Shown here: piece by piece, positions 1 through 64,000 of the stretch
How positions within the stretch are numbered: the first letter of the stretch is position 1
Layout of the letters: every line of letters starts with the position of its first letter
Source: Thermophilibacter mediterraneus
GTDB lineage: Bacteria; Actinomycetota; Coriobacteriia; Coriobacteriales; Atopobiaceae
NCBI RefSeq assembly: GCF_900119385.1
Contig: NZ_FPKO01000009.1
Location: forward strand, 705,405-769,404
DNA: 64,000 bases
Direction: 5' to 3'
Program-made: the position numbers and the translations under genes
The notes under the pieces: generated by a model
Told to the model about the DNA's origin: nothing
The model's database searches: none
What the model saw: only the letters and a program-made list of their open reading frames with translations

Positions 1-737
1 AGAACCTCTCTGAGGACGCCCCGACCGCAGCGGTCTACGAGGCGTTTCGTCGCATGCGTGACGCGGGGCACCTCACCTTTGTGTGCACCGGCAGGCCGAC
101 GTCGCTCATCCCGGAGGCGATTCGCGCGCTCGAGCCCACGGGCCTCATCGCGGCGGCGGGCGCGTACGTCCGGGTGGGCGATGATGTCGTCCGCGACGAG
201 CGCATTCCCGCGGAGCTCGCCCTCGAGGTGGCTCGCCGCTGCGAGGAGGCGGGCGTCGACGTCAACCTCGAGAGCAACGAGCGCAGCGTCGAGCTCCTGC
301 CCTCCGGCAAGCCCGCGCACTTCCCGAGCTCGCTGCTGCTGCGCCGCGCCGACGAGCTCGCCGAGGTGCTGGGCGAGATGTCCTTCTCGAAGTTCTGCGT
401 GAACGGTTACGGGCTCGACGACCTCGCCCCGCTCCTTCCGTTCCTGCGCGAGCACTTCACGGTCGCTGACCTGCAGGGAGGGACCTTCGAGTTCTCCCTG
501 TGCGGCGTGGACAAGGGCACGGGGATCGAGGCGGCGCTCGCGCACCTCGGTCACGGCCGCGACCGCACGTTTGCCTTCGGCGACTCGGAGAACGACCTTC
601 CCATGCTCGACGCCGTCGAGACCTTCGTGGCAATGGGCAATGCGCTCCCGGCCGTCCTCGAGCGGGCCGACTACGTTACCCTCTCGGCGGAGGACGACGG
701 CGTGCCCGCGGCGCTCGAGCGCTTCGGGCTCATCTAG
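1..737 (+). CDS. HAD-superfamily (Cof-type) phosphatase, 5' end outside window
   Basis: The reading frame is open from the first bases, so the start codon and probably the N-terminal DxD nucleophile motif lie upstream of the window. The visible part has the HAD motif II region (FVCTGRP, where T follows the hydrophobic strand) and the C-terminal acid motif FGDSENDLPML, which binds Mg2+. Between them lies a C2-type cap, as in Cof/YbjI sugar-phosphate phosphatases. Substrate cannot be read from sequence. The convergent gene ends 10 bases beyond its stop. Confidence 0.85.
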   Translation, partial: NLSEDAPTAAVYEAFRRMRDAGHLTFVCTGRPTSLIPEAIRALEPTGLIAAAGAYVRVGDDVVRDERIPAELALEVARRCEEAGVDVNLESNERSVELLPSGKPAHFPSSLLLRRADELAEVLGEMSFSKFCVNGYGLDDLAPLLPFLREHFTVADLQGGTFEFSLCGVDKGTGIEAALAHLGHGRDRTFAFGDSENDLPMLDAVETFVAMGNALPAVLERADYVTLSAEDDGVPAALERFGLI

Positions 738-746
738 GCGCCGCCC

Positions 747-1607
747 TCAGTACTCAGGCGGCTCGGTCCAGCTGAAGCTCTCGCGCACGGCCGCCTGAAA
801 GGCGTCGGCACATGCCGCGCCGGGAGATCCCAGCAGCACGAGCAGGGTCCTTCTCGCCCGCGCATAGCCCCGGGCCACGGCCCGTCCGATCTCCGCGACG
901 TCGTCCACGACCTCGACGACGAAGTCTCCGAAGTCGCTCCGGGCCGCCTCGACGGCTCGTCGGCGGTCCGTGGCCTCGGCGCTCTCCTCAATGAGCGCGC
1001 AGACGTGGTGCTCGGGCGGGAAGAGCAGCTCGCCATGACCCGTGACCCCCGTGCGCAGGAGGCCGTCGCGCACCTCCTCCATGGGGGTGCCCAGGAGCTC
1101 GAGCGCCGCGATGGCGGCGAGCGCGGGCCCCACATTGAAGGCGCCCGGCAGGGGGAGGGCAACCGACTCGACCCACGTGGGCGTGTGGGCGACAAACTGC
1201 AGGTAGCCATACCCGGAAATCACGCGCGACGCCCCCACGTCGGCGAGGAAGCTCCTCGACGAGAAGCTGAGGCCGCGCTCGCCCGCGCGCACGGTGCCCG
1301 ACCCGCCCTCCCCGAGGACGCAGGTCAGCTGCGCGCCATCGGGCGCCGCCGCCCCGCTCGGGGGCTCGACGATGACATGGGAGAGCCCCGCGGACTCGGC
1401 CTGGGCGAGGTGCTCGCCCAGGCGCCCGAGCTCGGCCTCGGCGGAGGCGCCGCGCCGCCACTCGACCCCGTCGTAGAGCTCGCGCGCCCCGACGATGCCC
1501 ACGCGCTCGTAGGGCGCCCGTCCCTCGAGGGCGCAGCGCAGGGCGGTCGAGATGACCGCGCGGTCGTGGTCGCCCGCGAGGACGCAGATGACGGTGGGGG
1601 ACGCCAT
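747..1607 (-). CDS. MurE-like Mur ligase homologue without a P-loop (probable pseudoenzyme)
   Basis: This 286-residue protein looks like a shortened copy of its upstream neighbour MurE. It lacks the N-terminal UDP-binding domain and begins at the central domain. Where MurE has GTKGKTTT, this protein has GDHDRAVI, so the ATP-binding lysine and threonine are gone. The following segments still align with MurE: VGIVGARELYDG against CGMIGTVETYDG, and the domain hinge LPLPGAFNVGPALAA against LPFPGDFSVSNALAA. The C-terminal domain is short and lacks a DYAHxP-type motif. It starts one base after the murE stop codon and is surely co-transcribed. Catalysis by the Mur mechanism seems unlikely; a regulatory or binding role is inference. 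Confidence 0.6.
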   Translation of the reverse strand: MASPTVICVLAGDHDRAVISTALRCALEGRAPYERVGIVGARELYDGVEWRRGASAEAELGRLGEHLAQAESAGLSHVIVEPPSGAAAPDGAQLTCVLGEGGSGTVRAGERGLSFSSRSFLADVGASRVISGYGYLQFVAHTPTWVESVALPLPGAFNVGPALAAIAALELLGTPMEEVRDGLLRTGVTGHGELLFPPEHHVCALIEESAEATDRRRAVEAARSDFGDFVVEVVDDVAEIGRAVARGYARARRTLLVLLGSPGAACADAFQAAVRESFSWTEPPEY

Positions 1608-1608
1608 C

Positions 1609-3156
1609 TCAGGCCGTTGCGCCCGGTGTCCCCGTGACGGCAGCCGAACGTGCGTCGTGGGCCTCGACGCCGCGCCGGGCGAGCTCGCAGTCGGAGGCGC
1701 AGGGGACGAACCCCTCGCGGGTGTGCTGGTAGGTCTCGTGCCCCTTCGCGAGCAGCAGCACCACGCTGCGCCTGCCCTCGGCCAGCTCGAAGGCCCGTCG
1801 CGCGGCGGCCTCTCGGTCGATCACGACCTCGTGTGGGAAGCCCGCGGGCAGCGCGCGCTCCATCTCGCGGCAGATGTCGAGCGGGTCCTCGGTCCACGGG
1901 TCGTCGGAGGTGAGGACGACGTAGTCGGAGAAGCGCGCCGCGATCTCGGGGAGGTCCCGGCGTCGCTCGGGGGCCTTGCCCCCCACGGCCCCGAAGACCG
2001 AGATCACCTGTGCGCCGGAGAAGGCACCCGAGACGGCGGAGAGCAGCGACTCGAAGGCGAGGCGGTTGTGCGCGTAGTCAACGATGGCGGTGAGCTGCCG
2101 GTCGCGCGAGCGGTAGAACTCCATGCGGCCCGGGACGCGCGCGGCGGCGAGGCCGGCGACGATGTCGTCGGGCCCGATGCCGAGCAGGTGGGCGGCGAGC
2201 GCTGCGGCGAGCGCGTTGGAGACGCTGAAGTCTCCCGGGAAGGGGAGGGAGACGGCGCGCTCCCAGCCGTCGAGGTGCAGCGTGAAGGAGACGCCCTCCT
2301 CGGACGCCGCGAGGCCGTCGGCCCAGGCATCCGCCTCGGGGCGGCCTATGCCGAAGGTGAGCGCGCGTCGCGCGCGGGACGCCTCAGCGAGGACGCGGTC
2401 GACGTGGTCGGAGTCCAGGTTCACCACTGCCGTCTCGCACTGCGAGAAGATCTTGAGCTTGGAGGCAAAGTAGTCCTCGAAGTCCGCGTGCTCGACGGGT
2501 GAGATGTGGTCGAGCCCGATGTTGAGGAAGCAGGCGACGTCGAGCCCGACCCCGTAGGTGCGGTCGTACTTGAGCGCCTGGCTCGAGACCTCCATGACCA
2601 GGGCGGAGAGGCGCGAGTCGCGGGCGCTCGCGAGGTGTCGCCACAGGTCGGGCGCCTCGGGCGTGGTGTTTCTCGACGGCTCGTCCGCCGTGCCGTCGTA
2701 GGTCTCCACCGTTCCGATCATGCCGCAGGAGCGCTCCCCGCGCGCCGCGTCAACGATGGCGCGCAGCATGTAGGCGGTGGTCGTCTTGCCCTTGGTGCCG
2801 GTGATGCCGACGATGGGCAGGTCCCGGTCGGGGTGGCCGAAGGCCTCCGCCGACACGAGCGCCATGGCCCGCCTGAGCTCGGTGGTCGCGAGGGCGGGCA
2901 CGCCCGGGGCGGCCTGTGCGAGCTCGTCCGAGCGCGCCGCGTCGCAGAGGTAGGCTGACGCCCCGGACGCGACGGCACCGGCGAGGAACTCCGGGCGGAA
3001 GGCGGCCCCCTTGCAGACGAAGAGGTCCCCGGGCCGGACGGAGCGCGAGTCGCAGGAGGCCCCCGAGACGGCGACGTCGGCGCCCGGGGTGACGGATGCG
3101 AGGATGCCCGCGTCGTCGAGGGTGCGCGCGAGCGCTGTGAGCGTAGTCGTTTCCAT
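1609..3156 (-). CDS. murE: UDP-N-acetylmuramyl-peptide ligase, MurE family
   Basis: The enzyme adds the third amino acid to UDP-MurNAc-dipeptide during cytoplasmic peptidoglycan precursor synthesis. Of about 515 residues, the N-terminal Mur domain carries SCDSRSVRPGDLF, the central ATPase domain carries GITGTKGKTTTAYML, and the C-terminal domain carries VDYAHN and DDPWTEDP. The usual meso-diaminopimelate signature DNPR is replaced by DDPW, so a diamino acid other than m-DAP (lysine or ornithine) is likely. I chose the ATG at 3156 because a GGGGG ribosome binding site sits just before it; a longer frame starts 57 bases upstream and overlaps nothing convincing. The paralogue follows one base after its stop. 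Confidence 0.9.
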   Translation of the reverse strand: METTTLTALARTLDDAGILASVTPGADVAVSGASCDSRSVRPGDLFVCKGAAFRPEFLAGAVASGASAYLCDAARSDELAQAAPGVPALATTELRRAMALVSAEAFGHPDRDLPIVGITGTKGKTTTAYMLRAIVDAARGERSCGMIGTVETYDGTADEPSRNTTPEAPDLWRHLASARDSRLSALVMEVSSQALKYDRTYGVGLDVACFLNIGLDHISPVEHADFEDYFASKLKIFSQCETAVVNLDSDHVDRVLAEASRARRALTFGIGRPEADAWADGLAASEEGVSFTLHLDGWERAVSLPFPGDFSVSNALAAALAAHLLGIGPDDIVAGLAAARVPGRMEFYRSRDRQLTAIVDYAHNRLAFESLLSAVSGAFSGAQVISVFGAVGGKAPERRRDLPEIAARFSDYVVLTSDDPWTEDPLDICREMERALPAGFPHEVVIDREAAARRAFELAEGRRSVVLLLAKGHETYQHTREGFVPCASDCELARRGVEAHDARSAAVTGTPGATA

Positions 3157-3219
3157 GCCCCCAGTATAGGCCGCGCGGGAGCGGTCCGTCGCGGGCCGTA
3201 TGGTAAACTTCATGCGTCC

Positions 3220-3295
3220 GGGCGATTGGCGCAGCGGCTAGCGCAGGTGCCTTACACGCACAAGGTCGGCGGTTCGAACCCGTCATCGCCCACCA
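3220..3295 (+). tRNA. tRNA-Val (anticodon TAC)
   Basis: A full cloverleaf can be drawn: acceptor arms GGGCGAT (3220-3226) and ATCGCCC (3285-3291), anticodon TAC at 3253-3255, TPsiC loop GGTTCGAACC, and an encoded CCA end. A TAAACT hexamer at 3204-3209 sits at the right distance to be its -10 box. The gene lies divergently from murE and ahead of rph. Confidence 0.95.
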
Positions 3296-3350
3296 GCCCA
3301 CACCTGGCCCCCGCACGCACGTGGCGGGGGCCTCTTTGCAGGGAGGTCCC

Positions 3351-4085
3351 ATGGCAGACGCCGCCCTCGTGCGCTCGCTCGGCCGCGCGGCCGGCGAGAT
3401 GCGACCCGTCACGCTCACCCCCGGGGTGATGAAGAACGCCGACGGCTCGTGCCTCGCCGAGTTCGGCGACACGCGCGTGCTCTGCTCCGCCACGATCGAG
3501 CAGGGGGTTCCCGCCTGGCGCAAGGGGACGCACGCGGGATGGGTGACGGCGGAGTACGCCATGCTGCCCGCGGCGACCTCGCGCCGCACCCCGCGGGAGT
3601 ACCGCGGCCGCAAGGGGCGCTCCATGGAGATCGAGCGCCTCATAGGGCGCAGCCTGCGTGCCGTCACGCGCCTCGATCGCCTGGGGGAGGTCACGATTAC
3701 CCTCGACTGCGACGTGATCCAGGCCGACGGCGGCACGCGGACCGCGTCGGTGACGGGGGCCTGGGTGGCGCTCCACGGCGCGCTCTGGACGCTCGTCGAG
3801 CGCGGCCAGCTGCCGCGCCTGCCGCTCACGGGCCAGGTGGCGGCGGTGTCGGCGGGCTTTGTGGACGGACGGGCCCTGCTCGACCTCGACTACCCCGAGG
3901 ACAGCCGGGCCGAGGTCGACCTCAACCTCGTGTGCACGGGCGACGGCCGCATCGTCGAGGTCCAGGGGACCGGCGAGCGCTCCACGCTCGATCGCTCCCA
4001 GCTCGACGAGCTTCTCGACCTGGGTCAGGCGGGCATCGCCCATCTGGTCGAGCTGCAGTCCGCCGCGACCGGGTACCGGCGGTAG
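3351..4085 (+). CDS. rph: Ribonuclease PH
   Basis: RNase PH is a phosphate-dependent 3'-5' exoribonuclease that trims tRNA 3' ends. The 244-residue product carries the family blocks LAEFGDTRVLCSATIE, EYAMLPAATSRRTPRE and GRSMEIERLIGRSLRA, plus QADGGTRTASVTGAW, in the usual order and spacing for the full length. The ATG at 3351 follows a GGAGG box at 3342-3346; an upstream ATG at 3321 has no such site. It directly precedes rdgB, a pairing common in other bacteria. Confidence 0.96.
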   Translation: MADAALVRSLGRAAGEMRPVTLTPGVMKNADGSCLAEFGDTRVLCSATIEQGVPAWRKGTHAGWVTAEYAMLPAATSRRTPREYRGRKGRSMEIERLIGRSLRAVTRLDRLGEVTITLDCDVIQADGGTRTASVTGAWVALHGALWTLVERGQLPRLPLTGQVAAVSAGFVDGRALLDLDYPEDSRAEVDLNLVCTGDGRIVEVQGTGERSTLDRSQLDELLDLGQAGIAHLVELQSAATGYRR

Positions 4086-4236
4086 GATTCCGATCCCGCC
4101 ACGGAGCGTCCCGGCGCGCGGCCGCAGGTGGCGCGCGCGGCCGTTTTGGGTGAAAATTGCCACGCACGAAGGCGAGCTTTGCGTCGCGGGGCCTGGTGCC
4201 ACGGGCCCCTTTGCGCGCGGACGGGAGGGTCGGCAC

Positions 4237-4860
4237 ATGGCCAAGATCAACATCAGCGAGCTCGATCCAAAGAGGACCGTGGTCGTGGCGACGGGCAACG
4301 CGCACAAGGTCGTGGAGATCGAGGCGATTCTTTCCCCCGCCATGCCGGGGGTGCGCTTTGTCGCCCTCGGAGAGCTCGGCGACTATCCCGACCCCGTCGA
4401 GGACGGGAGCACCTTCGCTGACAACGCCCTGATCAAGGCTCGTGCCGCACAGGCCGAGACGGGCCTCTCCATGGCGGTCGCCGACGACTCGGGGCTCGTC
4501 GTGGACGCGCTCGACGGCGCGCCCGGGATCTTCTCGGCCCGCTGGGCGGGGGAGCACGGCAACGACGCCGCCAACAACGAGAAGCTCATGCGCGAGATGG
4601 CGGAGGTCCCCGGCGACCGGCGCACGGCGCGCTTCCACTCGTCGGTGGTACTCGTGCGCGGCGACGAGGTCCTGTGCGGCGACGGTGACTGCGAGGGGAC
4701 GGTGGGACGCGAGCCGCGCGGTGAGCACGGCTTCGGCTACGATCCGCTGTTCCTCCCGAGCGAGACCCCGGGCAGGACCATGGCCGAGCTCACGCTGGAC
4801 GAGAAGAACCAGATCTCGCACCGCTTCCACGCCCTGGAGGACCTCGCGCGCAAGCTGTAG
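4237..4860 (+). CDS. rdgB: Non-canonical purine NTP pyrophosphatase (RdgB/HAM1)
   Basis: The enzyme hydrolyses dITP, XTP and ITP to monophosphates and keeps deaminated purines out of DNA. The 207-residue protein has the nucleotide-binding start VVVATGNAHKVVEI, the catalytic DDSGLVVDALDGAPGIFSAR, and the C-terminal GFGYDPLF and SHRFHAL blocks. The start at 4237 follows GGGAGG at 4223-4228. The frame extends upstream through the 3' part of rph without another good start. Confidence 0.95.
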   Translation: MAKINISELDPKRTVVVATGNAHKVVEIEAILSPAMPGVRFVALGELGDYPDPVEDGSTFADNALIKARAAQAETGLSMAVADDSGLVVDALDGAPGIFSARWAGEHGNDAANNEKLMREMAEVPGDRRTARFHSSVVLVRGDEVLCGDGDCEGTVGREPRGEHGFGYDPLFLPSETPGRTMAELTLDEKNQISHRFHALEDLARKL

Positions 4861-5128
4861 CCGCCCCTGGCCGCGGAGCATGCCCGTCCCGCGCCGTTTT
4901 TCTGCCGCTCGCCCGAAATCGTTGCGTTACACGTTGGAAATGGTGCAAGATTGGGAGCTGTCCGGGACGGCGTGCCCCGGGTCGCCGTGGACGGGCAGGG
5001 GCCTCGACGCGGCGAGTCCTTCTCATAGGTTTTGGCGGCCTCGCCCTGGTGGTCGCAGTCACATTGGCCGCGGCCGATGGGGCCGCACGACGGGCGCAGG
5101 TCCCGTCGGTCTATGGAAAGGATGCATC

Positions 5129-5854
5129 ATGAGGATCGTTCGCGCCAAGGACTACGAGGACATGAGCCGCAAGGCCGGCGACATCATCGCCGCCCAGGTC
5201 ATCACCAAGCCCGACTGCGTGCTCGGACTCGCCACCGGCTCCACGCCCATCGGCGCCTACAAGCGCCTCGTTGAGGGCTACGAGGCCGGGGACCTCGACT
5301 TCTCCCAGGTCAAGACCTACAACCTCGACGAGTATCGCGGCCTGCCCGGCGATCACGACCAGAGCTACCGCTACTTCATGAACACGAACCTCTTCGACCA
5401 CGTGAACATCGACAAGGCCAACACGCACGTGCCTGACGGCCTGGCCGAGGACTACGAGGCCGCCTGCGCCGCCTACGACGAGGCCGTCGCCGCCGCCGGC
5501 AACCAGGACCTGCAGCTCCTGGGCATCGGCAACAACGGTCACATCGGCTTCAACGAGCCGGGCGACGCCTTCGTCAGGGGCACCCACTGCGTCGACCTGA
5601 CCGAGTCGACCATCCAGGCGAACAGCCGCCTGTTCGACAGCATCGACGACGTCCCGCGTCAGGCCTTCACCATGGGCATCGGCACGATCATGGCCGCCAG
5701 GACGATCCTCGTGATGGCAAACGGCGAGGTCAAGGCCCAGGCCGTCCACGACATGATCTACGGCCCGATCACCCCCGCCTGCCAGGCGTCCATCCTGCAG
5801 CTGCACCCCAACGTCGTGCTCGTGGCCGACGAGGCGGCGCTCTCCCTCTGCTAG
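5129..5854 (+). CDS. nagB: Glucosamine-6-phosphate deaminase
   Basis: NagB converts glucosamine-6-phosphate to fructose-6-phosphate and ammonia in amino-sugar catabolism. The 241-residue product shows the phosphate-binding LGLATGSTPIGAY, the YNLDEYRGL block with the active-site aspartate, GIGNNGHIGFNEPG with the catalytic histidine, and a late MANGEVKAQAV block. A GGAAAGG site lies 8-15 bases before the ATG. The 268-base upstream gap holds a small GACGGG/CCCGTC hairpin just before the ribosome binding site and no clear promoter. No nagA or transporter gene is adjacent. Confidence 0.95.
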   Translation: MRIVRAKDYEDMSRKAGDIIAAQVITKPDCVLGLATGSTPIGAYKRLVEGYEAGDLDFSQVKTYNLDEYRGLPGDHDQSYRYFMNTNLFDHVNIDKANTHVPDGLAEDYEAACAAYDEAVAAAGNQDLQLLGIGNNGHIGFNEPGDAFVRGTHCVDLTESTIQANSRLFDSIDDVPRQAFTMGIGTIMAARTILVMANGEVKAQAVHDMIYGPITPACQASILQLHPNVVLVADEAALSLC

Positions 5855-5883
5855 CAGGGGTCGCGGCGCTGCCGCAATGATGT

Positions 5884-5925
5884 GACAGGGGGACGGAGGG
5901 GTGACAAACCCCCCGTCCCCCTGTC
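5884..5925. terminator. Strong hairpin between convergent nagB and M24 peptidase genes
   Basis: The arms GACAGGGGGACGG (plus GGGG) and CCCCCCGTCCCCCTGTC pair over about 17 bases with one bulged A and a TGACAAA loop. It lies between the 3' ends of two convergent genes, so it can act as a bidirectional terminator. There is no T-run on either side, so it is not a textbook intrinsic terminator. Confidence 0.6.
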
Positions 5926-5929
5926 GCGT

Positions 5930-7003
5930 CTAGAGGACCGTGATCCCCTTGGGGTAGCTGTTGAGGACCTCGCAGCCGTCGTCGGTGACGATGACCAGGT
6001 CCTCGATGCGCACCCCCATGTCCCCGGGCAGGTAGATGCCCGGCTCGATCGAGAAGCACTGCCCCGGCCGGACCGGCTCGTCATGGGTTGCGCTCACGTC
6101 GCCGGGCTCGTGGTCGACGAGGCCGATCTGATGGCCCAGGCGGTGCGTGAAGGCGGCGCCCCATCCGGCGTCCTCGATGACGCGCCGCGCGGCGAGGTCG
6201 ATCTGGGCAAACGTCACACCCGGCCTCACGAGCTCCTCTGCCGCCTCGTTGGCCCTGCGCACGGCGTCGTAGACGGCGCGCTGGTGCTCGGTGGGCTGGG
6301 CGGTGAAGAAGGTGCGCGTCATGTCCGAGCAGTACCAGTCCCGTCGGCACCCCACGTCGAACAGGACCATGTCCCCCCGTGCGAGCGGAGTGTCGTCCGG
6401 CTCGTGGTGCGGGTCCGCGGCGTGGTCGCCGAAGCTCACGATGGGGGTGAAGGAGTGCCCCTCCGCGCCGAGCCGACGATACTCACCGAGCAGCCCGTCG
6501 GCGATCTGCCGCTCGGTCACGCCCTCGCGCACCTGGTCGACGAGCCACGCCATGGCCAGGTCGTTCGTGGCGGACGCGGCGCGCATGAGCTCGCGCTCGC
6601 GGGCGTCCTTGATCGAGCGGGCGTCGTCCACGGCACCGGACGCCAGGACGAACGAGCTCGCCGCCCCGGCCTCCATGAGCGGGACGAGCCAGCGGGCGGG
6701 GAGCTCCTTGTCGACGCCGAGCGGCAGCGATCGGTCCGTGCGCTCGGCGACGAGCTCGACGGGGTCGTCCGTGTCCGAGAAGCTCACGACGTGCGCCCCG
6801 CAGGAGCCGGGGTCGGGGAAGAGCTGGTTTGCGAAGAGGGTGGGCTCGCCCTCGACGCCCACGAGCAGCCCGAGGAAGCGCTCGTAGGGCTCGGTGTGGT
6901 AGCCGCAGAGCCACCAGATGGAGAGCGGGTCGACGATCAGGGCCTGCCTGATGCCCCTGCTCGCAAGGTTCGTCCTGACTCGTGCAAGGCGCTGCTCGTC
7001 CAT
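5930..7003 (-). CDS. M24-family Xaa-Pro aminopeptidase/dipeptidase
   Basis: A 357-residue metallopeptidase of the pita-bread fold that probably removes residues N-terminal to proline. An N-terminal creatinase-like domain (about residues 1-125) precedes the catalytic domain. Metal ligands are visible as VLFDVGCRRDWYCSDMTR (two Asp), LGHQIGLVDHEPGD (His), SIEPGIYL (Glu) and RIEDLVIV (Glu). Start at 7003 is set by an AGGAGG box six bases upstream; the frame is open 52 codons further but lacks a site. It is divergent from veg. Confidence 0.9.
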   Translation of the reverse strand: MDEQRLARVRTNLASRGIRQALIVDPLSIWWLCGYHTEPYERFLGLLVGVEGEPTLFANQLFPDPGSCGAHVVSFSDTDDPVELVAERTDRSLPLGVDKELPARWLVPLMEAGAASSFVLASGAVDDARSIKDARERELMRAASATNDLAMAWLVDQVREGVTERQIADGLLGEYRRLGAEGHSFTPIVSFGDHAADPHHEPDDTPLARGDMVLFDVGCRRDWYCSDMTRTFFTAQPTEHQRAVYDAVRRANEAAEELVRPGVTFAQIDLAARRVIEDAGWGAAFTHRLGHQIGLVDHEPGDVSATHDEPVRPGQCFSIEPGIYLPGDMGVRIEDLVIVTDDGCEVLNSYPKGITVL

Positions 7004-7130
7004 GTGGCCTCCTGGGGGTCGGTTTCGCATGCTGCGGGCAGTGTAGCACCGCGTGCCGCGCGCCTTGCGGGGCCCGCGTGGTCTTATCATGACCGCAATC
7101 ATTTTCTGGTGCGTTTGCGTGGTCGAGCAA

Positions 7131-7136
7131 TATAAT
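7131..7136 (+). promoter_or_regulatory. Probable -10 box for veg-ispE
   Basis: A perfect TATAAT hexamer stands 52 bases before the veg start codon in the divergent gap. No good TTGACA-like -35 lies 16-18 bases upstream, so the promoter may be weak or activator-dependent. Confidence 0.5.
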
Positions 7137-7188
7137 GGAGTTTCCCGCTTTCTGGACATTCTCGCCCATGCGGCGTGTGGAGGTTCAT

Positions 7189-7485
7189 ATGGAGAACGAC
7201 ATTCCTCCCGTCAACCGGGTCGATGAGATTCGCGAGGTGCTTCGAGGCCTTGAGGGCAAGCGTCTCAAGGTGAGGGCCAACATGGGTCGCTCGAGGATCG
7301 TCGAGCGCAGCGGCACCCTTGTGCACGCGCATCCCTCCCTGTTCATCGTCGAGGTCGAGGAGCGTCGCGGGCGCACGGCGCGCCAGTCCTACCAGTACGT
7401 CGACGTGCTTACCGGTACGGTCGAGCTCTTTGACATCGAGACCGGCGAGCGCCTCTTCGACTTCGTCGAGGCTCCCGCGGAGTAG
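7189..7485 (+). CDS. veg: Veg family protein (DUF1021)
   Basis: A 98-residue small protein of the Veg family, known in Bacillus subtilis as a highly expressed protein linked to biofilm matrix gene expression; the biochemical role is not settled. Recognisable family features are VRANMGRSRIVERSGTLV and SYQYVDVLTGTVELFD. The ATG at 7189 follows GTGGAGG; an in-frame ATG at 7135 overlaps the -10 box and is rejected. ispE begins 8 bases after its stop, matching the veg-ispE neighbourhood in Bacillus. Confidence 0.88.
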   Translation: MENDIPPVNRVDEIREVLRGLEGKRLKVRANMGRSRIVERSGTLVHAHPSLFIVEVEERRGRTARQSYQYVDVLTGTVELFDIETGERLFDFVEAPAE

Positions 7486-7492
7486 CCGGCGC

Positions 7493-8365
7493 ATGGAGAC
7501 GGTCGTCTCGACCCCCTGCAAGGTCAACGTCCACCTCGGCGTCCACGCGCAGCGCGACGAGCGCGGGTATCACCGCGTCGACTCGGCGATGCTGCCCGTG
7601 GCCCTATGCGACGTCGTGCGCGTGGAGGATGCCGACGAGCTCTCCGTGTCCTTCTCGCCCTCCCTGGGGGTTCCCGTTGATCGGACCGGCGTCTGGCGCG
7701 CCGCGACGCTTTTTGCCGACGCTCTCGGCCGCGCGCCGCGCGTGAGGGTCTCCGTCGAGGCACGCATTCCCGAGAGCGCGGGGCTCGGCGGATCCTCCGC
7801 CGACGCCGGGGCGACGCTTCGGGCGCTCGCGCTCCGCTGGGGCGTGAGTCCGCTCGACCCGCGCGTCCTCGCCGTCGCGCGTCGCGTGGGGGCCGACGTC
7901 GCCTTCTTCTTGGACCCGCGGCCCTCGCTCTTTGCCGGAGCGGGGGACGTTCGCGTGCGCTCCTTCCCTGACCTCGAGCTTCCGCTCGCCCTCGTCATGC
8001 CCCGCGCCGAGGGGGGCTCGACCGTCGAGGCCTACGCCGAGTTCGACCGCTCCGGGACGCCCCCGGTCGACGCGGGCCCGATCTGCGACGCGCTGGCCTC
8101 GCACGACGCGGCGGAGATCGCGGCGCGGCTCCACAACAACCTTGCCCCCGCGGCCCGCGCGCTCTGCCCGGAGGCCGGCGTCGTCGAGAGGTGGCTGCGC
8201 GATCTGCCCGGGGTGCTCGGGGCGCAGATCACGGGGTCGGGGACCTGCTCGTTCGCCATCTGCGAGAGCCAGGGGGCCGCCGACGACGTGGCGAGGCGGG
8301 CGGCCGAGTTCGGCTGGCGCGCGTGGTCGACAAAAACTGTTGGACTTGCCGGGGAAGTCTGCTAA
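7493..8365 (+). CDS. ispE: 4-diphosphocytidyl-2-C-methyl-D-erythritol kinase
   Basis: IspE phosphorylates CDP-methylerythritol in the MEP isoprenoid pathway; ispD and ispF lie further on in this window (21.4-22.8 kb). The 290-residue GHMP kinase has the N-terminal TPCKVNVHLGV, the ATP loop IPESAGLGGSSADAG (about residues 93-107), and the C-terminal GAQITGSGTCSFAI block. The typical TAPAKINL start is TPCKVNVHL here, keeping the substrate-contacting lysine and asparagine. Its 3' end contains the promoter of the following tRNA-Pro. Confidence 0.93.
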   Translation: METVVSTPCKVNVHLGVHAQRDERGYHRVDSAMLPVALCDVVRVEDADELSVSFSPSLGVPVDRTGVWRAATLFADALGRAPRVRVSVEARIPESAGLGGSSADAGATLRALALRWGVSPLDPRVLAVARRVGADVAFFLDPRPSLFAGAGDVRVRSFPDLELPLALVMPRAEGGSTVEAYAEFDRSGTPPVDAGPICDALASHDAAEIAARLHNNLAPAARALCPEAGVVERWLRDLPGVLGAQITGSGTCSFAICESQGAADDVARRAAEFGWRAWSTKTVGLAGEVC

Positions 8366-8368
8366 AAT
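8340..8368 (+). promoter_or_regulatory. Promoter of tRNA-Pro
   Basis: TTGGAC (8340-8345) and TAAAAT (8363-8368) are separated by exactly 17 bases. The -10 box is 12 bases before the tRNA 5' end. The -35 box and spacer lie within the last codons of ispE, and the -10 box runs past its stop. Confidence 0.75.
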
Positions 8369-8380
8369 ACTCCCTCGCTA

Positions 8381-8457
<77 letters not shown>

Positions 8458-8590
8458 TGATCGCACGGGGTCGAGGGCAGGCGCTCTCGGCCCCTTTTCA
8501 TATGAGCTGAACATTGCCAAGAGAGAGGCGAAGCCGGCCCGCCCCCTCCGGAGCTGACGAGGGCGGTGGGCCCACCTGTCTTCGCCCGCG

Positions 8591-8866
8591 TGCGGCGCCG
8601 CCCGGCCGAGCTGCCGGTCGGCCGGGCTGCCGGTCGACCGAGCTGCCGGGTGGCCGAGCATGCCATATCGTCCAGACTGCCATATGACACAGAACGGGGT
8701 CCCGGAGGGGGCGGAACCGTGCCTCTAGGCATGCTCGGACCGCCCCCGCGTCGCGCCAGCGGGCCTTGCGCCCCCGGTCGGCGGCACGGCAGGCAGACGC
8801 CCTGCCCGCGGGGCCGCCATGGTGGGAGGGCCCTACGTTCAGCTCACATCGTTTTTCGTGCCGCTG
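8591..8866. repeat. Dispersed repeat, copy 1 (about 276 bp)
   Basis: This non-coding stretch recurs at 33307-33562. The best conserved core (8654-8735) contains CGAGCATGCCATATCG, CCAGACTGCCATATG, GAACGGGGTCCCGGAGGG and GGCATGCTCG. The first and last of these form an outer inverted repeat, CGAGCATGCC against GGCATGCTCG. At the left are about three tandem units of a 16-mer (GCCGAGCTGCCGGTCG and variants). The right end GTTCAGCTCACAT (8838-8850) is an inverted match to ATATGAGCTGAAC at 8499-8511, so the full element may start near 8499. The whole gap 8458-8880 holds no gene I can support. Confidence 0.75.
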
Positions 8867-8880
8867 CCCCCGTCGCGCAG

Positions 8881-9723
8881 CTAGCCCTCGCGCCTGACGG
8901 TTGCCAGCATGTGGCGCGGCACCGCGTGGAGGGCGCAGCTGCCGATCACGGTCCCGGCCGCCCGCTTGGCCTCGCTGCTCGCGTTGCTCGTCGCGTAGGC
9001 GTGGTCAAAGCGCTCGAGCATGGCGAGGTCATTGCCGCCGTCGCCGTAGACCGCAACCTCGTCCTCGGCGATGCCGAGGTGGTCCGCCAGCCAGGCGAGC
9101 GACTCCCCCTTGTTGACGCTCACCTCGGTGAGCTCGAACAGGTCGCCGTCGAACGAGGCGTTGACGAGCGCCCCGGCGTGCTCGCGGACGAATGCGTCGA
9201 CCTCGGCCTTGAGCCCGGCGTCGAGCGCCCTGCAGTTGACCTTGCAGACCTGGTGCCCCAGAACCTGAGCGTCGGTCTGGTCAAAGGCGAAGGAGTCGTT
9301 GCGGACTCGCGCCCTGCGGGCGACGAGCCGTCCCAGGATGCCCGCGGGCGCGACGTAGCTGGCCTCCTGCTGGTCGCGAGAGCCGCGCACGAAGGTCCCC
9401 TCGGGGGCGATGCAGACGAAGCACGCCGTCGGAAAGGCCCCCAGCAGCTCCTCGAGGACCGCGGGGTCGATGGCGACGCTTCGGATCAGCCTGCCCCCGG
9501 GAGCATAGACGAACGCGCCGTTGGCGCTCACCACCTCGAGGGGGAGGTCGCCGAAGCCGAGCTCGGCGGCGGTGCTCGACCATCGGCCGGTGGCCAGGGC
9601 GACGTGACGCCCGGCGTCGACCACGCGGCGCAGGCGACGCGTGATGCCGCGGTCAGTCTCGTGCAGCGGGTTGTAGAGCGTTCCGTCGAGGTCGCTCGCA
9701 AAGAGCCTGATCAGGGTCCCCAC
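8881..9723 (-). CDS. HAD-superfamily (Cof-type) phosphatase
   Basis: A cytoplasmic HAD hydrolase of about 280 residues. Near the N-terminus is the nucleophile motif FASDLDGTLYN, then ALATGRW (motif II), NKGESLAWLADHLGI (motif III lysine) and YGDGGNDLAML (motif IV). A C2B cap fills the middle, as in Cof/YwpJ sugar-phosphatases. Start choice is uncertain: a GTG at 9723 overlaps the only GGAGG box (9723-9727), while a CTG at 9714 lies at the ideal 8 bases from it. A TATACT-like -10 sits at 9752-9747. Substrate is unknown; it is not adjacent to the similar protein at 1-737. Confidence 0.85.
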   Translation of the reverse strand: MGTLIRLFASDLDGTLYNPLHETDRGITRRLRRVVDAGRHVALATGRWSSTAAELGFGDLPLEVVSANGAFVYAPGGRLIRSVAIDPAVLEELLGAFPTACFVCIAPEGTFVRGSRDQQEASYVAPAGILGRLVARRARVRNDSFAFDQTDAQVLGHQVCKVNCRALDAGLKAEVDAFVREHAGALVNASFDGDLFELTEVSVNKGESLAWLADHLGIAEDEVAVYGDGGNDLAMLERFDHAYATSNASSEAKRAAGTVIGSCALHAVPRHMLATVRREG

Positions 9724-9829
9724 CTCCGATGCCGTCTTCGCTAGGAAGTATAGCCTCACGCGCCTATCATGGGGTTGTCCGTGGGCGTCGGCGAGGGGAG
9801 ACCAGCTATATGAAGTCAAGACCCGAGGG

Positions 9830-11089
9830 CTAGCTTTTCTCGTTTCCAGATTCATCGGAACCAGCACCTTGAGAACCGGATACCGAATGCTTTGAGGGGT
9901 CCCTGCCCGGCCTCGCCGGGTCGTACGGGACCCCGTCCCGCATCACCGCGAACACGATGTGGCATAGCTTGCGCGCCACGGCGGTCACGGCCACCCGGTG
10001 GCACTTGCCCTCCGCGCGCTTCCTCTCGTAGAAGGCGCGCGGGGACGGGTCGTACTGCCGGGCCCTGCTGGCCGCGAGCCAGAGGGCCCTCCTCAGGTAG
10101 GGCGACCCGTGCTTGGTGATGGGCCCGCCCCCGCTGTCGAACTTCCCGGACTGGTTCACCCCGGAGTTCAGCCCGGCGTAGCTCACGAGCGCGGGGGCGT
10201 TGCGGAAGCGCGAGATGTCGCCTATCTCGGCGACGATCTGGGCGCCGGTGGCGTAGGAGACGCCGGGGATGGTGAGCACGAGCGGCTCCACCCTCTCCAG
10301 CAGCTCCCTGATGAGCGCGTCGAACTTGGCGCACTCCGCGTCGAGGAAGTCCATCTGGCGCACGAGCGACCTCACCTGCATCGACGCCGCCGCCTCGCCG
10401 AGCCTGATGCCGACGGAGCCCTTCGCGAGCGCCCTGAGCTCGGCGGCCTTGCCGTCCATGCGCCTGCTGCCGCGCGCGGCCTCGGAGATGTCGCGCTGCA
10501 GCGAGTCCGTGCGCCTGCGCGCGAGCTCGGAGGGCAGCGGGCTCCTGGAGAGCACGGCGCGCCCGGCGGCCCCGAACACGTCGGAGAACGCCCCGGGGAG
10601 CTCCGGGAAGTAGGAGTCCAGCAGGCACAGGCACTGCGTCTTCGCCTCGGCGAGCTCGGCCTTGAGCGACTGCCGGTATCGCGTGAGCGAGCGCAGCGAC
10701 TGGACCTCGTCGGTGGCGAGCCTCGTCGGGTCGTACTGGCCGATGCGCAGCGTCTCGGCGATGAGGCCCGCGTCCACGCGGTCGTTCTTCACCCTGTCGA
10801 GCCCCTTCAGCCTGCGCACGGCGCGCACCTGCACGGGGTCGATCACCGCGACCGAGTAGCCCCTCGAGACCAGGAAGGCGTAGAGCGCCATCCAGTAGTG
10901 CCCGGTGGCCTCCATGCCGACGAGGACGTCCGAGGGCCTCTCGGCCACCCCCTCGAGCCAGGCCTCGCACCGCTCGAAGCCGGCGGCGCTGTTCTTGAAG
11001 GGCATCCGCTTGCCCTGCTCCTCGCCGCGCTCGTCCACGGCCCCTATCACGTGGTCCACCTTGGCGATGTCCACACCGGCGTACACCAT
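9830..11089 (-). CDS. IS110-family transposase (DEDD, intact)
   Basis: A 419-residue recombinase of the IS110/IS1111 class. The N-terminal RuvC-like domain shows GVDIAK (D7), GMEATGHYW (E60) and KNDRVDA (D103, D106), the DEDD tetrad. The C-terminal Transposase_20 domain shows IPGVSYATGAQIVAEIGD and ITKHGSPYLRRALW with the conserved serine. No frameshift or stop interrupts it, so it may be active. The last dozen residues (Gly-Ala-Gly-Ser-Asp onward) lie outside the inverted repeat at 9869-9894 and may be encoded by flanking DNA. Family members are guided by a bridge RNA from the element ends. Confidence 0.93.
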   Translation of the reverse strand: MVYAGVDIAKVDHVIGAVDERGEEQGKRMPFKNSAAGFERCEAWLEGVAERPSDVLVGMEATGHYWMALYAFLVSRGYSVAVIDPVQVRAVRRLKGLDRVKNDRVDAGLIAETLRIGQYDPTRLATDEVQSLRSLTRYRQSLKAELAEAKTQCLCLLDSYFPELPGAFSDVFGAAGRAVLSRSPLPSELARRRTDSLQRDISEAARGSRRMDGKAAELRALAKGSVGIRLGEAAASMQVRSLVRQMDFLDAECAKFDALIRELLERVEPLVLTIPGVSYATGAQIVAEIGDISRFRNAPALVSYAGLNSGVNQSGKFDSGGGPITKHGSPYLRRALWLAASRARQYDPSPRAFYERKRAEGKCHRVAVTAVARKLCHIVFAVMRDGVPYDPARPGRDPSKHSVSGSQGAGSDESGNEKS

Positions 11090-11332
11090 GTCCGCCCCTC
11101 CTCTCCGCCGCAGGGCGGCGGGCCGCCTGCCCGCGTCACCCGGGACCGCAGCCTCCTAGAAGAGATCCGAGGTGGCGCATGGCCCCTCATCCAGCTGATC
11201 CGCGGAAATGCCCGGGTGGGGCGGGACGCCACTCTCCCCTGCGGGGTCGCGCGCGGCGCCCCAACTGCCATGTCGGCGTCCCTGCCCGCCAGAGTCTGCA
11301 TTGCACCAAAGCATCCGGTAACCGGCTCTCAG
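9869..11332 (-). mobile_element. IS110-family insertion sequence
   Basis: The transposase frame is bracketed by a 26-bp imperfect inverted repeat: 9869-9894 (ending CCGAATGCTTTG on the plus strand) and 11307-11332 (beginning CAAAGCATCCGG), 22 of 26 positions matching. Inverted repeats of this kind are subterminal in the IS1111 group, so true tips may lie some bases outside. IS110 elements usually leave no target duplication and I see none. It sits between the HAD phosphatase and the ydcF-like gene, whose ribosome binding site begins 19 bases after the repeat. Confidence 0.75.
11090..11306 (-). ncRNA. Candidate bridge RNA region of the IS110 element
   Basis: This 217-base non-coding stretch precedes the transposase start codon on the minus strand, where IS110-group elements encode their guide (bridge) RNA. 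Near the transposase start there is a GC-rich hairpin (GGCGGCCCGCCGCC) followed by a purine-rich ribosome binding site. The position and size fit; I cannot fold it or identify target- and donor-binding loops by eye. Confidence 0.35.
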
Positions 11333-11359
11333 ATGCAACGACTTAAAGATAGGAGTGCC

Positions 11360-12160
11360 ATGGGTCGGGTGAGTCTCGAGGAGGTCGCTCGCGACATGAA
11401 CGTCATCGCGGGGTTCGTGGGCACGCGCGACGTCGACGCGCTCGTTCCGAGCGAGCTCGAGCGCGTCATCGGGGAGCCGCGCGCGGATGTGATGGCGCTC
11501 TTCGGTGGCTCGATCATCGCCGGGGCCGACGTGCTCGCCGACGCGATGCGCGCCGGGGCGGCGCGAACCTACGTCATCGTGGGCGGGGCCGGCCACACCA
11601 CCGAGACGCTGCGCGCGCGGGTGCGCGAGCTCTGCCCGGACCTCGGCGTCGCCGATGACGCCACCGAGGCGGAGGTCTTCTCGGCGTACGTCGAGAGGCG
11701 CCACGGCCTCGCCGCCGACCTGCTCGAGACCCGCTCCACCAACTGCGGCAACAACATCACCTACCTGCGGGACCTCCTCGCAGAGCGCGGCGTGCCGTGT
11801 CGGAGCATCGTCCTTGCCCAGGACGCCACGATGCAGCGGCGAATGGCGGCGGGCGCAGAGCTCGAGATGCCCGGGGTCCGCGTCGTGAGCTACGCGACCT
11901 ACCGCGTGGACGTCGTGGTACGCGACGGCGGCCTTGCCTTTGACCGCGAGCCGCTCGGCATGTGGGACATGCATCGCTACCGGGAGCTTCTCATGGGCGA
12001 GATTCCGCGCCTCACCGACGACGAGCGCGGGTACGGGCCGCGCGGCGCCGGCTTCATCGCCCACGTCGAGGTGCCGGACGGGGTGCGTGCCGCATGGGGG
12101 CGCCTGCGCGCGCTCGACCCGGGCTCCGTGCGGCGTGCCAATCCGGCCTTCGCCTCGTGA
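11360..12160 (+). CDS. YdcF-like DUF218 family protein
   Basis: A 266-residue protein resembling Escherichia coli YdcF (also 266 residues), a DUF218/ElyC-SanA superfamily member reported to bind S-adenosylmethionine; cellular role unknown. Recognisable parts are ALFGGSIIAGADVLA, YVIVGGAGHTTETLR, TRSTNCGNNITYLRDLL and VLAQDATMQRRM. There is no signal peptide or membrane segment. An AGGAG box (11351-11355) precedes the ATG. The IS110 right repeat lies immediately upstream and may have displaced the native promoter. Confidence 0.8.
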   Translation: MGRVSLEEVARDMNVIAGFVGTRDVDALVPSELERVIGEPRADVMALFGGSIIAGADVLADAMRAGAARTYVIVGGAGHTTETLRARVRELCPDLGVADDATEAEVFSAYVERRHGLAADLLETRSTNCGNNITYLRDLLAERGVPCRSIVLAQDATMQRRMAAGAELEMPGVRVVSYATYRVDVVVRDGGLAFDREPLGMWDMHRYRELLMGEIPRLTDDERGYGPRGAGFIAHVEVPDGVRAAWGRLRALDPGSVRRANPAFAS

Positions 12161-12171
12161 GGGGGCCGACG

Positions 12172-13314
12172 ATGCGGGAGACTCCCAGGTTCGTCTTTGC
12201 GTCCGACTCGCTCAAGGGCACGCTGGGCTCGGAGGATGCCGCGCGCCTTCTGGAGGGAGCGGCCCGTCGGTACTTTCCGGGCTGCGCGTGCTCCTTCGTT
12301 CCCATAGCCGACGGGGGCGAGGGCACGGTCTCGGCGCTCGTTGCGGCGTGCGGCGGCGAGCTGCGGCGCGCTCGCGTCTCGGACCCGCTCGGCCGTCCCG
12401 TGGACGCGGCCTACGGCGTGCTCCCGGGCAACCGCGCCGTCATCGAGATGGCGGCGGCCTCGGGCCTGCCGCTGCTCGCCCCGGGCGAGAGGAACCCGCT
12501 GCTCGCGACCACCTACGGGACGGGCGAGCTCATCCGCGCCGCCCTCGACGGCGGTGCCCGCGACGTGACGCTCGCCATCGGGGGCAGCGCGACCAACGAT
12601 GGCGGCGCCGGCTGCATGAGGGCGCTCGGGGCACGCTTTCTGGACGAGGACGGCCGCGAGCTCCCGGGCCGCGGGGCCGACCTCGCGCGCGTGGCGTCGA
12701 TCGACCTCTCGGGGCTTGACCCGCGCGTCGCGCGCGCGGAGTTTCACCTCATGTGCGACGTGGACAACCCGCTCGTGGGCCCGCTCGGGGCGAGCGTCGT
12801 CTACGGCCCCCAGAAGGGGGCGACGCCCGCCATGGTCTCGGAGCTCGACGCGGGCATGAGGGGCTACGCCCGCGCGCTCGCCGCGACCTTCGGGCGCGAC
12901 TTCGACGTGCCCGGCGCCGGGGCCGCCGGAGGGCTCGGCGCGGCGGCCATGGCGTTTCTCGGCGCCCGGGCGCAGGGAGGGGCGGAGCGCGTGCTCGAGC
13001 TCGTTGGGTTCGACGGCCTGCTCGAGGGGGCCGACCTCTGCGTGACGGGGGAGGGCCACTTTGACGGCCAGACCGCGAGGGGCAAGGTCGTCTCGGCGGT
13101 GGCGGCGGCGTGCGAGCGCGCCGGGGTGCCGTGCGTCGCCGTGGTCGGCGGCATGAGCGCGGGGGTCGCGGGCGTCCCGGGACTCGCCGCGCTGGTGCCC
13201 GCGGCGATCGACGCCATGCCGCTCGAGGAGGCGCTGGGCCGAGCCGAGGAGCTCTACGCGCTCGCGGCCGAGAGGCTCTTCTCGCTGCTCGCGCTCGGCG
13301 CACGGCTGGGGTAG
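12172..13314 (+). CDS. glxK: Glycerate kinase (type II, GlxK/GarK)
   Basis: The enzyme phosphorylates D-glycerate, usually to 2-phosphoglycerate, using ATP. At 380 residues it has the expected length. Motifs include FVFASDSLKGTLGS, PIADGGEGTVSAL, IGGSATNDGGAGCM, DVDNPLVGPLGAS, YGPQKGA and CVTGEGHFDGQT, which make up the catalytic cleft. It starts 11 bases after the ydcF-like stop, in a likely two-gene operon. No glyoxylate or tartronate genes are nearby. Confidence 0.94.
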   Translation: MRETPRFVFASDSLKGTLGSEDAARLLEGAARRYFPGCACSFVPIADGGEGTVSALVAACGGELRRARVSDPLGRPVDAAYGVLPGNRAVIEMAAASGLPLLAPGERNPLLATTYGTGELIRAALDGGARDVTLAIGGSATNDGGAGCMRALGARFLDEDGRELPGRGADLARVASIDLSGLDPRVARAEFHLMCDVDNPLVGPLGASVVYGPQKGATPAMVSELDAGMRGYARALAATFGRDFDVPGAGAAGGLGAAAMAFLGARAQGGAERVLELVGFDGLLEGADLCVTGEGHFDGQTARGKVVSAVAAACERAGVPCVAVVGGMSAGVAGVPGLAALVPAAIDAMPLEEALGRAEELYALAAERLFSLLALGARLG

Positions 13315-13326
13315 CCGGCAGGCCCG

Positions 13327-14163
13327 CTACCTCGCGCCTACGGCGCCCTCGGGCAGCCTCAGGGCGCCGCTGGTGGCGACGACCACGTTGTTGCCGGGCT
13401 TCTGCGGCTCGTCGGGCCACTCCGGGACGTGCGCCACGCGGGAGAACTCCCGGCCAAAGGCCCCCTCGACCTCATGCAGGGTTCGCGAGCGGGGCCCCTC
13501 GCAGGCGCAGCGGACGTTGGCGAGGTAGATGCCGCCCTCGGCGAGGTGCTCGCGGATGACGCGCGCCCCCTCCCCCGTGGCGAGCGGCCCGAGCGGCCGC
13601 TTGCCGGAGAAGGCGTCGTTGACGATCACGTCGTAGGGCTCGTCGGAGGCGCGCAGGAAGGCCCAGGCGTCGTCGTTCACGAGGCGAAGCCGCCCGTCCC
13701 TCTCTGCCCCCGTCCTCTCGAGGCACTCGTCGAGGAAGAACCGCTCTTTGGCCAGCGCCGTGATGGCGGGGTCCACCTCGACCACGTCCACGCGCGCCCC
13801 GGGCACGTACGCGGCCAGGTACTTGGGCAGCGAGTAGCCGCCCCCGCCCATCACCATCACGCGCAGCGGGCGCTCGCGCGTCGCCGCGAGCCCCTCGATC
13901 ACCTCGGCCATGACGCGGTGATAGACGCACGCCAGCTCGAAGCGCAGGGCCTCGGGAACGTAGCTCACCGACTGGAACGTCCCGTTGACGTTGAGCAGGC
14001 GCACGGGCGTGCCGTCGGCGTCCTCCGAGTCGAAGACGAGCGTGAGCCCGAACCTGGTCCTGCGAAGCTCCACGCCGCGCCGTCGCAGCAGCCACGGCAT
14101 GGCGGCGAGCAGCGCCGTGCAGGCGGCCGTCAGGACAAGAAGGGCGATGACGATCTCTCTCAA
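13327..14163 (-). CDS. Membrane-anchored spermidine-synthase-like methyltransferase-fold protein
   Basis: A 278-residue protein. Residues 1-25 form one hydrophobic segment followed by Arg-Arg-Arg, so it is probably anchored with the catalytic part in the cytoplasm. The rest has the spermidine-synthase Rossmann fold: VMVMGGGGYSLPKYL, VDVVEVDPAITALA, LVNDDAWAFL and YDVIVNDAFSG. True synthases use a GGGxGG..RE motif and a Tyr-Asp pair for polyamines; here GGGGYSLPK and VNDAFSG differ, so polyamine synthesis should not be assumed. It is convergent with glxK and divergent from tatA. Confidence 0.7.
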   Translation of the reverse strand: MREIVIALLVLTAACTALLAAMPWLLRRRGVELRRTRFGLTLVFDSEDADGTPVRLLNVNGTFQSVSYVPEALRFELACVYHRVMAEVIEGLAATRERPLRVMVMGGGGYSLPKYLAAYVPGARVDVVEVDPAITALAKERFFLDECLERTGAERDGRLRLVNDDAWAFLRASDEPYDVIVNDAFSGKRPLGPLATGEGARVIREHLAEGGIYLANVRCACEGPRSRTLHEVEGAFGREFSRVAHVPEWPDEPQKPGNNVVVATSGALRLPEGAVGAR

Positions 14164-14207
14164 GGGTCCTCCGTTCCGTGCGCGGCGGCACTTCTCGCGT
14201 TTAGAGA

Positions 14208-14237
14208 TTGTGAGTAGCGCATGACGTCGGTTATACT
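14208..14237 (+). promoter_or_regulatory. Promoter of tatA
   Basis: TTGTGA (14208-14213) and TATACT (14232-14237) are separated by 18 bases, 62 bases before the tatA start codon in the divergent gap. Confidence 0.6.
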
Positions 14238-14298
14238 AGCTGATGCTGTATTGGGCCTCTGGCCCGCTTCACACATCGCACCGGAAGGACATCCCACC

Positions 14299-14619
14299 AT
14301 GATTCTTGGCCTTGGCCCGCTCGAGCTCGTCGTCATCCTCCTCGTCGTTCTCGTCATCTTCGGGCCCAAGAACCTCCCGAAGATCGGCTCCGCCCTCGGC
14401 AAGACCGTGAAGAACGTCCGCGAGGGCATGGATGAGGGCAAGGAGGACAAGGAGTCCGAGGGCCCCGTCGAGTCCCACGACGATGACGCCGTCGAGGTCA
14501 TCGAGGACGATGACGACGCCGACGCCCCCGAGGCCGACGGCCGCTTCTGCCCCAAGTGCGGAGCCAAGAACGACCCCGACGCGGGTTTCTGCTCCAAGTG
14601 CGGCGCCAAGCTCAACTAG
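14299..14619 (+). CDS. tatA: TatA/E-type twin-arginine translocase subunit with C-terminal zinc ribbon
   Basis: A 106-residue protein. Residues 1-20 form the membrane helix (ILGLGPLELVVILLVVLVIF) and FGPKNLPKIGSALGKTVKN is the amphipathic helix with the hallmark FGP hinge. A very acidic stretch (about residues 50-76) follows. The end, FCPKCGAKNDPDAGFCSKCG, is a four-cysteine zinc ribbon that ordinary TatA lacks. Tat subunits form the pore for folded proteins; no tatC is in the window. A GGAAGGA site precedes the ATG by 10 bases. Confidence 0.85.
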   Translation: MILGLGPLELVVILLVVLVIFGPKNLPKIGSALGKTVKNVREGMDEGKEDKESEGPVESHDDDAVEVIEDDDDADAPEADGRFCPKCGAKNDPDAGFCSKCGAKLN

Positions 14620-14646
14620 CGGCAAGCGGCAGGTAGGGAGCAGCAC

Positions 14647-15126
14647 ATGGACAGCACGAAGAAGATCGAGCTCACCCCCGAGGGCCGTCAGCGCCTCGTC
14701 GACGAGCTGGCATATCGCGAGGGCGAGAAGCACGACGAGATCGTCGAGCGCATCAAGGAGGCCCGCGGCTTCGGCGACCTCTCGGAGAACTCCGAGTACG
14801 ACGCGGCAAAGGAGGAGGAGGCCCGCAACGCCTCCCGCATCAACGAGATTCGCCAGATTCTCTCCGTTGCCACCGTCGTGGAGGCGGGCTCCGGGCACGA
14901 CCTGACCGTCTCCATCGGCACCACGGTCGACCTGCTCGACGAGAAGGGCGCCACCACGAGCTTCACGATCGTGGGCACGACCGAGACCAACTCGCTCGAG
15001 CACAAGATCTCGAACGAGTCCCCGGTGGGCAGCGCCCTGGTCGGTCACAGGGAGGGCGACCAGATCGAGGTCGTCGCCCCGTCCGGAAGGGTGCGGAAGT
15101 ACACCATCACGGCCATCAGCCGCTAG
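14647..15126 (+). CDS. greA: Transcription elongation factor GreA
   Basis: GreA enters the RNA polymerase secondary channel and stimulates cleavage of backtracked RNA. The 159-residue protein has an N-terminal coiled coil with GDLSENSEYDAAKEEEA, whose acidic tip coordinates the catalytic Mg2+, and a C-terminal FKBP-like domain ending ISNESPVGSALVGHREGD. Length is normal. It starts 27 bases after tatA and precedes lysS, the same greA-lysS pairing seen in several Gram-positive genomes. Confidence 0.97.
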   Translation: MDSTKKIELTPEGRQRLVDELAYREGEKHDEIVERIKEARGFGDLSENSEYDAAKEEEARNASRINEIRQILSVATVVEAGSGHDLTVSIGTTVDLLDEKGATTSFTIVGTTETNSLEHKISNESPVGSALVGHREGDQIEVVAPSGRVRKYTITAISR

Positions 15127-15154
15127 GCTCGTCGTCCGGCGTAAGTGAAGCAAG

Positions 15155-15190
15155 GCGCCCCGTGTCTGCAACGTCGCAGGTGCGGGGCGC
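15155..15190 (+). terminator. Hairpin between greA and lysS
   Basis: GCGCCCC (15155-15161) pairs with GGGGCGC (15184-15190), with a further CTGC/GCAG helix after an internal mismatch. No T-run follows, so attenuation or RNA processing is as likely as termination. Confidence 0.35.
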
Positions 15191-15214
15191 ATGCGTGAGA
15201 TGTGAGGAGATACC

Positions 15215-17437
15215 ATGGCCACCGAGAAGAACGCGCAGGTCGCCGCGACGACCGATGAGCGAACGATGCGTCGGGCCCGTCGCCAGGCGCTCATGGACGC
15301 GGGCATCAACCCGTACCCCATCGCCTCCGAGGTGACGGCGCACGCAGCCGAGCTCGAGGGGCGCTACGCCGAGCTCGAGGACGGGACGGACACCGAGGAC
15401 GTGGTGAGCGTCGCGGGCCGGATTCGCGCGCTTCGCAAGCAGGGCAAGGCGGCCTTCATCGTGCTCGAGGACGTCTCTGGGTCCATCCAGCTCTTCTGCC
15501 GCCACGACGTCCTCGGCGACGACGGCTGGTCGCTCATCTCCAACCTCGACCTCGGCGACATCATCGGCGCCACCGGCACCGTCATGCGCACCCGTCGCGG
15601 CCAGCTCTCGATCTCCCCGAGCTCGCTCACCATGCTCTCCAAGTCCCTGCGCCCGCTTCCCGAGAAGTTCCACGGCCTCACCGACCGCGAGGTCCGCTAC
15701 CGCCAGCGCTACGTGGACCTCATCATGAACCCCGAGGTCCGCGACGTCTTCCGCAAGCGCAGCCAGATCGTGAGCCTCATCCGTCGCTTCATGGAGGCGG
15801 ACGGCTACATGGAGGTCGAGACGCCGATGATGCACGCCATCCTCGGCGGGGCCAACGCCAAGCCGTTCGTCACGCACTTCAACGCGCTCGATCGCGACTT
15901 CTACCTGCGCATCGCCACCGAGCTTCCGCTCAAGCGCCTCATCGTGGGCGGCCTCGAGCGCGTCTTCGAGATCGGTCGCAACTTCCGCAACGAGGGCATG
16001 GACCTCACGCACAACCCGGAGTTCACCTCGATGGAGGCCTACTGCGCCTACGGTGACCTCTCCACGATGAAGCGCCTCTCCCAGGACCTCTTCAAGATGA
16101 TCGCGCGCGAGGTCTGCGGTTGCGAGGAGGGCCACGAGGTCATCACCTACCAGGGACAGCGGATCGACATGTCCGGCACCTGGGCCAGCCGCCCGCTCTC
16201 CGAGATCGTCTCCGAGTGCGTGGGCGAGACCGTGGGCATGGACACCCCCATCGAGCACCTGCGCGAGCTCTGCGAGGCCCGGGGCATCGAGGTCCAGCCG
16301 AGCTGGGGCGCCGGCAAGCTGCTCTTCGAGCTCTACGACGAGCTGGGCGAGAAGACCATCGTCAATCCCACCTTCGTGTGCGACTACCCCGAGGAGGTCA
16401 GCCCCCTCTCCAAGCGCAAGGCCGAGGACCCGCGCCTGACCGACCGCTTCGAGCTGGTCATCGCCGGCCACGAGTACGCCAACGCCTTCTCCGAGCTCAA
16501 CGACCCCGTCGACCAGGCCGGCCGCTTCGCCGAGCAGGTGGCGGCCAAGGGCATGGGCGACGACGAGGCCATGGGCTACGACTACGACTACGTGCGCGCC
16601 CTCGAGTACGGCATGCCCCCCGCGGGTGGCATCGGCTACGGCATCGACCGCATGGTGATGCTCTTCTGCGACCAGCCGGCCATCCGCGACGTGCTGCTCT
16701 TCCCGGCCATGAAGCCGGAGACCGTCACGCGCGCGGACATCGAGGCGCAGGTCGCGGGTGTGGTGACGGACAACGAGGCGGCGTCGGTCGACGCGATCGC
16801 CGAGGACTCGGGCAAGGTCACGGCGGCGATGGCGGAGGGGTCCGAAGCGCTTGCGGCGGGCATCACGCGCGACGCTGCGCTCGCGCTTCTCGCCGAGCAC
16901 AACAGCGAGCCGTTCCACATCGAGCACGGCGAGACCGTCGGCGGCGTGATGCGCCAGTTCGCGCTCGAGATCGACCCCGACAACGCTGACTTCTGGGAGG
17001 TCGTGGGCATCCTGCACGACCTCGACTGGGAGGAGCACGGCGACGACCCCGTGGGCCACACCACCTATGCCGCCGAGCTCATCCGCGACGCCGGCGGCTC
17101 CGAGGCGCTCGTGCGCGCCGTGCAGTCGCACAACTCGGACAACAACCCCGACCTTCCGTCCCCCGAGCTCCCCATGGAGAAGGTCCTCTTTGCCGTGGAC
17201 GAGCTCACGGGCCTCATTGGGGCGGCGGTCATCATGCGCCCGAGCAAGTCGGTCATGGACTTCGAGGTGAAGTCGCTCAAGAAGAAGTTCAAGGACAAGC
17301 GCTTCGCCGCCGGGTGCGACCGCGACGTCATTCGCAAGGGCGCCGACCTCTGCGGCTGGGAGCTCGACGAGCTCTTCTCGCGCACCATCGACGCCATGAA
17401 GGCGATCGCGCCCGATCGCGACACCTTCGGGAGGTAG
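15215..17437 (+). CDS. lysS: Class II lysyl-tRNA synthetase fused to a C-terminal HD domain
   Basis: LysRS attaches lysine to tRNA-Lys. Residues 1 to about 498 are a complete enzyme: anticodon-binding OB fold (VVSVAGRIRALRKQGKAAF), motif 2 (FEIGRNFRNEGMDLTHNPEF) and motif 3 (GGIGYGIDRMVMLF). The protein is 740 residues long, about 240 more than usual. After a linker of about 65 residues comes an HD-type phosphohydrolase-like domain with IEHGETVGGVMR, GILHDLDWEEHGDD (His-Asp pair near residue 600), VQSHN and FAVDELTGLI. The added domain resembles stand-alone HD proteins of unknown substrate. GAGGAGA precedes the ATG. Confidence 0.95.
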   Translation: MATEKNAQVAATTDERTMRRARRQALMDAGINPYPIASEVTAHAAELEGRYAELEDGTDTEDVVSVAGRIRALRKQGKAAFIVLEDVSGSIQLFCRHDVLGDDGWSLISNLDLGDIIGATGTVMRTRRGQLSISPSSLTMLSKSLRPLPEKFHGLTDREVRYRQRYVDLIMNPEVRDVFRKRSQIVSLIRRFMEADGYMEVETPMMHAILGGANAKPFVTHFNALDRDFYLRIATELPLKRLIVGGLERVFEIGRNFRNEGMDLTHNPEFTSMEAYCAYGDLSTMKRLSQDLFKMIAREVCGCEEGHEVITYQGQRIDMSGTWASRPLSEIVSECVGETVGMDTPIEHLRELCEARGIEVQPSWGAGKLLFELYDELGEKTIVNPTFVCDYPEEVSPLSKRKAEDPRLTDRFELVIAGHEYANAFSELNDPVDQAGRFAEQVAAKGMGDDEAMGYDYDYVRALEYGMPPAGGIGYGIDRMVMLFCDQPAIRDVLLFPAMKPETVTRADIEAQVAGVVTDNEAASVDAIAEDSGKVTAAMAEGSEALAAGITRDAALALLAEHNSEPFHIEHGETVGGVMRQFALEIDPDNADFWEVVGILHDLDWEEHGDDPVGHTTYAAELIRDAGGSEALVRAVQSHNSDNNPDLPSPELPMEKVLFAVDELTGLIGAAVIMRPSKSVMDFEVKSLKKKFKDKRFAAGCDRDVIRKGADLCGWELDELFSRTIDAMKAIAPDRDTFGR

Positions 17438-17475
17438 GGACGCGCGGCCTCGGCCGCGGAAACGCTCGTCTGCAG

Positions 17476-17513
17476 ATCGTCTGCGCCCGGGTCGCGCCTG
17501 GGGCGCAGACGAT
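17476..17513 (+). terminator. Probable terminator after lysS
   Basis: ATCGTCTGCGCCC (17476-17488) pairs perfectly with GGGCGCAGACGAT (17501-17513) across a 12-base loop. Only TT follows, so the uridine tract is weak. It separates lysS from clpC. Confidence 0.6.
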
Positions 17514-17649
17514 TTGCGTATGGCCGGGGCCGGCTTTGGACCCCGAGGCGCCGCACCGATGAAAAACGCGACGTCACTTATGATGTTTGCGCAGGATGCG
17601 CGCTGGGTACAAACTATACCTGCGAGACCAACGAGGGAGGGGCATCCCC

Positions 17650-20235
17650 ATGTTCGAGAAGTTCACCGACAAGGCCCGCAAGGTCATGAGCCTCGCCCAG
17701 GACGAGGCCCGTGGTCTCGGGCAGATGTACGTGGGCACGGAGCACCTGCTCCTGGCCCTCATAAGGGAGGGCGAGGGCGTTGCCGCGCAGGCGCTCGCCA
17801 AGCTCGACGTCACCTACGACGAGACGCTCGCCACGGTGCGCGGCCTTACGGCCAGCGACAGCGAGCCGGTCCCGGGCGGCCACATCCCCTTCACGCCGCG
17901 CGCCAAGCGCGTGCTCGAGGGCGCCTACCGCGAGACCATGACGCACGGCCAGACCTACATCGCGACCGAGCACCTGCTGCTCGGCATCGTTGCGGAGGGC
18001 AACGGCCGGGCGATGGACGCCCTGCGCCAGATGGGCGTATCGGGCGATGCCGTGCGCAACGCCGTCGCCGAGCTCGCCGCGAAGCAGCCCGAGCAGCCCC
18101 AGAGGGAAGCCACCGCCGACGTGCGCATGGCCGGCTTCGGCGGCCAGGGGCCGCAGCAGGGCGGCGAGGAGGGCTCGGTGCTCGAGCAGTACGGGCGCAA
18201 CCTCACCAAGCTCGCGGCCGACGGAGGGCTCGACCCCGTGATTGGCCGCGACCGCGAGATCGAGCGCGTCATGCAGGTCCTGGCGCGCCGGCAGAAGAAC
18301 AATCCGCTCATCCTCGGCGACCCGGGGGTGGGCAAGACCGCCATCGTGGAGGGCCTCGCCCAGCTCATCGCCTCGGGCAACGTGCCCGACATCCTGCGCG
18401 GCAAGCAGATCTGGACGCTCGACCTGGCGAGCCTCGTCGCCGGCTCCAAGTACCGCGGCGAGTTCGAGGAGCGGATGAAGAAGGTGGTCCGCGAGCTCGA
18501 GGAGTCCAAGGAGGACATCCTCTTCATCGACGAGATCCACACCGTCATCGGTGCCGGCTCGGCCGAGGGCTCGATCGATGCCGCCTCCATCCTGAAGCCG
18601 CCCCTCTCGCGCGGGGAGATCCAGGTCATCGGCGCCACCACGGCGGAGGAGTTCCGCAAGCACATCGAGAAGGACTCCGCGTTCGAGCGTCGCTTCCAGC
18701 CCGTCAACATCGGGGAGCCCAGCCCCGAGGACACCGTCCGGATCATCGAGGGGCTCAAGGACCGCTACGAGAAGCACCACCACGTCCGCTACACCGACGC
18801 CGCCGTCCGCGCCGCGGTGACCCTCTCGAGCCGCTACGTGCAGGACCGCTTCCTTCCGGACAAGGCCATCGACGTCCTCGACGAGGCGGGGGCGCGCACG
18901 CGCGTCCACAAGATGGCGCTGCCGCCCGAGATCGCCCAGACCGACGCCGACCTCGCTCGCGTTCGCGACGAGAAGTCCGCGGCCGCGGCCGCCCAGGAGT
19001 TCGAGGAGGCCGCCCGCCTGCGCGACGAGGAGAAGGCGCTCGTCGCTCGTCGCGACGAGCTCGAGGCCGCCTGGCGCGACGAGCTCGCCGCAAACGTGGT
19101 CACCGTCGACGAGGATGACATCGCCGACGTGGTCTCGTCCATGACGGGCGTTCCCGTCTCGAGCCTCACGGAGGCCGAGGCCTCCAAGCTCCTGCGCTGC
19201 GAGGACGTGCTGCACCAGCGCGTCGTCGGCCAGGACGAGGCCGTCACCAAGGTGGCAAGGGCCATTCGCCGCAGTCGCTCCCCGCTCAAGGACCCGCGCC
19301 GCCCCGGCGGCTCGTTCATCTTCCTCGGCCCCTCGGGCGTGGGCAAGACCGAGCTCGCCAAGGCGCTCGCCGAGTTCCTCTTCGGCTCCGAGGACGCGCT
19401 CATATCGTTCGACATGTCCGAGTTCATGGAGAAGCACACCGTCTCCAAGCTCGTGGGCGCCCCTCCCGGCTACGTGGGCTACGACGAGGGCGGCGAGCTC
19501 ACCAAGGCAGTCCGCCGCAGGCCCTACTCCGTCGTGCTGTTCGACGAGGTCGAGAAGGCCCACCCCGACGTCTTCAACGTCCTTCTCCAGATCCTGGAGG
19601 AGGGCCGCCTCACCGACGGCCAGGGGCGTCACGTCGACTTCTCCAACACCGTCATCATCATGACGTCCAACATCGGCGCGCGCGACATCGCCCAGACGAC
19701 CACGATGGGCTTCTCGGCGCAGGGTGCCGGCGGCCTCTCGGACAAGGAGATCACCTCCCGCGTGATGTCCGAGCTCAAGAAGCACTTCCGACCGGAGTTC
19801 CTCAACCGCGTGGACGAGGTCGTGGTCTTCAAGTCGCTCACGTCCGAGCAGCTGCGCGGCATCGTGGAGCTCATGGTCGCCGACCTGCGCGAGCGCCTCA
19901 TCGCCCAGGGCATGTCCATCGAGCTCACCGATGCCGCCCGCGACCTCGTGGCCAGGGAGGGGGCAGATCCCGTCTACGGCGCCAGGCCGCTTCGCCGCGC
20001 CATCCAGACGCTCATCGAGGACCCGCTCTCGGAGGAGCTCCTGCAGGGCCTCTGGCGCAAGGGCGAGATTATTCGCGTTGACGAGGGGGACGGCAGGCTC
20101 GTCTTCGAGCACGCCGTGGGCGAGATTCCGGCGCCCCGGCGCCGCGAGCACATGGCCGCCCCCGACCTCGCGCCGCTGCCCGAGCCGTCCCGGGGTTCGG
20201 CGGGCGCCGGCGGACTGCTCGCCTCGGGGGAGTAG
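17650..20235 (+). CDS. clpC: ATP-dependent Clp protease ATP-binding subunit ClpC
   Basis: ClpC is a double-ring AAA+ unfoldase that feeds substrates to ClpP. The 861-residue product has the N-terminal repeat domain (1-150), AAA-1 with GDPGVGKT near residue 223 and LFIDEIH near 292, a UVR-like coiled middle segment (about 435-475), and AAA-2 with GPSGVGKTE near 560 and [13 protein letters not shown] near 630. ATG 17650 follows GGGAGGGG. The ctsR-mcsA-mcsB genes that precede clpC in Firmicutes are absent, and I see no CtsR, CIRCE or HAIR operator upstream. disA follows. Confidence 0.97.
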
Positions 20236-20340
20236 CGTCGCCATCCCCCCCCACGTTGCCCGGGGGTTAACGTCCGCGGGAGAGTGGGTGGAGGCCTCGC
20301 GCGCCGCGGTGCTCGCGATATACTCAAGACAACAGAGGGG

Positions 20341-20364
20341 GGCCGGCCCGGAGGCGGGCCGGCC
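20341..20364 (+). promoter_or_regulatory. Perfect hairpin in the disA leader
   Basis: GGCCGGCCCG (20341-20350) and CGGGCCGGCC (20355-20364) form a perfect 10-bp stem with a GAGG loop, 18 bases before the disA start codon. A TATACT hexamer at 20319-20324 just upstream could be the -10 box. The stem would stand beside the ribosome binding site and could modulate translation. Confidence 0.4.
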
Positions 20365-20382
20365 CGCGCGAGAAGGGTCGCC

Positions 20383-21462
20383 ATGGACGCCTCCGAGCTT
20401 GAAAGCGGTGCCGCGGAGCGCGAGCAGCGTCTCCAGGACGCCGTAAGGAACACCGCACCGGGCACGCCGCTGCGCGTGGCCCTCGACATGATCCTCGCCG
20501 GGCACCTCGGCGCGCTCATCTGCGTCGGCGACACGGAGAACGTGCTCGCCGCGGGCGACGACGGCTTCAAGCTCGACGTCTCGTTCACCGCCAACCGACT
20601 CTTCGAGCTCTGCAAGATGGACGGTGCCGTGGTCGTCGACCGCGACTTCACCAAGATCCTGCGCGCGAACTATCACCTCAACCCCGACCCGTCGCTCCCC
20701 ACGTCAGAGACGGGGACGCGCCACCGCACCGCGGCGCGCATGAGCCTGCTCACCAAGGCGATGGTGGTGTCGGTGTCCTCGCGCCGCTCGGTGATCAACG
20801 TCTACGTGGACGGCAAGGGCTTTCAGGTGCGCAGCGTGAGCGACTTGCTCACCACCGTCAACCAGCTCACCGTCGCCATGCAGAACACGCGCTCCCAGCT
20901 CGACCGCAACCTGCTGCGCCTCACGAGCCTCGAGCTCGACAACATGGTCACGCTCGGCGACCTCACCGACCTCTTCTACCTCTTTGAGACGCTGCTCACG
21001 GCCGGCCAGGAACTCGACAACTGCATCGTCCAGCTCGGCCGCGAGGGCAAGATCGCCCAGATGCAGCGCGACGAGAACCTCGCCGGCGTCGACGAGGCGT
21101 ACACCCTCATGATTCGCGACTATGCGGCCGACTCCTCCGAGGAAACGGCGCGCGGGGTGCGCCGCCGCCTGCACGACACCGTCAACACGCAGCTGCGCTC
21201 GGCCAAGACCGTGGCAAAGATCCTGGGCTTCACCGACGAGCTCGGGGAGGACAGCGTCATGACCCCGCTCGGCCTGCGCACGCTCTCCCGCGTTCCCGTG
21301 GTGCGCGAGGGCATGGCCGACAAGATCGTCGACGAGTACGGCTCGCTCCAGGAGGTGCTCGAGGCGGTTGACGACGACCCCTCCCGCCTCGGTGAGATCG
21401 GTGTCAAGAACCCCGACGTCCTCGCCAACAGCCTGCACCGCATGTGGGGAAAGGGCGAGTGA
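20383..21462 (+). CDS. disA: DNA integrity scanning diadenylate cyclase DisA
   Basis: DisA makes cyclic di-AMP from two ATP and slows when it meets branched DNA. The 359-residue protein has an N-terminal DAC domain with MDGAVVVDRD near residue 80 and GTRHRTAARMS near 111-121 (the DGA and RHR catalytic motifs). A helical linker follows, then a C-terminal HhH DNA-binding domain. Length and order match the family. Its stop overlaps the ispD start (TGATG), so disA, ispD and ispF are translationally linked. radA, which lies between clpC and disA in Bacillus, is missing. Confidence 0.97.
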   Translation: MDASELESGAAEREQRLQDAVRNTAPGTPLRVALDMILAGHLGALICVGDTENVLAAGDDGFKLDVSFTANRLFELCKMDGAVVVDRDFTKILRANYHLNPDPSLPTSETGTRHRTAARMSLLTKAMVVSVSSRRSVINVYVDGKGFQVRSVSDLLTTVNQLTVAMQNTRSQLDRNLLRLTSLELDNMVTLGDLTDLFYLFETLLTAGQELDNCIVQLGREGKIAQMQRDENLAGVDEAYTLMIRDYAADSSEETARGVRRRLHDTVNTQLRSAKTVAKILGFTDELGEDSVMTPLGLRTLSRVPVVREGMADKIVDEYGSLQEVLEAVDDDPSRLGEIGVKNPDVLANSLHRMWGKGE

Positions 21463-22226
21463 TGGGCGGCCCGTCTCCTTGCCCCTGCGCGCGTCCCGAG
21501 CGCGTCGGGTCGTGCGAGCGCAAGGCGGACACGAGCGCCGTCATCGTCGCCGGGGGGACGGGGGAGCGCTTCGGCGACCCGCGCGGCAAGCAGTTCGTGA
21601 GCCTCTGCGGCCTGCCGCTCATGTGCTGGTCGATCGTCGCGTTCGATCGCGCGAGCTCCGTGGCGGACATCGTGGTCGTCTGTGCCCCCGACCGCGTGCG
21701 CGAGGTCGAGCGCGACGTGCTCGGGCGCCTCTCACTCAAGAAGCCGGTGAGCATCGCGCCCTCTGGCGCCACGCGACAGGCCTCGGTGCTTTCCGGTCTG
21801 AGTGCGGTCCCCGCCCGGCGCGAGCTCGTGGCGGTGCACGACGCCGCGCGCCCGCTCGTCGAGACCGAGATGGTGGAGCGCGTCATAGCGGCCGTCCGCG
21901 AGGACCCCGCGCTTGCCGGCGCCATCCTCGCCAGCCGCTCGATCGACACGCTCAAGCTCGTCGAGGGCGACACCATCGTTGCCACCCCCGACCGCTCGTT
22001 CTACTGGGCGGCACAGACCCCGCAGGTCTTTCGGCGCCGCGTCCTGCTCGCTGCGCACAAGGCCGCGGCGCGCGAGGAGTACCAGGGCACGGACGACTCG
22101 TCGCTCGTCGAGCGCATCGGAGGGCGCGTGCGCTGCGTGGAGTGCCCGCGCGACAACATCAAGATCACCGTTCCGGAGGACCTCGCCGTCGCCGAGGCGA
22201 CCCTCGAGCGGAGATTGCTGACGTAG
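21462..22226 (+). CDS. ispD: 2-C-methyl-D-erythritol 4-phosphate cytidylyltransferase
   Basis: IspD couples CTP and methylerythritol-4-phosphate in the MEP isoprenoid pathway. The 254-residue protein shows the nucleotide-binding loop VIVAGGTGERFGDPRGKQFV, then SGATRQASVLSGL, VAVHDAARPLV and WAAQTPQVFR, and a late TDDSSLVE. An N-terminal extension of about 20 residues with several cysteines and prolines precedes the catalytic loop. The chosen ATG overlaps the disA stop; an in-frame ATG 18 bases upstream is possible. Confidence 0.94.
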   Translation: MGGPSPCPCARPERVGSCERKADTSAVIVAGGTGERFGDPRGKQFVSLCGLPLMCWSIVAFDRASSVADIVVVCAPDRVREVERDVLGRLSLKKPVSIAPSGATRQASVLSGLSAVPARRELVAVHDAARPLVETEMVERVIAAVREDPALAGAILASRSIDTLKLVEGDTIVATPDRSFYWAAQTPQVFRRRVLLAAHKAAAREEYQGTDDSSLVERIGGRVRCVECPRDNIKITVPEDLAVAEATLERRLLT

Positions 22227-22260
22227 GCCCTGCCGCTCGCGTGCCAAGGAGGGGACTCAC

Positions 22261-22764
22261 ATGCTGCGCATAGGACACGGCTTTGACGTTCACGCGTTCG
22301 CCGAGGGAAGGCGGCTCGTGCTGGGCGGCGTTTGCGTGCCGTTCGAGCGGGGACTTGCCGGCCACTCGGACGCCGACGTGGTGGCGCATGCGCTCATGGA
22401 TGCGGTCCTGGGGGCGCTGCGCGCGGGCGACATCGGAAAGCTCTTCCCGGACACCGACCCGAGGTACGAGGGCGCTGACTCGCTCGGTCTCATGCGCGAG
22501 GTCGCGGCGCTGGCGCGCGAGCGCGGCTGGCGCGTGGCGGACGCGGACGTGACCATCGCGGCGCAGGCGCCCAAGCTGGCGCCGTATCGCGACGAGATGC
22601 GCGCGCGGATGGCCGCCGCGCTCGGCGTGCCGGTGGACAGCGTGGGCGTGAAGGCAACCACCACCGAGCGGCTCGGCTTCGTGGGCCGCGAGGAGGGCAT
22701 CGCCGCCTGGGCCGTGTGCCTGCTCGACGACGGCCGCTCCGTCGGCGGGGGAGAGGCCCGCTAG
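22261..22764 (+). CDS. ispF: 2-C-methyl-D-erythritol 2,4-cyclodiphosphate synthase
   Basis: IspF closes CDP-ME-2-phosphate to the cyclodiphosphate and is normally a homotrimer with a zinc site. The 167-residue product has the zinc ligands in GHGFDVHAF (Asp-His), AGHSDADVVAHALMDAVLGA, FPDTDPRYEGADSL and VKATTTERLGFVGREEGI. AGGAGGGG precedes the ATG. It follows ispD by 34 bases, so with ispE (7.5 kb) three MEP genes are in the window. Confidence 0.96.
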   Translation: MLRIGHGFDVHAFAEGRRLVLGGVCVPFERGLAGHSDADVVAHALMDAVLGALRAGDIGKLFPDTDPRYEGADSLGLMREVAALARERGWRVADADVTIAAQAPKLAPYRDEMRARMAAALGVPVDSVGVKATTTERLGFVGREEGIAAWAVCLLDDGRSVGGGEAR

Positions 22765-22810
22765 CGTCGCCCGGGGCCGCCCTCGCGCGCCCTTTCCCGG
22801 CGCGTCCCGC

Positions 22811-22848
22811 GGCGTATACTGGTCAGAACGTTTCGGACCGTATACGCC
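22811..22848. promoter_or_regulatory. Palindrome over the cysS promoter and leader
   Basis: GGCGTATAC (22811-22819) and GTATACGCC (22840-22848) are perfect inverted repeats. An inner GGTC/GACC pair extends the dyad to 13 bp per arm with one bulged T. The left arm contains TATACT (22815-22820), a good -10 candidate, and the right arm ends at the ribosome binding site AAGGAG (22849-22854). This could be an operator or an RNA hairpin controlling cysS. No T-box features are present. Confidence 0.5.
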
Positions 22849-22859
22849 AAGGAGCACGC

Positions 22860-24338
22860 ATGCTCGTCTACAACAGCCAGACGCACAAGAAGGAGGAGCT
22901 CGTCCCCCTCGAGGAGGGCAAGATCCGCATGTACGTCTGCGGACCCACCGTCTACGACCAGATTCACATCGGCAACGCGCGCACGTTCCTCGCGTTCGAC
23001 GTGATTCGCCGCTACCTGATGTACAAGGGCTACCAGGTTACGTTCGCGCAGAACCTCACGGACGTGGACGACAAGATCATCAACCGGGCCAACGAGACTG
23101 GTCGCACCGCCGCCGAGGTCGCCGAGGAGTGCTCTGCGGCCTTCATCGAGCAGATGCACCGCTTCGGCGTGCTCGACCCGGACATCCGCCCGCGCGCCAC
23201 GCACGAGATCGAGGCGATGCAGGAGATGATCCAGACCCTCATCGAGCGCGGTCACGCCTATCCCGTGCCCTCCGGCGACGTGTACTTCTCCGTGCGCTCC
23301 GACGCCAGCTACGGCGTCCTGTCCGGGCGCGACCTCGACCAGATGCGCGCGGGTGAGCGCGTGGAGGTCAACAGCGAGAAGCGCGACCCGTTCGACTTCG
23401 CCCTCTGGAAGGCGGCGAAGCCGGGCGAGCCGAGCTGGCCCTCCCCTTGGGGCGACGGCCGCCCCGGCTGGCACACCGAGTGCTGCGCCATGATCCACCG
23501 CTACCTGGGGACCCCCATCGACATCCACGGCGGCGGCGCCGACCTCATCTTCCCGCACCACGAGAACGAGACCGCCCAGGCGATGTGCGCCTGGGACGCG
23601 GCGCTTGCGAAGACGTGGATGCACACGGGCATGCTGCGCGTCGACGGCGAGAAGATGTCCAAGAGCCTCGGGAACTTCTACACGCTCAAGGAGGTGCTCG
23701 ACAAGTATCCCGCGGACGCGGTGCGCCTGCTCATGCTGCAGACCCACTACCGGGCCCCGCTCGACTTCTCCTTCGAGCGCCTCGAGGGCGTCGCGGGAAC
23801 GCTCGAGCGCCTCGAGACCTGCGCCCGAAACCTTCGCTGGGCCGCCGAGCGCTCGCCCCAGGACGGCGAGCTCAACGAGGCCGACCGCGCGCTCGGGAGG
23901 CGAATCGACGAGGCTCGGGCCGAGTTCTGCCGACAGATGGACGACGACTTCAACACCGCCGGCGGCCTTGCCGCGATCTTCTCGCTCGTGACCGCGGCGA
24001 ACACCTACCTCGCCGATGCCGCGGACGACACCTCGACCGCGGTGTGCCTGCGCGCCGCGGACATGATCTGCGAGCTCGCCGACGTCATGGGAATCGAACT
24101 CTCCCGCTCCGCCGGCGACGAGGACCTGCCGTCCGAGCTCGTCGGCCTTGCGCGCGAGCAGGCGGGCTACGAGGGCTCGTCCGCGTCCGAGGCGGCCGAG
24201 GCGCTTCTGCGCGCGCGTCAGGAGGCCCGCGCGCAGAAGCGCTGGGCCGTCGCCGACGCCATCCGAGACGGAATCACGGGACTCGGGCTCGTGGTCGAGG
24301 ACACCGCCTCGGGCGCCCGGCTCCACCGCAAGGAGTAG
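22860..24338 (+). CDS. cysS: Cysteinyl-tRNA synthetase
   Basis: Charges tRNA-Cys. The 492-residue class I synthetase has the zinc ligand and HIGH-type region MYVCGPTVYDQIHIGNAR, WHTECCAMI and HHENE with the other zinc ligands, and the KMSKS loop KMSKSLGNFYTL near residue 265. A C-terminal helical anticodon-binding domain completes it. The start at 22860 follows AAGGAG. rlmB follows six bases after its stop, as in Bacillus (cysS-mrnC-rlmB), although mrnC is absent here. Confidence 0.97.
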   Translation: MLVYNSQTHKKEELVPLEEGKIRMYVCGPTVYDQIHIGNARTFLAFDVIRRYLMYKGYQVTFAQNLTDVDDKIINRANETGRTAAEVAEECSAAFIEQMHRFGVLDPDIRPRATHEIEAMQEMIQTLIERGHAYPVPSGDVYFSVRSDASYGVLSGRDLDQMRAGERVEVNSEKRDPFDFALWKAAKPGEPSWPSPWGDGRPGWHTECCAMIHRYLGTPIDIHGGGADLIFPHHENETAQAMCAWDAALAKTWMHTGMLRVDGEKMSKSLGNFYTLKEVLDKYPADAVRLLMLQTHYRAPLDFSFERLEGVAGTLERLETCARNLRWAAERSPQDGELNEADRALGRRIDEARAEFCRQMDDDFNTAGGLAAIFSLVTAANTYLADAADDTSTAVCLRAADMICELADVMGIELSRSAGDEDLPSELVGLAREQAGYEGSSASEAAEALLRARQEARAQKRWAVADAIRDGITGLGLVVEDTASGARLHRKE

Positions 24339-24343
24339 CTCCC

Positions 24344-25270
24344 ATGGCAAAGAACCAGTCACGCACGCCCGGTCGCGACGTCCGAGGCGGAAAGGGGAGG
24401 GGGCAGCGCCCCACGGCGGGGCGCCCCTCCCGACAGCCCGCGGGAAGGGGGGCGCGCGGCGAGAAGGGTCGCGGCCCCGCCGCCCGCCCGGGGACGCCCC
24501 GTCGCGATGCGCGCGACCGCAGCGACCTCATTGAGGGCAGGCGCGCCGTCGAGGAGGCGCTGTCCTGCGGGATGCCGCTGCGCTCCGCGCTCGTGCAGGA
24601 GCGCTCCGGCGAGCGGGACCAGGCGCTTGAGCGCATCGCGGCGCAGCTCGAGGACGCCGGGGTCCCGGTCGAGCGCGTCCCGCGCGCGCGGCTGGACGCG
24701 CTCTCGAGCCACGGCGCCCACCAGGGCGTCGTCGTGCGCACGAGGCCCTTTGAGTACGCGGCGCTCGCGGACGTCATCGCTGCCGCGGGGGACGGCGACG
24801 CCCTGGTGGTCGTGCTCGACCACGTGACTGACCAGGGCAACTTCGGCGCCATCGTGCGCACGGCCGAGGTCGTGGGCGCAGCCGGGGTGGTGGTCGCCAA
24901 GGCGCGCGCCGCGTCGGTTGGCGTGGGCGCGTACAAGACGTCGGCGGGGGCGGTCATGCACCTGCCCATCGCCCAGGTCTCCAACCTCGCCTGCGCCATC
25001 GAGGAGCTCCAGGCCGCCGGGTTCTGGGCATGCGCCGCGACGGAGCACGCGGAGCAGGACGTGTGGCACGCGCCGCTCGCGGGGCGGCTCGCGCTCGTCA
25101 TGGGCTCGGAGGGGGAGGGCATCTCCCGTCTCGTGTCCGAGAGGTGCGACTTCGCGTGCCGCCTTCCCCAGCGCGGTCGCGTGGAGTCGCTCAACGTCGC
25201 GCAGGCGACGACCGTCCTCTGCTACGAGTGGATGAGGCGCACGGTGTCGGAGGCGGGGCCGGATGCCTAG
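24344..25270 (+). CDS. rlmB: 23S rRNA 2'-O-ribose methyltransferase, RlmB/SpoU family
   Basis: SpoU-family enzyme that methylates a ribose in rRNA (RlmB acts on G2251). Residues 1-60 are a disordered Arg/Gly/Pro-rich tail, likely RNA binding. An SpoU_sub_bind domain with LIEGRRAVEEAL follows. The knotted catalytic domain carries DQGNFGAIVRTAEVVGA, LVMGSEGEGISRLV and SLNVAQATTVLCYE, the three SpoU motifs. The 308-residue length reflects the tail. The gene overlaps yacP by eight bases. The exact rRNA target is inferred. Confidence 0.9.
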   Translation: MAKNQSRTPGRDVRGGKGRGQRPTAGRPSRQPAGRGARGEKGRGPAARPGTPRRDARDRSDLIEGRRAVEEALSCGMPLRSALVQERSGERDQALERIAAQLEDAGVPVERVPRARLDALSSHGAHQGVVVRTRPFEYAALADVIAAAGDGDALVVVLDHVTDQGNFGAIVRTAEVVGAAGVVVAKARAASVGVGAYKTSAGAVMHLPIAQVSNLACAIEELQAAGFWACAATEHAEQDVWHAPLAGRLALVMGSEGEGISRLVSERCDFACRLPQRGRVESLNVAQATTVLCYEWMRRTVSEAGPDA

Positions 25271-25799
25271 CCGCGCCTCCCGGGAGCTGCTCGTCGTCGA
25301 TGGCTACAACGTGATCTACAAGTCGCCGCGCTACCTTGCCCGCATGGACGAGAGCGAGGGGGGAGACCCCTTCGAGCAGGCGCGTGACCTGCTCGTTGCC
25401 GACGTGGCGGCATACGCCAAGGGGCGCTACGAGCCCGTCATCGTGTTCGACGCGGCGGGAAACGTCTCGCCCGAGCGCCCCGACCTCTCAAGGGCTGGCG
25501 TGCGCATGATCTTCTCGGCACCGGGGGAGTCCGCCGACACGGTGATCGAGCGGCTCGTCACGGAGGCGCGGCTTGCCCCGCATGCGGTGACGGTCGTCAC
25601 CTCCGACCGGACGATCCGGGCGACGGTGGGCGGCGTCCCGGTCACGCGCATCTCGAGCGACGTGCTCGTCGCCGACGTCAACCAGCTCACCGAGGAGTAT
25701 CGGAGGGCGAACGACGAGCGCCAGACCCAGCACATGCGCCTGGAGGACCGAATCGACCCCGAGGCGCGTGAGAGGCTCTGGAGGATGCTACGCCCGTGA
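25263..25799 (+). CDS. yacP: YacP/Rae1-like NYN-domain ribonuclease
   Basis: A 178-residue NYN (PIN-like) protein. In Bacillus, YacP/Rae1 is a ribosome-associated endoribonuclease that cuts mRNA in the A site. The acidic catalytic residues are visible in LLVVDGYNVIY, VIVFDAAGN, SADTVIERLV and VVTSDRTI. It overlaps the end of rlmB and matches the Bacillus rlmB-yacP order. sigH, which follows in Bacillus, is absent; tRNA genes follow instead. Confidence 0.88.
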   Translation: MPSRASRELLVVDGYNVIYKSPRYLARMDESEGGDPFEQARDLLVADVAAYAKGRYEPVIVFDAAGNVSPERPDLSRAGVRMIFSAPGESADTVIERLVTEARLAPHAVTVVTSDRTIRATVGGVPVTRISSDVLVADVNQLTEEYRRANDERQTQHMRLEDRIDPEARERLWRMLRP

Positions 25800-25865
25800 G
25801 GGGCGGCCGCGAGTCTGACCGGGCCTGTTCCCGAGAGGGGGAAATCCGGTATGATGGTGAGGAGC

Positions 25866-25940
25866 GCCGGTATGGCTCAATGGCAGAGCAACGGTTTTGT
25901 AAACCGTGGGTTGTGGGTTCGACTCCCTCTACCGGCTCCA
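25866..25940 (+). tRNA. tRNA-Thr (anticodon TGT)
   Basis: Acceptor arms GCCGGTA (25866-25872) and TACCGGC (25930-25936) pair fully; the discriminator is T and the CCA is encoded. Anticodon stem ACGGT/ACCGT carries TGT at 25898-25900. A TATGAT hexamer at 25850-25855 is a probable -10 box. First of four tRNAs ahead of tuf. Confidence 0.95.
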
Positions 25941-26039
25941 GGAAATTTTTTCGAGGCCGTGGCCCGCATGGGTCGCGGCCTCGCTGCAAATATCGGCTAA
26001 ACAGCTACGTTGACCTGCGGTTGTGTGCGGTTCGTGATT

Positions 26040-26053
26040 ATGGATACGCCCGG
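26040..26053 (+). promoter_or_regulatory. Recurrent motif ATGGATACGCCCGG, copy 1
   Basis: This 14-mer recurs exactly at 53090 and 58178 and as ATGGATACGCGCGG at 60045. Here it begins 27 bases before the -35 box of the tRNA-tuf promoter. In the rpsL promoter the distance is 26. A site for an activator or polymerase-associated factor is inferred. Confidence 0.5.
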
Positions 26054-26066
26054 CTGGGTGGTAGCG

Positions 26067-26095
26067 TTGACAAGTCTATCCGCGCGGCGTAATCT
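26067..26095 (+). promoter_or_regulatory. Strong promoter for tRNA-Tyr-Thr-Met-tuf
   Basis: Perfect TTGACA (26067-26072) and TAATCT (26090-26095) with a 17-base spacer, 52 bases before tRNA-Tyr. It follows motif copy 1. Confidence 0.8.
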
Positions 26096-26147
26096 GTTTC
26101 CCGCCTTGTGGGGGAGAACGAGCTCCGCAGGCGGCTGAAAACGGAAT

Positions 26148-26231
26148 GGGGATGTGGCACAGCGGCAACTGCGGCGGACTGTAAATCCGCTCCCTCTGGG
26201 TTCCTTGGTTCGAGTCCAAGCATCCCCACCA
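26148..26231 (+). tRNA. tRNA-Tyr (anticodon GTA)
   Basis: Acceptor arms GGGGATG (26148-26154) and CATCCCC (26221-26227), with encoded CCA. Anticodon GTA at 26181-26183 in stem GCGGA/TCCGC. The 84-base length and long variable arm are typical of bacterial tRNA-Tyr. Confidence 0.95.
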
Positions 26232-26234
26232 TCT

Positions 26235-26310
26235 GCCCGTGTAGCTCAGTCGGTAGAGCACTTCGTTGGTAACGAAGAGGTCACCGGTTCAAATCCGGTC
26301 GCGGGCTCCA
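26235..26310 (+). tRNA. tRNA-Thr (anticodon GGT)
   Basis: Acceptor arms GCCCGTG (26235-26241) and CGCGGGC (26300-26306, one G-T pair), anticodon GGT at 26268-26270 in stem CTTCG/CGAAG, encoded CCA. It starts four bases after tRNA-Tyr, so both come from one transcript. Confidence 0.95.
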
Positions 26311-26337
26311 TTCCATTTTTCAGCGGCAAGGCACCAT

Positions 26338-26414
26338 GCCGGTGTAGCTCAGTTGGTTAGAGCACGCGGCTCATACCCGCGATGTCACTGGTTCGAGTCC
26401 AGTCACCGGTACCA
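26338..26414 (+). tRNA. tRNA-Met, elongator (anticodon CAT)
   Basis: Acceptor arms GCCGGTG (26338-26344) and CACCGGT (26404-26410), opening with a G-T pair, encoded CCA. Anticodon loop CTCATAC in stem CGCGG/CCGCG. The initiator hallmarks (C1-A72 mismatch, three G-C pairs next to the loop) are missing, so an elongator is preferred; a lysidine-modified tRNA-Ile2 cannot be excluded. Confidence 0.85.
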
Positions 26415-26505
26415 GAGTTCTTAGCGGCGCTACGGCGCCGCTTAGCATAAGAACGAAGTAAGTCTATGGGATGGCCGACAGGTTGGTTCCAGAAGGAGGA
26501 TGGCA

Positions 26506-27711
26506 ATGGCCAAGGAGAAGTTCGATCGCTCTAAGCCCCACGTAAACATCGGTACGATTGGTCACGTCGACCACGGCAAGACCACCACGACCGCCGCTAT
26601 CACCAAGGTCCTCTCCGAGACCGAGGGCTGCAAGGCCGACTACACCGCCTTCGAGAACATCGACAAGGCTCCCGAGGAGCGTCAGCGCGGCATCACCATC
26701 AACGTCGCCCACATCGAGTACGAGACCTGGGAGCGTCACTACGCTCACGTTGACTGCCCGGGCCACGCTGACTACATCAAGAACATGATTTCCGGTGCGG
26801 CTCAGATGGACGGCGCCATCCTCGTCATCGCCGCCACCGACGGCCCCATGGCCCAGACCCGCGAGCACATCCTGCTCGCCCGTCAGGTCGGCGTCCCCTA
26901 CATCATCGTCTTCCTGAACAAGTGCGACATGGTTGACGACGAGGAGCTCATCGACCTCGTCGAGATGGAGACCCGCGACCTCCTCACCGAGTACGACTTC
27001 CCCGGCGACGACCTGCCGATCATCCGCGGCTCCGCCCTCGGCGCCCTCAACGGCGAGCAGAAGTGGGTTGACTCCATCATCGAGCTCATGCACGCCGTCG
27101 ACTCCTACATCCCGACCCCGCCGCGTGACAACGACAAGCCCTTCCTGATGGCCATCGAGGACGTCATGACCATCTCCGGCCGCGGCACCGTTGCCACCGG
27201 TCGTGTCGAGCGCGGCGAGCTCAAGCTCAACGACCCCGTTGAGATCGTCGGCATCCGCGAGAAGCAGACCTCCGTCGCCACCGGCATCGAGATGTTCCGC
27301 AAGACCATGGACTTCTGCGAGGCTGGCGACAACGTCGGCATCCTCCTGCGCGGCATCAAGCGCGAGGACATCGAGCGCGGCCAGGTCATCTGCAAGCCCG
27401 GCTCCGTCCAGCCGCACCAGAAGTTCACCGGCGAGATCTACGTCCTCACCAAGGAGGAGGGTGGCCGCCACACCCCGTTCTTCGCTGGCTACCGTCCGCA
27501 GTTCTACTTCCGCACCACGGACGTGACCGGTGACATCTCCGAGCTCACCGACACCAACGGCAACAAGGTCGAGATGGCCATGCCGGGCGACCACATCACG
27601 GTCACCTGCGAGCTCATCCACCCGATTGCCATGGAGCAGGGCCTCAAGTTCGCTATCCGCGAGGGTGGCCACACCGTCGGCGACGGCCGTGTCTCCACGA
27701 TTCTTGACTAA
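26506..27711 (+). CDS. tuf: Translation elongation factor Tu
   Basis: EF-Tu delivers aminoacyl-tRNA to the ribosomal A site. The 401-residue GTPase has [13 protein letters not shown] (G1), the switch [25 protein letters not shown] (G3), NKCDMVDD (G4) and SALGAL (G5), then two beta-barrel domains. I chose ATG 26506, six bases after AAGGAGG; the ATG at 26500 abuts that box. The C-terminus reads [10 protein letters not shown] instead of the more common GRVTKI form. It is the only tuf in the window, beside tRNA genes and away from fusA. Confidence 0.98.
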
Positions 27712-27732
27712 CTTCTCACGAAGCTAGCTTTG

Positions 27733-27764
27733 GACCCGGCGTCCTCGGACGCCGGGTCTTTTTT
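27733..27764 (+). terminator. Intrinsic terminator of tuf
   Basis: GACCCGGCGTC (27733-27743) and GACGCCGGGTC (27748-27758) form a perfect 11-bp stem with a four-base loop, followed by six T residues. Confidence 0.95.
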
Positions 27765-27827
27765 GCGCGCGCAAGCGCGGAAGAGATTTGCGGATTATGT
27801 GACGAACGCCGACAATCTCGTTGTGAG

Positions 27828-27857
27828 TTGACAGCTCTGGCGTACCGATGGTATCGT
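27828..27857 (+). promoter_or_regulatory. Promoter of rpmG-tRNA-Trp-secE-nusG
   Basis: TTGACA (27828-27833) and TATCGT (27852-27857) with an 18-base spacer, after the tuf terminator and 60 bases before rpmG. A small GAGGG/CCCTC hairpin lies in the leader near 27877-27891. Confidence 0.7.
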
Positions 27858-27917
27858 TTGCCATCGCGTCACGTTCGAGGGAAACTCCCTCCAACGAGAA
27901 GTTCTTCAGGAGGATCA

Positions 27918-28067
27918 ATGCGTACTCTAGTTACCCTCGCGTGCACCGAGTGCAAGCGCCGCAACTACACCACGGACAAGAACAAGTCCAACAACCCCGA
28001 TCGCATGGAGTTGAAGAAGTACTGCCCGTGGTGCCGTAAGCACACGCTTCACAGGGAGACCCGCTAA
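27918..28067 (+). CDS. rpmG: 50S ribosomal protein L33
   Basis: A 49-residue L33 of the zinc-binding type: the cysteine pairs in LACTECKRR and YCPWCRK can hold one Zn2+. AGGAGG precedes the ATG by five bases. Its place just before tRNA-Trp and secE is the conserved order in Gram-positive bacteria. Confidence 0.97.
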
Positions 28068-28087
28068 CCAAGGTGGGTTTTCATTAC

Positions 28088-28163
28088 AGGCCAGTAGCTC
28101 CAATGGTAGAGCGGCGGTCTCCAAAACCGTTTGTTGAGGGTTCGAGTCCTTCCTGGCCTGCCA
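28088..28163 (+). tRNA. tRNA-Trp (anticodon CCA)
   Basis: Acceptor arms AGGCCAG (28088-28094) and CTGGCCT (28153-28159), discriminator G73, encoded CCA. Anticodon loop CTCCAAA with CCA at 28121-28123. It sits between rpmG and secE, as in many Firmicutes. Confidence 0.95.
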
Positions 28164-28235
28164 GATTTCACCACCGGCTTTCCCTTCGGGGTTAGCCGGT
28201 TTCCATGTAAGTACCGCTTTCGAGGGAGTCGAGGG

Positions 28236-28622
28236 ATGGCTAACAAGGACCGAAACAAGAGGAGCGCCCGCAAGGCGCGCGCAGAGGAGCGCGCCCGCGT
28301 CGAGGCTGCCCAGGCCGCCTCTGCCCCCGCCTCGACTAAGAAGGCGGACGACAAGGCTGCCAAGAAGTCCGAGAAGCAGGCCGAGAAGATGCCCGAGAAG
28401 AAGGCTGATCCCAACAAGAAGCCCGGGCTCTTCGGTCGCCTCCGCAACTACCTTGGTGACGTGCGCTCCGAGATGCGTCGCGTCGTGTGGCCCTCCCGCG
28501 AGGAGCTCAAGACCTACTCTGTCGCGATCATCATCATGCTGATCGTCTTCGGTCTCGTCATCTGGCTCGTCGACTCCGGCGTGGTCGCCGCGCTCATCGC
28601 CTTTACTGGCCTGAGGGGGTAG
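28236..28622 (+). CDS. secE: Preprotein translocase subunit SecE
   Basis: SecE clamps SecY in the general secretion channel. The 128-residue protein has a charged Lys/Ala/Glu-rich N-terminal tail (residues 1-68) that short SecE proteins lack. The conserved amphipathic part RNYLGDVRSEMRRVVWPSRE follows, then one membrane helix (about 90-115). nusG starts two bases after its stop. Confidence 0.95.
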   Translation: MANKDRNKRSARKARAEERARVEAAQAASAPASTKKADDKAAKKSEKQAEKMPEKKADPNKKPGLFGRLRNYLGDVRSEMRRVVWPSREELKTYSVAIIIMLIVFGLVIWLVDSGVVAALIAFTGLRG

Positions 28623-28624
28623 AA

Positions 28625-29173
28625 ATGGCAAAGCGTTGGTACGTGATTCACACCTACTCCGGCTACGAGAACAAGGTCAAGGCTGACCTTGAGCACCGAA
28701 TCGAGACCTATGGCCTCGAGGACAAGGTCGTGGACATCCAGATCCCGACCGAGGAGGTCACCGAGATCAAGGACGGCGGCAAGCGCGAGACCAAGGAGTC
28801 CAAGGTCTTCCCGAGCTACGTTCTCGTTCGCATGGAGGTCGACGACAACACGTGGGCCGTCGTGCGCAACACCCCGGGCGTGACGGGCTTCGTTGGACTC
28901 GACGGCAAGCCCACCCCGCTTCGTCGCGACGAGTTTGACAAGATCATGCGTCGCTCCGGCGGTCGCGGCACCTCTGTCGCAACTCCCAAGCGCACCTCGA
29001 CCAACATCGAGGTCGGTCAGGCGGTCAAGGTCCTCTCCGGCCCGCTCGCCGACTTCGACGGCCAGGTCTCGGAGGTCATGCCCGAGTCCGGCAAGGTCAA
29101 GGTCATGCTCACGATCTTTGGCCGTGAGACTCCCGTCGAGCTCACGCTCGACCAGATCTCGGTCATCGGCTAG
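28625..29173 (+). CDS. nusG: Transcription termination/antitermination protein NusG
   Basis: NusG binds the RNA polymerase clamp helices and links transcription to Rho or the ribosome. The 182-residue product has the NGN domain (KRWYVIHTYSGYENKV, FPSYVLVRM, NTPGVTGFVG) and a C-terminal KOW domain (VKVLSGPLADFDGQVSEV). Length is typical. The gene follows secE directly. Confidence 0.97.
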   Translation: MAKRWYVIHTYSGYENKVKADLEHRIETYGLEDKVVDIQIPTEEVTEIKDGGKRETKESKVFPSYVLVRMEVDDNTWAVVRNTPGVTGFVGLDGKPTPLRRDEFDKIMRRSGGRGTSVATPKRTSTNIEVGQAVKVLSGPLADFDGQVSEVMPESGKVKVMLTIFGRETPVELTLDQISVIG

Positions 29174-29263
29174 GAGATTCCGCCTGCCCGGTATCGGTGA
29201 GGATTGCTTCTCGGGCCGGCGCTTTCATAGATTGTTCAGTCACGGTTCCACAAGGAGACAACC

Positions 29264-29692
29264 ATGGCCAAGAAGCAGGTTACGCACTTCATCAAGCTCC
29301 AGATTCCCGCTGGCGCCGCCAACCCCGCGCCTCCCGTCGGCCCCGCCCTCGGTGCCGCCCAGGTCAACATCATGCAGTTCTGCCAGGCGTTCAACGCCGC
29401 CACGCAGGACAAGGCCGGTGACATCATCCCCGTCGAGATCACGGTCTACGAGGATCGCACCTTCGACTTCGTCTGCAAGACCCCTCCCGCGGCCCAGCTC
29501 ATCAAGAAGGAGCTCGGTCTCAAGAGCGGCTCTGGCGTTCCTCAGCGCGACAAGGTCGGCCAGCTCACCCAGGAGCAGCTCACCAAGATCGCCGAGATCA
29601 AGATGCCGGACCTCAACGCCAACGACATCGAGGCCGCCAAGAAGATCGTGGCCGGCACCGCCCGCTCCATGGGCGTCACCATCGCCGAGTAG
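29264..29692 (+). CDS. rplK: 50S ribosomal protein L11
   Basis: L11 binds 23S rRNA in the GTPase-associated centre and supports factor binding. The 142-residue protein begins [20 protein letters not shown] and has [18 protein letters not shown] plus [10 protein letters not shown] near the end, all typical. AAGGAGA precedes the ATG. An inverted-repeat element separates it from rplA. Confidence 0.98.
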
Positions 29693-29702
29693 TGTTTCGT
29701 GC

Positions 29703-29765
29703 GTGCAAAGGGGACAGTCCCTTTTGCACGCTTCCATCGTGCAAAAGGGACTGTCCCCTTTGCAC
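29703..29765. repeat. GTGCAAA inverted-repeat element A (rplK-rplA gap)
   Basis: Two 27-base arms, 29703-29729 (starting GTGCAAAGGGGACAGT) and 29739-29765 (starting GTGCAAAAGGGACTGT), are perfect reverse complements around a nine-base loop. Each arm is also nearly palindromic. Three related elements occur at 46831, 49011 and 58097. Confidence 0.9.
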
Positions 29766-29812
29766 ATACGATGTGGGAGGGCCGACGGCCCGCTGACCAC
29801 AGGAGGTAGCAC

Positions 29813-30520
29813 ATGCCTAAGCACGGAAAGAAGTACCAGGAGGCCGCGACCAAGGTCGACCGCTCCAAGCTCTACTCCCCGAAGGAGGCCATGACGCTCG
29901 CCAAGGAGCTCTCCGTGGCCAAGTTCGACGAGACCGTCGAGGTCGCCGTTCGCCTCGGCGTTGACACCCGCAAGGCCGACCAGAACGTCCGCGGCTCCAT
30001 CTCCCTGCCCAACGGCACCGGCAAGTCCGTCCGCGTCGCCGTCTTCGCCGAGGGCGAGAAGGCCCGTGAGGCCGAGGCCGCTGGCGCCGACGTCATCGGT
30101 TCCGACGACCTCGTCGCCCAGGTGCAGGCCGGCGAGCTGAACTTCGACGCCGCCATCGCGACGCCCAACATGATGGGCAAGGTCGGTCGCCTCGGCAAGA
30201 TCCTCGGCCCCCGCGGCCTCATGCCCAACCCCAAGCTCGGCACCGTCACCATGGACGTCGCCAAGATGGTCGGCGAGCTCAAGGCCGGCCGCGTCGAGTA
30301 CCGCGCCGACCGCTACGGCATCTGCCACGTCCCCATGGGCAAGGTCTCCTTTGACGTCGAGAAGCTCGTCGAGAACTACGGCGCGCTCCTGACCGAGCTG
30401 ATTCGCGTGAAGCCCTCGAGCGCCAAGGGCAAGTACGTCAAGTCCGTCGTCATCTCCACCACGATGGGCCCTGGCATCAAGGTCGACACCACCAAGACGC
30501 GCAACTTTATGGAGGACTAG
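29813..30520 (+). CDS. rplA: 50S ribosomal protein L1
   Basis: L1 forms the mobile stalk at the E site and often represses its own mRNA. The 235-residue product has [53 protein letters not shown] and a C-terminal TMGPGIKVD block. AGGAGG precedes the ATG. No clear L1-binding mimic was recognised in the gap, which holds inverted-repeat element A. Confidence 0.98.
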
Positions 30521-30551
30521 TTCTTCTCGCGTCATTTTTGCCTGACTGCTT

Positions 30552-30599
30552 GACGGGCGTCTTGCGTCGTGACACACTGTCACACGCGAGACGCCCGTC
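30552..30599 (+). terminator. Long hairpin after rplA
   Basis: GACGGGCGTCT and AGACGCCCGTC are perfect outer arms, continued inward by GCG/GCG-type and GTGAC/GTCAC pairs with short mismatches, in a stem-loop of 48 bases. No T-run follows. TTGACG (30550-30555) with CACACT 17 bases later overlaps it and could be a weak rplJ promoter. Confidence 0.5.
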
Positions 30600-30614
30600 T
30601 CGCACACGTCGCAC

Positions 30615-30729
30615 GTCCGCTGCCAGAGACAGCCGGTGCCGAGAGGCTTAATGGGGTTACCCCGCCTGCCGAGGTGGTCTGAGAGTTGCATTCTCGAAGA
30701 CCCCGTCTTGGCTTGCCGAGCGGGGTCTT
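30615..30729 (+). promoter_or_regulatory. Ribosomal protein L10 leader with attenuator
   Basis: The 5' leader of rplJL resembles the L10 leader family: GAGACAGCCGGTG, GGCTTAAT and CCTGCCGAGGTGG occur in the known order and would fold into the L10(L12)4-binding kink-turn structure. It ends in a perfect AAGACCCCG/CGGGGTCTT hairpin (30697-30705 and 30721-30729) followed by CTC, the likely attenuator. Autoregulation by the L10-L12 complex is established for the family. Confidence 0.75.
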
Positions 30730-30793
30730 CTCATGCGGAAGGCCCGCCTGCCGCGGCTCGTGCCCGATCCGCATCAGAGGAGGTGTACTGAAC

Positions 30794-31315
30794 ATGCCGT
30801 CCAAGTCCAATGTCGCTATGCTCGAGAAGGTCGCCAGCTCTCTGGAGTCCTCCCAGGGCCTCTTCGTCGTCGACTACCGTGGCCTCTCCGTTAAGGAGAC
30901 CCAGCAGGTCCGTCGCGCGCTGCGTGAGGCCGGGGCCGAGATGAAGGTGTACAAGAACAACATCGTCAAGATCGCCCTCGAGAACGCCGGGATGCCCAAC
31001 ATCGACGAGATGCTCGCCGGTACCTGCGCCTACATCTTCTTCGAGAAGGACCCCGTCGATGCCGCCAAGGTCATCAAGGAGCAGTCCGAGAAGCTGAAGA
31101 AGATGGCGTTCGTCGGCGCCATCGCCGATGGCAAGGCTCTCTCCGCCGAGGAGGCCAAGGCCTACGCTGACCTGCCCAACCGCGATCAGCTCATGGGTAT
31201 GCTCGCTGGTCTCATCAGCGGCTTCGCTCGCGACATCGCCGTGTGCGTCAAGGAGGTCCCTGCTGGCCTCGCTCGCACCGTCAACGCCGTCTCCGAGAAG
31301 AAGCAGGCTGCCTAG
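30794..31315 (+). CDS. rplJ: 50S ribosomal protein L10
   Basis: L10 anchors L7/L12 dimers to the ribosomal stalk. The 173-residue protein has GLFVVDYRGLSVKETQQVRR, VYKNNIVKIAL and a C-terminal helix ending in the NAVSEKKQAA tail. AGGAGG lies eight bases before the ATG, preceded by the L10 leader. rplL follows in the same transcript. Confidence 0.98.
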   Translation: MPSKSNVAMLEKVASSLESSQGLFVVDYRGLSVKETQQVRRALREAGAEMKVYKNNIVKIALENAGMPNIDEMLAGTCAYIFFEKDPVDAAKVIKEQSEKLKKMAFVGAIADGKALSAEEAKAYADLPNRDQLMGMLAGLISGFARDIAVCVKEVPAGLARTVNAVSEKKQAA

Positions 31316-31411
31316 CTTCACCGCGGCCTCGCCGCACCACCTGGGGCGCAGGGCGCCCCGCAACCGCAAAGACAATCCGCGCCTGCGCGCGGGATCGAAA
31401 GGAAACCAAAA

Positions 31412-31792
31412 ATGGCTAAGCTTACCACTGAGGAGATCATTGACGCCCTCAAGGAGATGACCCTTCTCGAGGCCTCCGAGCTCGTTCACGCGATCGAGGA
31501 CACCTTCGGCGTCTCCGCCGCCGCCCCCGTTGCCGCCGTTGCCGCCGCTCCGGCTGCCGCTGCCGCCGAGGAGGAGGAGAAGACCAACTTCGACGTCGTC
31601 CTCGAGTCCTTCGGTGACAACAAGATTGCCGTCATCAAGGTCGTCCGTGCCCTCACCAGCCTCGGCCTGAAGGAGGCCAAGGAGGTCGTCGAGGGTGCCC
31701 CCAAGGCCGTCCTCGAGGGCGCCAAGAAGGACGACGCCGAGGCCGCCAAGAAGCAGCTCGAGGAGGCCGGCGCCGTCGTCACCCTCAAGTAA
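31412..31792 (+). CDS. rplL: 50S ribosomal protein L7/L12
   Basis: L7/L12 recruits translational GTPases. Of 126 residues, the N-terminal dimerisation part ([20 protein letters not shown]), an Ala/Pro-rich flexible hinge with a Glu cluster, and the globular C-terminal domain ([20 protein letters not shown]) are clear. A terminator follows 38 bases after the stop. Confidence 0.98.
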
Positions 31793-31829
31793 CTTCGTTA
31801 CCCAGGGTCACGCGCATCGCGCACCTTCA

Positions 31830-31860
31830 GGGGGTCGGGCATACGCCTGGCCCCCTTTAT
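31830..31860 (+). terminator. Intrinsic terminator of rplJL
   Basis: GGGGGTCGGGC (31830-31840) pairs with GCCTGGCCCCC (31845-31855) over 11 bp with two G-T pairs, four-base loop, then TTTATTTT. It ends the L10 operon before the IS256 element. Confidence 0.85.
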
Positions 31861-31947
31861 TTTGAGCCGGACATGGCCGGACATGGTCAAAGGGCAAAAT
31901 CGGCCCAATCGCTCGCGGTGCAGCCGCGACCGGTCGGGCCTGCCAAT

Positions 31948-33287
31948 GGTAACGTACAATTTCTTGCGCACTTTGACAGCGGAATAGCGTCCAGATAGGA
32001 AGGAGGGCACGGCCCGCCCCGGTATGATTCGAGTTGCCTAGACAAGAAACATGCTGGAGGTAGACCATGCCCGAGCCAATCGTAACATTCAACGAGGAGA
32101 GCCTGAAGACCGACCTTCGCGAGCTCGTCAGGAGTACCGTCGAGGAGATGCTGAACGGCCTCCTGGACGAGGAGGCCGACGACCTCGTGGGCGCCGAGCG
32201 CTACGAGCGGACGGCGGGGCGCGAGGCGTACCGCGCCGGCCACTACGAGCGAAAGCTCACGACGACGTCCGGCGAGGTCACGATCCGCATGCCCAAGCTC
32301 AAGGGCATGCGGTTCACCACGGCGATCATCGAGCGCTACCGGCGCCGCGAGACGAGCGTCGAGGAGGCCTTGATAGAGATGTACCTCGCGGGCGTCTCCA
32401 CCAGGCGCATCGAGGACGTCTCCGAGATCCTCTGGGGCTCGAGCGTCTCGGCGTCGACCGTCTCCAACCTCAACGAGAAGGCGTTCGCGTCGGTCGAGGA
32501 GTGGCGCAACAGGCCGCTCGACCGGGCGTACCCCTACGTCTACGTCGACGGGATATACCTCAAGAGATCCTGGGGCGGGAGCTACGAGAACGTGGCCGTG
32601 ATGGTGGCCATAGGCGTGAACGACGACGGCTTCCGCGAGGTCATCGGTGCCGCCGAGGGGTTCACGGAGTCGGCGGAGTGCTGGCGGGAGTTCCTCTCGT
32701 GGCTCAAGTCGCGCGGGCTGCGCGGCGTGAGGATGTTCACCGGCGACAAGGCGGCCGGCATGGTCGGCTCCATCGCGGAGGTCTTCCCCGGCGCGGCCTA
32801 CCAGCGCTGCACCGTGCACTTCTACCGCAACGTGCTCTCGAAGGTTCCGAAATCGAAGAGGCCGAGGGTCGCCGCCATGCTCAAGGCCATCCACGCCATG
32901 GAGTCCCGCGAGGCTGCCGAGGCCAAGGCCCTCGAGGTCGCATCCGAGCTCGAGAAATCCAAGCTCAAGGAGGCGGCCAAGGTCGTGCGCGACGGATACG
33001 CCGAGACCCTGACCTACACGAGGTTCCCGCGCGAGCACTGGCGGCGCATACGCACCAACAACGCCATCGAGAGGCTGAACCGCGAGATCCGGCGCAGGAC
33101 GAGGGTCGTGGGCACCTTTCCCGACGGCAACTCGGCCCTCATGCTCGTGACCGCCAGGCTCAAGTACGTGGCCGAGAGCGAGTGGGGCTCTCGTCGCTAC
33201 CTGGACGTGACTCTGCTGGAGGGGTAGCCGCACCGGACGGCGGGCCTATGGGGCTGTCGGAAAGTGCGCAAGAATCTTGACGGTACC
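31948..33287 (+). mobile_element. IS256-family insertion sequence (1340 bp) with 8-bp target duplication
   Basis: Left end GGTAACGTACAATTTCTTGC (from 31948) is an inverted match to the right end that finishes ...CTTGACGGTACC at 33287; 22 of the first 27 positions agree, and CTTGCGCACTTT is identical. The flanks are a perfect 8-bp direct repeat CTGCCAAT at 31940-31947 and 33288-33295. Length and duplication size are normal for IS256. It separates rplL from rpoB. Confidence 0.93.
32067..33227 (+). CDS. IS256-family (Mutator-type) transposase
   Basis: An intact 386-residue DDE transposase. The catalytic acids sit in PYVYVDGIYLKRSW (first D), GVRMFTGDKAAGMVGSI (second D) and TNNAIERLNREIRRRTRVVG (E). 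CTVHFYRNVLSKVP is the usual block before the helical insertion. GGAGG lies eight bases before the ATG. No frameshift is present, and with fresh target repeats it may be mobile. Base composition is like its neighbours. Confidence 0.95.
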   Translation: MPEPIVTFNEESLKTDLRELVRSTVEEMLNGLLDEEADDLVGAERYERTAGREAYRAGHYERKLTTTSGEVTIRMPKLKGMRFTTAIIERYRRRETSVEEALIEMYLAGVSTRRIEDVSEILWGSSVSASTVSNLNEKAFASVEEWRNRPLDRAYPYVYVDGIYLKRSWGGSYENVAVMVAIGVNDDGFREVIGAAEGFTESAECWREFLSWLKSRGLRGVRMFTGDKAAGMVGSIAEVFPGAAYQRCTVHFYRNVLSKVPKSKRPRVAAMLKAIHAMESREAAEAKALEVASELEKSKLKEAAKVVRDGYAETLTYTRFPREHWRRIRTNNAIERLNREIRRRTRVVGTFPDGNSALMLVTARLKYVAESEWGSRRYLDVTLLEG

Positions 33288-33306
33288 CTGCCAATCCTCA
33301 CGCGGC

Positions 33307-33562
33307 TGCGGCGCCGCTCGGGCGGGCTGCCGCTTGGGCGGGCTGCCGGTTGGTCGAGCATGCCATATCGCCCAGACTGCCATATGGCACGGAACGGGGT
33401 CCCGGAGGGGGCGGAACCGTGCCCCCAGGCATGCTCGCGCCGCCCCCCCGCGTCGCGTCGGTCGGCCTTGCGCTCCCGGTTGGCGGCGCGTCCGCTGTCG
33501 TCCGGCCCACGGGGCCGTGACGGCGGAAGGAACCAACGTTCAGCTCATATCGTCTTTGTGCC
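33307..33562. repeat. Dispersed repeat, copy 2 (about 256 bp)
   Basis: Second copy of the element at 8591-8866. It starts at TGCGGCGCCGC and carries two tandem units of the GC-rich 16-mer where copy 1 has three. The same core follows (CGAGCATGCCATATCG to GGCATGCTCG, 33355-33437) and it ends GTTCAGCTCATATCG. The IS256 element is inserted 20 bases before its left edge. From its end to the rpoB promoter (33563-33716) I see no other feature. Confidence 0.75.
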
Positions 33563-33716
33563 GCTGGGGGACGTCTCTCGTAAGGTCGAAGCGGCTCGCA
33601 TCATGGAGCGTCACCGAACCTTCACACCCGGAGATGCCAAGCTGAAGCGTTTTAGCAGGTAAAAGAGCTGAGCGAAATTTCATACTCGAAAACGAGGGTC
33701 AAGTCAAGACTTTTCA

Positions 33717-33745
33717 TTGACCACCCGAGAGGCTTTCGGTAGATT
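33717..33745 (+). promoter_or_regulatory. Promoter of rpoBC
   Basis: TTGACC (33717-33722) and TAGATT (33740-33745) with a 17-base spacer, 54 bases before the rpoB start. It gives rpoBC its own promoter downstream of the IS256 element and the repeat. Confidence 0.75.
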
Positions 33746-33798
33746 ATTACGTTGCGACAATTGCCGCCTTCCACCCTTTTTGAAGGAGGAAAAGCCTG

Positions 33799-36700
33799 GT
33801 GTCTACCGCAAAGACTGCTCTTACCAAACCACAGGGCACGACCGGACGCAAGACCTTTAGCAAGATTGCTCCGGCAATGGAGCTTCCGAACCTGATCTCC
33901 GTACAGAAGGAGTCGTTCGAGCGCTTCATGGGCGAGGGCCTCGCCGAGTCCTTCGCCGAGTTCTCCCCGATCGAGAACTCTGCTCACACCCTCCAGGTCA
34001 CCTTTGGAGATCACCAGTTCGGCGATCCCGCGCACACCATCGCGGAGTGCCGGGCCAAGGACATCTCCTACCAGGCGCCCCTCTTCGTTGACGTGCGCTT
34101 TGTCAACAAGGAGACCGGCGAGATCAAGGAGCAGCTCGTCTTCATGGGCGACTTCCCGCTCATGACCGAGCGCGGCACCTTCGTCATCAACGGCACCGAG
34201 CGCGTCGTGGTTTCGCAGCTCGTCCGTTCTCCCGGCGTGTACTTTGCCTCCGAGATGGACAACGGCGTTCGCGTCCACAAGGCCCAGTTCATCCCCGCGC
34301 GCGGCGCGTGGCTCGAGTTCAAGGTCGACAAGCGCGGTCACCTCGTGGTCTCCATTGACCGCAAGCGCCGCCAGTCCGCCACGATGTTCCTGCGCGCCCT
34401 CGGGATCGCCGAGACCGACGACGAGATTCTCTCGCTGCTCGGCGACTCCGACGTCGTCCGCAACACGCTTGAGCGCGACGTTGCCACCACGCGCGAGGAC
34501 GCCCTGCTCGAGATCTACCGCCGCCAGCGTCCCGGCGAGCCGCCTACCGTCGACTCCGCCCGCTCGCTCATCGACGGCCTCTACTTCAACGAGCAGCGCT
34601 ACGACCTTGCTCGCGTTGGTCGCTACAAGGTCAACAAGAAGCTCGGCATCGACGTCGACTCCGGCGCGCGCGTGCTCACCCAGGAGGACATCGTCGAGGC
34701 CCTGCGCTACCTGCTCGCCCTGCACGCCGGGGACCCGAGCAAGCGCCTCGATGACATCGACCACTTCGGCAACCGTCGCGTTCGTACCGTGGGCGAGCTC
34801 GTGCAGAACCAGTTCCGCATCGGCATGAGCCGCATGGAGCGCGTCGTCCGCGAGCGCATGGCCTCCCAGGACGTCGACGACATCACGCCGCAGTCGCTCA
34901 TCAACATTCGCCCGATCGTGGCCGCGATCAAGGAGTTCTTCGGCTCCTCCCAGCTCTCGCAGTTCATGGACCAGGCCAACCCGCTCGCCGGCCTCACCCA
35001 CAAGCGCCGCCTCTCGGCGCTCGGCCCCGGCGGCCTTGCCGGCCACAAGTCCGGCTCCAGCCGCCGCACCAACGTGCCGACGGCCGTCCGCGACGTCCAC
35101 AACTCCCACTACTCCCGCATGTGCCCGATCGAGACGCCCGAGGGACCCAACATCGGCCTCATCGGCTCGCTCGCGCTCTACGCCCACGTCAACGAGTACG
35201 GCTTCATCGAGTCGCCCTACCGTCGCGTTGAGAACGGCGTGGTCACCGACAAGATCGACTGGATGACGGCCGACGAGGAGGAGGCGCACAACATCGCCCC
35301 CGCCAACACGCCGTTCGACCCCGAGACCGGTCGGTTCGTCGACGTCGACTCCAAGGGCAACATCACGCACCCCGAGCGAATCATCGCCCGCACGCGCGAC
35401 TTCGACGGCTCCTTCGGCGCCCCCGCCCAGGTGAGCGTCGAGGACGTCGACTACATGGACGTCTCGCCCCGACAGCTGCTGTCGGTCGCCGCCAACCTCA
35501 TCCCGTTCCTCGAGCACGACGACGCGAAGCGCACCCTCATGGGCGCGAACATGCAGCGTCAGGCCGTGCCCCTGATTCGCACGAGCGCCCCGTACGTGGG
35601 CACCGGCATGGAGGAGCGCGCCGCGCTCGACTCCGGCGAGCTCATCTGCGCCGCCCACGCCGGCACCGTCTCCGAGGTCGACGCCGCCCACGTGGTCGTC
35701 TACTCCGACGAGTACGGCTCGGAGCGCTACGACCTCCCCAAGTATCAGCGCTCGAACCAGTCCACCTGCATCAACCACCGCCCGATCGTCCGTGCGGGCG
35801 ACCACGTCGAGAAGGGCCAGCCGCTCGCCGACGGCACCTCGATCGACAACACCGAGCTCGCCCTCGGCACCAACCTCACCGTGGCCTACATGCCGTGGGA
35901 GGGCTTCAACTACGAGGACGGCATCATCGTGTCCGAGCGCGTCGTGCAGGAGGACCTGCTGACCTCGGTCAACATCTCCCGTCACGAGATCGACGCCCGC
36001 GACACAAAGCTCGGACCCGAGGAGATTACCCGCGAGATCCCCAACCTCTCCGAGGACATGCTCGCAAATCTCGATGACGACGGCATCATCCGCATCGGCG
36101 CCGAGGTCGGCCCCGGTGACATCCTTGTGGGTAAGGTCACGCCCAAGGGCGAGACGGCCCTCACCGCCGAGGAGCGCCTGCTGCGCGCCATCTTCGGCGC
36201 CAAGGCCCACGACGTCCGCGACACCTCGCTCAAGATGCCGCACGGCTCCTACGGCCGCGTCGTCGACGTCGTCCGCTTCAGCCGCGAGGCTGGCGACGAC
36301 CTCCCGCCCGGCGTCAACGAGCTCGTCCGCGTCTTCGTCGCGCAGCGTCGCAAGATTCAGCAGGGCGACAAGATCGCCGGCCGCCACGGCAACAAGGGCG
36401 TCGTCTGCAATGTCCTGCCGGTCGAGGACATGCCCTACATGGCCGACGGCACGCCTGTCGACGTCCTGCTCGACCCGCTCGGCGTCCCCTCTCGTATGAA
36501 CGTGGGCCAGCTCCTCGAGTGCCACCTCGGCTGGGGCGCCGCGCACGGCTGGGACGACGAGTCCGCCGAGTCCGACCGCTACGTCCCGGGCCCCATCCGC
36601 GTGGCGACGCCCGTCTTTGACGGCGCCACCGACGAGGAGGTCGCGGAGCTGCTGCGCCGCTGCAACATCAACCTCATGAACAAGGCCCGCCTCGACTACG

Positions 36701-37317
36701 GCGACCACATGCGCGAGGAGTTCGTCCCGCAGCTCAACGAGCTCGGCAAGACCACGCTCTACGACGGCCGCACCGGCGAGGCGTTCAAGAGCCCCATCAC
36801 CGTCGGCACGAGCTACATCCTCAAGCTCGGCCACATGGTCGACGACAAGATCCACGCCCGCTCGACCGGCCCGTACAGCCTCGTCACGCAGCAGCCCCTG
36901 GGCGGCAAGGCCCAGTTCGGCGGCCAGCGATTCGGCGAGATGGAGGTCTGGGCCCTCTACGCCTACGGCGCGGCCAACGTCCTCCAGGAGATTCTCACGG
37001 TCAAGTCCGACGACACGAGCGGTCGCGTGAAGACCTACGAGTCCATCGTGAAGGGCGAGAACGTCCCCGCGGCTGGCATCCCCGAGTCGTTCAAGGTGCT
37101 CGTCAAGGAGATTCGCTCGCTCGCGCTCGACATCGAGCCGATCTCCTACCGCAAGCGCGCCGAGCGCGCGGCCTCCGACGAGGCAGCCGTCGCCGAGAGC
37201 GCCGTGGACGTCTTCGCCGACATGCCCTCCGTCGACAGCCTCGTCGACGACCTTGCCAGTGACCTCGAGAACTCTGACGCCGCCCTCGTCGGCGACGCTC
37301 CGAGCGATAAGGAGTAG
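33799..37317 (+). CDS. rpoB: DNA-directed RNA polymerase subunit beta
   Basis: The beta subunit forms half of the polymerase cleft and the rifampicin pocket. The 1172-residue product has [20 protein letters not shown], the rifampicin region [20 protein letters not shown] (rifampicin-sensitive type residues), [14 protein letters not shown], and GRHGNKGVV near the C-terminus. It starts with GTG after AAGGAGGA. The last 45 residues are an acidic tail. rpoC begins five bases after its stop. Confidence 0.98.
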
Positions 37318-37322
37318 CGACT

Positions 37323-41750
<4,428 letters not shown>

Positions 41751-41777
41751 CGCTCCCGTCCTCCGCTGAATCCGATC

Positions 41778-41822
41778 GGGCGCCGGTTCCGCACTTCGCG
41801 GGGCCGGCGCCCTCTTGTTTCT
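41778..41822 (+). terminator. Terminator of rpoBC
   Basis: GGGCGCCGG (41778-41786) and CCGGCGCCC (41814-41822) pair perfectly across a 27-base loop and are followed by TCTTGTTT. It lies before the convergent birA gene. Confidence 0.7.
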
Positions 41823-41865
41823 CCCGTGTCCAGTGACGGGGGTCCGCCCACCCGGGCCGCGGGCG

Positions 41866-42636
41866 CTACGTGTCCGACGCCGGCCTCAGGGAGGCCTGCT
41901 CGGCGGTGAGGGACATGCGCCCCGAGGGGGTCTCCAGCACGGCACGCCCCCAGGGGTCCACGTCGACGAGCGTTCCCCGTGCAAGCTCGGCGCCGCTCTC
42001 CGGATCGCGTGCCACGACGGCGGCACTCATCCAGGCGAGCCGGGCGAGGTAGTCCTCGCGCACGCCGTCGAGCGGTCGGTCGCCGTCGGCCGCAGACCAG
42101 GCGTCCACTCGCGCCACGATGTGGTCGCGCAGCGCCGCGGCGAGCCCTCCGACGTCGGTCCCCGCGTCTGCGGAGGCCGCGGGAGCGAGCTCGGCGAGGG
42201 AAACGGCAGCGAGGTCGCGCGGGGCGGCGGAGACGTTGACGCCGATGCCGCAGACGGCGAAGGCGTCGCCCGCCGTGCCCCGCACCGCCTCGACGAGGAT
42301 GCCGGCAAGCTTGCGCTTGCGTGCCAGGATGTCGTTGGGCCACTTGAGCAGGGGCTCGCGGGAGGGGGCGAGCGCGCGCAGGGCGTCGAGCGCCCCGACC
42401 CCGCAGGCCGCGGCGAGGCCCGGCAGCCGCGCGGGGGTGACACGCGGGCGCAGCACCACGGAGAGGTAGACGTTGCCGCGCGGAGACTCCCAGGCGTGTC
42501 CGCGACGCCCACGACCTGCGGTTTGTTTGCGCGCTGCCACTGCGGCGCCGTGCGGTGCCCCAGCGAGTCCGAGGGTGCGCGCGACGTCGTTGGTGGAGCC
42601 GACGGCGTCGAGAACGGTGATTGGTGGGAGCGTCAT
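41866..42636 (-). CDS. birA: Biotin-[acetyl-CoA carboxylase] ligase
   Basis: Attaches biotin to the lysine of AccB, which is encoded 5.5 kb away in the facing operon. The 256-residue protein has the catalytic domain (DAVGSTNDVART, AARKQTAGRGRRGHAW, LLKWPNDILARKRKLAGIL) and a C-terminal SH3-like domain. There is no N-terminal helix-turn-helix, so it is not a repressor. Start 42636 follows AGGAAAGG; the frame is open 52 codons upstream without a site. It is divergent from fabH. Confidence 0.94.
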   Translation of the reverse strand: MTLPPITVLDAVGSTNDVARTLGLAGAPHGAAVAARKQTAGRGRRGHAWESPRGNVYLSVVLRPRVTPARLPGLAAACGVGALDALRALAPSREPLLKWPNDILARKRKLAGILVEAVRGTAGDAFAVCGIGVNVSAAPRDLAAVSLAELAPAASADAGTDVGGLAAALRDHIVARVDAWSAADGDRPLDGVREDYLARLAWMSAAVVARDPESGAELARGTLVDVDPWGRAVLETPSGRMSLTAEQASLRPASDT

Positions 42637-42894
42637 CGCGGCCCTTTCCTGCGGTATCCGGTCGGGTGGACGGGGCGACTCAATTGTAGGGAAGGCGCGC
42701 CCGTGTCCCGCCTGCTGCCGCCCACCGTCACTTTTGCGCCCGTGCACGTTTCCGATGTGGAGGAGTCGTGGCAAAATTGAGAAGCTGAACAATGTCGTGG
42801 CTTGGTCCTCCGCACTTTGACTAGCCTACCAAGAAGATGTTGACGGGTTAACATTGCGTGGACCGCGGCAACCGGATGACAGGGGGGCAAGAAG

Positions 42895-43866
42895 GTGGGA
42901 TTTCGCATTCTTGGTACGGGCTCGGCGCTCCCGGAGCGCTCCGTGACCAACGATGACCTCTCCGAGTTCCTGGACACCTCCGACGAGTGGATCTTCCCGC
43001 GCACGGGCATCAGGAGCCGCGGAATCTGCACGACCGAGACGCTCGACGAGCTCGCCGTGACGGCGTGTCGCCGTGCGCTCGAGGCGGCGGGCGTCTCCGC
43101 GGGGGAGCTTGACCTCATCATCTGCTCCACCACGAGCGGGGACCACCTCATCCCGGCGGAGGCCTGCGCCGTCGCCGAGCTCATCGGCGCGTCCTGCCCG
43201 GCCTTCGACCTCTCCGCCGCGTGCGCGGGCTTCGTCTTCGCCCTCGACGTCGCGGACGGCTACCTTGCCCGCGGGCGCGGCGAGCGCGTGCTCGTGGTGG
43301 CGGCCGAGAAGATGAGCCGGCTCGTCGACTGGTCCGACCGCGCGACCTGCGTCCTGTTCGGGGACGGCGCTGCCGCGGCGGTGCTCGGCCCCGACGGCGA
43401 GAACCCCCTCGCGCTGCGCCTCACGACCGAGCCATCCGTTGACATCCTTCACGTTCCCGGAGTCGCCGGAAGCTCCCCCTACGACGCGACCGAACGCCCC
43501 GCCAGTGTGCTCGCGATGGAGGGGCGTCGCGTCTTCAAGTTCGGCGTGAACGCCATCTGCGACTCCGTCCAGGCGCTCTGCGAGCAGGCGGGCGTCGCGG
43601 TCGACGACATCGACCACTTCGTGTTTCACCAGGCCAACGAGCGCATCCTCTCCTCGGCGGTGCAGCGGCTCGGCATCGACAACGCCAAGGTGGCGCGCGC
43701 GCTTGAGGAGACGGGCAACATCTCGAGCGCGTGCATCCCGCTCGCGCTCGACCGGCTCGCGCGCGCGGGCGAGCTCAAGGGGGGACAGCTCGTCGTCCTC
43801 GTCGGCTTCGGGGCGGGCCTCGACACGGGGGCGTGCCTCCTTCGCTGGGACCGACCCGGCGACTAG
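42895..43866 (+). CDS. fabH: Beta-ketoacyl-ACP synthase III
   Basis: FabH condenses acetyl-CoA (or a branched primer) with malonyl-ACP to start fatty-acid synthesis. The 323-residue thiolase-fold enzyme shows the Cys-His-Asn triad: SAACAGFVFAL, FVFHQANERIL and ETGNISSACIPLAL. It starts with GTG after a run of six G. The 258-base gap to birA must hold divergent promoters; I see TTGAC hexamers at 42818 and 42840 but no convincing -10. First gene of the fab operon. Confidence 0.96.
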   Translation: MGFRILGTGSALPERSVTNDDLSEFLDTSDEWIFPRTGIRSRGICTTETLDELAVTACRRALEAAGVSAGELDLIICSTTSGDHLIPAEACAVAELIGASCPAFDLSAACAGFVFALDVADGYLARGRGERVLVVAAEKMSRLVDWSDRATCVLFGDGAAAAVLGPDGENPLALRLTTEPSVDILHVPGVAGSSPYDATERPASVLAMEGRRVFKFGVNAICDSVQALCEQAGVAVDDIDHFVFHQANERILSSAVQRLGIDNAKVARALEETGNISSACIPLALDRLARAGELKGGQLVVLVGFGAGLDTGACLLRWDRPGD

Positions 43867-43942
43867 GGGCGCTTCGCGCGAGCGCACCACAACAGTCCAT
43901 CGGCGCGCCCGACCGGGCGCACGGAGATAAGGAGAAAGAACC

Positions 43943-44179
43943 ATGGCAGATCAGAGCACCTTCGACCGCGTGTGCGCCATCGTCCGCGAGCAGGGCGGCC
44001 TCGACGACGTCGAGCTGACCGCCGACACCACGCTCGCCGAGGTCGGCCTGGACAGCCTGGCGACCGTCGAGGCCGTCATGGCCTGCGAGGACGAGTTCGG
44101 CATCGAGATCGACGCCGAGTCCAACCCCACCACGATCGGCGAGTTCGTCGACATGGTCGACGCCCTTCTGGAGAACTAG
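43943..44179 (+). CDS. acpP: Acyl carrier protein
   Basis: A 78-residue acidic ACP. The phosphopantetheine serine is in VGLDSLATVEAVM. Helices II and III (DEFGIEIDAESNPTTIGEFV) are normal. AAGGAG precedes the ATG. It carries the growing chain among the Fab enzymes encoded downstream; fabK begins two bases after its stop. Confidence 0.97.
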   Translation: MADQSTFDRVCAIVREQGGLDDVELTADTTLAEVGLDSLATVEAVMACEDEFGIEIDAESNPTTIGEFVDMVDALLEN

Positions 44180-44181
44180 TC

Positions 44182-45126
44182 ATGCTGCGCACCCCCATCT
44201 GCGACCTCCTCGGTATCGAGAAGCCCGTCTTCCAGGGCGGGATGGCCTGGATCGCCGACGCCTCCCTCGCCTCCGCTGTGTCGGAGGCCGGCGGCCTGGG
44301 CATCATCGCGGCCATGAACGCGAACGCCGACTGGCTGCGCGACCAGATCCACGAGCTCAGGAGCAAGACGGACAAGCCCTTCGGCGTGAACGTGATGCTC
44401 ATGAGCCCGTTTGCCGACGAGGTTGCCCAGGTCGTCATTGACGAGCACGTTCCCGTGGTCGTCACCGGCGCCGGCAACCCGACCAAGTACATGAAGGCGT
44501 GGAACGCGGCCGGCATCAAGGTCATTCCCGTGGTCGCCTCCGTCGCAATGGCCAAGCTCGTGGCTCGCGCCGGCGCCGTCGCCGTCGTCGCCGAGGGCAC
44601 AGAGTCTGGCGGCCACATCGGCGAGACCACGACCATGGCCCTCGTGCCGCAGGTCGTCGACGCCGTGAAGATCCCCGTGATCGCCGCCGGCGGCATCGCC
44701 GACGGCCGCGGCGTGGCCGCCGCCCTCATGCTCGGCGCCGTGGGCGTCCAGGTGGGGACGCGCTTCCTCGTTGCCGACGAATGCACCGTGTCCGACCAGT
44801 ACAAGGACATGGTTCTCAAGGCCAACGACATCTCCACCCGCGCCACCGGTCGCTCCACCGGCCACCCCGTCCGCGCCCTCAAGAACCCCTTCTCCAACGC
44901 CTACTTCAAGATGGAGTCCGAGGGCGCCTCGGTCGACGAGCTCAACGCCTTTGGCACGGGCGCGCTGCGCAAGGCGGCCAAGGAGGGCGACTACGAGCAC
45001 GGCTCGTTCCTCTGCGGCCAGATCGCCGGCATGGTGAAGGAGCGCCAGAGCGCCCTCGAGATCGTGGACGACCTCGTGAACGGCGCCGAGAAGGTCCTGG
45101 CGGGGGCGAGCCAATGGGTAAGGTAG
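44182..45126 (+). CDS. fabK: Enoyl-ACP reductase, FMN-dependent FabK type
   Basis: FabK performs the last reduction of each elongation cycle with NAD(P)H and FMN and replaces the triclosan-sensitive FabI. The 314-residue TIM barrel has PVFQGGMAWIADASLASAV, the FMN region VVAEGTESGGHIGE with the catalytic histidine, VIAAGGIADGRGVAAAL and GAVGVQVGTRFLVADE. The fabD start overlaps its last four codons. No fabI is seen here. Confidence 0.95.
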   Translation: MLRTPICDLLGIEKPVFQGGMAWIADASLASAVSEAGGLGIIAAMNANADWLRDQIHELRSKTDKPFGVNVMLMSPFADEVAQVVIDEHVPVVVTGAGNPTKYMKAWNAAGIKVIPVVASVAMAKLVARAGAVAVVAEGTESGGHIGETTTMALVPQVVDAVKIPVIAAGGIADGRGVAAALMLGAVGVQVGTRFLVADECTVSDQYKDMVLKANDISTRATGRSTGHPVRALKNPFSNAYFKMESEGASVDELNAFGTGALRKAAKEGDYEHGSFLCGQIAGMVKERQSALEIVDDLVNGAEKVLAGASQWVR

Positions 45127-46052
45127 CGTTCCTCTTCGCAGGCCAGGGCGCCCAGCACCCTGGCATGTGCGCGGACCTCATCGAGTCCGAGCCCGCTGCC
45201 CGCGCCGTCTTCGAGGCGGCCGACGCCGTGCGTCCCGGCACCACCGACCAGTGCCTCTCCGGCACCAAGGAGGAGCTGGCGCAGACCATCAACACCCAGC
45301 CGTGCGTCTTTGCCGCCGACCTTGCCGCCGCCCGCGCCCTCGAGGCGCGCGGCGTGCGTCCGGACGTGGTGGCGGGCTTCTCGCTGGGCGAGGTCGCCGC
45401 GCTCACATATGCCGGCGCCTACACCGACGAGCGCGGCTTCGAGCTTGTGTGCCACCGCGCCGAGCTCATGGCGGACGCAGCCGAGAAGAACCCCGGGGCG
45501 ATGCGTGCCGTGGTGAAGCTCGACGCCGCCACCGTGGAGCGCCTGGCCGCCGAGGCGGGCGACGCTTGGCCCGTGAACTACAACAGCCCCCTGCAGACCG
45601 TCGTGGCCGGTACGGAAGAGGCCTGCGAGAGGCTCGACGCGCTCGTGAAGGAGGCGAGGGGCCGCGCGATGAAGGTGGCCGTCTCGGGTGCCTTCCACAG
45701 CCCGTTCATGGCTGAGGCCGAGCGTGGGCTCGCCGCCTACCTCGCGGACGGCCACGCTCCTGCCGAGCCCGCAGTCCCCGTTCTTGCCAACCGCACCGCC
45801 GAGGCATACCCGGCCGACGAGGATGCCCGCGTGGCGCTTCTCGCCAGCCAGGTGGCCAACCCCGTGCAGTGGGTCCGCACCCTCGAGGCCATGGCGGCCA
45901 TGGGCGTGGACACCTTCGTCGAGGTGGGTCCTGGAAAGACGCTCACGGGCCTCGTGACCCGCACGCTCGAGAACGTCACGGCGCTGCCGTGCGAGACCGT
46001 CGAGCAGCTCGAGGCGGTTCTCGCCGCGCTCGCCGACGCCAAGGAGGAATAG
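45114..46052 (+). CDS. fabD: Malonyl-CoA:ACP transacylase
   Basis: Moves malonyl groups from CoA to ACP. The 312-residue enzyme carries FLFAGQGAQHPGM, the nucleophile elbow VAGFSLGEVAAL (Ser), a later GAFHSPFM (His), and VEVGPGKTLTGLV. Its ATG lies inside the fabK end (13-base overlap) and its stop is followed immediately by the fabG ATG, so translation is coupled. Confidence 0.96.
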   Translation: MGKVAFLFAGQGAQHPGMCADLIESEPAARAVFEAADAVRPGTTDQCLSGTKEELAQTINTQPCVFAADLAAARALEARGVRPDVVAGFSLGEVAALTYAGAYTDERGFELVCHRAELMADAAEKNPGAMRAVVKLDAATVERLAAEAGDAWPVNYNSPLQTVVAGTEEACERLDALVKEARGRAMKVAVSGAFHSPFMAEAERGLAAYLADGHAPAEPAVPVLANRTAEAYPADEDARVALLASQVANPVQWVRTLEAMAAMGVDTFVEVGPGKTLTGLVTRTLENVTALPCETVEQLEAVLAALADAKEE

Positions 46053-46823
46053 ATGGCCGAGAAGACCGGAACCCTTGAGCGTGACGCCGGCCGTCGCGTC
46101 GCCCTCGTGACGGGCGCCTCCCGCGGCATCGGGCGCGCCGTCGCCGAGGGGCTTGCTGCCGACGGCTTTGACCTCGCGCTCGTCTACGCCGGAAACGAGG
46201 CTGCGGCAGCGGAGACCGTCGCCGCCTGCGAGGCCGCCGGCGCCACCGCGCGCACCTACCGCTGCGACGTCTCGGACGCCGAGGCCGTCAAGGCCATGGC
46301 GGACGCGGTTCTCGCCGACTTTGGCTCCGTGTGGGCGCTCGTCAACAACGCGGGCGTCACGCGCGACGGCCTGCTCGTCAGGATGTCCGACGAGGACTTC
46401 GCCCGCGTCATAGACGTGAACCTCAAGGGCGCGTTCCACACCATCCGCGCCCTCTCCCGTACCCTCATGCGGCAGCGCGGGGGCCGCGTCGTGAACATGG
46501 CCTCGGTCGTCGGTCTCATGGGCAACGCGGGGCAGGCGAACTACGCCGCCTCCAAGGCGGGGCTCATCGGCCTCACCAAGTCCGTCGCGCGCGAGCTCGC
46601 GCCGCGCGGGGTGACGGTGAACGCCATCGCCCCCGGCTTCGTCGAGACGGACATGACGGCCGTGCTCTCCGACGCCGTGCGCGAGAACTACGAGAAGCAG
46701 ATTCCGCTCGGGCGCCTCGCGGCGGCCGACGAGGTTGCCGCCGTCGCGCGCTTCCTCGTGAGCGACGCCGCCTCATACGTGACCGGCGAGGTCATCCGCG
46801 TCGACGGCGGCATGGCGATGTAG
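46053..46823 (+). CDS. fabG: 3-oxoacyl-ACP reductase
   Basis: NADPH-dependent short-chain dehydrogenase that reduces beta-ketoacyl-ACP. The 256-residue product shows VALVTGASRGIGRAVAEGLA (cofactor loop), NNAGVTRDGLLVRM, the Ser-Tyr-Lys triad in NMASVVG and NYAASKAGLIGLTKS, and NAIAPGFVETDMT. The ribosome binding site AAGGAGGAAT lies in the end of fabD. An inverted-repeat element separates it from fabF. Confidence 0.96.
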   Translation: MAEKTGTLERDAGRRVALVTGASRGIGRAVAEGLAADGFDLALVYAGNEAAAAETVAACEAAGATARTYRCDVSDAEAVKAMADAVLADFGSVWALVNNAGVTRDGLLVRMSDEDFARVIDVNLKGAFHTIRALSRTLMRQRGGRVVNMASVVGLMGNAGQANYAASKAGLIGLTKSVARELAPRGVTVNAIAPGFVETDMTAVLSDAVRENYEKQIPLGRLAAADEVAAVARFLVSDAASYVTGEVIRVDGGMAM

Positions 46824-46830
46824 CTGGTAC

Positions 46831-46903
46831 GCGTGCAAAAGGGACAGTCACTTTTGCACGCGCACATGACGGACGTGCAAAAGTGACTGTCCCTTTTGCA
46901 CGC
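46831..46903. repeat. GTGCAAA inverted-repeat element B (fabG-fabF gap)
   Basis: Perfect 30-base arms 46831-46860 and 46874-46903 around a 13-base loop, containing GTGCAAAAGGGACAGTCACT. It ends just before the fabF ribosome binding site. Compared with element A, base changes in one arm are matched in the other. Confidence 0.9.
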
Positions 46904-46916
46904 GTTGGGAGTTGAG

Positions 46917-48164
46917 ATGGAACACAGGGTTGCAATCACCGGCATCGGCGCCGTGACGCCGCTTGGCAACACTGCCCGGGAGACGTGGGACGGCATGGTG
47001 TCCGGCCGCTGCGGCATCGGCCCCATCACCCACTTCGATACCGAGGCCTTCAAGGTCAAGGTGGCCGCCGAGGTCAAGGGCTTCGACGCCGCGGCGCTGC
47101 TCGGCAAGCAGGAGGCCGCCCACCAGGACCCGTACGCGCAGTATGCCCTCGTCGCGTCGGACGAGGCCATGGCGGACTCCGGCCTGGACGCTGAGGGGGC
47201 GATTGACCACGAGCGCCTCGGCGTGTACGTCGGCTCGGGCGTGGGCGGAATCCAGTCCTACACCGACAACGTGCACACCATCGACGCGCGGGGCCCGAGG
47301 CGGGCGTCGCCGTTCATGATCACGATGATGATCTCCAACATGGCGACGGGTGCGATCGCCATCCGCCACAAGGCGCTCGGCCCCACCCTTCCCGTGGTCA
47401 CCGCCTGCGCCACCTCGGCGCACGCGGTGGGCGAGGCCTTCCGCGCCATCAAGCACGGCTATGCCGACGCCATCCTCGCCGGCGGCGCCGAGGCTGCCAT
47501 CATGCCCGACTCCATTGCGGGCTTCACGAGCTGTCGCGCCCTCACGACCAACCCCGACCCCGCAACCGCGTGCCGCCCCTTCGACGCGGACCGGGACGGC
47601 TTTGTCATGGGCGAGGGCGCCTGCGTGCTCGTGCTCGAGGAGTGGGACCATGCCGTGGCACGCGGGGCGCACATCTATGCCGAGGTCGTGGGCTACGGCA
47701 ACACCGATGACGCGCACCACATCACGAGCCCCGATCCCGAGGCCGCCGGCATCACCCGCGCCATTCGTCTCGCCGTCGAGGAGGGTGGCGTGAGACCCGA
47801 GGAGGGGCTCTACATCAACGCGCACGGCACCTCGACCAAGCTCAACGACGCGTCCGAGACGCTCGGCTTCAAGCAGGCCCTGGGCGAGGAGGCCGCCCGC
47901 GCAGCGCACGTCTCCTCCACCAAGTCCATGACCGGCCACATGATCGGCGCCACGGGTGCCGTCGAGGCCATGGCCTGCGCGCTCGCCCTCGAGAACGGCG
48001 TCGTGCCGCCCACAATCAACTACCGCACGCCGGACCCGGCGTGCGATCTCGACTACACGCCCAACGAGGCGGTGGAGTGCCAGCTCACCTGGGCGCTCTC
48101 CACCAACCTCGGATTCGGAGGACACAACGCCGCCCTGGCGCTGCGTGCCGTGGAGAGGAGCTAG
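46917..48164 (+). CDS. fabF: Beta-ketoacyl-ACP synthase II
   Basis: FabF elongates acyl-ACP chains with malonyl-ACP. The 415-residue enzyme has VAITGIGAVTPLGN, the active cysteine in VVTACATSAHAVGEAF, NAHGTSTKLND (first His), TKSMTGHMIGATGAVE (second His) and NLGFGGHNAAL. The start at 46917 follows GGGAG; an in-frame ATG 21 bases upstream lies inside the inverted repeat and is rejected. accB starts three bases after its stop. Confidence 0.97.
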   Translation: MEHRVAITGIGAVTPLGNTARETWDGMVSGRCGIGPITHFDTEAFKVKVAAEVKGFDAAALLGKQEAAHQDPYAQYALVASDEAMADSGLDAEGAIDHERLGVYVGSGVGGIQSYTDNVHTIDARGPRRASPFMITMMISNMATGAIAIRHKALGPTLPVVTACATSAHAVGEAFRAIKHGYADAILAGGAEAAIMPDSIAGFTSCRALTTNPDPATACRPFDADRDGFVMGEGACVLVLEEWDHAVARGAHIYAEVVGYGNTDDAHHITSPDPEAAGITRAIRLAVEEGGVRPEEGLYINAHGTSTKLNDASETLGFKQALGEEAARAAHVSSTKSMTGHMIGATGAVEAMACALALENGVVPPTINYRTPDPACDLDYTPNEAVECQLTWALSTNLGFGGHNAALALRAVERS

Positions 48165-48167
48165 CTC

Positions 48168-48572
48168 ATGGACGCTTCCAAGATCGCCCAGGTCGCTGAC
48201 ATCATGACGAGCCGTGGCCTCACGCGCGTGCGCGTGGAGGAGCCGGACGGCTCTGCCATCGAGCTGGAGTGCGGCCCCGTCGCGCCGGCCCCCGAGCCTG
48301 TCGCGGCGTCGGACGACGCGCCGCTCGACATGTCCCACACCACCGCCGTGCGCGCGCCGATGGTGGGCGTCTTCTACGCCGCCCCCGCTCCGGGCGCCGA
48401 GCCCTTCGTGCACGTCGGCTCGAAGGTCAAGAAGGGCGAGACCCTCTGCGTCATCGAGGCCATGAAGGTCATGAACGAGGTCACGGCCGAGGCCGACGGC
48501 GAGATCGTTGACATCTGCGTGCATGACGGCGACCTCGTCGAGTACGGTTGCTGCCTCATGAAGATCTACTAG
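48168..48572 (+). CDS. accB: Biotin carboxyl carrier protein of acetyl-CoA carboxylase
   Basis: The 134-residue BCCP has an N-terminal helix, a Pro/Ala linker (PVAPAPEPVAAS), and the biotinyl domain APMVGVFYAAPAPGAEPFV with the biotin-lysine motif IEAMKVMNEV. It is the substrate of the BirA encoded at 41.9-42.6 kb and works with AccC and the fused AccD-AccA downstream. Confidence 0.96.
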   Translation: MDASKIAQVADIMTSRGLTRVRVEEPDGSAIELECGPVAPAPEPVAASDDAPLDMSHTTAVRAPMVGVFYAAPAPGAEPFVHVGSKVKKGETLCVIEAMKVMNEVTAEADGEIVDICVHDGDLVEYGCCLMKIY

Positions 48573-48582
48573 GGGGGCAGAC

Positions 48583-48996
48583 ATGAACAGGGAAGAGCTC
48601 AAGAGCCTGCTTCCGCACCGAGAGCCCATGCTGCTCCTCGACGAGGCCGAGGTCGTGGACGGGGAGGCCCACGGCAAGATCACCATTACCGGGGACGAGT
48701 TCTTCGTCCAGGGCCACTTTCCGGGGAACCCCATCGTCCCCGGCGTCATCCAGTGCGAGATGCTGGCGCAGAACTGCTGTGTCCTGCTCGCCAACGATCT
48801 CGCGGCGAAGGGGGCCACGCCCTTCTACACGAGCCTCGACAAGGTGCGCTTCAAGCACCCCGTGCGCCCCGGCGACACGATCGAGCTCACGTGCCGCATC
48901 ACCAAGAGTCGCGGGCCCTTCCGCTTCGCCACGGGCGAGGCGCGCGTGAACGGGGAGCTCTGCTGCCAGGCGGAGATGTCGTTCGCGCTCATGTAG
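48583..48996 (+). CDS. fabZ: 3-hydroxyacyl-ACP dehydratase FabZ
   Basis: Hot-dog-fold dehydratase of the elongation cycle, 137 residues. LLPHREPMLLLDEAE, GHFPGNPIVPGVIQCEMLAQ (catalytic His and Glu) and KVRFKHPVRPGDTI are diagnostic. GGGGGGC precedes the ATG by a few bases. No fabA or fabM is present, so unsaturated fatty acid synthesis is not explained by this cluster. Confidence 0.96.
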   Translation: MNREELKSLLPHREPMLLLDEAEVVDGEAHGKITITGDEFFVQGHFPGNPIVPGVIQCEMLAQNCCVLLANDLAAKGATPFYTSLDKVRFKHPVRPGDTIELTCRITKSRGPFRFATGEARVNGELCCQAEMSFALM

Positions 48997-49010
48997 TGAC
49001 AACGCCGGCC

Positions 49011-49078
49011 GTGCAAAGGGGACAGTCACTTTTGCACGGCCGGCGCCGAGCGTGCAAAAGTGACTGTCCCCTTTGCAC
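49011..49078. repeat. GTGCAAA inverted-repeat element C (fabZ-accC gap)
   Basis: Perfect 27-base arms 49011-49037 (GTGCAAAGGGGACAGTCACT...) and 49052-49078 with a 14-base spacer. The flanks add GCCGGCC/GGCCGGC symmetry around the left arm. Confidence 0.9.
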
Positions 49079-49096
49079 GCAACCCGGGGAGGCAAG

Positions 49097-50437
49097 ATGT
49101 TCGACAAGATTCTCATTGCGAACCGCGGGGAGATCGCGGTTCGCGTGATACGCGCGTGCAAGGAGATGGGCGTCAGAACCGTTGCGGTCTACTCGACGGC
49201 GGACGCCGAGGCGCTCCACGTCGCCCTCGCCGACGAGGCCTACTGCATCGGAGGCCCTCGCCCCGCGGACTCCTACCTCAACGAGGACGCCATCCTCACC
49301 GTGGCGCTCAAGTCCGGCGCCAAGGCGATTCACCCGGGCTACGGGTTCTTCTCGGAGAACGCGCACTTCGCCCGCGAGTGCCAGGAGTGCGGCCTCGTCT
49401 TCGTGGGCCCCTCGGCCGAGGTCATCGAGCGCATGGGCGACAAGGACGCCGCGCGTCGGACCGCCCGCTCGGCGGGCGTGCCGATCGTCCCCGGCTGCGA
49501 CCTCCTCACGAGCCCCGAGGAGGCCGTGGCCGAGGCCGAGCGAATCGGCTGCCCCGTCCTCATCAAGGCCCGCTCGGGCGGCGGCGGTCGCGGCATCCGC
49601 AAGGTCGAGCGCGCGGAGGACGCCGCGCGGGCGTTCACCGAGGCGCGCGCGGAGGCCGAGGCCGCATTCGGCGACGGCGAGTGCTACATGGAGAAGTTCG
49701 TCTCGCCCGCCCACCACGTCGAGGTCCAGGTGCTGGCGGACGCGCACGGAAACGTGGTGTCGCTCGGCGAGCGCGAGTGCTCCGTCCAGCGCCGCAACCA
49801 GAAGCTCATCGAGGAGAGCCCCGCCCCGTGCCTGGATGCGCATCCCGGCGTGCGCGAGCGCATGCACAAGGCCGCGCGAGACCTCACGCGCGCCGTCGGC
49901 TACGTGGGCGTGGGCACGATCGAGTTCCTCTTTGCCGACGACGGTCAGTTCTACTTCATGGAGATGAACACCCGGCTGCAGGTCGAGCACCCCGTCACGG
50001 AGTTCGTGAGCGGCGTCGACCTCGTCAAGTGGCAGCTTCGCGTGGCGGCCGGCCGGGAGCTGCCCTTCTCCCAGGACGACATCTCCATTGCCAACCACGC
50101 CATCGAGTGCCGAATCAACGCGGAGACGCCCGAGTTCCTGCCGTCGTGCGGCGAGGTCACCATGCTGCACGTGCCCGGCGGCCCGCTCGTGCGCTTCGAC
50201 TCGGCGCTCTACGTGGGTGCCGTCGTGCCGCCGTACTACGACTCGCTGCTCGGCAAGCTCATCGTGTGCTCCTCGACGCGCGAGGAGGCCATCCGAAAGA
50301 TGCGCTCCGCCCTGGGCGAGCTCGTGATCGAGGGCGTGGCGGAGAACAGCGAGCTGCACCTCGACATCCTCTCCAACCCCGAGTTCGTCTCGGGGAACTA
50401 CCACACCAACCTGATGGAGCACCTCTATGAGCAGTAG
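49097..50437 (+). CDS. accC: Acetyl-CoA carboxylase biotin carboxylase subunit
   Basis: Carboxylates biotin on AccB using ATP and bicarbonate. The 446-residue ATP-grasp enzyme has KILIANRGEIAVRVIRACKE, HPGYGFFSENAHFA, the glycine-rich lid ARSGGGGRGIRKV, MEMNTRLQVEHPVTE and PPYYDSLLGKLIV. The ATG at 49097 follows GGGGAGG; an ATG at 49073 is inside the inverted repeat. accD-accA begins 11 bases before its end. Confidence 0.97.
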   Translation: MFDKILIANRGEIAVRVIRACKEMGVRTVAVYSTADAEALHVALADEAYCIGGPRPADSYLNEDAILTVALKSGAKAIHPGYGFFSENAHFARECQECGLVFVGPSAEVIERMGDKDAARRTARSAGVPIVPGCDLLTSPEEAVAEAERIGCPVLIKARSGGGGRGIRKVERAEDAARAFTEARAEAEAAFGDGECYMEKFVSPAHHVEVQVLADAHGNVVSLGERECSVQRRNQKLIEESPAPCLDAHPGVRERMHKAARDLTRAVGYVGVGTIEFLFADDGQFYFMEMNTRLQVEHPVTEFVSGVDLVKWQLRVAAGRELPFSQDDISIANHAIECRINAETPEFLPSCGEVTMLHVPGGPLVRFDSALYVGAVVPPYYDSLLGKLIVCSSTREEAIRKMRSALGELVIEGVAENSELHLDILSNPEFVSGNYHTNLMEHLYEQ

Positions 50438-52151
50438 GAGAGAGAAGAGCGTCAACGCGCTCGAGGGGCCGGTGACCGACGTCGCTGCCGAGTTCCCCGA
50501 GCGCCACGTCCTCGTCAAGTGCCCGGGATGCCGGCGCGTCATCGACCAGACCAAGCTCCGGGACAACCTCGACGTGTGTCCTCGCTGCGGCCACCACCTG
50601 CGCCTGTCCGGCAGGAAGCGCATGCGCGTCACGGTTGACGCGGGGACGTTCGAGGAGTGGGACCGCGACCTCGCCGCAACGGACTTCCTCGAGTTCCCCG
50701 GCTACCCCGAGAAGCTCGAGGCGGCGCGCGAGAAGAGCCACGAGGCGGATGCGGTGGTCTGCGGCCGCGGCCTCGTGGGAGGGCACGACTGTGCCCTGTT
50801 CTTCATGAACGCCGACTTCATGATGGGCTCGATGGGCTCGGTCGTGGGCGAGAAGATCTGCCGCGTCTTCGAGCGCGCCACCGAGCTCGGCCTTCCCGTC
50901 GTGGGATTCACCGTCTCCGGCGGCGCCCGCATGCAGGAGGGCACGACCTCGCTCATGCAGATGGCCAAGGTCTCCGCCGCCGTCAGGCGTCACTCCGAGG
51001 CGGGGCTGTTCTACGTGACCGTCCTCACCGACCCCACCACCGGCGGCGTCACCGCGAGCTTTGCCATGGAGGGTGACGTCATCATCGCCGAGCCCGGCGC
51101 GCTCGTGGGCTTTGCCGGTCCGCGCGTCATCGAGCAGACCACCCACAAGCGCCTCCCCGCCGGCTTCCAGCGCGCCGAGTTCCTGCTCGAGCACGGGTTC
51201 TGCGACCTCATCGTCACGCGCGGCGACATGGTGGCGACCCTCTCCGAGCTGCTTGCCCTGCACGAGGGCGTCGCGCCGGCGACGGGCGCGCCGCACGCCC
51301 TCTCCCATGAGGAGCCGCGGGGCCGCAGGTCCTCTCGCGCGCGCCGCGCGCCGGAGCCCGAGACCGCCTACGACATCGTCAAGCTCACGCGATCCACTGA
51401 CCGGGCGACGTCGCTCGAGCTCATCGAGCGATCGCTCGACGGCTTCGTCGAGCTGCACGGGGACCGCCTCTTCGCCGACGACGCGGCGGTCGTGGCGGGC
51501 ATCGGGTGGAAGGGCGACCGCGTGATGACCGTCGTGGCCATCGAGCGCGGGAGCTCCACCAAGGAGCGCGTGCGCAGGAACTTCGGCATGGCGCACCCCG
51601 AGGGCTACCGAAAGGCGCAGCGCCTCATGCGGCAGGCCGAGAAGTTCCACCGTCCCGTTCTCTGCCTCGTGGACACCTCTGGGGCCTACTGCGGGATCGG
51701 GGCGGAGGAGCGCGGGCAGGGCGAGGCCATCGCGTCGAGCCTCGTGGAGATGAGCGGCCTGTCCACCCCCATCGTGAGCGTCGTGGTGGGGGAGGGCGGC
51801 TCGGGCGGCGCCCTGGCGCTCGCCGTCGCCGACCGCGTCCTCATGCTCGGGAGCGCCGCGTACTCCGTGGTGAGCCCCGAGGGGTGCGCATCGATCATCT
51901 GGAAGGACGCCAAGCGGGCCGACGAGGCCGCCGAGGCGCTGCGCATCACGGCCCCGGACCTCGCGAGGCTCGGTATCATTGACGGCGTGGTGCCCGACTT
52001 CGGGCTCACGCACGCCGAGATTGCCCACGACCTCATGCGCGAGGTCGAGCTCGCACTCGACGAGCTCGACGGGCTCTCGTCGGACGAGCTCGTGTCGAGG
52101 CGATACGACAAGTTCCGTGCAATGGGAGGCGACCGCATATGCTCTCGATAG
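50427..52151 (+). CDS. accDA: Acetyl-CoA carboxylase carboxyltransferase, fused beta-alpha (AccD-AccA)
   Basis: One 574-residue chain carries both carboxyltransferase halves that are separate in E. coli. Residues 1 to about 290 are AccD: a zinc ribbon (KCPGCRR, VCPRCGHH) and GGARMQEGTTSLMQMAKVSA. A basic linker (about 290-310) leads to AccA: FVELHGDRLFADDAAVVAGI, GMAHPEGYRKAQRLM, PEGCASIIWKDA. The join has no frameshift or internal stop. It overlaps accC by 11 and degV by 13 bases. Confidence 0.94.
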   Translation: MSSRREKSVNALEGPVTDVAAEFPERHVLVKCPGCRRVIDQTKLRDNLDVCPRCGHHLRLSGRKRMRVTVDAGTFEEWDRDLAATDFLEFPGYPEKLEAAREKSHEADAVVCGRGLVGGHDCALFFMNADFMMGSMGSVVGEKICRVFERATELGLPVVGFTVSGGARMQEGTTSLMQMAKVSAAVRRHSEAGLFYVTVLTDPTTGGVTASFAMEGDVIIAEPGALVGFAGPRVIEQTTHKRLPAGFQRAEFLLEHGFCDLIVTRGDMVATLSELLALHEGVAPATGAPHALSHEEPRGRRSSRARRAPEPETAYDIVKLTRSTDRATSLELIERSLDGFVELHGDRLFADDAAVVAGIGWKGDRVMTVVAIERGSSTKERVRRNFGMAHPEGYRKAQRLMRQAEKFHRPVLCLVDTSGAYCGIGAEERGQGEAIASSLVEMSGLSTPIVSVVVGEGGSGGALALAVADRVLMLGSAAYSVVSPEGCASIIWKDAKRADEAAEALRITAPDLARLGIIDGVVPDFGLTHAEIAHDLMREVELALDELDGLSSDELVSRRYDKFRAMGGDRICSR

Positions 52152-52957
52152 TCTCTGACTCCACCTGCGGCCTCACGCGCGAGGAGGCCGCCGAGCTGGG
52201 CGTCGACGTCGTGCCGATGTCCTACTCCATCGACTCGTCGCTGCGCAGCGAGGGCTTTGTCGGCGAGAACGGCGACTACGCCGAGCTGCTCGACTCGGGA
52301 CACCACATCGCCACGCAGGCGGTGCGGACGTCGACCTTCGAGGCGGTCTTTCGCCGTCACCTCGACGAGGGCGACGACGTGCTGTGCGTCACCATCTCCT
52401 CGCGCCTCTCGGGCGCCTATCGCAGCGCCGAGGACGCCGCGTCGCTCGTGCAGAGCCCGCGCCTGGCGGTGCTCGACTCATGGGTGACGGCGGGGGCGCT
52501 CGAGTTCCTGCTGCGTCGTGCCCGCGCCCTCGCCGACGGCGGTTGCTCGCTCGACGAGATCGTGGACGACCTGACCGAGCTGCGGGGCGGCACGCGCATC
52601 GTCTTCAGCGTCCCCGACATGGAGGCGCTCTCGCGCAGCGGCCGTCTCGGCGCGATCAGGAGGGCGGTGGCGACCAAGCTCAACCGCTACCCCGTGATGG
52701 AGCTTCAGGAGGGCGGCATCGTCAAGCTCTCGGACGGGCGCGGCGCGCGCGGCATGGCGGCGGAGATGGTCGACCGAGTTCCCGGCGAGACCTCCGACCT
52801 CGTGATCTCCCACTTCGGTCCGCGCGGCGACGAGGCGCGTGAGGTCTTCCTCGCGGCGCGCACGCGCTTCCCCGAGGCGAGGATTCGCGTCAAGGACGGC
52901 GGCCCGGTGCTTGCGGAGCACCTCGGCGTCGGTGCCGTGGGGCTCGCCTGGGCGTAG
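52139..52957 (+). CDS. DegV family (FakB-like) fatty-acid-binding protein
   Basis: A 272-residue DegV protein: SIVSDSTCGLTREEAAELGV at the N-terminus, the conserved CVTISSRLSGAYRSAEDAA and FSVPDMEALSRSGRLGA. In Gram-positive bacteria DegV/FakB proteins hold a fatty acid in a closed pocket and present it to the kinase FakA. Its last place in the fab-acc operon, with a 13-base overlap with accD-accA, supports a lipid role; no fakA is in the window. Confidence 0.88.
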   Translation: MLSIVSDSTCGLTREEAAELGVDVVPMSYSIDSSLRSEGFVGENGDYAELLDSGHHIATQAVRTSTFEAVFRRHLDEGDDVLCVTISSRLSGAYRSAEDAASLVQSPRLAVLDSWVTAGALEFLLRRARALADGGCSLDEIVDDLTELRGGTRIVFSVPDMEALSRSGRLGAIRRAVATKLNRYPVMELQEGGIVKLSDGRGARGMAAEMVDRVPGETSDLVISHFGPRGDEAREVFLAARTRFPEARIRVKDGGPVLAEHLGVGAVGLAWA

Positions 52958-53089
52958 GCGTCCCGGGAGCACGCCCCATGCGCGTTCGGGGGCGATGGCC
53001 CGATGAGTTCGGACGGGCGTACTTCTCGCCGAAGCGCGAGGGTGCGCCCGTCTGCGTTTGCGCGGCCTCGCGTGAAGGAGCCGTGGAGG

Positions 53090-53103
53090 ATGGATACGCC
53101 CGG
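53090..53103 (+). promoter_or_regulatory. Recurrent motif ATGGATACGCCCGG, copy 2
   Basis: Identical to copy 1 at 26040. It begins 26 bases before the -35 box of the rpsL promoter; the -10 box begins 49 bases from the motif start here and 50 in copy 1. Confidence 0.5.
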
Positions 53104-53115
53104 GTCCGTGGCGTT

Positions 53116-53144
53116 TTGACAACAGGTGCCCGTGGGCGTAGAGT
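53116..53144 (+). promoter_or_regulatory. Promoter of rpsL-rpsG-fusA-rpsJ
   Basis: TTGACA (53116-53121) and TAGAGT (53139-53144), 17-base spacer, 88 bases before the rpsL start codon. Confidence 0.8.
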
Positions 53145-53231
53145 TCATCGTCGCGTCAATCCGGGGCAGAGGTGCTGCTCGGCCCTTGAATACGAGAAAA
53201 GAGCACGTCGATAGTATAGAAGGAGAGAGCT

Positions 53232-53603
53232 TTGCCTACTATCAACCAGCTGGTTCGCAACGGGCGCGTGAGCGTCAAGTCGAAGTCCAAGAACGCCGCC
53301 CTGCAGCACAACCCCCAGAAGCGCGGCGTCTGCACCCGCGTCTTCACCACCACCCCGAAGAAGCCGAACTCGGCCCTGCGCAAGGTCGCCCGTGTTCGCC
53401 TCGTCAACGGCATCGAGGTCACGGCCTACATCCCCGGTGAGGGCCACAACCTCCAGGAGCACTCCATCGTCCTGATCCGCGGCGGCCGCGTGCGCGACCT
53501 CCCCGGCGTCCGCTACAAGATCATCCGCGGTGCCTATGACTGCGCCGCCGTCCAGAACCGCCAGAAGGCCCGTTCTCGCTACGGCACCAAGCGCCCCAAG
53601 TAG
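53232..53603 (+). CDS. rpsL: 30S ribosomal protein S12
   Basis: S12 is part of the decoding centre. The 123-residue protein starts with TTG after AAGGAGAGAG and has [27 protein letters not shown] (lysine at the streptomycin position, sensitive type) and [12 protein letters not shown]. The upstream 274-base gap holds motif copy 2 and a strong promoter but no gene. Confidence 0.98.
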
Positions 53604-53644
53604 TCACACCGCGTAAACGTACCTAAGATCTGAGGAGATAGAAC

Positions 53645-54118
<474 letters not shown>

Positions 54119-54144
54119 TTCGCTGATCCGAGGAGAAGCTACCT

Positions 54145-56241
54145 ATGGCAAAGGTTAAGTACCAGCTCAAGGACATGCGCAACATCGGCATCATGGCGCA
54201 CATCGATGCCGGCAAGACCACCACGACCGAGCGCATCCTCTACTACACGGGCAAGACCCACAAGATCGGCGAGGTTCACGACGGCGCTGCGACCATGGAC
54301 TGGATGGTCCAGGAGCAGGAGCGCGGCGTGACCATCACCTCCGCGGCCACCACGTGCTTCTGGAAGGACCACGTCATCCAGATCATCGACACCCCGGGCC
54401 ACGTTGACTTCACCTCCGAGGTCGAGCGCTGCCTGCGCGTCCTCGACGGCGCGGTCGCGGTCTTCGACGCCGTCGCTGGCGTCCAGCCGCAGTCCGAGAC
54501 CGTCTGGCGTCAGGCCACCACGTACGGCGTTCCCCGCATCGCCTTCATCAACAAGTTCGACCGCGTGGGCGCCGACTTCTTCCACGCCATCGAGACCATG
54601 AAGGACCGCCTGCACGCCAACGCCGTCGCGGCCCAGATTCCCATGGGCGCCGAGTCCAACTTCTGGGGTCTCGTCGACCTGGTCACCATGACCGCGTGGG
54701 ACTTCAAGGAGGACTCCAAGGGCATGATCTACCCGGAGCCCATGGACTCCATCCCCGAGGAGTTCGTCGACCTCGCGCAGGAGAAGCGCGAGGAGCTGCT
54801 CGACGCCGCCTCCAACTTCTCCGACGAGATCATGGAGGCCGTCCTCGAGGAGCAGGAGGTTCCCGTCGACACCCTGAAGGCCGCTCTTCGCAAGGGCGTC
54901 ATCGACGGCGAGCTCAACCTCGTCTTTGTTGGCTCCGCGTACAAGAACAAGGGCATCCAGGAGCTCCTCGACGCCGTCGTCGACTACCTCCCGAGCCCGC
55001 TTGACGTCACCGAGATCGACGGCACGAACCTCAAGGGCGAGCCCGAGGTCCGTCACGCTGACGTCAAGGAGCCCTTCTCCGCCCTCGCCTTCAAGATCAT
55101 GACCGACCCGTACGTGGGCAAGCTCACCTACATCCGCGTCTACTCTGGTCAGGCCGAGGCCGGTTCCTACGTCTACAACTCGGTCAAGGACAACCGCGAG
55201 CGCCTGGGCCGCATCCTCGAGATGAACGCCAACGACCGCGTTGACCGCGAGGAGTGCTCCGCCGGTGACATCGTCGCCTGCGTCGGTCTCAAGAACACCA
55301 CCACCGGTGAGACTCTCTGCGACGAGAAGCACCCCATCATCCTCGAGTCCATCGAGTTCGCCACCCCGGTCATCTCCGTCGCGGTCGAGCCCAAGACCAA
55401 GGCCGAGCAGGACAAGATGTCCGTTGGCCTCGCCAAGCTCGCCGAGGAGGACCCGACCTTCCAGGTCCACACCGATCACGAGACCGGCCAGACCATCATC
55501 TCCGGCATGGGCGAGCTGCACCTCGAGATCATCGTCGACCGCCTGCGCCGCGAGTTCAAGGTCGACTGCAACGTGGGCAAGCCGCAGGTTGCCTACCGCG
55601 AGACCGCCGGCAAGGCCGTCATGCACGCCGAGGGCAAGTTCGTCCGCCAGTCCGGTGGTCGCGGCCAGTACGGCCACGCGGTCATCGACATGGAGCCCAA
55701 CGAGGAGGGCAAGGGCTACGAGTTCGAGAACGCCATCGTCGGTGGCGTCATCCCGAAGGAGTACATCCCCTCGATCGACAAGGGCATCCAGGAGGCGCTC
55801 GAGAGCGGCGTCATCGCTGGCTACCCGGTCGTCGACATCAAGGTGAAGCTCATCGACGGCTCCTACCACGAGGTCGACTCCTCTGAGGCCGCCTTCAAGA
55901 TCGCCGGCTCCATGGCCATCAAGGACGCCCTCAAGAAGTCCGATCCCGTCCTGCTCGAGCCCATCGAGGAGGTCGAGGTCGAGACCCCCGAGCAGTACAT
56001 GGGTGACGTCATGGGCAACCTCTCCAGCCGCCGCGGCAAGATCGAGGGCATGGAGGACCGTCGCGACACCAAGGTCATTCGCGCCAAGGTGCCCCTGGGC
56101 GAGATGTTCGGCTACGCCACCGACCTCCGCTCCCAGACGCAGGGCCGTGCGAGCTACACCATGCAGTTCGACTCCTACGAGCCCGTCCCGAAGAACATTC
56201 GCGACGAGATCGTCGCCAAGAACGGCGGAAGCGCTTCTTAA
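54145..56241 (+). CDS. fusA: Translation elongation factor G
   Basis: EF-G moves tRNAs and mRNA through the ribosome. The 698-residue GTPase has [15 protein letters not shown] (G1), [13 protein letters not shown] (switch), [14 protein letters not shown] (G3) and [10 protein letters not shown] (G4), followed by domains II-V ending in a block with [20 protein letters not shown]. Length and order are standard. In many bacteria tuf follows fusA; here rpsJ follows and tuf is near 26.5 kb. Confidence 0.98.
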
Positions 56242-56280
56242 GTCAACGACCACGAGCCCTAGCTCATTTGGAGGTACACA

Positions 56281-56589
56281 GTGTCAAGCCAGAAGATCAG
56301 GATTCGCCTCAAGGGCTACGACCACGAGGTCGTTGATCAGTCCGCGAAGCTCATCGTCGACACCGCCCAGAAGACCGGTGCCCGCGTGTCCGGCCCCATC
56401 CCCCTGCCCACCGAGCGCAACCTCTACACGGTCATCCGCTCGCCGCACAAGGACAAGGACTCCCGCGAGCAGTTCGAGATGCGCACCCACAAGCGCCTCA
56501 TTGACATCCTCGATCCCTCGCCCTCCACGGTCGACTCGCTCATGCGCCTCGACCTTCCCGCGGGCGTTGACATCGAGATCAAGCTCTAA
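56281..56589 (+). CDS. rpsJ: 30S ribosomal protein S10
   Basis: S10 (NusE) also joins antitermination complexes. The 102-residue protein starts with GTG after GGAGGTACACA and has [36 protein letters not shown] and [14 protein letters not shown] large hairpin follows, and the next ribosomal gene rplC is 1.8 kb away, so the S10 operon is split here. Confidence 0.98.
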
Positions 56590-56613
56590 GGCCACTCGCC
56601 TGTAGCAACCTGG

Positions 56614-56679
56614 GAGCCCCCGGGCTTGCACGCGGAAGCGCACGTACGTGAAGCTTCCGCTTGGCAAGCCAGGGGGCTC
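56614..56679 (+). terminator. Large stem-loop after rpsJ
   Basis: GAGCCCCC/GGGGGCTC outer arms (56614-56621 and 56672-56679) continue inward as GGCTTGC/GCAAGCC and GCGGAAGC/GCTTCCGC with small bulges, a hairpin of 66 bases followed by TTGCTGT. Termination of the rpsL-rpsJ transcript is likely. Confidence 0.7.
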
Positions 56680-56783
56680 TTGCTGTCGGTCGGTGGGGCA
56701 CGACCGTCTGGACGGGCCTGTTGCCAACTCGAAACCTTGGGACGCTACCATGGCGAGAAGAACGGTGACGTTGGGGGGCTGCC

Positions 56784-57383
56784 ATGAACATCGTGTGCCT
56801 TGACCTCGAGGGCGTGCTCGTGCCCGAGATCTGGATCGCCTTTGCCGAGGAGTCGGGGATCCCGGAGCTTCGGCGCACCACGCGCGACGAGCCGGACTAC
56901 GACAGGCTCATGGCCTACCGGCTCGCCATCCTGCGAGAGCGGGGCCTCGGTCTCCCCCAGATACAGGACGTCATCTCGCGCATCGAGCCCCTGCCCGGGG
57001 CGCGCGCCTTCCTGGACGCTCTGCGCGAGCGCACGCAGGTGGTCATCATCAGCGACACCTTCGAGGAGTTCGCGCGCCCGCTCATGGCCAAGCTCGGTTG
57101 GCCAACCCTTCTCTGCAACTCGCTCGACGTGGCGCCGGACGGCGAGATTCTCGGTCACCTGATGCGGTGCGAGAACTCCAAGCTCACGACCGTGCGAGCC
57201 CTCCAGTCCTGCGGGTTCGAGACAATTGCCGCAGGGGACTCGTTCAACGACCTTGCGATGATTCAGGCCAGCAAGGCCGGATTCCTCTTTAGGGCGCCCG
57301 CGTCGATCAGGGCGGCAAATCCCGAGCTACCTGCCCTTGAGACCTATGACGAGCTCCTGCGCGCCATCGTGGGGGCGCTCTAG
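56784..57383 (+). CDS. thrH: Bifunctional phosphoserine phosphatase/homoserine phosphotransferase ThrH
   Basis: A 199-residue HAD enzyme matching the ThrH group, which dephosphorylates phosphoserine and can transfer phosphate to homoserine. Visible are CLDLEGVLVPEIW (the second Asp replaced by Glu, typical of ThrH), VVIISDTFEEFARPL, the lysine before LTTVRAL, and GDSFNDLAMI. It lies between rpsJ and rplC, an unusual place, with the histidine phosphatase gene 100 bases downstream. Confidence 0.85.
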   Translation: MNIVCLDLEGVLVPEIWIAFAEESGIPELRRTTRDEPDYDRLMAYRLAILRERGLGLPQIQDVISRIEPLPGARAFLDALRERTQVVIISDTFEEFARPLMAKLGWPTLLCNSLDVAPDGEILGHLMRCENSKLTTVRALQSCGFETIAAGDSFNDLAMIQASKAGFLFRAPASIRAANPELPALETYDELLRAIVGAL

Positions 57384-57483
57384 GGCGGTCTGTGGCCCGA
57401 CGACATCGCCTTCTCCTGCGCGGCCGCGAGCGAGACGAGGCCCTCGAGTGGGCGTATCATGGTCCGGCGAGAAGGGAGGGGCC

Positions 57484-58089
57484 ATGGCAACGCTCTATCT
57501 TCTGAGACATGGTCAGACCGAGTTTAACCTTCAGCACCGCGTGCAGGGACACTGCGACTCCCCGCTCACCGAGCTTGGGGTGCGGCAGGCGCATGCCGCT
57601 GGTACCTGGCTCGCGGCGCGGCGCGTGAGGTTCGACCGGATATTCTCGTCCCCCCTCGGACGGGCGCTTGCGACGGCTGAGGTGGCGCGGGGGGAGCTTC
57701 TCGCCGCGGGGCTTCCGGAGCCTGAGGTCGAGACGGCCGAGGGGCTCGTCGAGCGCAGCTACGGCCCCTTCGAGGGCGGTCCCGCCGCAGACGTCCCCGC
57801 CGAGCTCTGGGATCCCGGAGAGGCGCTCGTGCCCTATGGCGGGGAGGGGAGCGTCGCGCTGCGTCGCCGCATCGTGGCAACCCTCAGCGACCTGATGCTC
57901 GCCTCCGGGTCCGGCAACGTGCTTGCCGTGAGCCACGGCTCGGCGACCCTGCAGTTCAAGCGCGCATGGGGGCACCTCGCTCGCTGCCCGCAGGACGTGA
58001 GGCTCGGCAATTGCTGCGTGCTCGTCTACGAGTTCGATTGCTCTTCTCGGCAGTTTTCCTGCGAGGAGATCGTCAACCAGGACCTCTGA
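57484..58089 (+). CDS. Histidine phosphatase family (phosphoglycerate mutase-like) protein
   Basis: A 201-residue protein with the phosphohistidine motif YLLRHGQTEFNLQHRVQG, SSPLGRALATAEV, ERSYGPFEG and VLAVSHGSATLQF. It may be a cofactor-dependent mutase or a sugar/nucleoside phosphatase; the short length favours a phosphatase. GGGAGGGG precedes the ATG. Inverted-repeat element D follows its stop by seven bases. Confidence 0.85.
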   Translation: MATLYLLRHGQTEFNLQHRVQGHCDSPLTELGVRQAHAAGTWLAARRVRFDRIFSSPLGRALATAEVARGELLAAGLPEPEVETAEGLVERSYGPFEGGPAADVPAELWDPGEALVPYGGEGSVALRRRIVATLSDLMLASGSGNVLAVSHGSATLQFKRAWGHLARCPQDVRLGNCCVLVYEFDCSSRQFSCEEIVNQDL

Positions 58090-58096
58090 GGGGAGC

Positions 58097-58164
58097 GTGC
58101 AAAGGGGACAGTCACTTTCGCACGGGCGGAACGCGCCGTGCGAAAGTGACTGTCCCCTTTGCAC
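58097..58164. repeat. GTGCAAA inverted-repeat element D (before rplC)
   Basis: Perfect 27-base arms 58097-58123 (ending TTTCGCAC) and 58138-58164 (starting GTGCGAAAGTGACTGT) around a 14-base spacer. The A-to-G change relative to element C occurs in both arms. Confidence 0.9.
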
Positions 58165-58177
58165 GCCTTTGCAGGCA

Positions 58178-58191
58178 ATGGATACGCCCGG
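58178..58191 (+). promoter_or_regulatory. Recurrent motif ATGGATACGCCCGG, copy 3
   Basis: Exact copy of the motif. At 49 bases from its start lies AAATCT (58227-58232), matching the -10 slot of copies 1 and 2, but the -35 slot reads TCGAGC. It may mark a weak or decayed promoter upstream of the better rplC promoter. The 312-base gap from 58090 to 58401 holds element D, this motif, that promoter and a leader of about 120 bases. Confidence 0.4.
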
Positions 58192-58244
58192 CGGCGCGGC
58201 AAATCGAGCCCCAGCTCAGACCCCACAAATCTTTTGCGGAGACA

Positions 58245-58273
58245 TTGTGAATTCCCAGATGGCCGTGTAGACT
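58245..58273 (+). promoter_or_regulatory. Promoter of the rplC operon
   Basis: TTGTGA (58245-58250) and TAGACT (58268-58273), 17-base spacer, about 130 bases before rplC. It replaces the usual rpsJ-side promoter of the S10 operon. Confidence 0.7.
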
Positions 58274-58401
58274 AGACAGGCTGCGCAAAAGGGGATTGCT
58301 GTGTCAAGCCCCGGTAAGGGCAGCAGATACAGGACGTGGTCCGCTGGGGAGGGGCAAAGGGTGCCCCAAGGTCCCATGACCACCGAGGGTTAGGAAAGAG
58401 C

Positions 58402-59022
58402 ATGGTCAGCATGATCCTTGGCCGCAAGCTTGGGATGACGCAGATCTGGGACGAGAACGACAACGTCGTGCCCGTCACCGTCATCCAGGCTGGCCCCTGC
58501 ACCGTCTCGCAGGTCAAGACGAAGGCGACCGACGGCTACGACGCCGTCCAGATCGGCTTCGGAGACATCTCCGCCAAGCACGTCAACAAGCCCATGGCCG
58601 GCCACTTCGCCAAGCAGGGCGTCGAGCCGATGCGCTACCTGCGCGAGGTTCGCGTCGAGAACGGCGAGGAGCACCACACCGGCGACGTCGTGACCGTCGC
58701 TGACTTTGCTGAGGTCAAGGCCGTCGACGTCATCGGCACCTCCAAGGGCAAGGGCTTCCAGGGCACTGTCAAGCGCTGGAACTTCTCCCGCGGCCCCATG
58801 ACCCACGGCTCGCGCAACCAGCGCCGCCCCGGTTCCATCGGCCAGTGCGCCTACCCCGCGCGCGTTCGCAAGGGCCTGCACATGTACGGCCACATGGGCG
58901 ACGCTCGCGTGACGGTCAAGAACCTCAAGCTCGTTCGCGTTGACGCCGAGCAGAACCTCATGCTCGTCAAGGGCGCTGTCCCCGGCGGCAAGAACGCTCT
59001 CGTCCAGATCCGCATGGCCTAA
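58402..59022 (+). CDS. rplC: 50S ribosomal protein L3
   Basis: The 206-residue L3 begins near MILGRKLGMTQIWDENDNVV and contains GKGFQGTVKRWNF, GPMTHGSRNQRRPGSIGQC and MLVKGAVPGG. I chose ATG 58402, right after AGGAAAGAG; a second ATG nine bases later is possible. First gene of the rplC-to-rplX run. Confidence 0.97.
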   Translation: MVSMILGRKLGMTQIWDENDNVVPVTVIQAGPCTVSQVKTKATDGYDAVQIGFGDISAKHVNKPMAGHFAKQGVEPMRYLREVRVENGEEHHTGDVVTVADFAEVKAVDVIGTSKGKGFQGTVKRWNFSRGPMTHGSRNQRRPGSIGQCAYPARVRKGLHMYGHMGDARVTVKNLKLVRVDAEQNLMLVKGAVPGGKNALVQIRMA

Positions 59023-59059
59023 GTGCCAGGAATACTCTTAGGCTAACAAGGAGGACAGA

Positions 59060-59686
59060 ATGTCCAAGTACGCTATCAAGAACGCTGAGGGGGCTCAGGT
59101 CGCCGAGGCCGAGCTCGCCGACGGCGTCTTCGGCATCGAGCCGAACATCCCCGTCATCCACCAGGTCGTGGTCTGCCAGGACAGCTGCGCTCGCCAGGGC
59201 ACCCACTCCGTCAAGAACCGCCACGAGGTCTCCGGCGGCGGCGTCAAGCCGTATCGCCAGAAGGGCACCGGTCGCGCCCGTCAGGGCTCCATCCGTGCCG
59301 GCCAGTGGACCGGCGGCGGCGTGATCTTCGGGCCCACCCCGCGCAGCCACGCCAAGCGCATCAACAACAAGATGGTCAAGCTTGCCATGCGCTCCGTCCT
59401 CTCCGGCAAGGTTGCCGACGGCGAGCTCGTGCTCGTTGACAGCCTCTCCTTCGAGAAGCCGTCGACCAAGCAGGCCATCGCCCTTCTCGCCGCCCTCGGC
59501 GTCTCCGAGAAGCGCGTGACCGTCGTTGTCCCCGACGATGACGTCAACACCTACCTCTCGTTCCGCAACATCCAGCGCGTGAACATCATCGGCGTCTCCG
59601 AGGCCTCCACCCGCACCCTCATCGACAACGGTGCCCTCATCATGACCCCCGACATCGCGAAGAAGCTCGAGGAGGTGCTCGCGTAA
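59060..59686 (+). CDS. rplD: 50S ribosomal protein L4
   Basis: 208 residues. RQGTHSVKNRHEVSGGGVKP and QKGTGRARQGSIRAGQWTGG form the exit-tunnel loop, and NKMVKLAMRSVLSGKV lies in the globular domain. L4 represses its own operon in E. coli; no such leader is evident. The stop overlaps the rplW start by one base. Confidence 0.97.
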   Translation: MSKYAIKNAEGAQVAEAELADGVFGIEPNIPVIHQVVVCQDSCARQGTHSVKNRHEVSGGGVKPYRQKGTGRARQGSIRAGQWTGGGVIFGPTPRSHAKRINNKMVKLAMRSVLSGKVADGELVLVDSLSFEKPSTKQAIALLAALGVSEKRVTVVVPDDDVNTYLSFRNIQRVNIIGVSEASTRTLIDNGALIMTPDIAKKLEEVLA

Positions 59687-59988
59687 TGAACTCCGTCTAC
59701 AACGTGATCGTTCGCCCGATCGTCTCCGAGCGTTCCTTCGACCTCATGGAGCAGGGCAAGTACACCTTCGAGGTGGCCAAGAACGCCCCCAAGGAGGAGA
59801 TCGCCGCTGCCGTCGAGAAGCTGTTCGGCGTGCACGTGGTGAAGGTCAACACCATGAACGTCTCCGGCAAGAAGAAGCGCGTCCGCTACCAGACCCCTGG
59901 CACCACGCGCTCCTGGAAGAAGGCCGTCGTGACCCTCGCCGCCGGCGAGACGATCGAGATCTTCGGCAACCAGCAGGCCGCCGAGTAG
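59686..59988 (+). CDS. rplW: 50S ribosomal protein L23
   Basis: 100 residues with IVRPIVSERSFDLMEQGKYTF and VKVNTMNVSGKKKR. L23 docks trigger factor and SRP at the tunnel exit. Starts in the TAATG overlap with rplD. A gap of 143 bases with a hairpin and motif copy 4 separates it from rplB. Confidence 0.97.
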   Translation: MNSVYNVIVRPIVSERSFDLMEQGKYTFEVAKNAPKEEIAAAVEKLFGVHVVKVNTMNVSGKKKRVRYQTPGTTRSWKKAVVTLAAGETIEIFGNQQAAE

Positions 59989-60001
59989 CCCATGGCACCC
60001 C

Positions 60002-60028
60002 GCCCGCGCTTCCGAAAGGAAGCCGGGC
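60002..60028 (+). terminator. Hairpin in the rplW-rplB gap
   Basis: GCCCG plus GCTTCC (60002-60013, one bulged C) pair with GGAAGC plus CGGGC (60018-60028) around a GAAA tetraloop, followed by TTTC. It may be a partial terminator or processing site inside the ribosomal operon. Confidence 0.5.
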
Positions 60029-60044
60029 TTTCATGCCGCGCACG

Positions 60045-60058
60045 ATGGATACGCGCGG
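60045..60058 (+). promoter_or_regulatory. Recurrent motif, variant copy 4 (ATGGATACGCGCGG)
   Basis: One mismatch from the other three copies. It is followed by CCGTGG as in copy 2, but no -35 or -10 hexamer stands at the expected spacing. It lies 87 bases before rplB. Confidence 0.35.
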
Positions 60059-60131
60059 TACCGTGGTAAATCCGGTGTCGCCCGCCACTCCCTGAGCGGG
60101 TTGGCCAACGGAAAAGAAGGGAAAGGTTTCA

Positions 60132-60968
<837 letters not shown>

Positions 60969-60998
60969 TCGACACACGAGTAGTAGGAGATAGAAAGC

Positions 60999-61259
60999 AT
61001 GAGCAGAAGTCTCAAGAAGGGCCCGTTCGTGGAGACTCGCCTCCTCGCGCGTGTCGCCGCCCAGAACGAGGCCGGCACCAAGGAGGTCATCAAGACCTGG
61101 TCGCGTTCCTCGACCATCTTCCCCGAGATGGTGGGTCACACGATCGCCGTTCACGACGGTCGCAAGCACGTGCCCGTGTACGTCACCGAGTCCATGGTCG
61201 GGCACAAGCTGGGCGAGTTCGCCCCCACCCGCACCTTCCGTGGTCACAAGGAAAAGTAG
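60999..61259 (+). CDS. rpsS: 30S ribosomal protein S19
   Basis: 86 residues: [38 protein letters not shown] and [23 protein letters not shown] precedes the ATG; usual place between L2 and L22. Confidence 0.98.
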
Positions 61260-61275
61260 GGGGTAGGGAGTTAAC

Positions 61276-61638
61276 ATGCCTCAGAACACCAACACCAACG
61301 AGGTCCGCGCGACGGCCAAGTACGTTCGCGTCGCCCCGCGCAAGGCTCGCGCCGTCGTCTCTCTGATCCGCAACCTCCCGGTCGAGAAGGCCCTCGAGGT
61401 CCTGCAGTTCTCGACCCGCGCCGCCTCCGTTGACGTGGCCAAGGTCCTGCGCTCCGCGATCGCCAACGCCGAGAACAACAACGGCCTGCGCGGTGACACC
61501 CTGTACGTGAAGCTCGCCTACGTCGACGAGGGCCCCACGCTCAAGCGCATCCGTCCTCGCGCCAAGGGCTCCGCTTCCCGCATCAACAAGCGCATGAGCC
61601 ACATCACCGTCGTCGTCGCTCCGCGAAAGGAGGCGTAA
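61276..61638 (+). CDS. rplV: 50S ribosomal protein L22
   Basis: 120 residues with [38 protein letters not shown] and the tunnel-lining loop [25 protein letters not shown] precedes the ATG. Confidence 0.98.
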
Positions 61639-61644
61639 GCGAGC

Positions 61645-62354
61645 ATGGGTCACAAGGTTCAGCCTACCGGCTTCCGTCTCGGCATCACCGAGGAGTGGCG
61701 TTCCCGCTGGTACGCCGATAAGAACTACGCCGAGAACCTCGGCAACGATCTTGCCATCCGCTCCTACCTCGAGAAGCGTCTCGCCAAGGCCGCCCTCTCC
61801 CGCGTCGACATCGAGCGCGCCGGCGACAAGGTGAAGGTCACCATCTACACCGCTCGCCCGGGCATCGTCATCGGCAAGAAGGGCGCCGACATCGACGTTC
61901 TGCGCTCCGACCTCGAGAAGGTCGCCGGCGTCTCCAAGGGCCAGGTCGCCGTTGACGTCATCGAGGTCAAGCGCCCCGAGCTCGACGCCAACCTCGTCGC
62001 CCAGTCCGTCGCCGAGCAGCTCGAGCAGCGCGTCGCGTTCCGTCGCGCCATGCGCAAGGCCGTCCAGTCCGCCCGCAAGGCCGGCGCCAAGGGCATCCGT
62101 ATCCAGTGCTCCGGCCGCCTCAACGGCGCCGAGATGGGTCGTCGTGAGTGGTACCGCGAGGGTCGTGTGCCCCTGCACACCCTTCGTGCCGTGATCGACT
62201 ACGGTCAGGCCACCGCTCGCACCACCATGGGTGCCTGCGGCATCAAGGTTTGGGTCTACTTCGGCGAGAAGCTCCCCGGCCAGCCCACGCCCCGTCCGGC
62301 GCTTGAGGGCTCCAGCCGTCCCCGTCGTGGTCGCAACGAGAGGAGGAACCGCTA

Positions 62355-62355
<1 letters not shown>
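61645..62355 (+). CDS. rpsC: 30S ribosomal protein S3
   Basis: 236 residues. [20 protein letters not shown] opens the protein, the KH domain has [17 protein letters not shown], and the C-terminal domain has [18 protein letters not shown] and [12 protein letters not shown]. The end is Arg/Pro-rich. One-base overlap with rplP. Confidence 0.98.
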
Positions 62356-62780
<425 letters not shown>

Positions 62781-62783
62781 TCA

Positions 62784-62999
62784 ATGAAGTACACCGACAT
62801 CAAGGCCATGAGCGACGAGGAGCTCGCCAAGAAGCTTGAGGAGGGCCGTGCCGAGCTCTTCAACCTCCGCTTCCAGATGGCCACGAGCCAGCTTGACAAC
62901 ACGGCTCGCGTGAAGACCGTCAAGAAGGGCATCGCGCGCGTTCTCACCGAGCAGCGCGCCCGTCAGATCGCCGCGGAGAAGTCCGCTGCGCAGAACTAG
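62784..62999 (+). CDS. rpmC: 50S ribosomal protein L29
   Basis: 71 residues, an antiparallel helical hairpin: [35 protein letters not shown] and [27 protein letters not shown] in the end of rplP serves as ribosome binding site. Confidence 0.97.
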
Positions 63000-63016
63000 A
63001 TCGCAGGAGAATGACT

Positions 63017-63280
63017 ATGGCTGAGACCACTAGGAACGCGCGCAAGGTCGTCACCGGGACGGTCGTCTCCATCTCTGGCGACAAGTCCATCACGGTCAAG
63101 ATCGACTACCGCAAGCGTCACCCCAAGTACGGCAAGATGATGACCATCTCGAAGAAGCTCCACGCTCATGACGAGAACAACGAGTGCGGCCTCGGCGACA
63201 CCGTTACCGTCATGGAGACCCGCCCGCTGTCCAAGACCAAGCGTTGGCGTCTCGTGGAGATCGTCGAGCGCGCCAAGTAA
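63017..63280 (+). CDS. rpsQ: 30S ribosomal protein S17
   Basis: 87 residues. [39 protein letters not shown] and [16 protein letters not shown] are diagnostic. I prefer ATG 63017, seven bases after AGGAG; the ATG at 63011 is too close to the box. Confidence 0.97.
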
Positions 63281-63358
63281 GTATCAGTGACGAGCCTTCC
63301 CATGTGCGCCGCACGTTAGGGCGCACCTCTGGGCGGGCACACGTTCGGAGGAACACCA

Positions 63359-63727
63359 ATGATTCAGATGGAGACCATGCTCAACGTCGCTGACAACAGC
63401 GGCGCCCGACGCGTTAAGTGCGTCAAGGTCCTCGGTGGCTCCAAGCGTCGCTACGCCGGCCTGGCCGACGTCATCATCGGCGCCGTGCAGGAGGCCACGC
63501 CGGGCGGACAGGTGAAGAAGGGCGACATCGTGCGTTGCGTCATCGTCCGCACCGTCAAGGAGACCCGCCGCAAGGACGGCAGCTACATCAAGTTCGACAA
63601 CAACGCCTGCGTCCTGGTCAACAAGGACGGCGAGCCCAAGGGCACCCGTATCTTCGGGCCCGTTGCCCGCGAGCTCCGCGACCACAAGTACATGAAGATC
63701 GTCTCGCTCGCGCCTGAGACGCTCTAG
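63359..63727 (+). CDS. rplN: 50S ribosomal protein L14
   Basis: 122 residues with [40 protein letters not shown] and [26 protein letters not shown] precedes the ATG. A 78-base gap separates it from rpsQ. Confidence 0.98.
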
Positions 63728-63740
63728 GGAGTGAGGACGA

Positions 63741-64000
63741 ATGGCTAAGATGCATGTGAAGAGCGGCGACAAGGTCGTCGTGCTCTCCGGTAAGGACAAG
63801 GGCAAGGAGGGCACCATCCTCCGTGCCAAGCCCGCCGAGGGCAAGGTGCTCGTCGAGGGCGTCGCCGTCGCCAAGAAGGCCGTGCGCCCCAACGCCCAGA
63901 ACCAGCAGGGCGGCATCATCGAGCAGGAGGCCTTCATTGACGCCTCCAACGTCATGGTCATCTGCCCGAGCTGCGGCAAGCCCACCCGCACCGGCCACGA
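63741..64000 (+). CDS. rplX: 50S ribosomal protein L24, 3' end outside window
   Basis: The first 86 codons are visible: [20 protein letters not shown] forms the KOW motif, followed by [18 protein letters not shown] and a zinc-ribbon-like CPSCGKPTR block. GTGAGGA precedes the ATG 13 bases after rplN. The coding region continues beyond 64000. Confidence 0.96.

Follow-up and report, generated by a model that had tools for sequence, protein, structure and literature searches.

REPIN-like inverted doublets and their probable TIRtron-type RAYT in Thermophilibacter mediterraneus, and different tip families at orthologous gaps of its relatives

In this work, we analyzed four long inverted repeats in a 64,000-nt stretch of the Thermophilibacter mediterraneus genome (the window, C1:705405-769404 of a genome of 2.37 Mb in nine contigs, G000), together with the repeat family to which they belong, in this genome and in its relatives. 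They are best explained as REPIN-like miniature elements belonging to a TIRtron-type RAYT: with high probability, each of the four hairpins joins two inverted copies of a 27-nt imperfect palindrome in the manner of TIRtron ends, and their cognate enzyme is RAYT1, encoded elsewhere in the same genome.

All four elements were found where the initial annotation had placed them. Element 1, in the rplK-rplA gap, consists of a left arm at 29703-29729 (+) and a right arm at 29739-29765 (-) that is its perfect inversion, separated by a 9-nt spacer (29730-29738). Element 2, in the fabG-fabF gap, has 27-nt core arms at 46833-46859 (+) and 46875-46901 (-) with 15 nt between them, and its stem continues beyond both ends of the core arms to a length of 32 bp, leaving a loop of 13 bases and covering 46829-46905 in total. 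The arms of element 3, in the fabZ-accC gap (49011-49037, +; 49052-49078, -), and of element 4, upstream of the rplC ribosomal cluster (58097-58123, +; 58138-58164, -), enclose spacers of 14 nt each, and the paired region of element 4 reaches 31 bp around a loop of 10 bases. The unit, GTGCAAA(A/G)GGGACAG(T/G)C(A/C)CTTT(T/C)GCAC, is present twice in each, in inverted orientation. The matched base changes reported in the initial annotation were recovered as well: CCC occurs in both arms of element 1 and CAC in both arms of the other three, and TTTCGC takes the place of TTTTGC in both arms of element 4 alike. The near-palindromic arms had also been held to permit two folds, and each arm is indeed able to fold alone; predicted RNA folds reach -52 to -63 kcal/mol for the long hairpin and -12 to -31 kcal/mol for the two short hairpins together.

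Stable inverted repeats directly past stop codons could be taken for intrinsic transcription terminators, a reading to which we attach almost no credence: the elements are located within operons of ribosomal and fatty-acid genes, a transposase gene is enclosed by arms of the same kind, and tRNA families were the only Rfam matches in the window at the gathering threshold. A T-run is absent after all four elements, by which this candidate is largely refuted. Beside element 1, the stretch at its 3' side (29766-29812, GATGTGGGAGGGC...GCCCGCTGACCACAGGAGG) is conserved in 27 species directly before rplA; its sequence looks like an L1-binding leader, and it gave no Rfam match at the gathering threshold.

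The family extends through the whole genome. A degenerate arm pattern gave 78 forward and 81 reverse matches and its reversed-pattern control none, so the matches are not due to chance, and 95 near-palindromic 27-nt arms were collected from the stretches around them, a collection that is not exhaustive for more diverged copies. Low copy number, or loss of pairing in other copies, would have spoken against the relationship to REP-type elements proposed in the initial annotation. These arms make up many copies, and 25 close inverted pairs occur among them, all 25 in +/- configuration, with identical arms in 21 (3.0 expected under random arm pairing; maximum of 9 in 2000 draws). Rare variants, e.g. 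GTGCAGAGG and GTGCAAGGG, occur on both arms of one pair, and in a few elements, such as those at C1:333810 and C3:394992, the outer flanks are complementary too. Since 64 of 70 elements overlap no gene call, the family presents itself as REPINs do, as many inverted doublets of a short imperfect palindrome, mostly extragenic. Two places stand apart, C1:378852-379408 and 886661-887235, at each of which a +/- pair of identical arms, about 0.5 kb from each other, encloses a segment that has no gene call and lies between convergent genes; these might be larger units or chance neighbours.

Arms of inverted repeats are known to be homogenised by template switching (PMC8604942; also PMC8794818). As this process yields such paired arms, matched changes alone are no proof of selection for pairing; matched changes and perfect pairing fit template-switch homogenisation and need not mean that pairing was selected. 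Covariation inside the arms of 15 tip families was overwhelming, with a score of 0.77 vs 0.19, in a test that is partly circular, because many of its arms were found by their palindromy.

Regarding their siting, all four elements of the window lie between co-directional genes, as described previously, but this does not hold as a genome-wide speciality: gaps with pairs were co-directional in 15 of 22 classifiable cases vs 112 of 169 background gaps, and a preference for co-directional gaps was accordingly rejected. Convergent and divergent gaps also hold elements, at about background proportion. Within co-directional gaps, pairs often lie 7-24 nt past a stop and close ahead of the next gene.

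The genome also holds 45 lone arms, on C1, C3 and C6 (e.g. C1:301701, C1:395928, C6:439104 and C6:588744). About half of them are at most 2 nt from a stop; in 15 of the 45 an in-frame TAG stop lies exactly 1 nt away, with the 5' end of the arm towards the gene in 13. Close pairs do not have this adjacency to stop codons. In Pseudomonas fluorescens, lone REPs are interpreted as remnants (PMC3116915); in contrast, half of the lone arms of this genome directly adjoin an in-frame stop. A 5' GTAG or GT[AG]G foot was found in none of the 25 close pairs (one has CTAG), and the TAG of the GTAG-C ahead of about a dozen lone arms is the in-frame stop of the neighbouring gene; a GTAG foot as part of the doublets was rejected on both grounds. 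Because the pairs have no GT[AG]G foot, we do not file the elements as canonical REPs. Literature searches gave nothing useful on REPs at stop codons.

The initial annotation had pointed to transposases of the REP-associated type as the likely movers and had noted that none is encoded in the window. The latter is correct for the window, but the genome contains three Y1_Tnp genes, two for RAYTs and one of the IS200 type. RAYT1 (C1:398574-399317, minus strand, 247 aa), outside the window, just passes the NCBIfam model NF047646 for REP-associated tyrosine transposases (80.7 bits, cut-off 80), is an HUH/Y1 protein by its Y1_Tnp match (60.2 bits) and contains NHVH and YIHNNP motifs; the only solved relative recovered for it by sequence is 4er8, a TnpArep chain. 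At its C-terminus, residues 220-244 match HTH_31 below the cut-off of that model (E=0.027), and the second RAYT matches HTH_7, again below the cut-off (E=6.6e-4). The RAYT1 gene is bracketed by arms of the same family in the same configuration as in the doublets, at 398546-398572 (+) and 399377-399403 (-), and so takes the spacer position of a giant pair. Many copies and an arm-bracketed RAYT thus support the proposed likeness to REP-type elements moved by RAYTs, and a cognate RAYT flanked by the same repeat is a further REPIN trait. From this association we infer that RAYT1 may move these elements. The second RAYT gene (C1:1071358-1072131) is flanked by other inverted repeats (TTGACACTGG...), and the IS200-type gene (L031, C1:996997-997341) encodes a probably inactive transposase, since its HUH motif reads DHAR in place of DHVH.

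Homologues of the RAYT are present in 83 of 140 genomes of the same family, and most of the 70 homologue loci inspected have an inverted-repeat pair around the gene, whose core is of the GGGACAG type and whose tips are specific to the clade (GTGCAAAA, TTGACAA, TTCAAAA/TCCAAAA/GTCAAAA, GTTACGA/GATACGA, GAGACAA, GCCTAAA and others). GTGC arms reach their highest numbers in genomes with a RAYT that shares at least 90% identity with RAYT1; counted on both strands, matches number 232 in G097, 230 in G090, 159 in the genome of the window, 151 in G095, 108 in G100, 70 in G112 and 31 in G087. TTCAAAA arms peak in G104, G105 and G106, and GATACGA/GTTACGA arms in G108, in each case the tip around the genome's own RAYT; the genome of the window has 2 TTCAAAA and 0 GATACGA/GTTACGA matches. 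Judging from these sequence counts, tip-specific copy number broadly follows the local RAYT allele. Exceptions are G109 and G113, in which no close RAYT accompanies the 66 and 61 GTGC matches, respectively, and G111, with few copies although a RAYT is present. In G095, G087 and G100 the GTGC-type RAYT is seemingly split or truncated (L085, L087 and L097, respectively; an assembly error is possible), and these genomes still hold many GTGC arms. On account of these exceptions and of the broken-looking RAYTs, the elements apparently persist for longer than their RAYT.

The position of the RAYT gene, by contrast, is fixed: in 18 members of the genus and in five of a second one, it follows a glnQ-like ATPase gene and precedes a common downstream gene. 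The flanking genes mostly show 80-93% DNA identity within the genus, and RAYT proteins with non-GTGC tips share 55-66% identity with RAYT1. On a species tree built from eight shared segments, the tip state of the locus changed at least seven times among the 18 species. The stop codon of glnQ falls within the arm or beside it and varies between alleles: in the rows that show the conserved glnQ end in frame, C-GTGC arms follow a TAG, a C-TTGAC arm follows a TAA, and TTC, GATACG, GTTACG and GAGAC arms have a TGA at or within them.

Outside this locus, the rplK-rplA, fabG-fabF and fabZ-accC gaps carry many tip families at the orthologous place in sister species. When 20-75 kb per species were scanned in 14 species, blind to the positions of the four elements, (i) the 36 occupied species-gap combinations fell in 8 gaps, vs means of 17-25 (lowest 10) under four null models that leave unequal gap tolerance out (p<=0.001), and (ii) 82 pairs with different tips shared a common gap, a number reached in at most 0.1% of simulations. 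In a separate comparison, the tip at the site was that of the species' RAYT in 28 of 43 cases, vs 10.9 expected (maximum of 24 in 10,000 shuffles that ignore kinship). Phylogenetically independent pairs all agree in direction and are too few for significance. Taken together, we interpret these sequence comparisons as a few persistent sites being occupied recurrently, with some turnover of the arms in place being likely.

How the tips turn over can be read in a second way, a variant of the same explanation, in which only a few gaps are tolerant, each family inserts anew through ordinary repeated insertion and arms are never changed in place; we consider its chances to fall slightly short of even. 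It agrees with the published assumption that new variants spread and old ones decay (Nunvar et al. 2013, PMC3686654), and the fabZ-accC gap offers two points in its favor: TTCAAAA elements enter there at two points, one truncating fabZ and one past the ancestral stop, and the sister species G084 and G101 carry unrelated elements. Against it, the length-weighted and co-directional null models still predict many more gaps than observed, and at fabG-fabF the element boundaries agree almost to the base in several families. The spacers argue in the same direction. With one representative per tip and site, compared on the same strand, spacers of the same site were alike across tip families beyond expectation (0 of 5000 permutations as high). 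This signal is driven by rplK-rplA (p=0.004), where the spacers within GATGAAA, GTTACGA, GATACGA and GTGGAAA arms resemble each other, suggesting partial exchange of the arms in place; taken singly, fabG-fabF and fabZ-accC reached no significance for spacer homology in the permutations. A far-reaching form of such exchange, in which each swap of allele at the fixed RAYT locus is followed by genome-wide rewriting of both arms to the new tip, driven by the resident RAYT and with spacer and position kept, is conceivable but rather doubtful.

At fabZ-accC, nine species have no element, and the G111 spacer is similar to the G104 spacer read as its reverse complement. The end of fabZ (window 48980-49010; orthologues L134-L163) mostly has a few extra codons in species without the element, and in element-bearing species fabZ usually ends directly after ATG; element insertion thus seems to have shortened the fabZ protein.

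Under the preferred explanation, of TIRtron-like doublets with RAYT1 as their enzyme, events may proceed as follows, by analogy with related enzymes. A RAYT would recognise an arm in its folded, single-stranded form by the tip and by the shared GGGACAG core, cleave it and help to copy or insert doublets, which would survive mainly at harmless places, at or just past stop codons. Template switching between the arms would keep each doublet perfectly paired, and, once the resident RAYT allele is exchanged, the new tip family would replace or overwrite the elements at persistent sites, in part without a change of position.

The elements might instead be chiefly host regulatory RNA hairpins between operon genes, serving 3' end protection, partial termination or ribosome spacing, with their likeness to RAYT ends being secondary. 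Selection for pairing would then explain why the base changes match and why many species have an element in the same gaps, and the very stable predicted folds, the position of many pairs between a stop and the next gene and the re-use of the same few gaps would suit such a function. Furthermore, in element-poor species the re-used gaps show somewhat more structure, a weak difference (p=0.013) for which gap length and relatedness are confounders and which was obtained with species that are still not wholly free of such arms. However, the same arms bracket a transposase gene, copy number tracks the RAYT allele, convergent and divergent gaps are occupied at about the background rate, and fabZ-accC is empty in nine species, so we consider this reading improbable as the main account. 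A role for the host, or in operon expression, is possible, and a regulatory hairpin may be a secondary role at some sites.

Among the closest known systems are TIRtrons (TIRYT), in which a RAYT-like gene is flanked by TIR repeats with GGGGWSAS (Di Nocera et al. 2013, PMC3733652). Here, too, a RAYT-like gene lies inside inverted repeats bearing this motif, as GGGGACAG in G-variant arms and with one mismatch in A-variant arms (AGGGACAG), and the same core stands around most homologues; moderate-copy TIR families occurring as dimers or clusters are a further likeness. Unlike TIRtrons, the present system has a large doublet population (25 close pairs), is found in Atopobiaceae and exchanges its tip alleles at a fixed locus. 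By the NHVH and FQ motifs of its sequence, the RAYT probably belongs to TnpAY1 subclass 2.1, whose C-terminal HTH is represented here by weak matches, below curated cut-offs. This subclass matches Bertels group 1, and REP-like neighbours were not found for it by Quentin et al. 2018 (PMC6006769). With the REPINs of P. fluorescens (Bertels and Rainey 2011, PMC3116915), the elements share the arrangement of an imperfect palindrome as inverted doublets whose spacer varies, the location outside genes and the many copies, the flanking of the cognate RAYT by the same repeats, the two folds and the compensatory changes; they differ in having no 5' GT[AG]G on the pairs and a RAYT of a different group.

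An orthoswitch of REPs is already a published precedent: Nunvar et al. 2013 (PMC3686654) described syntenic RAYTs with different repeat classes and populations changing accordingly, and in their model new variants spread while old ones decay elsewhere. In contrast, the change can here be traced site by site, as orthologous gaps stay occupied while the element passes from one tip family to another, and at one site the spacers seem to have been kept. In the template-switch homogenisation of Abraham and Hazkani-Covo 2021 (PMC8604942), paired arms are made identical and spacers may be inverted, as here; those reports concern yeast genes and RNA hairpins and not RAYT-linked repeats, and in our elements the mismatch within each arm persists. 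Among the papers listed by literature searches, none described REPs in Olsenella or other Atopobiaceae, and, as far as we found, a large TIR-type REPIN-like population in Atopobiaceae, the history of its sites in about 27 species and the placing of a stop codon at the arm are new.

Altogether, this set bears on the question of why RAYTs are retained over long times in bacteria without a clear benefit. It represents a natural experiment, with one fixed RAYT locus, at least seven tip changes in 18 species and a record of specificity in up to dozens of elements per genome, in which one can ask whether the co-evolution of RAYTs and their repeats proceeds through re-insertion or through conversion in place, and whether the host makes use of the gaps that are kept. 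It also suggests that the TIR-type RAYT group, reported to be without REP-like repeats, can have a large REPIN-like population.
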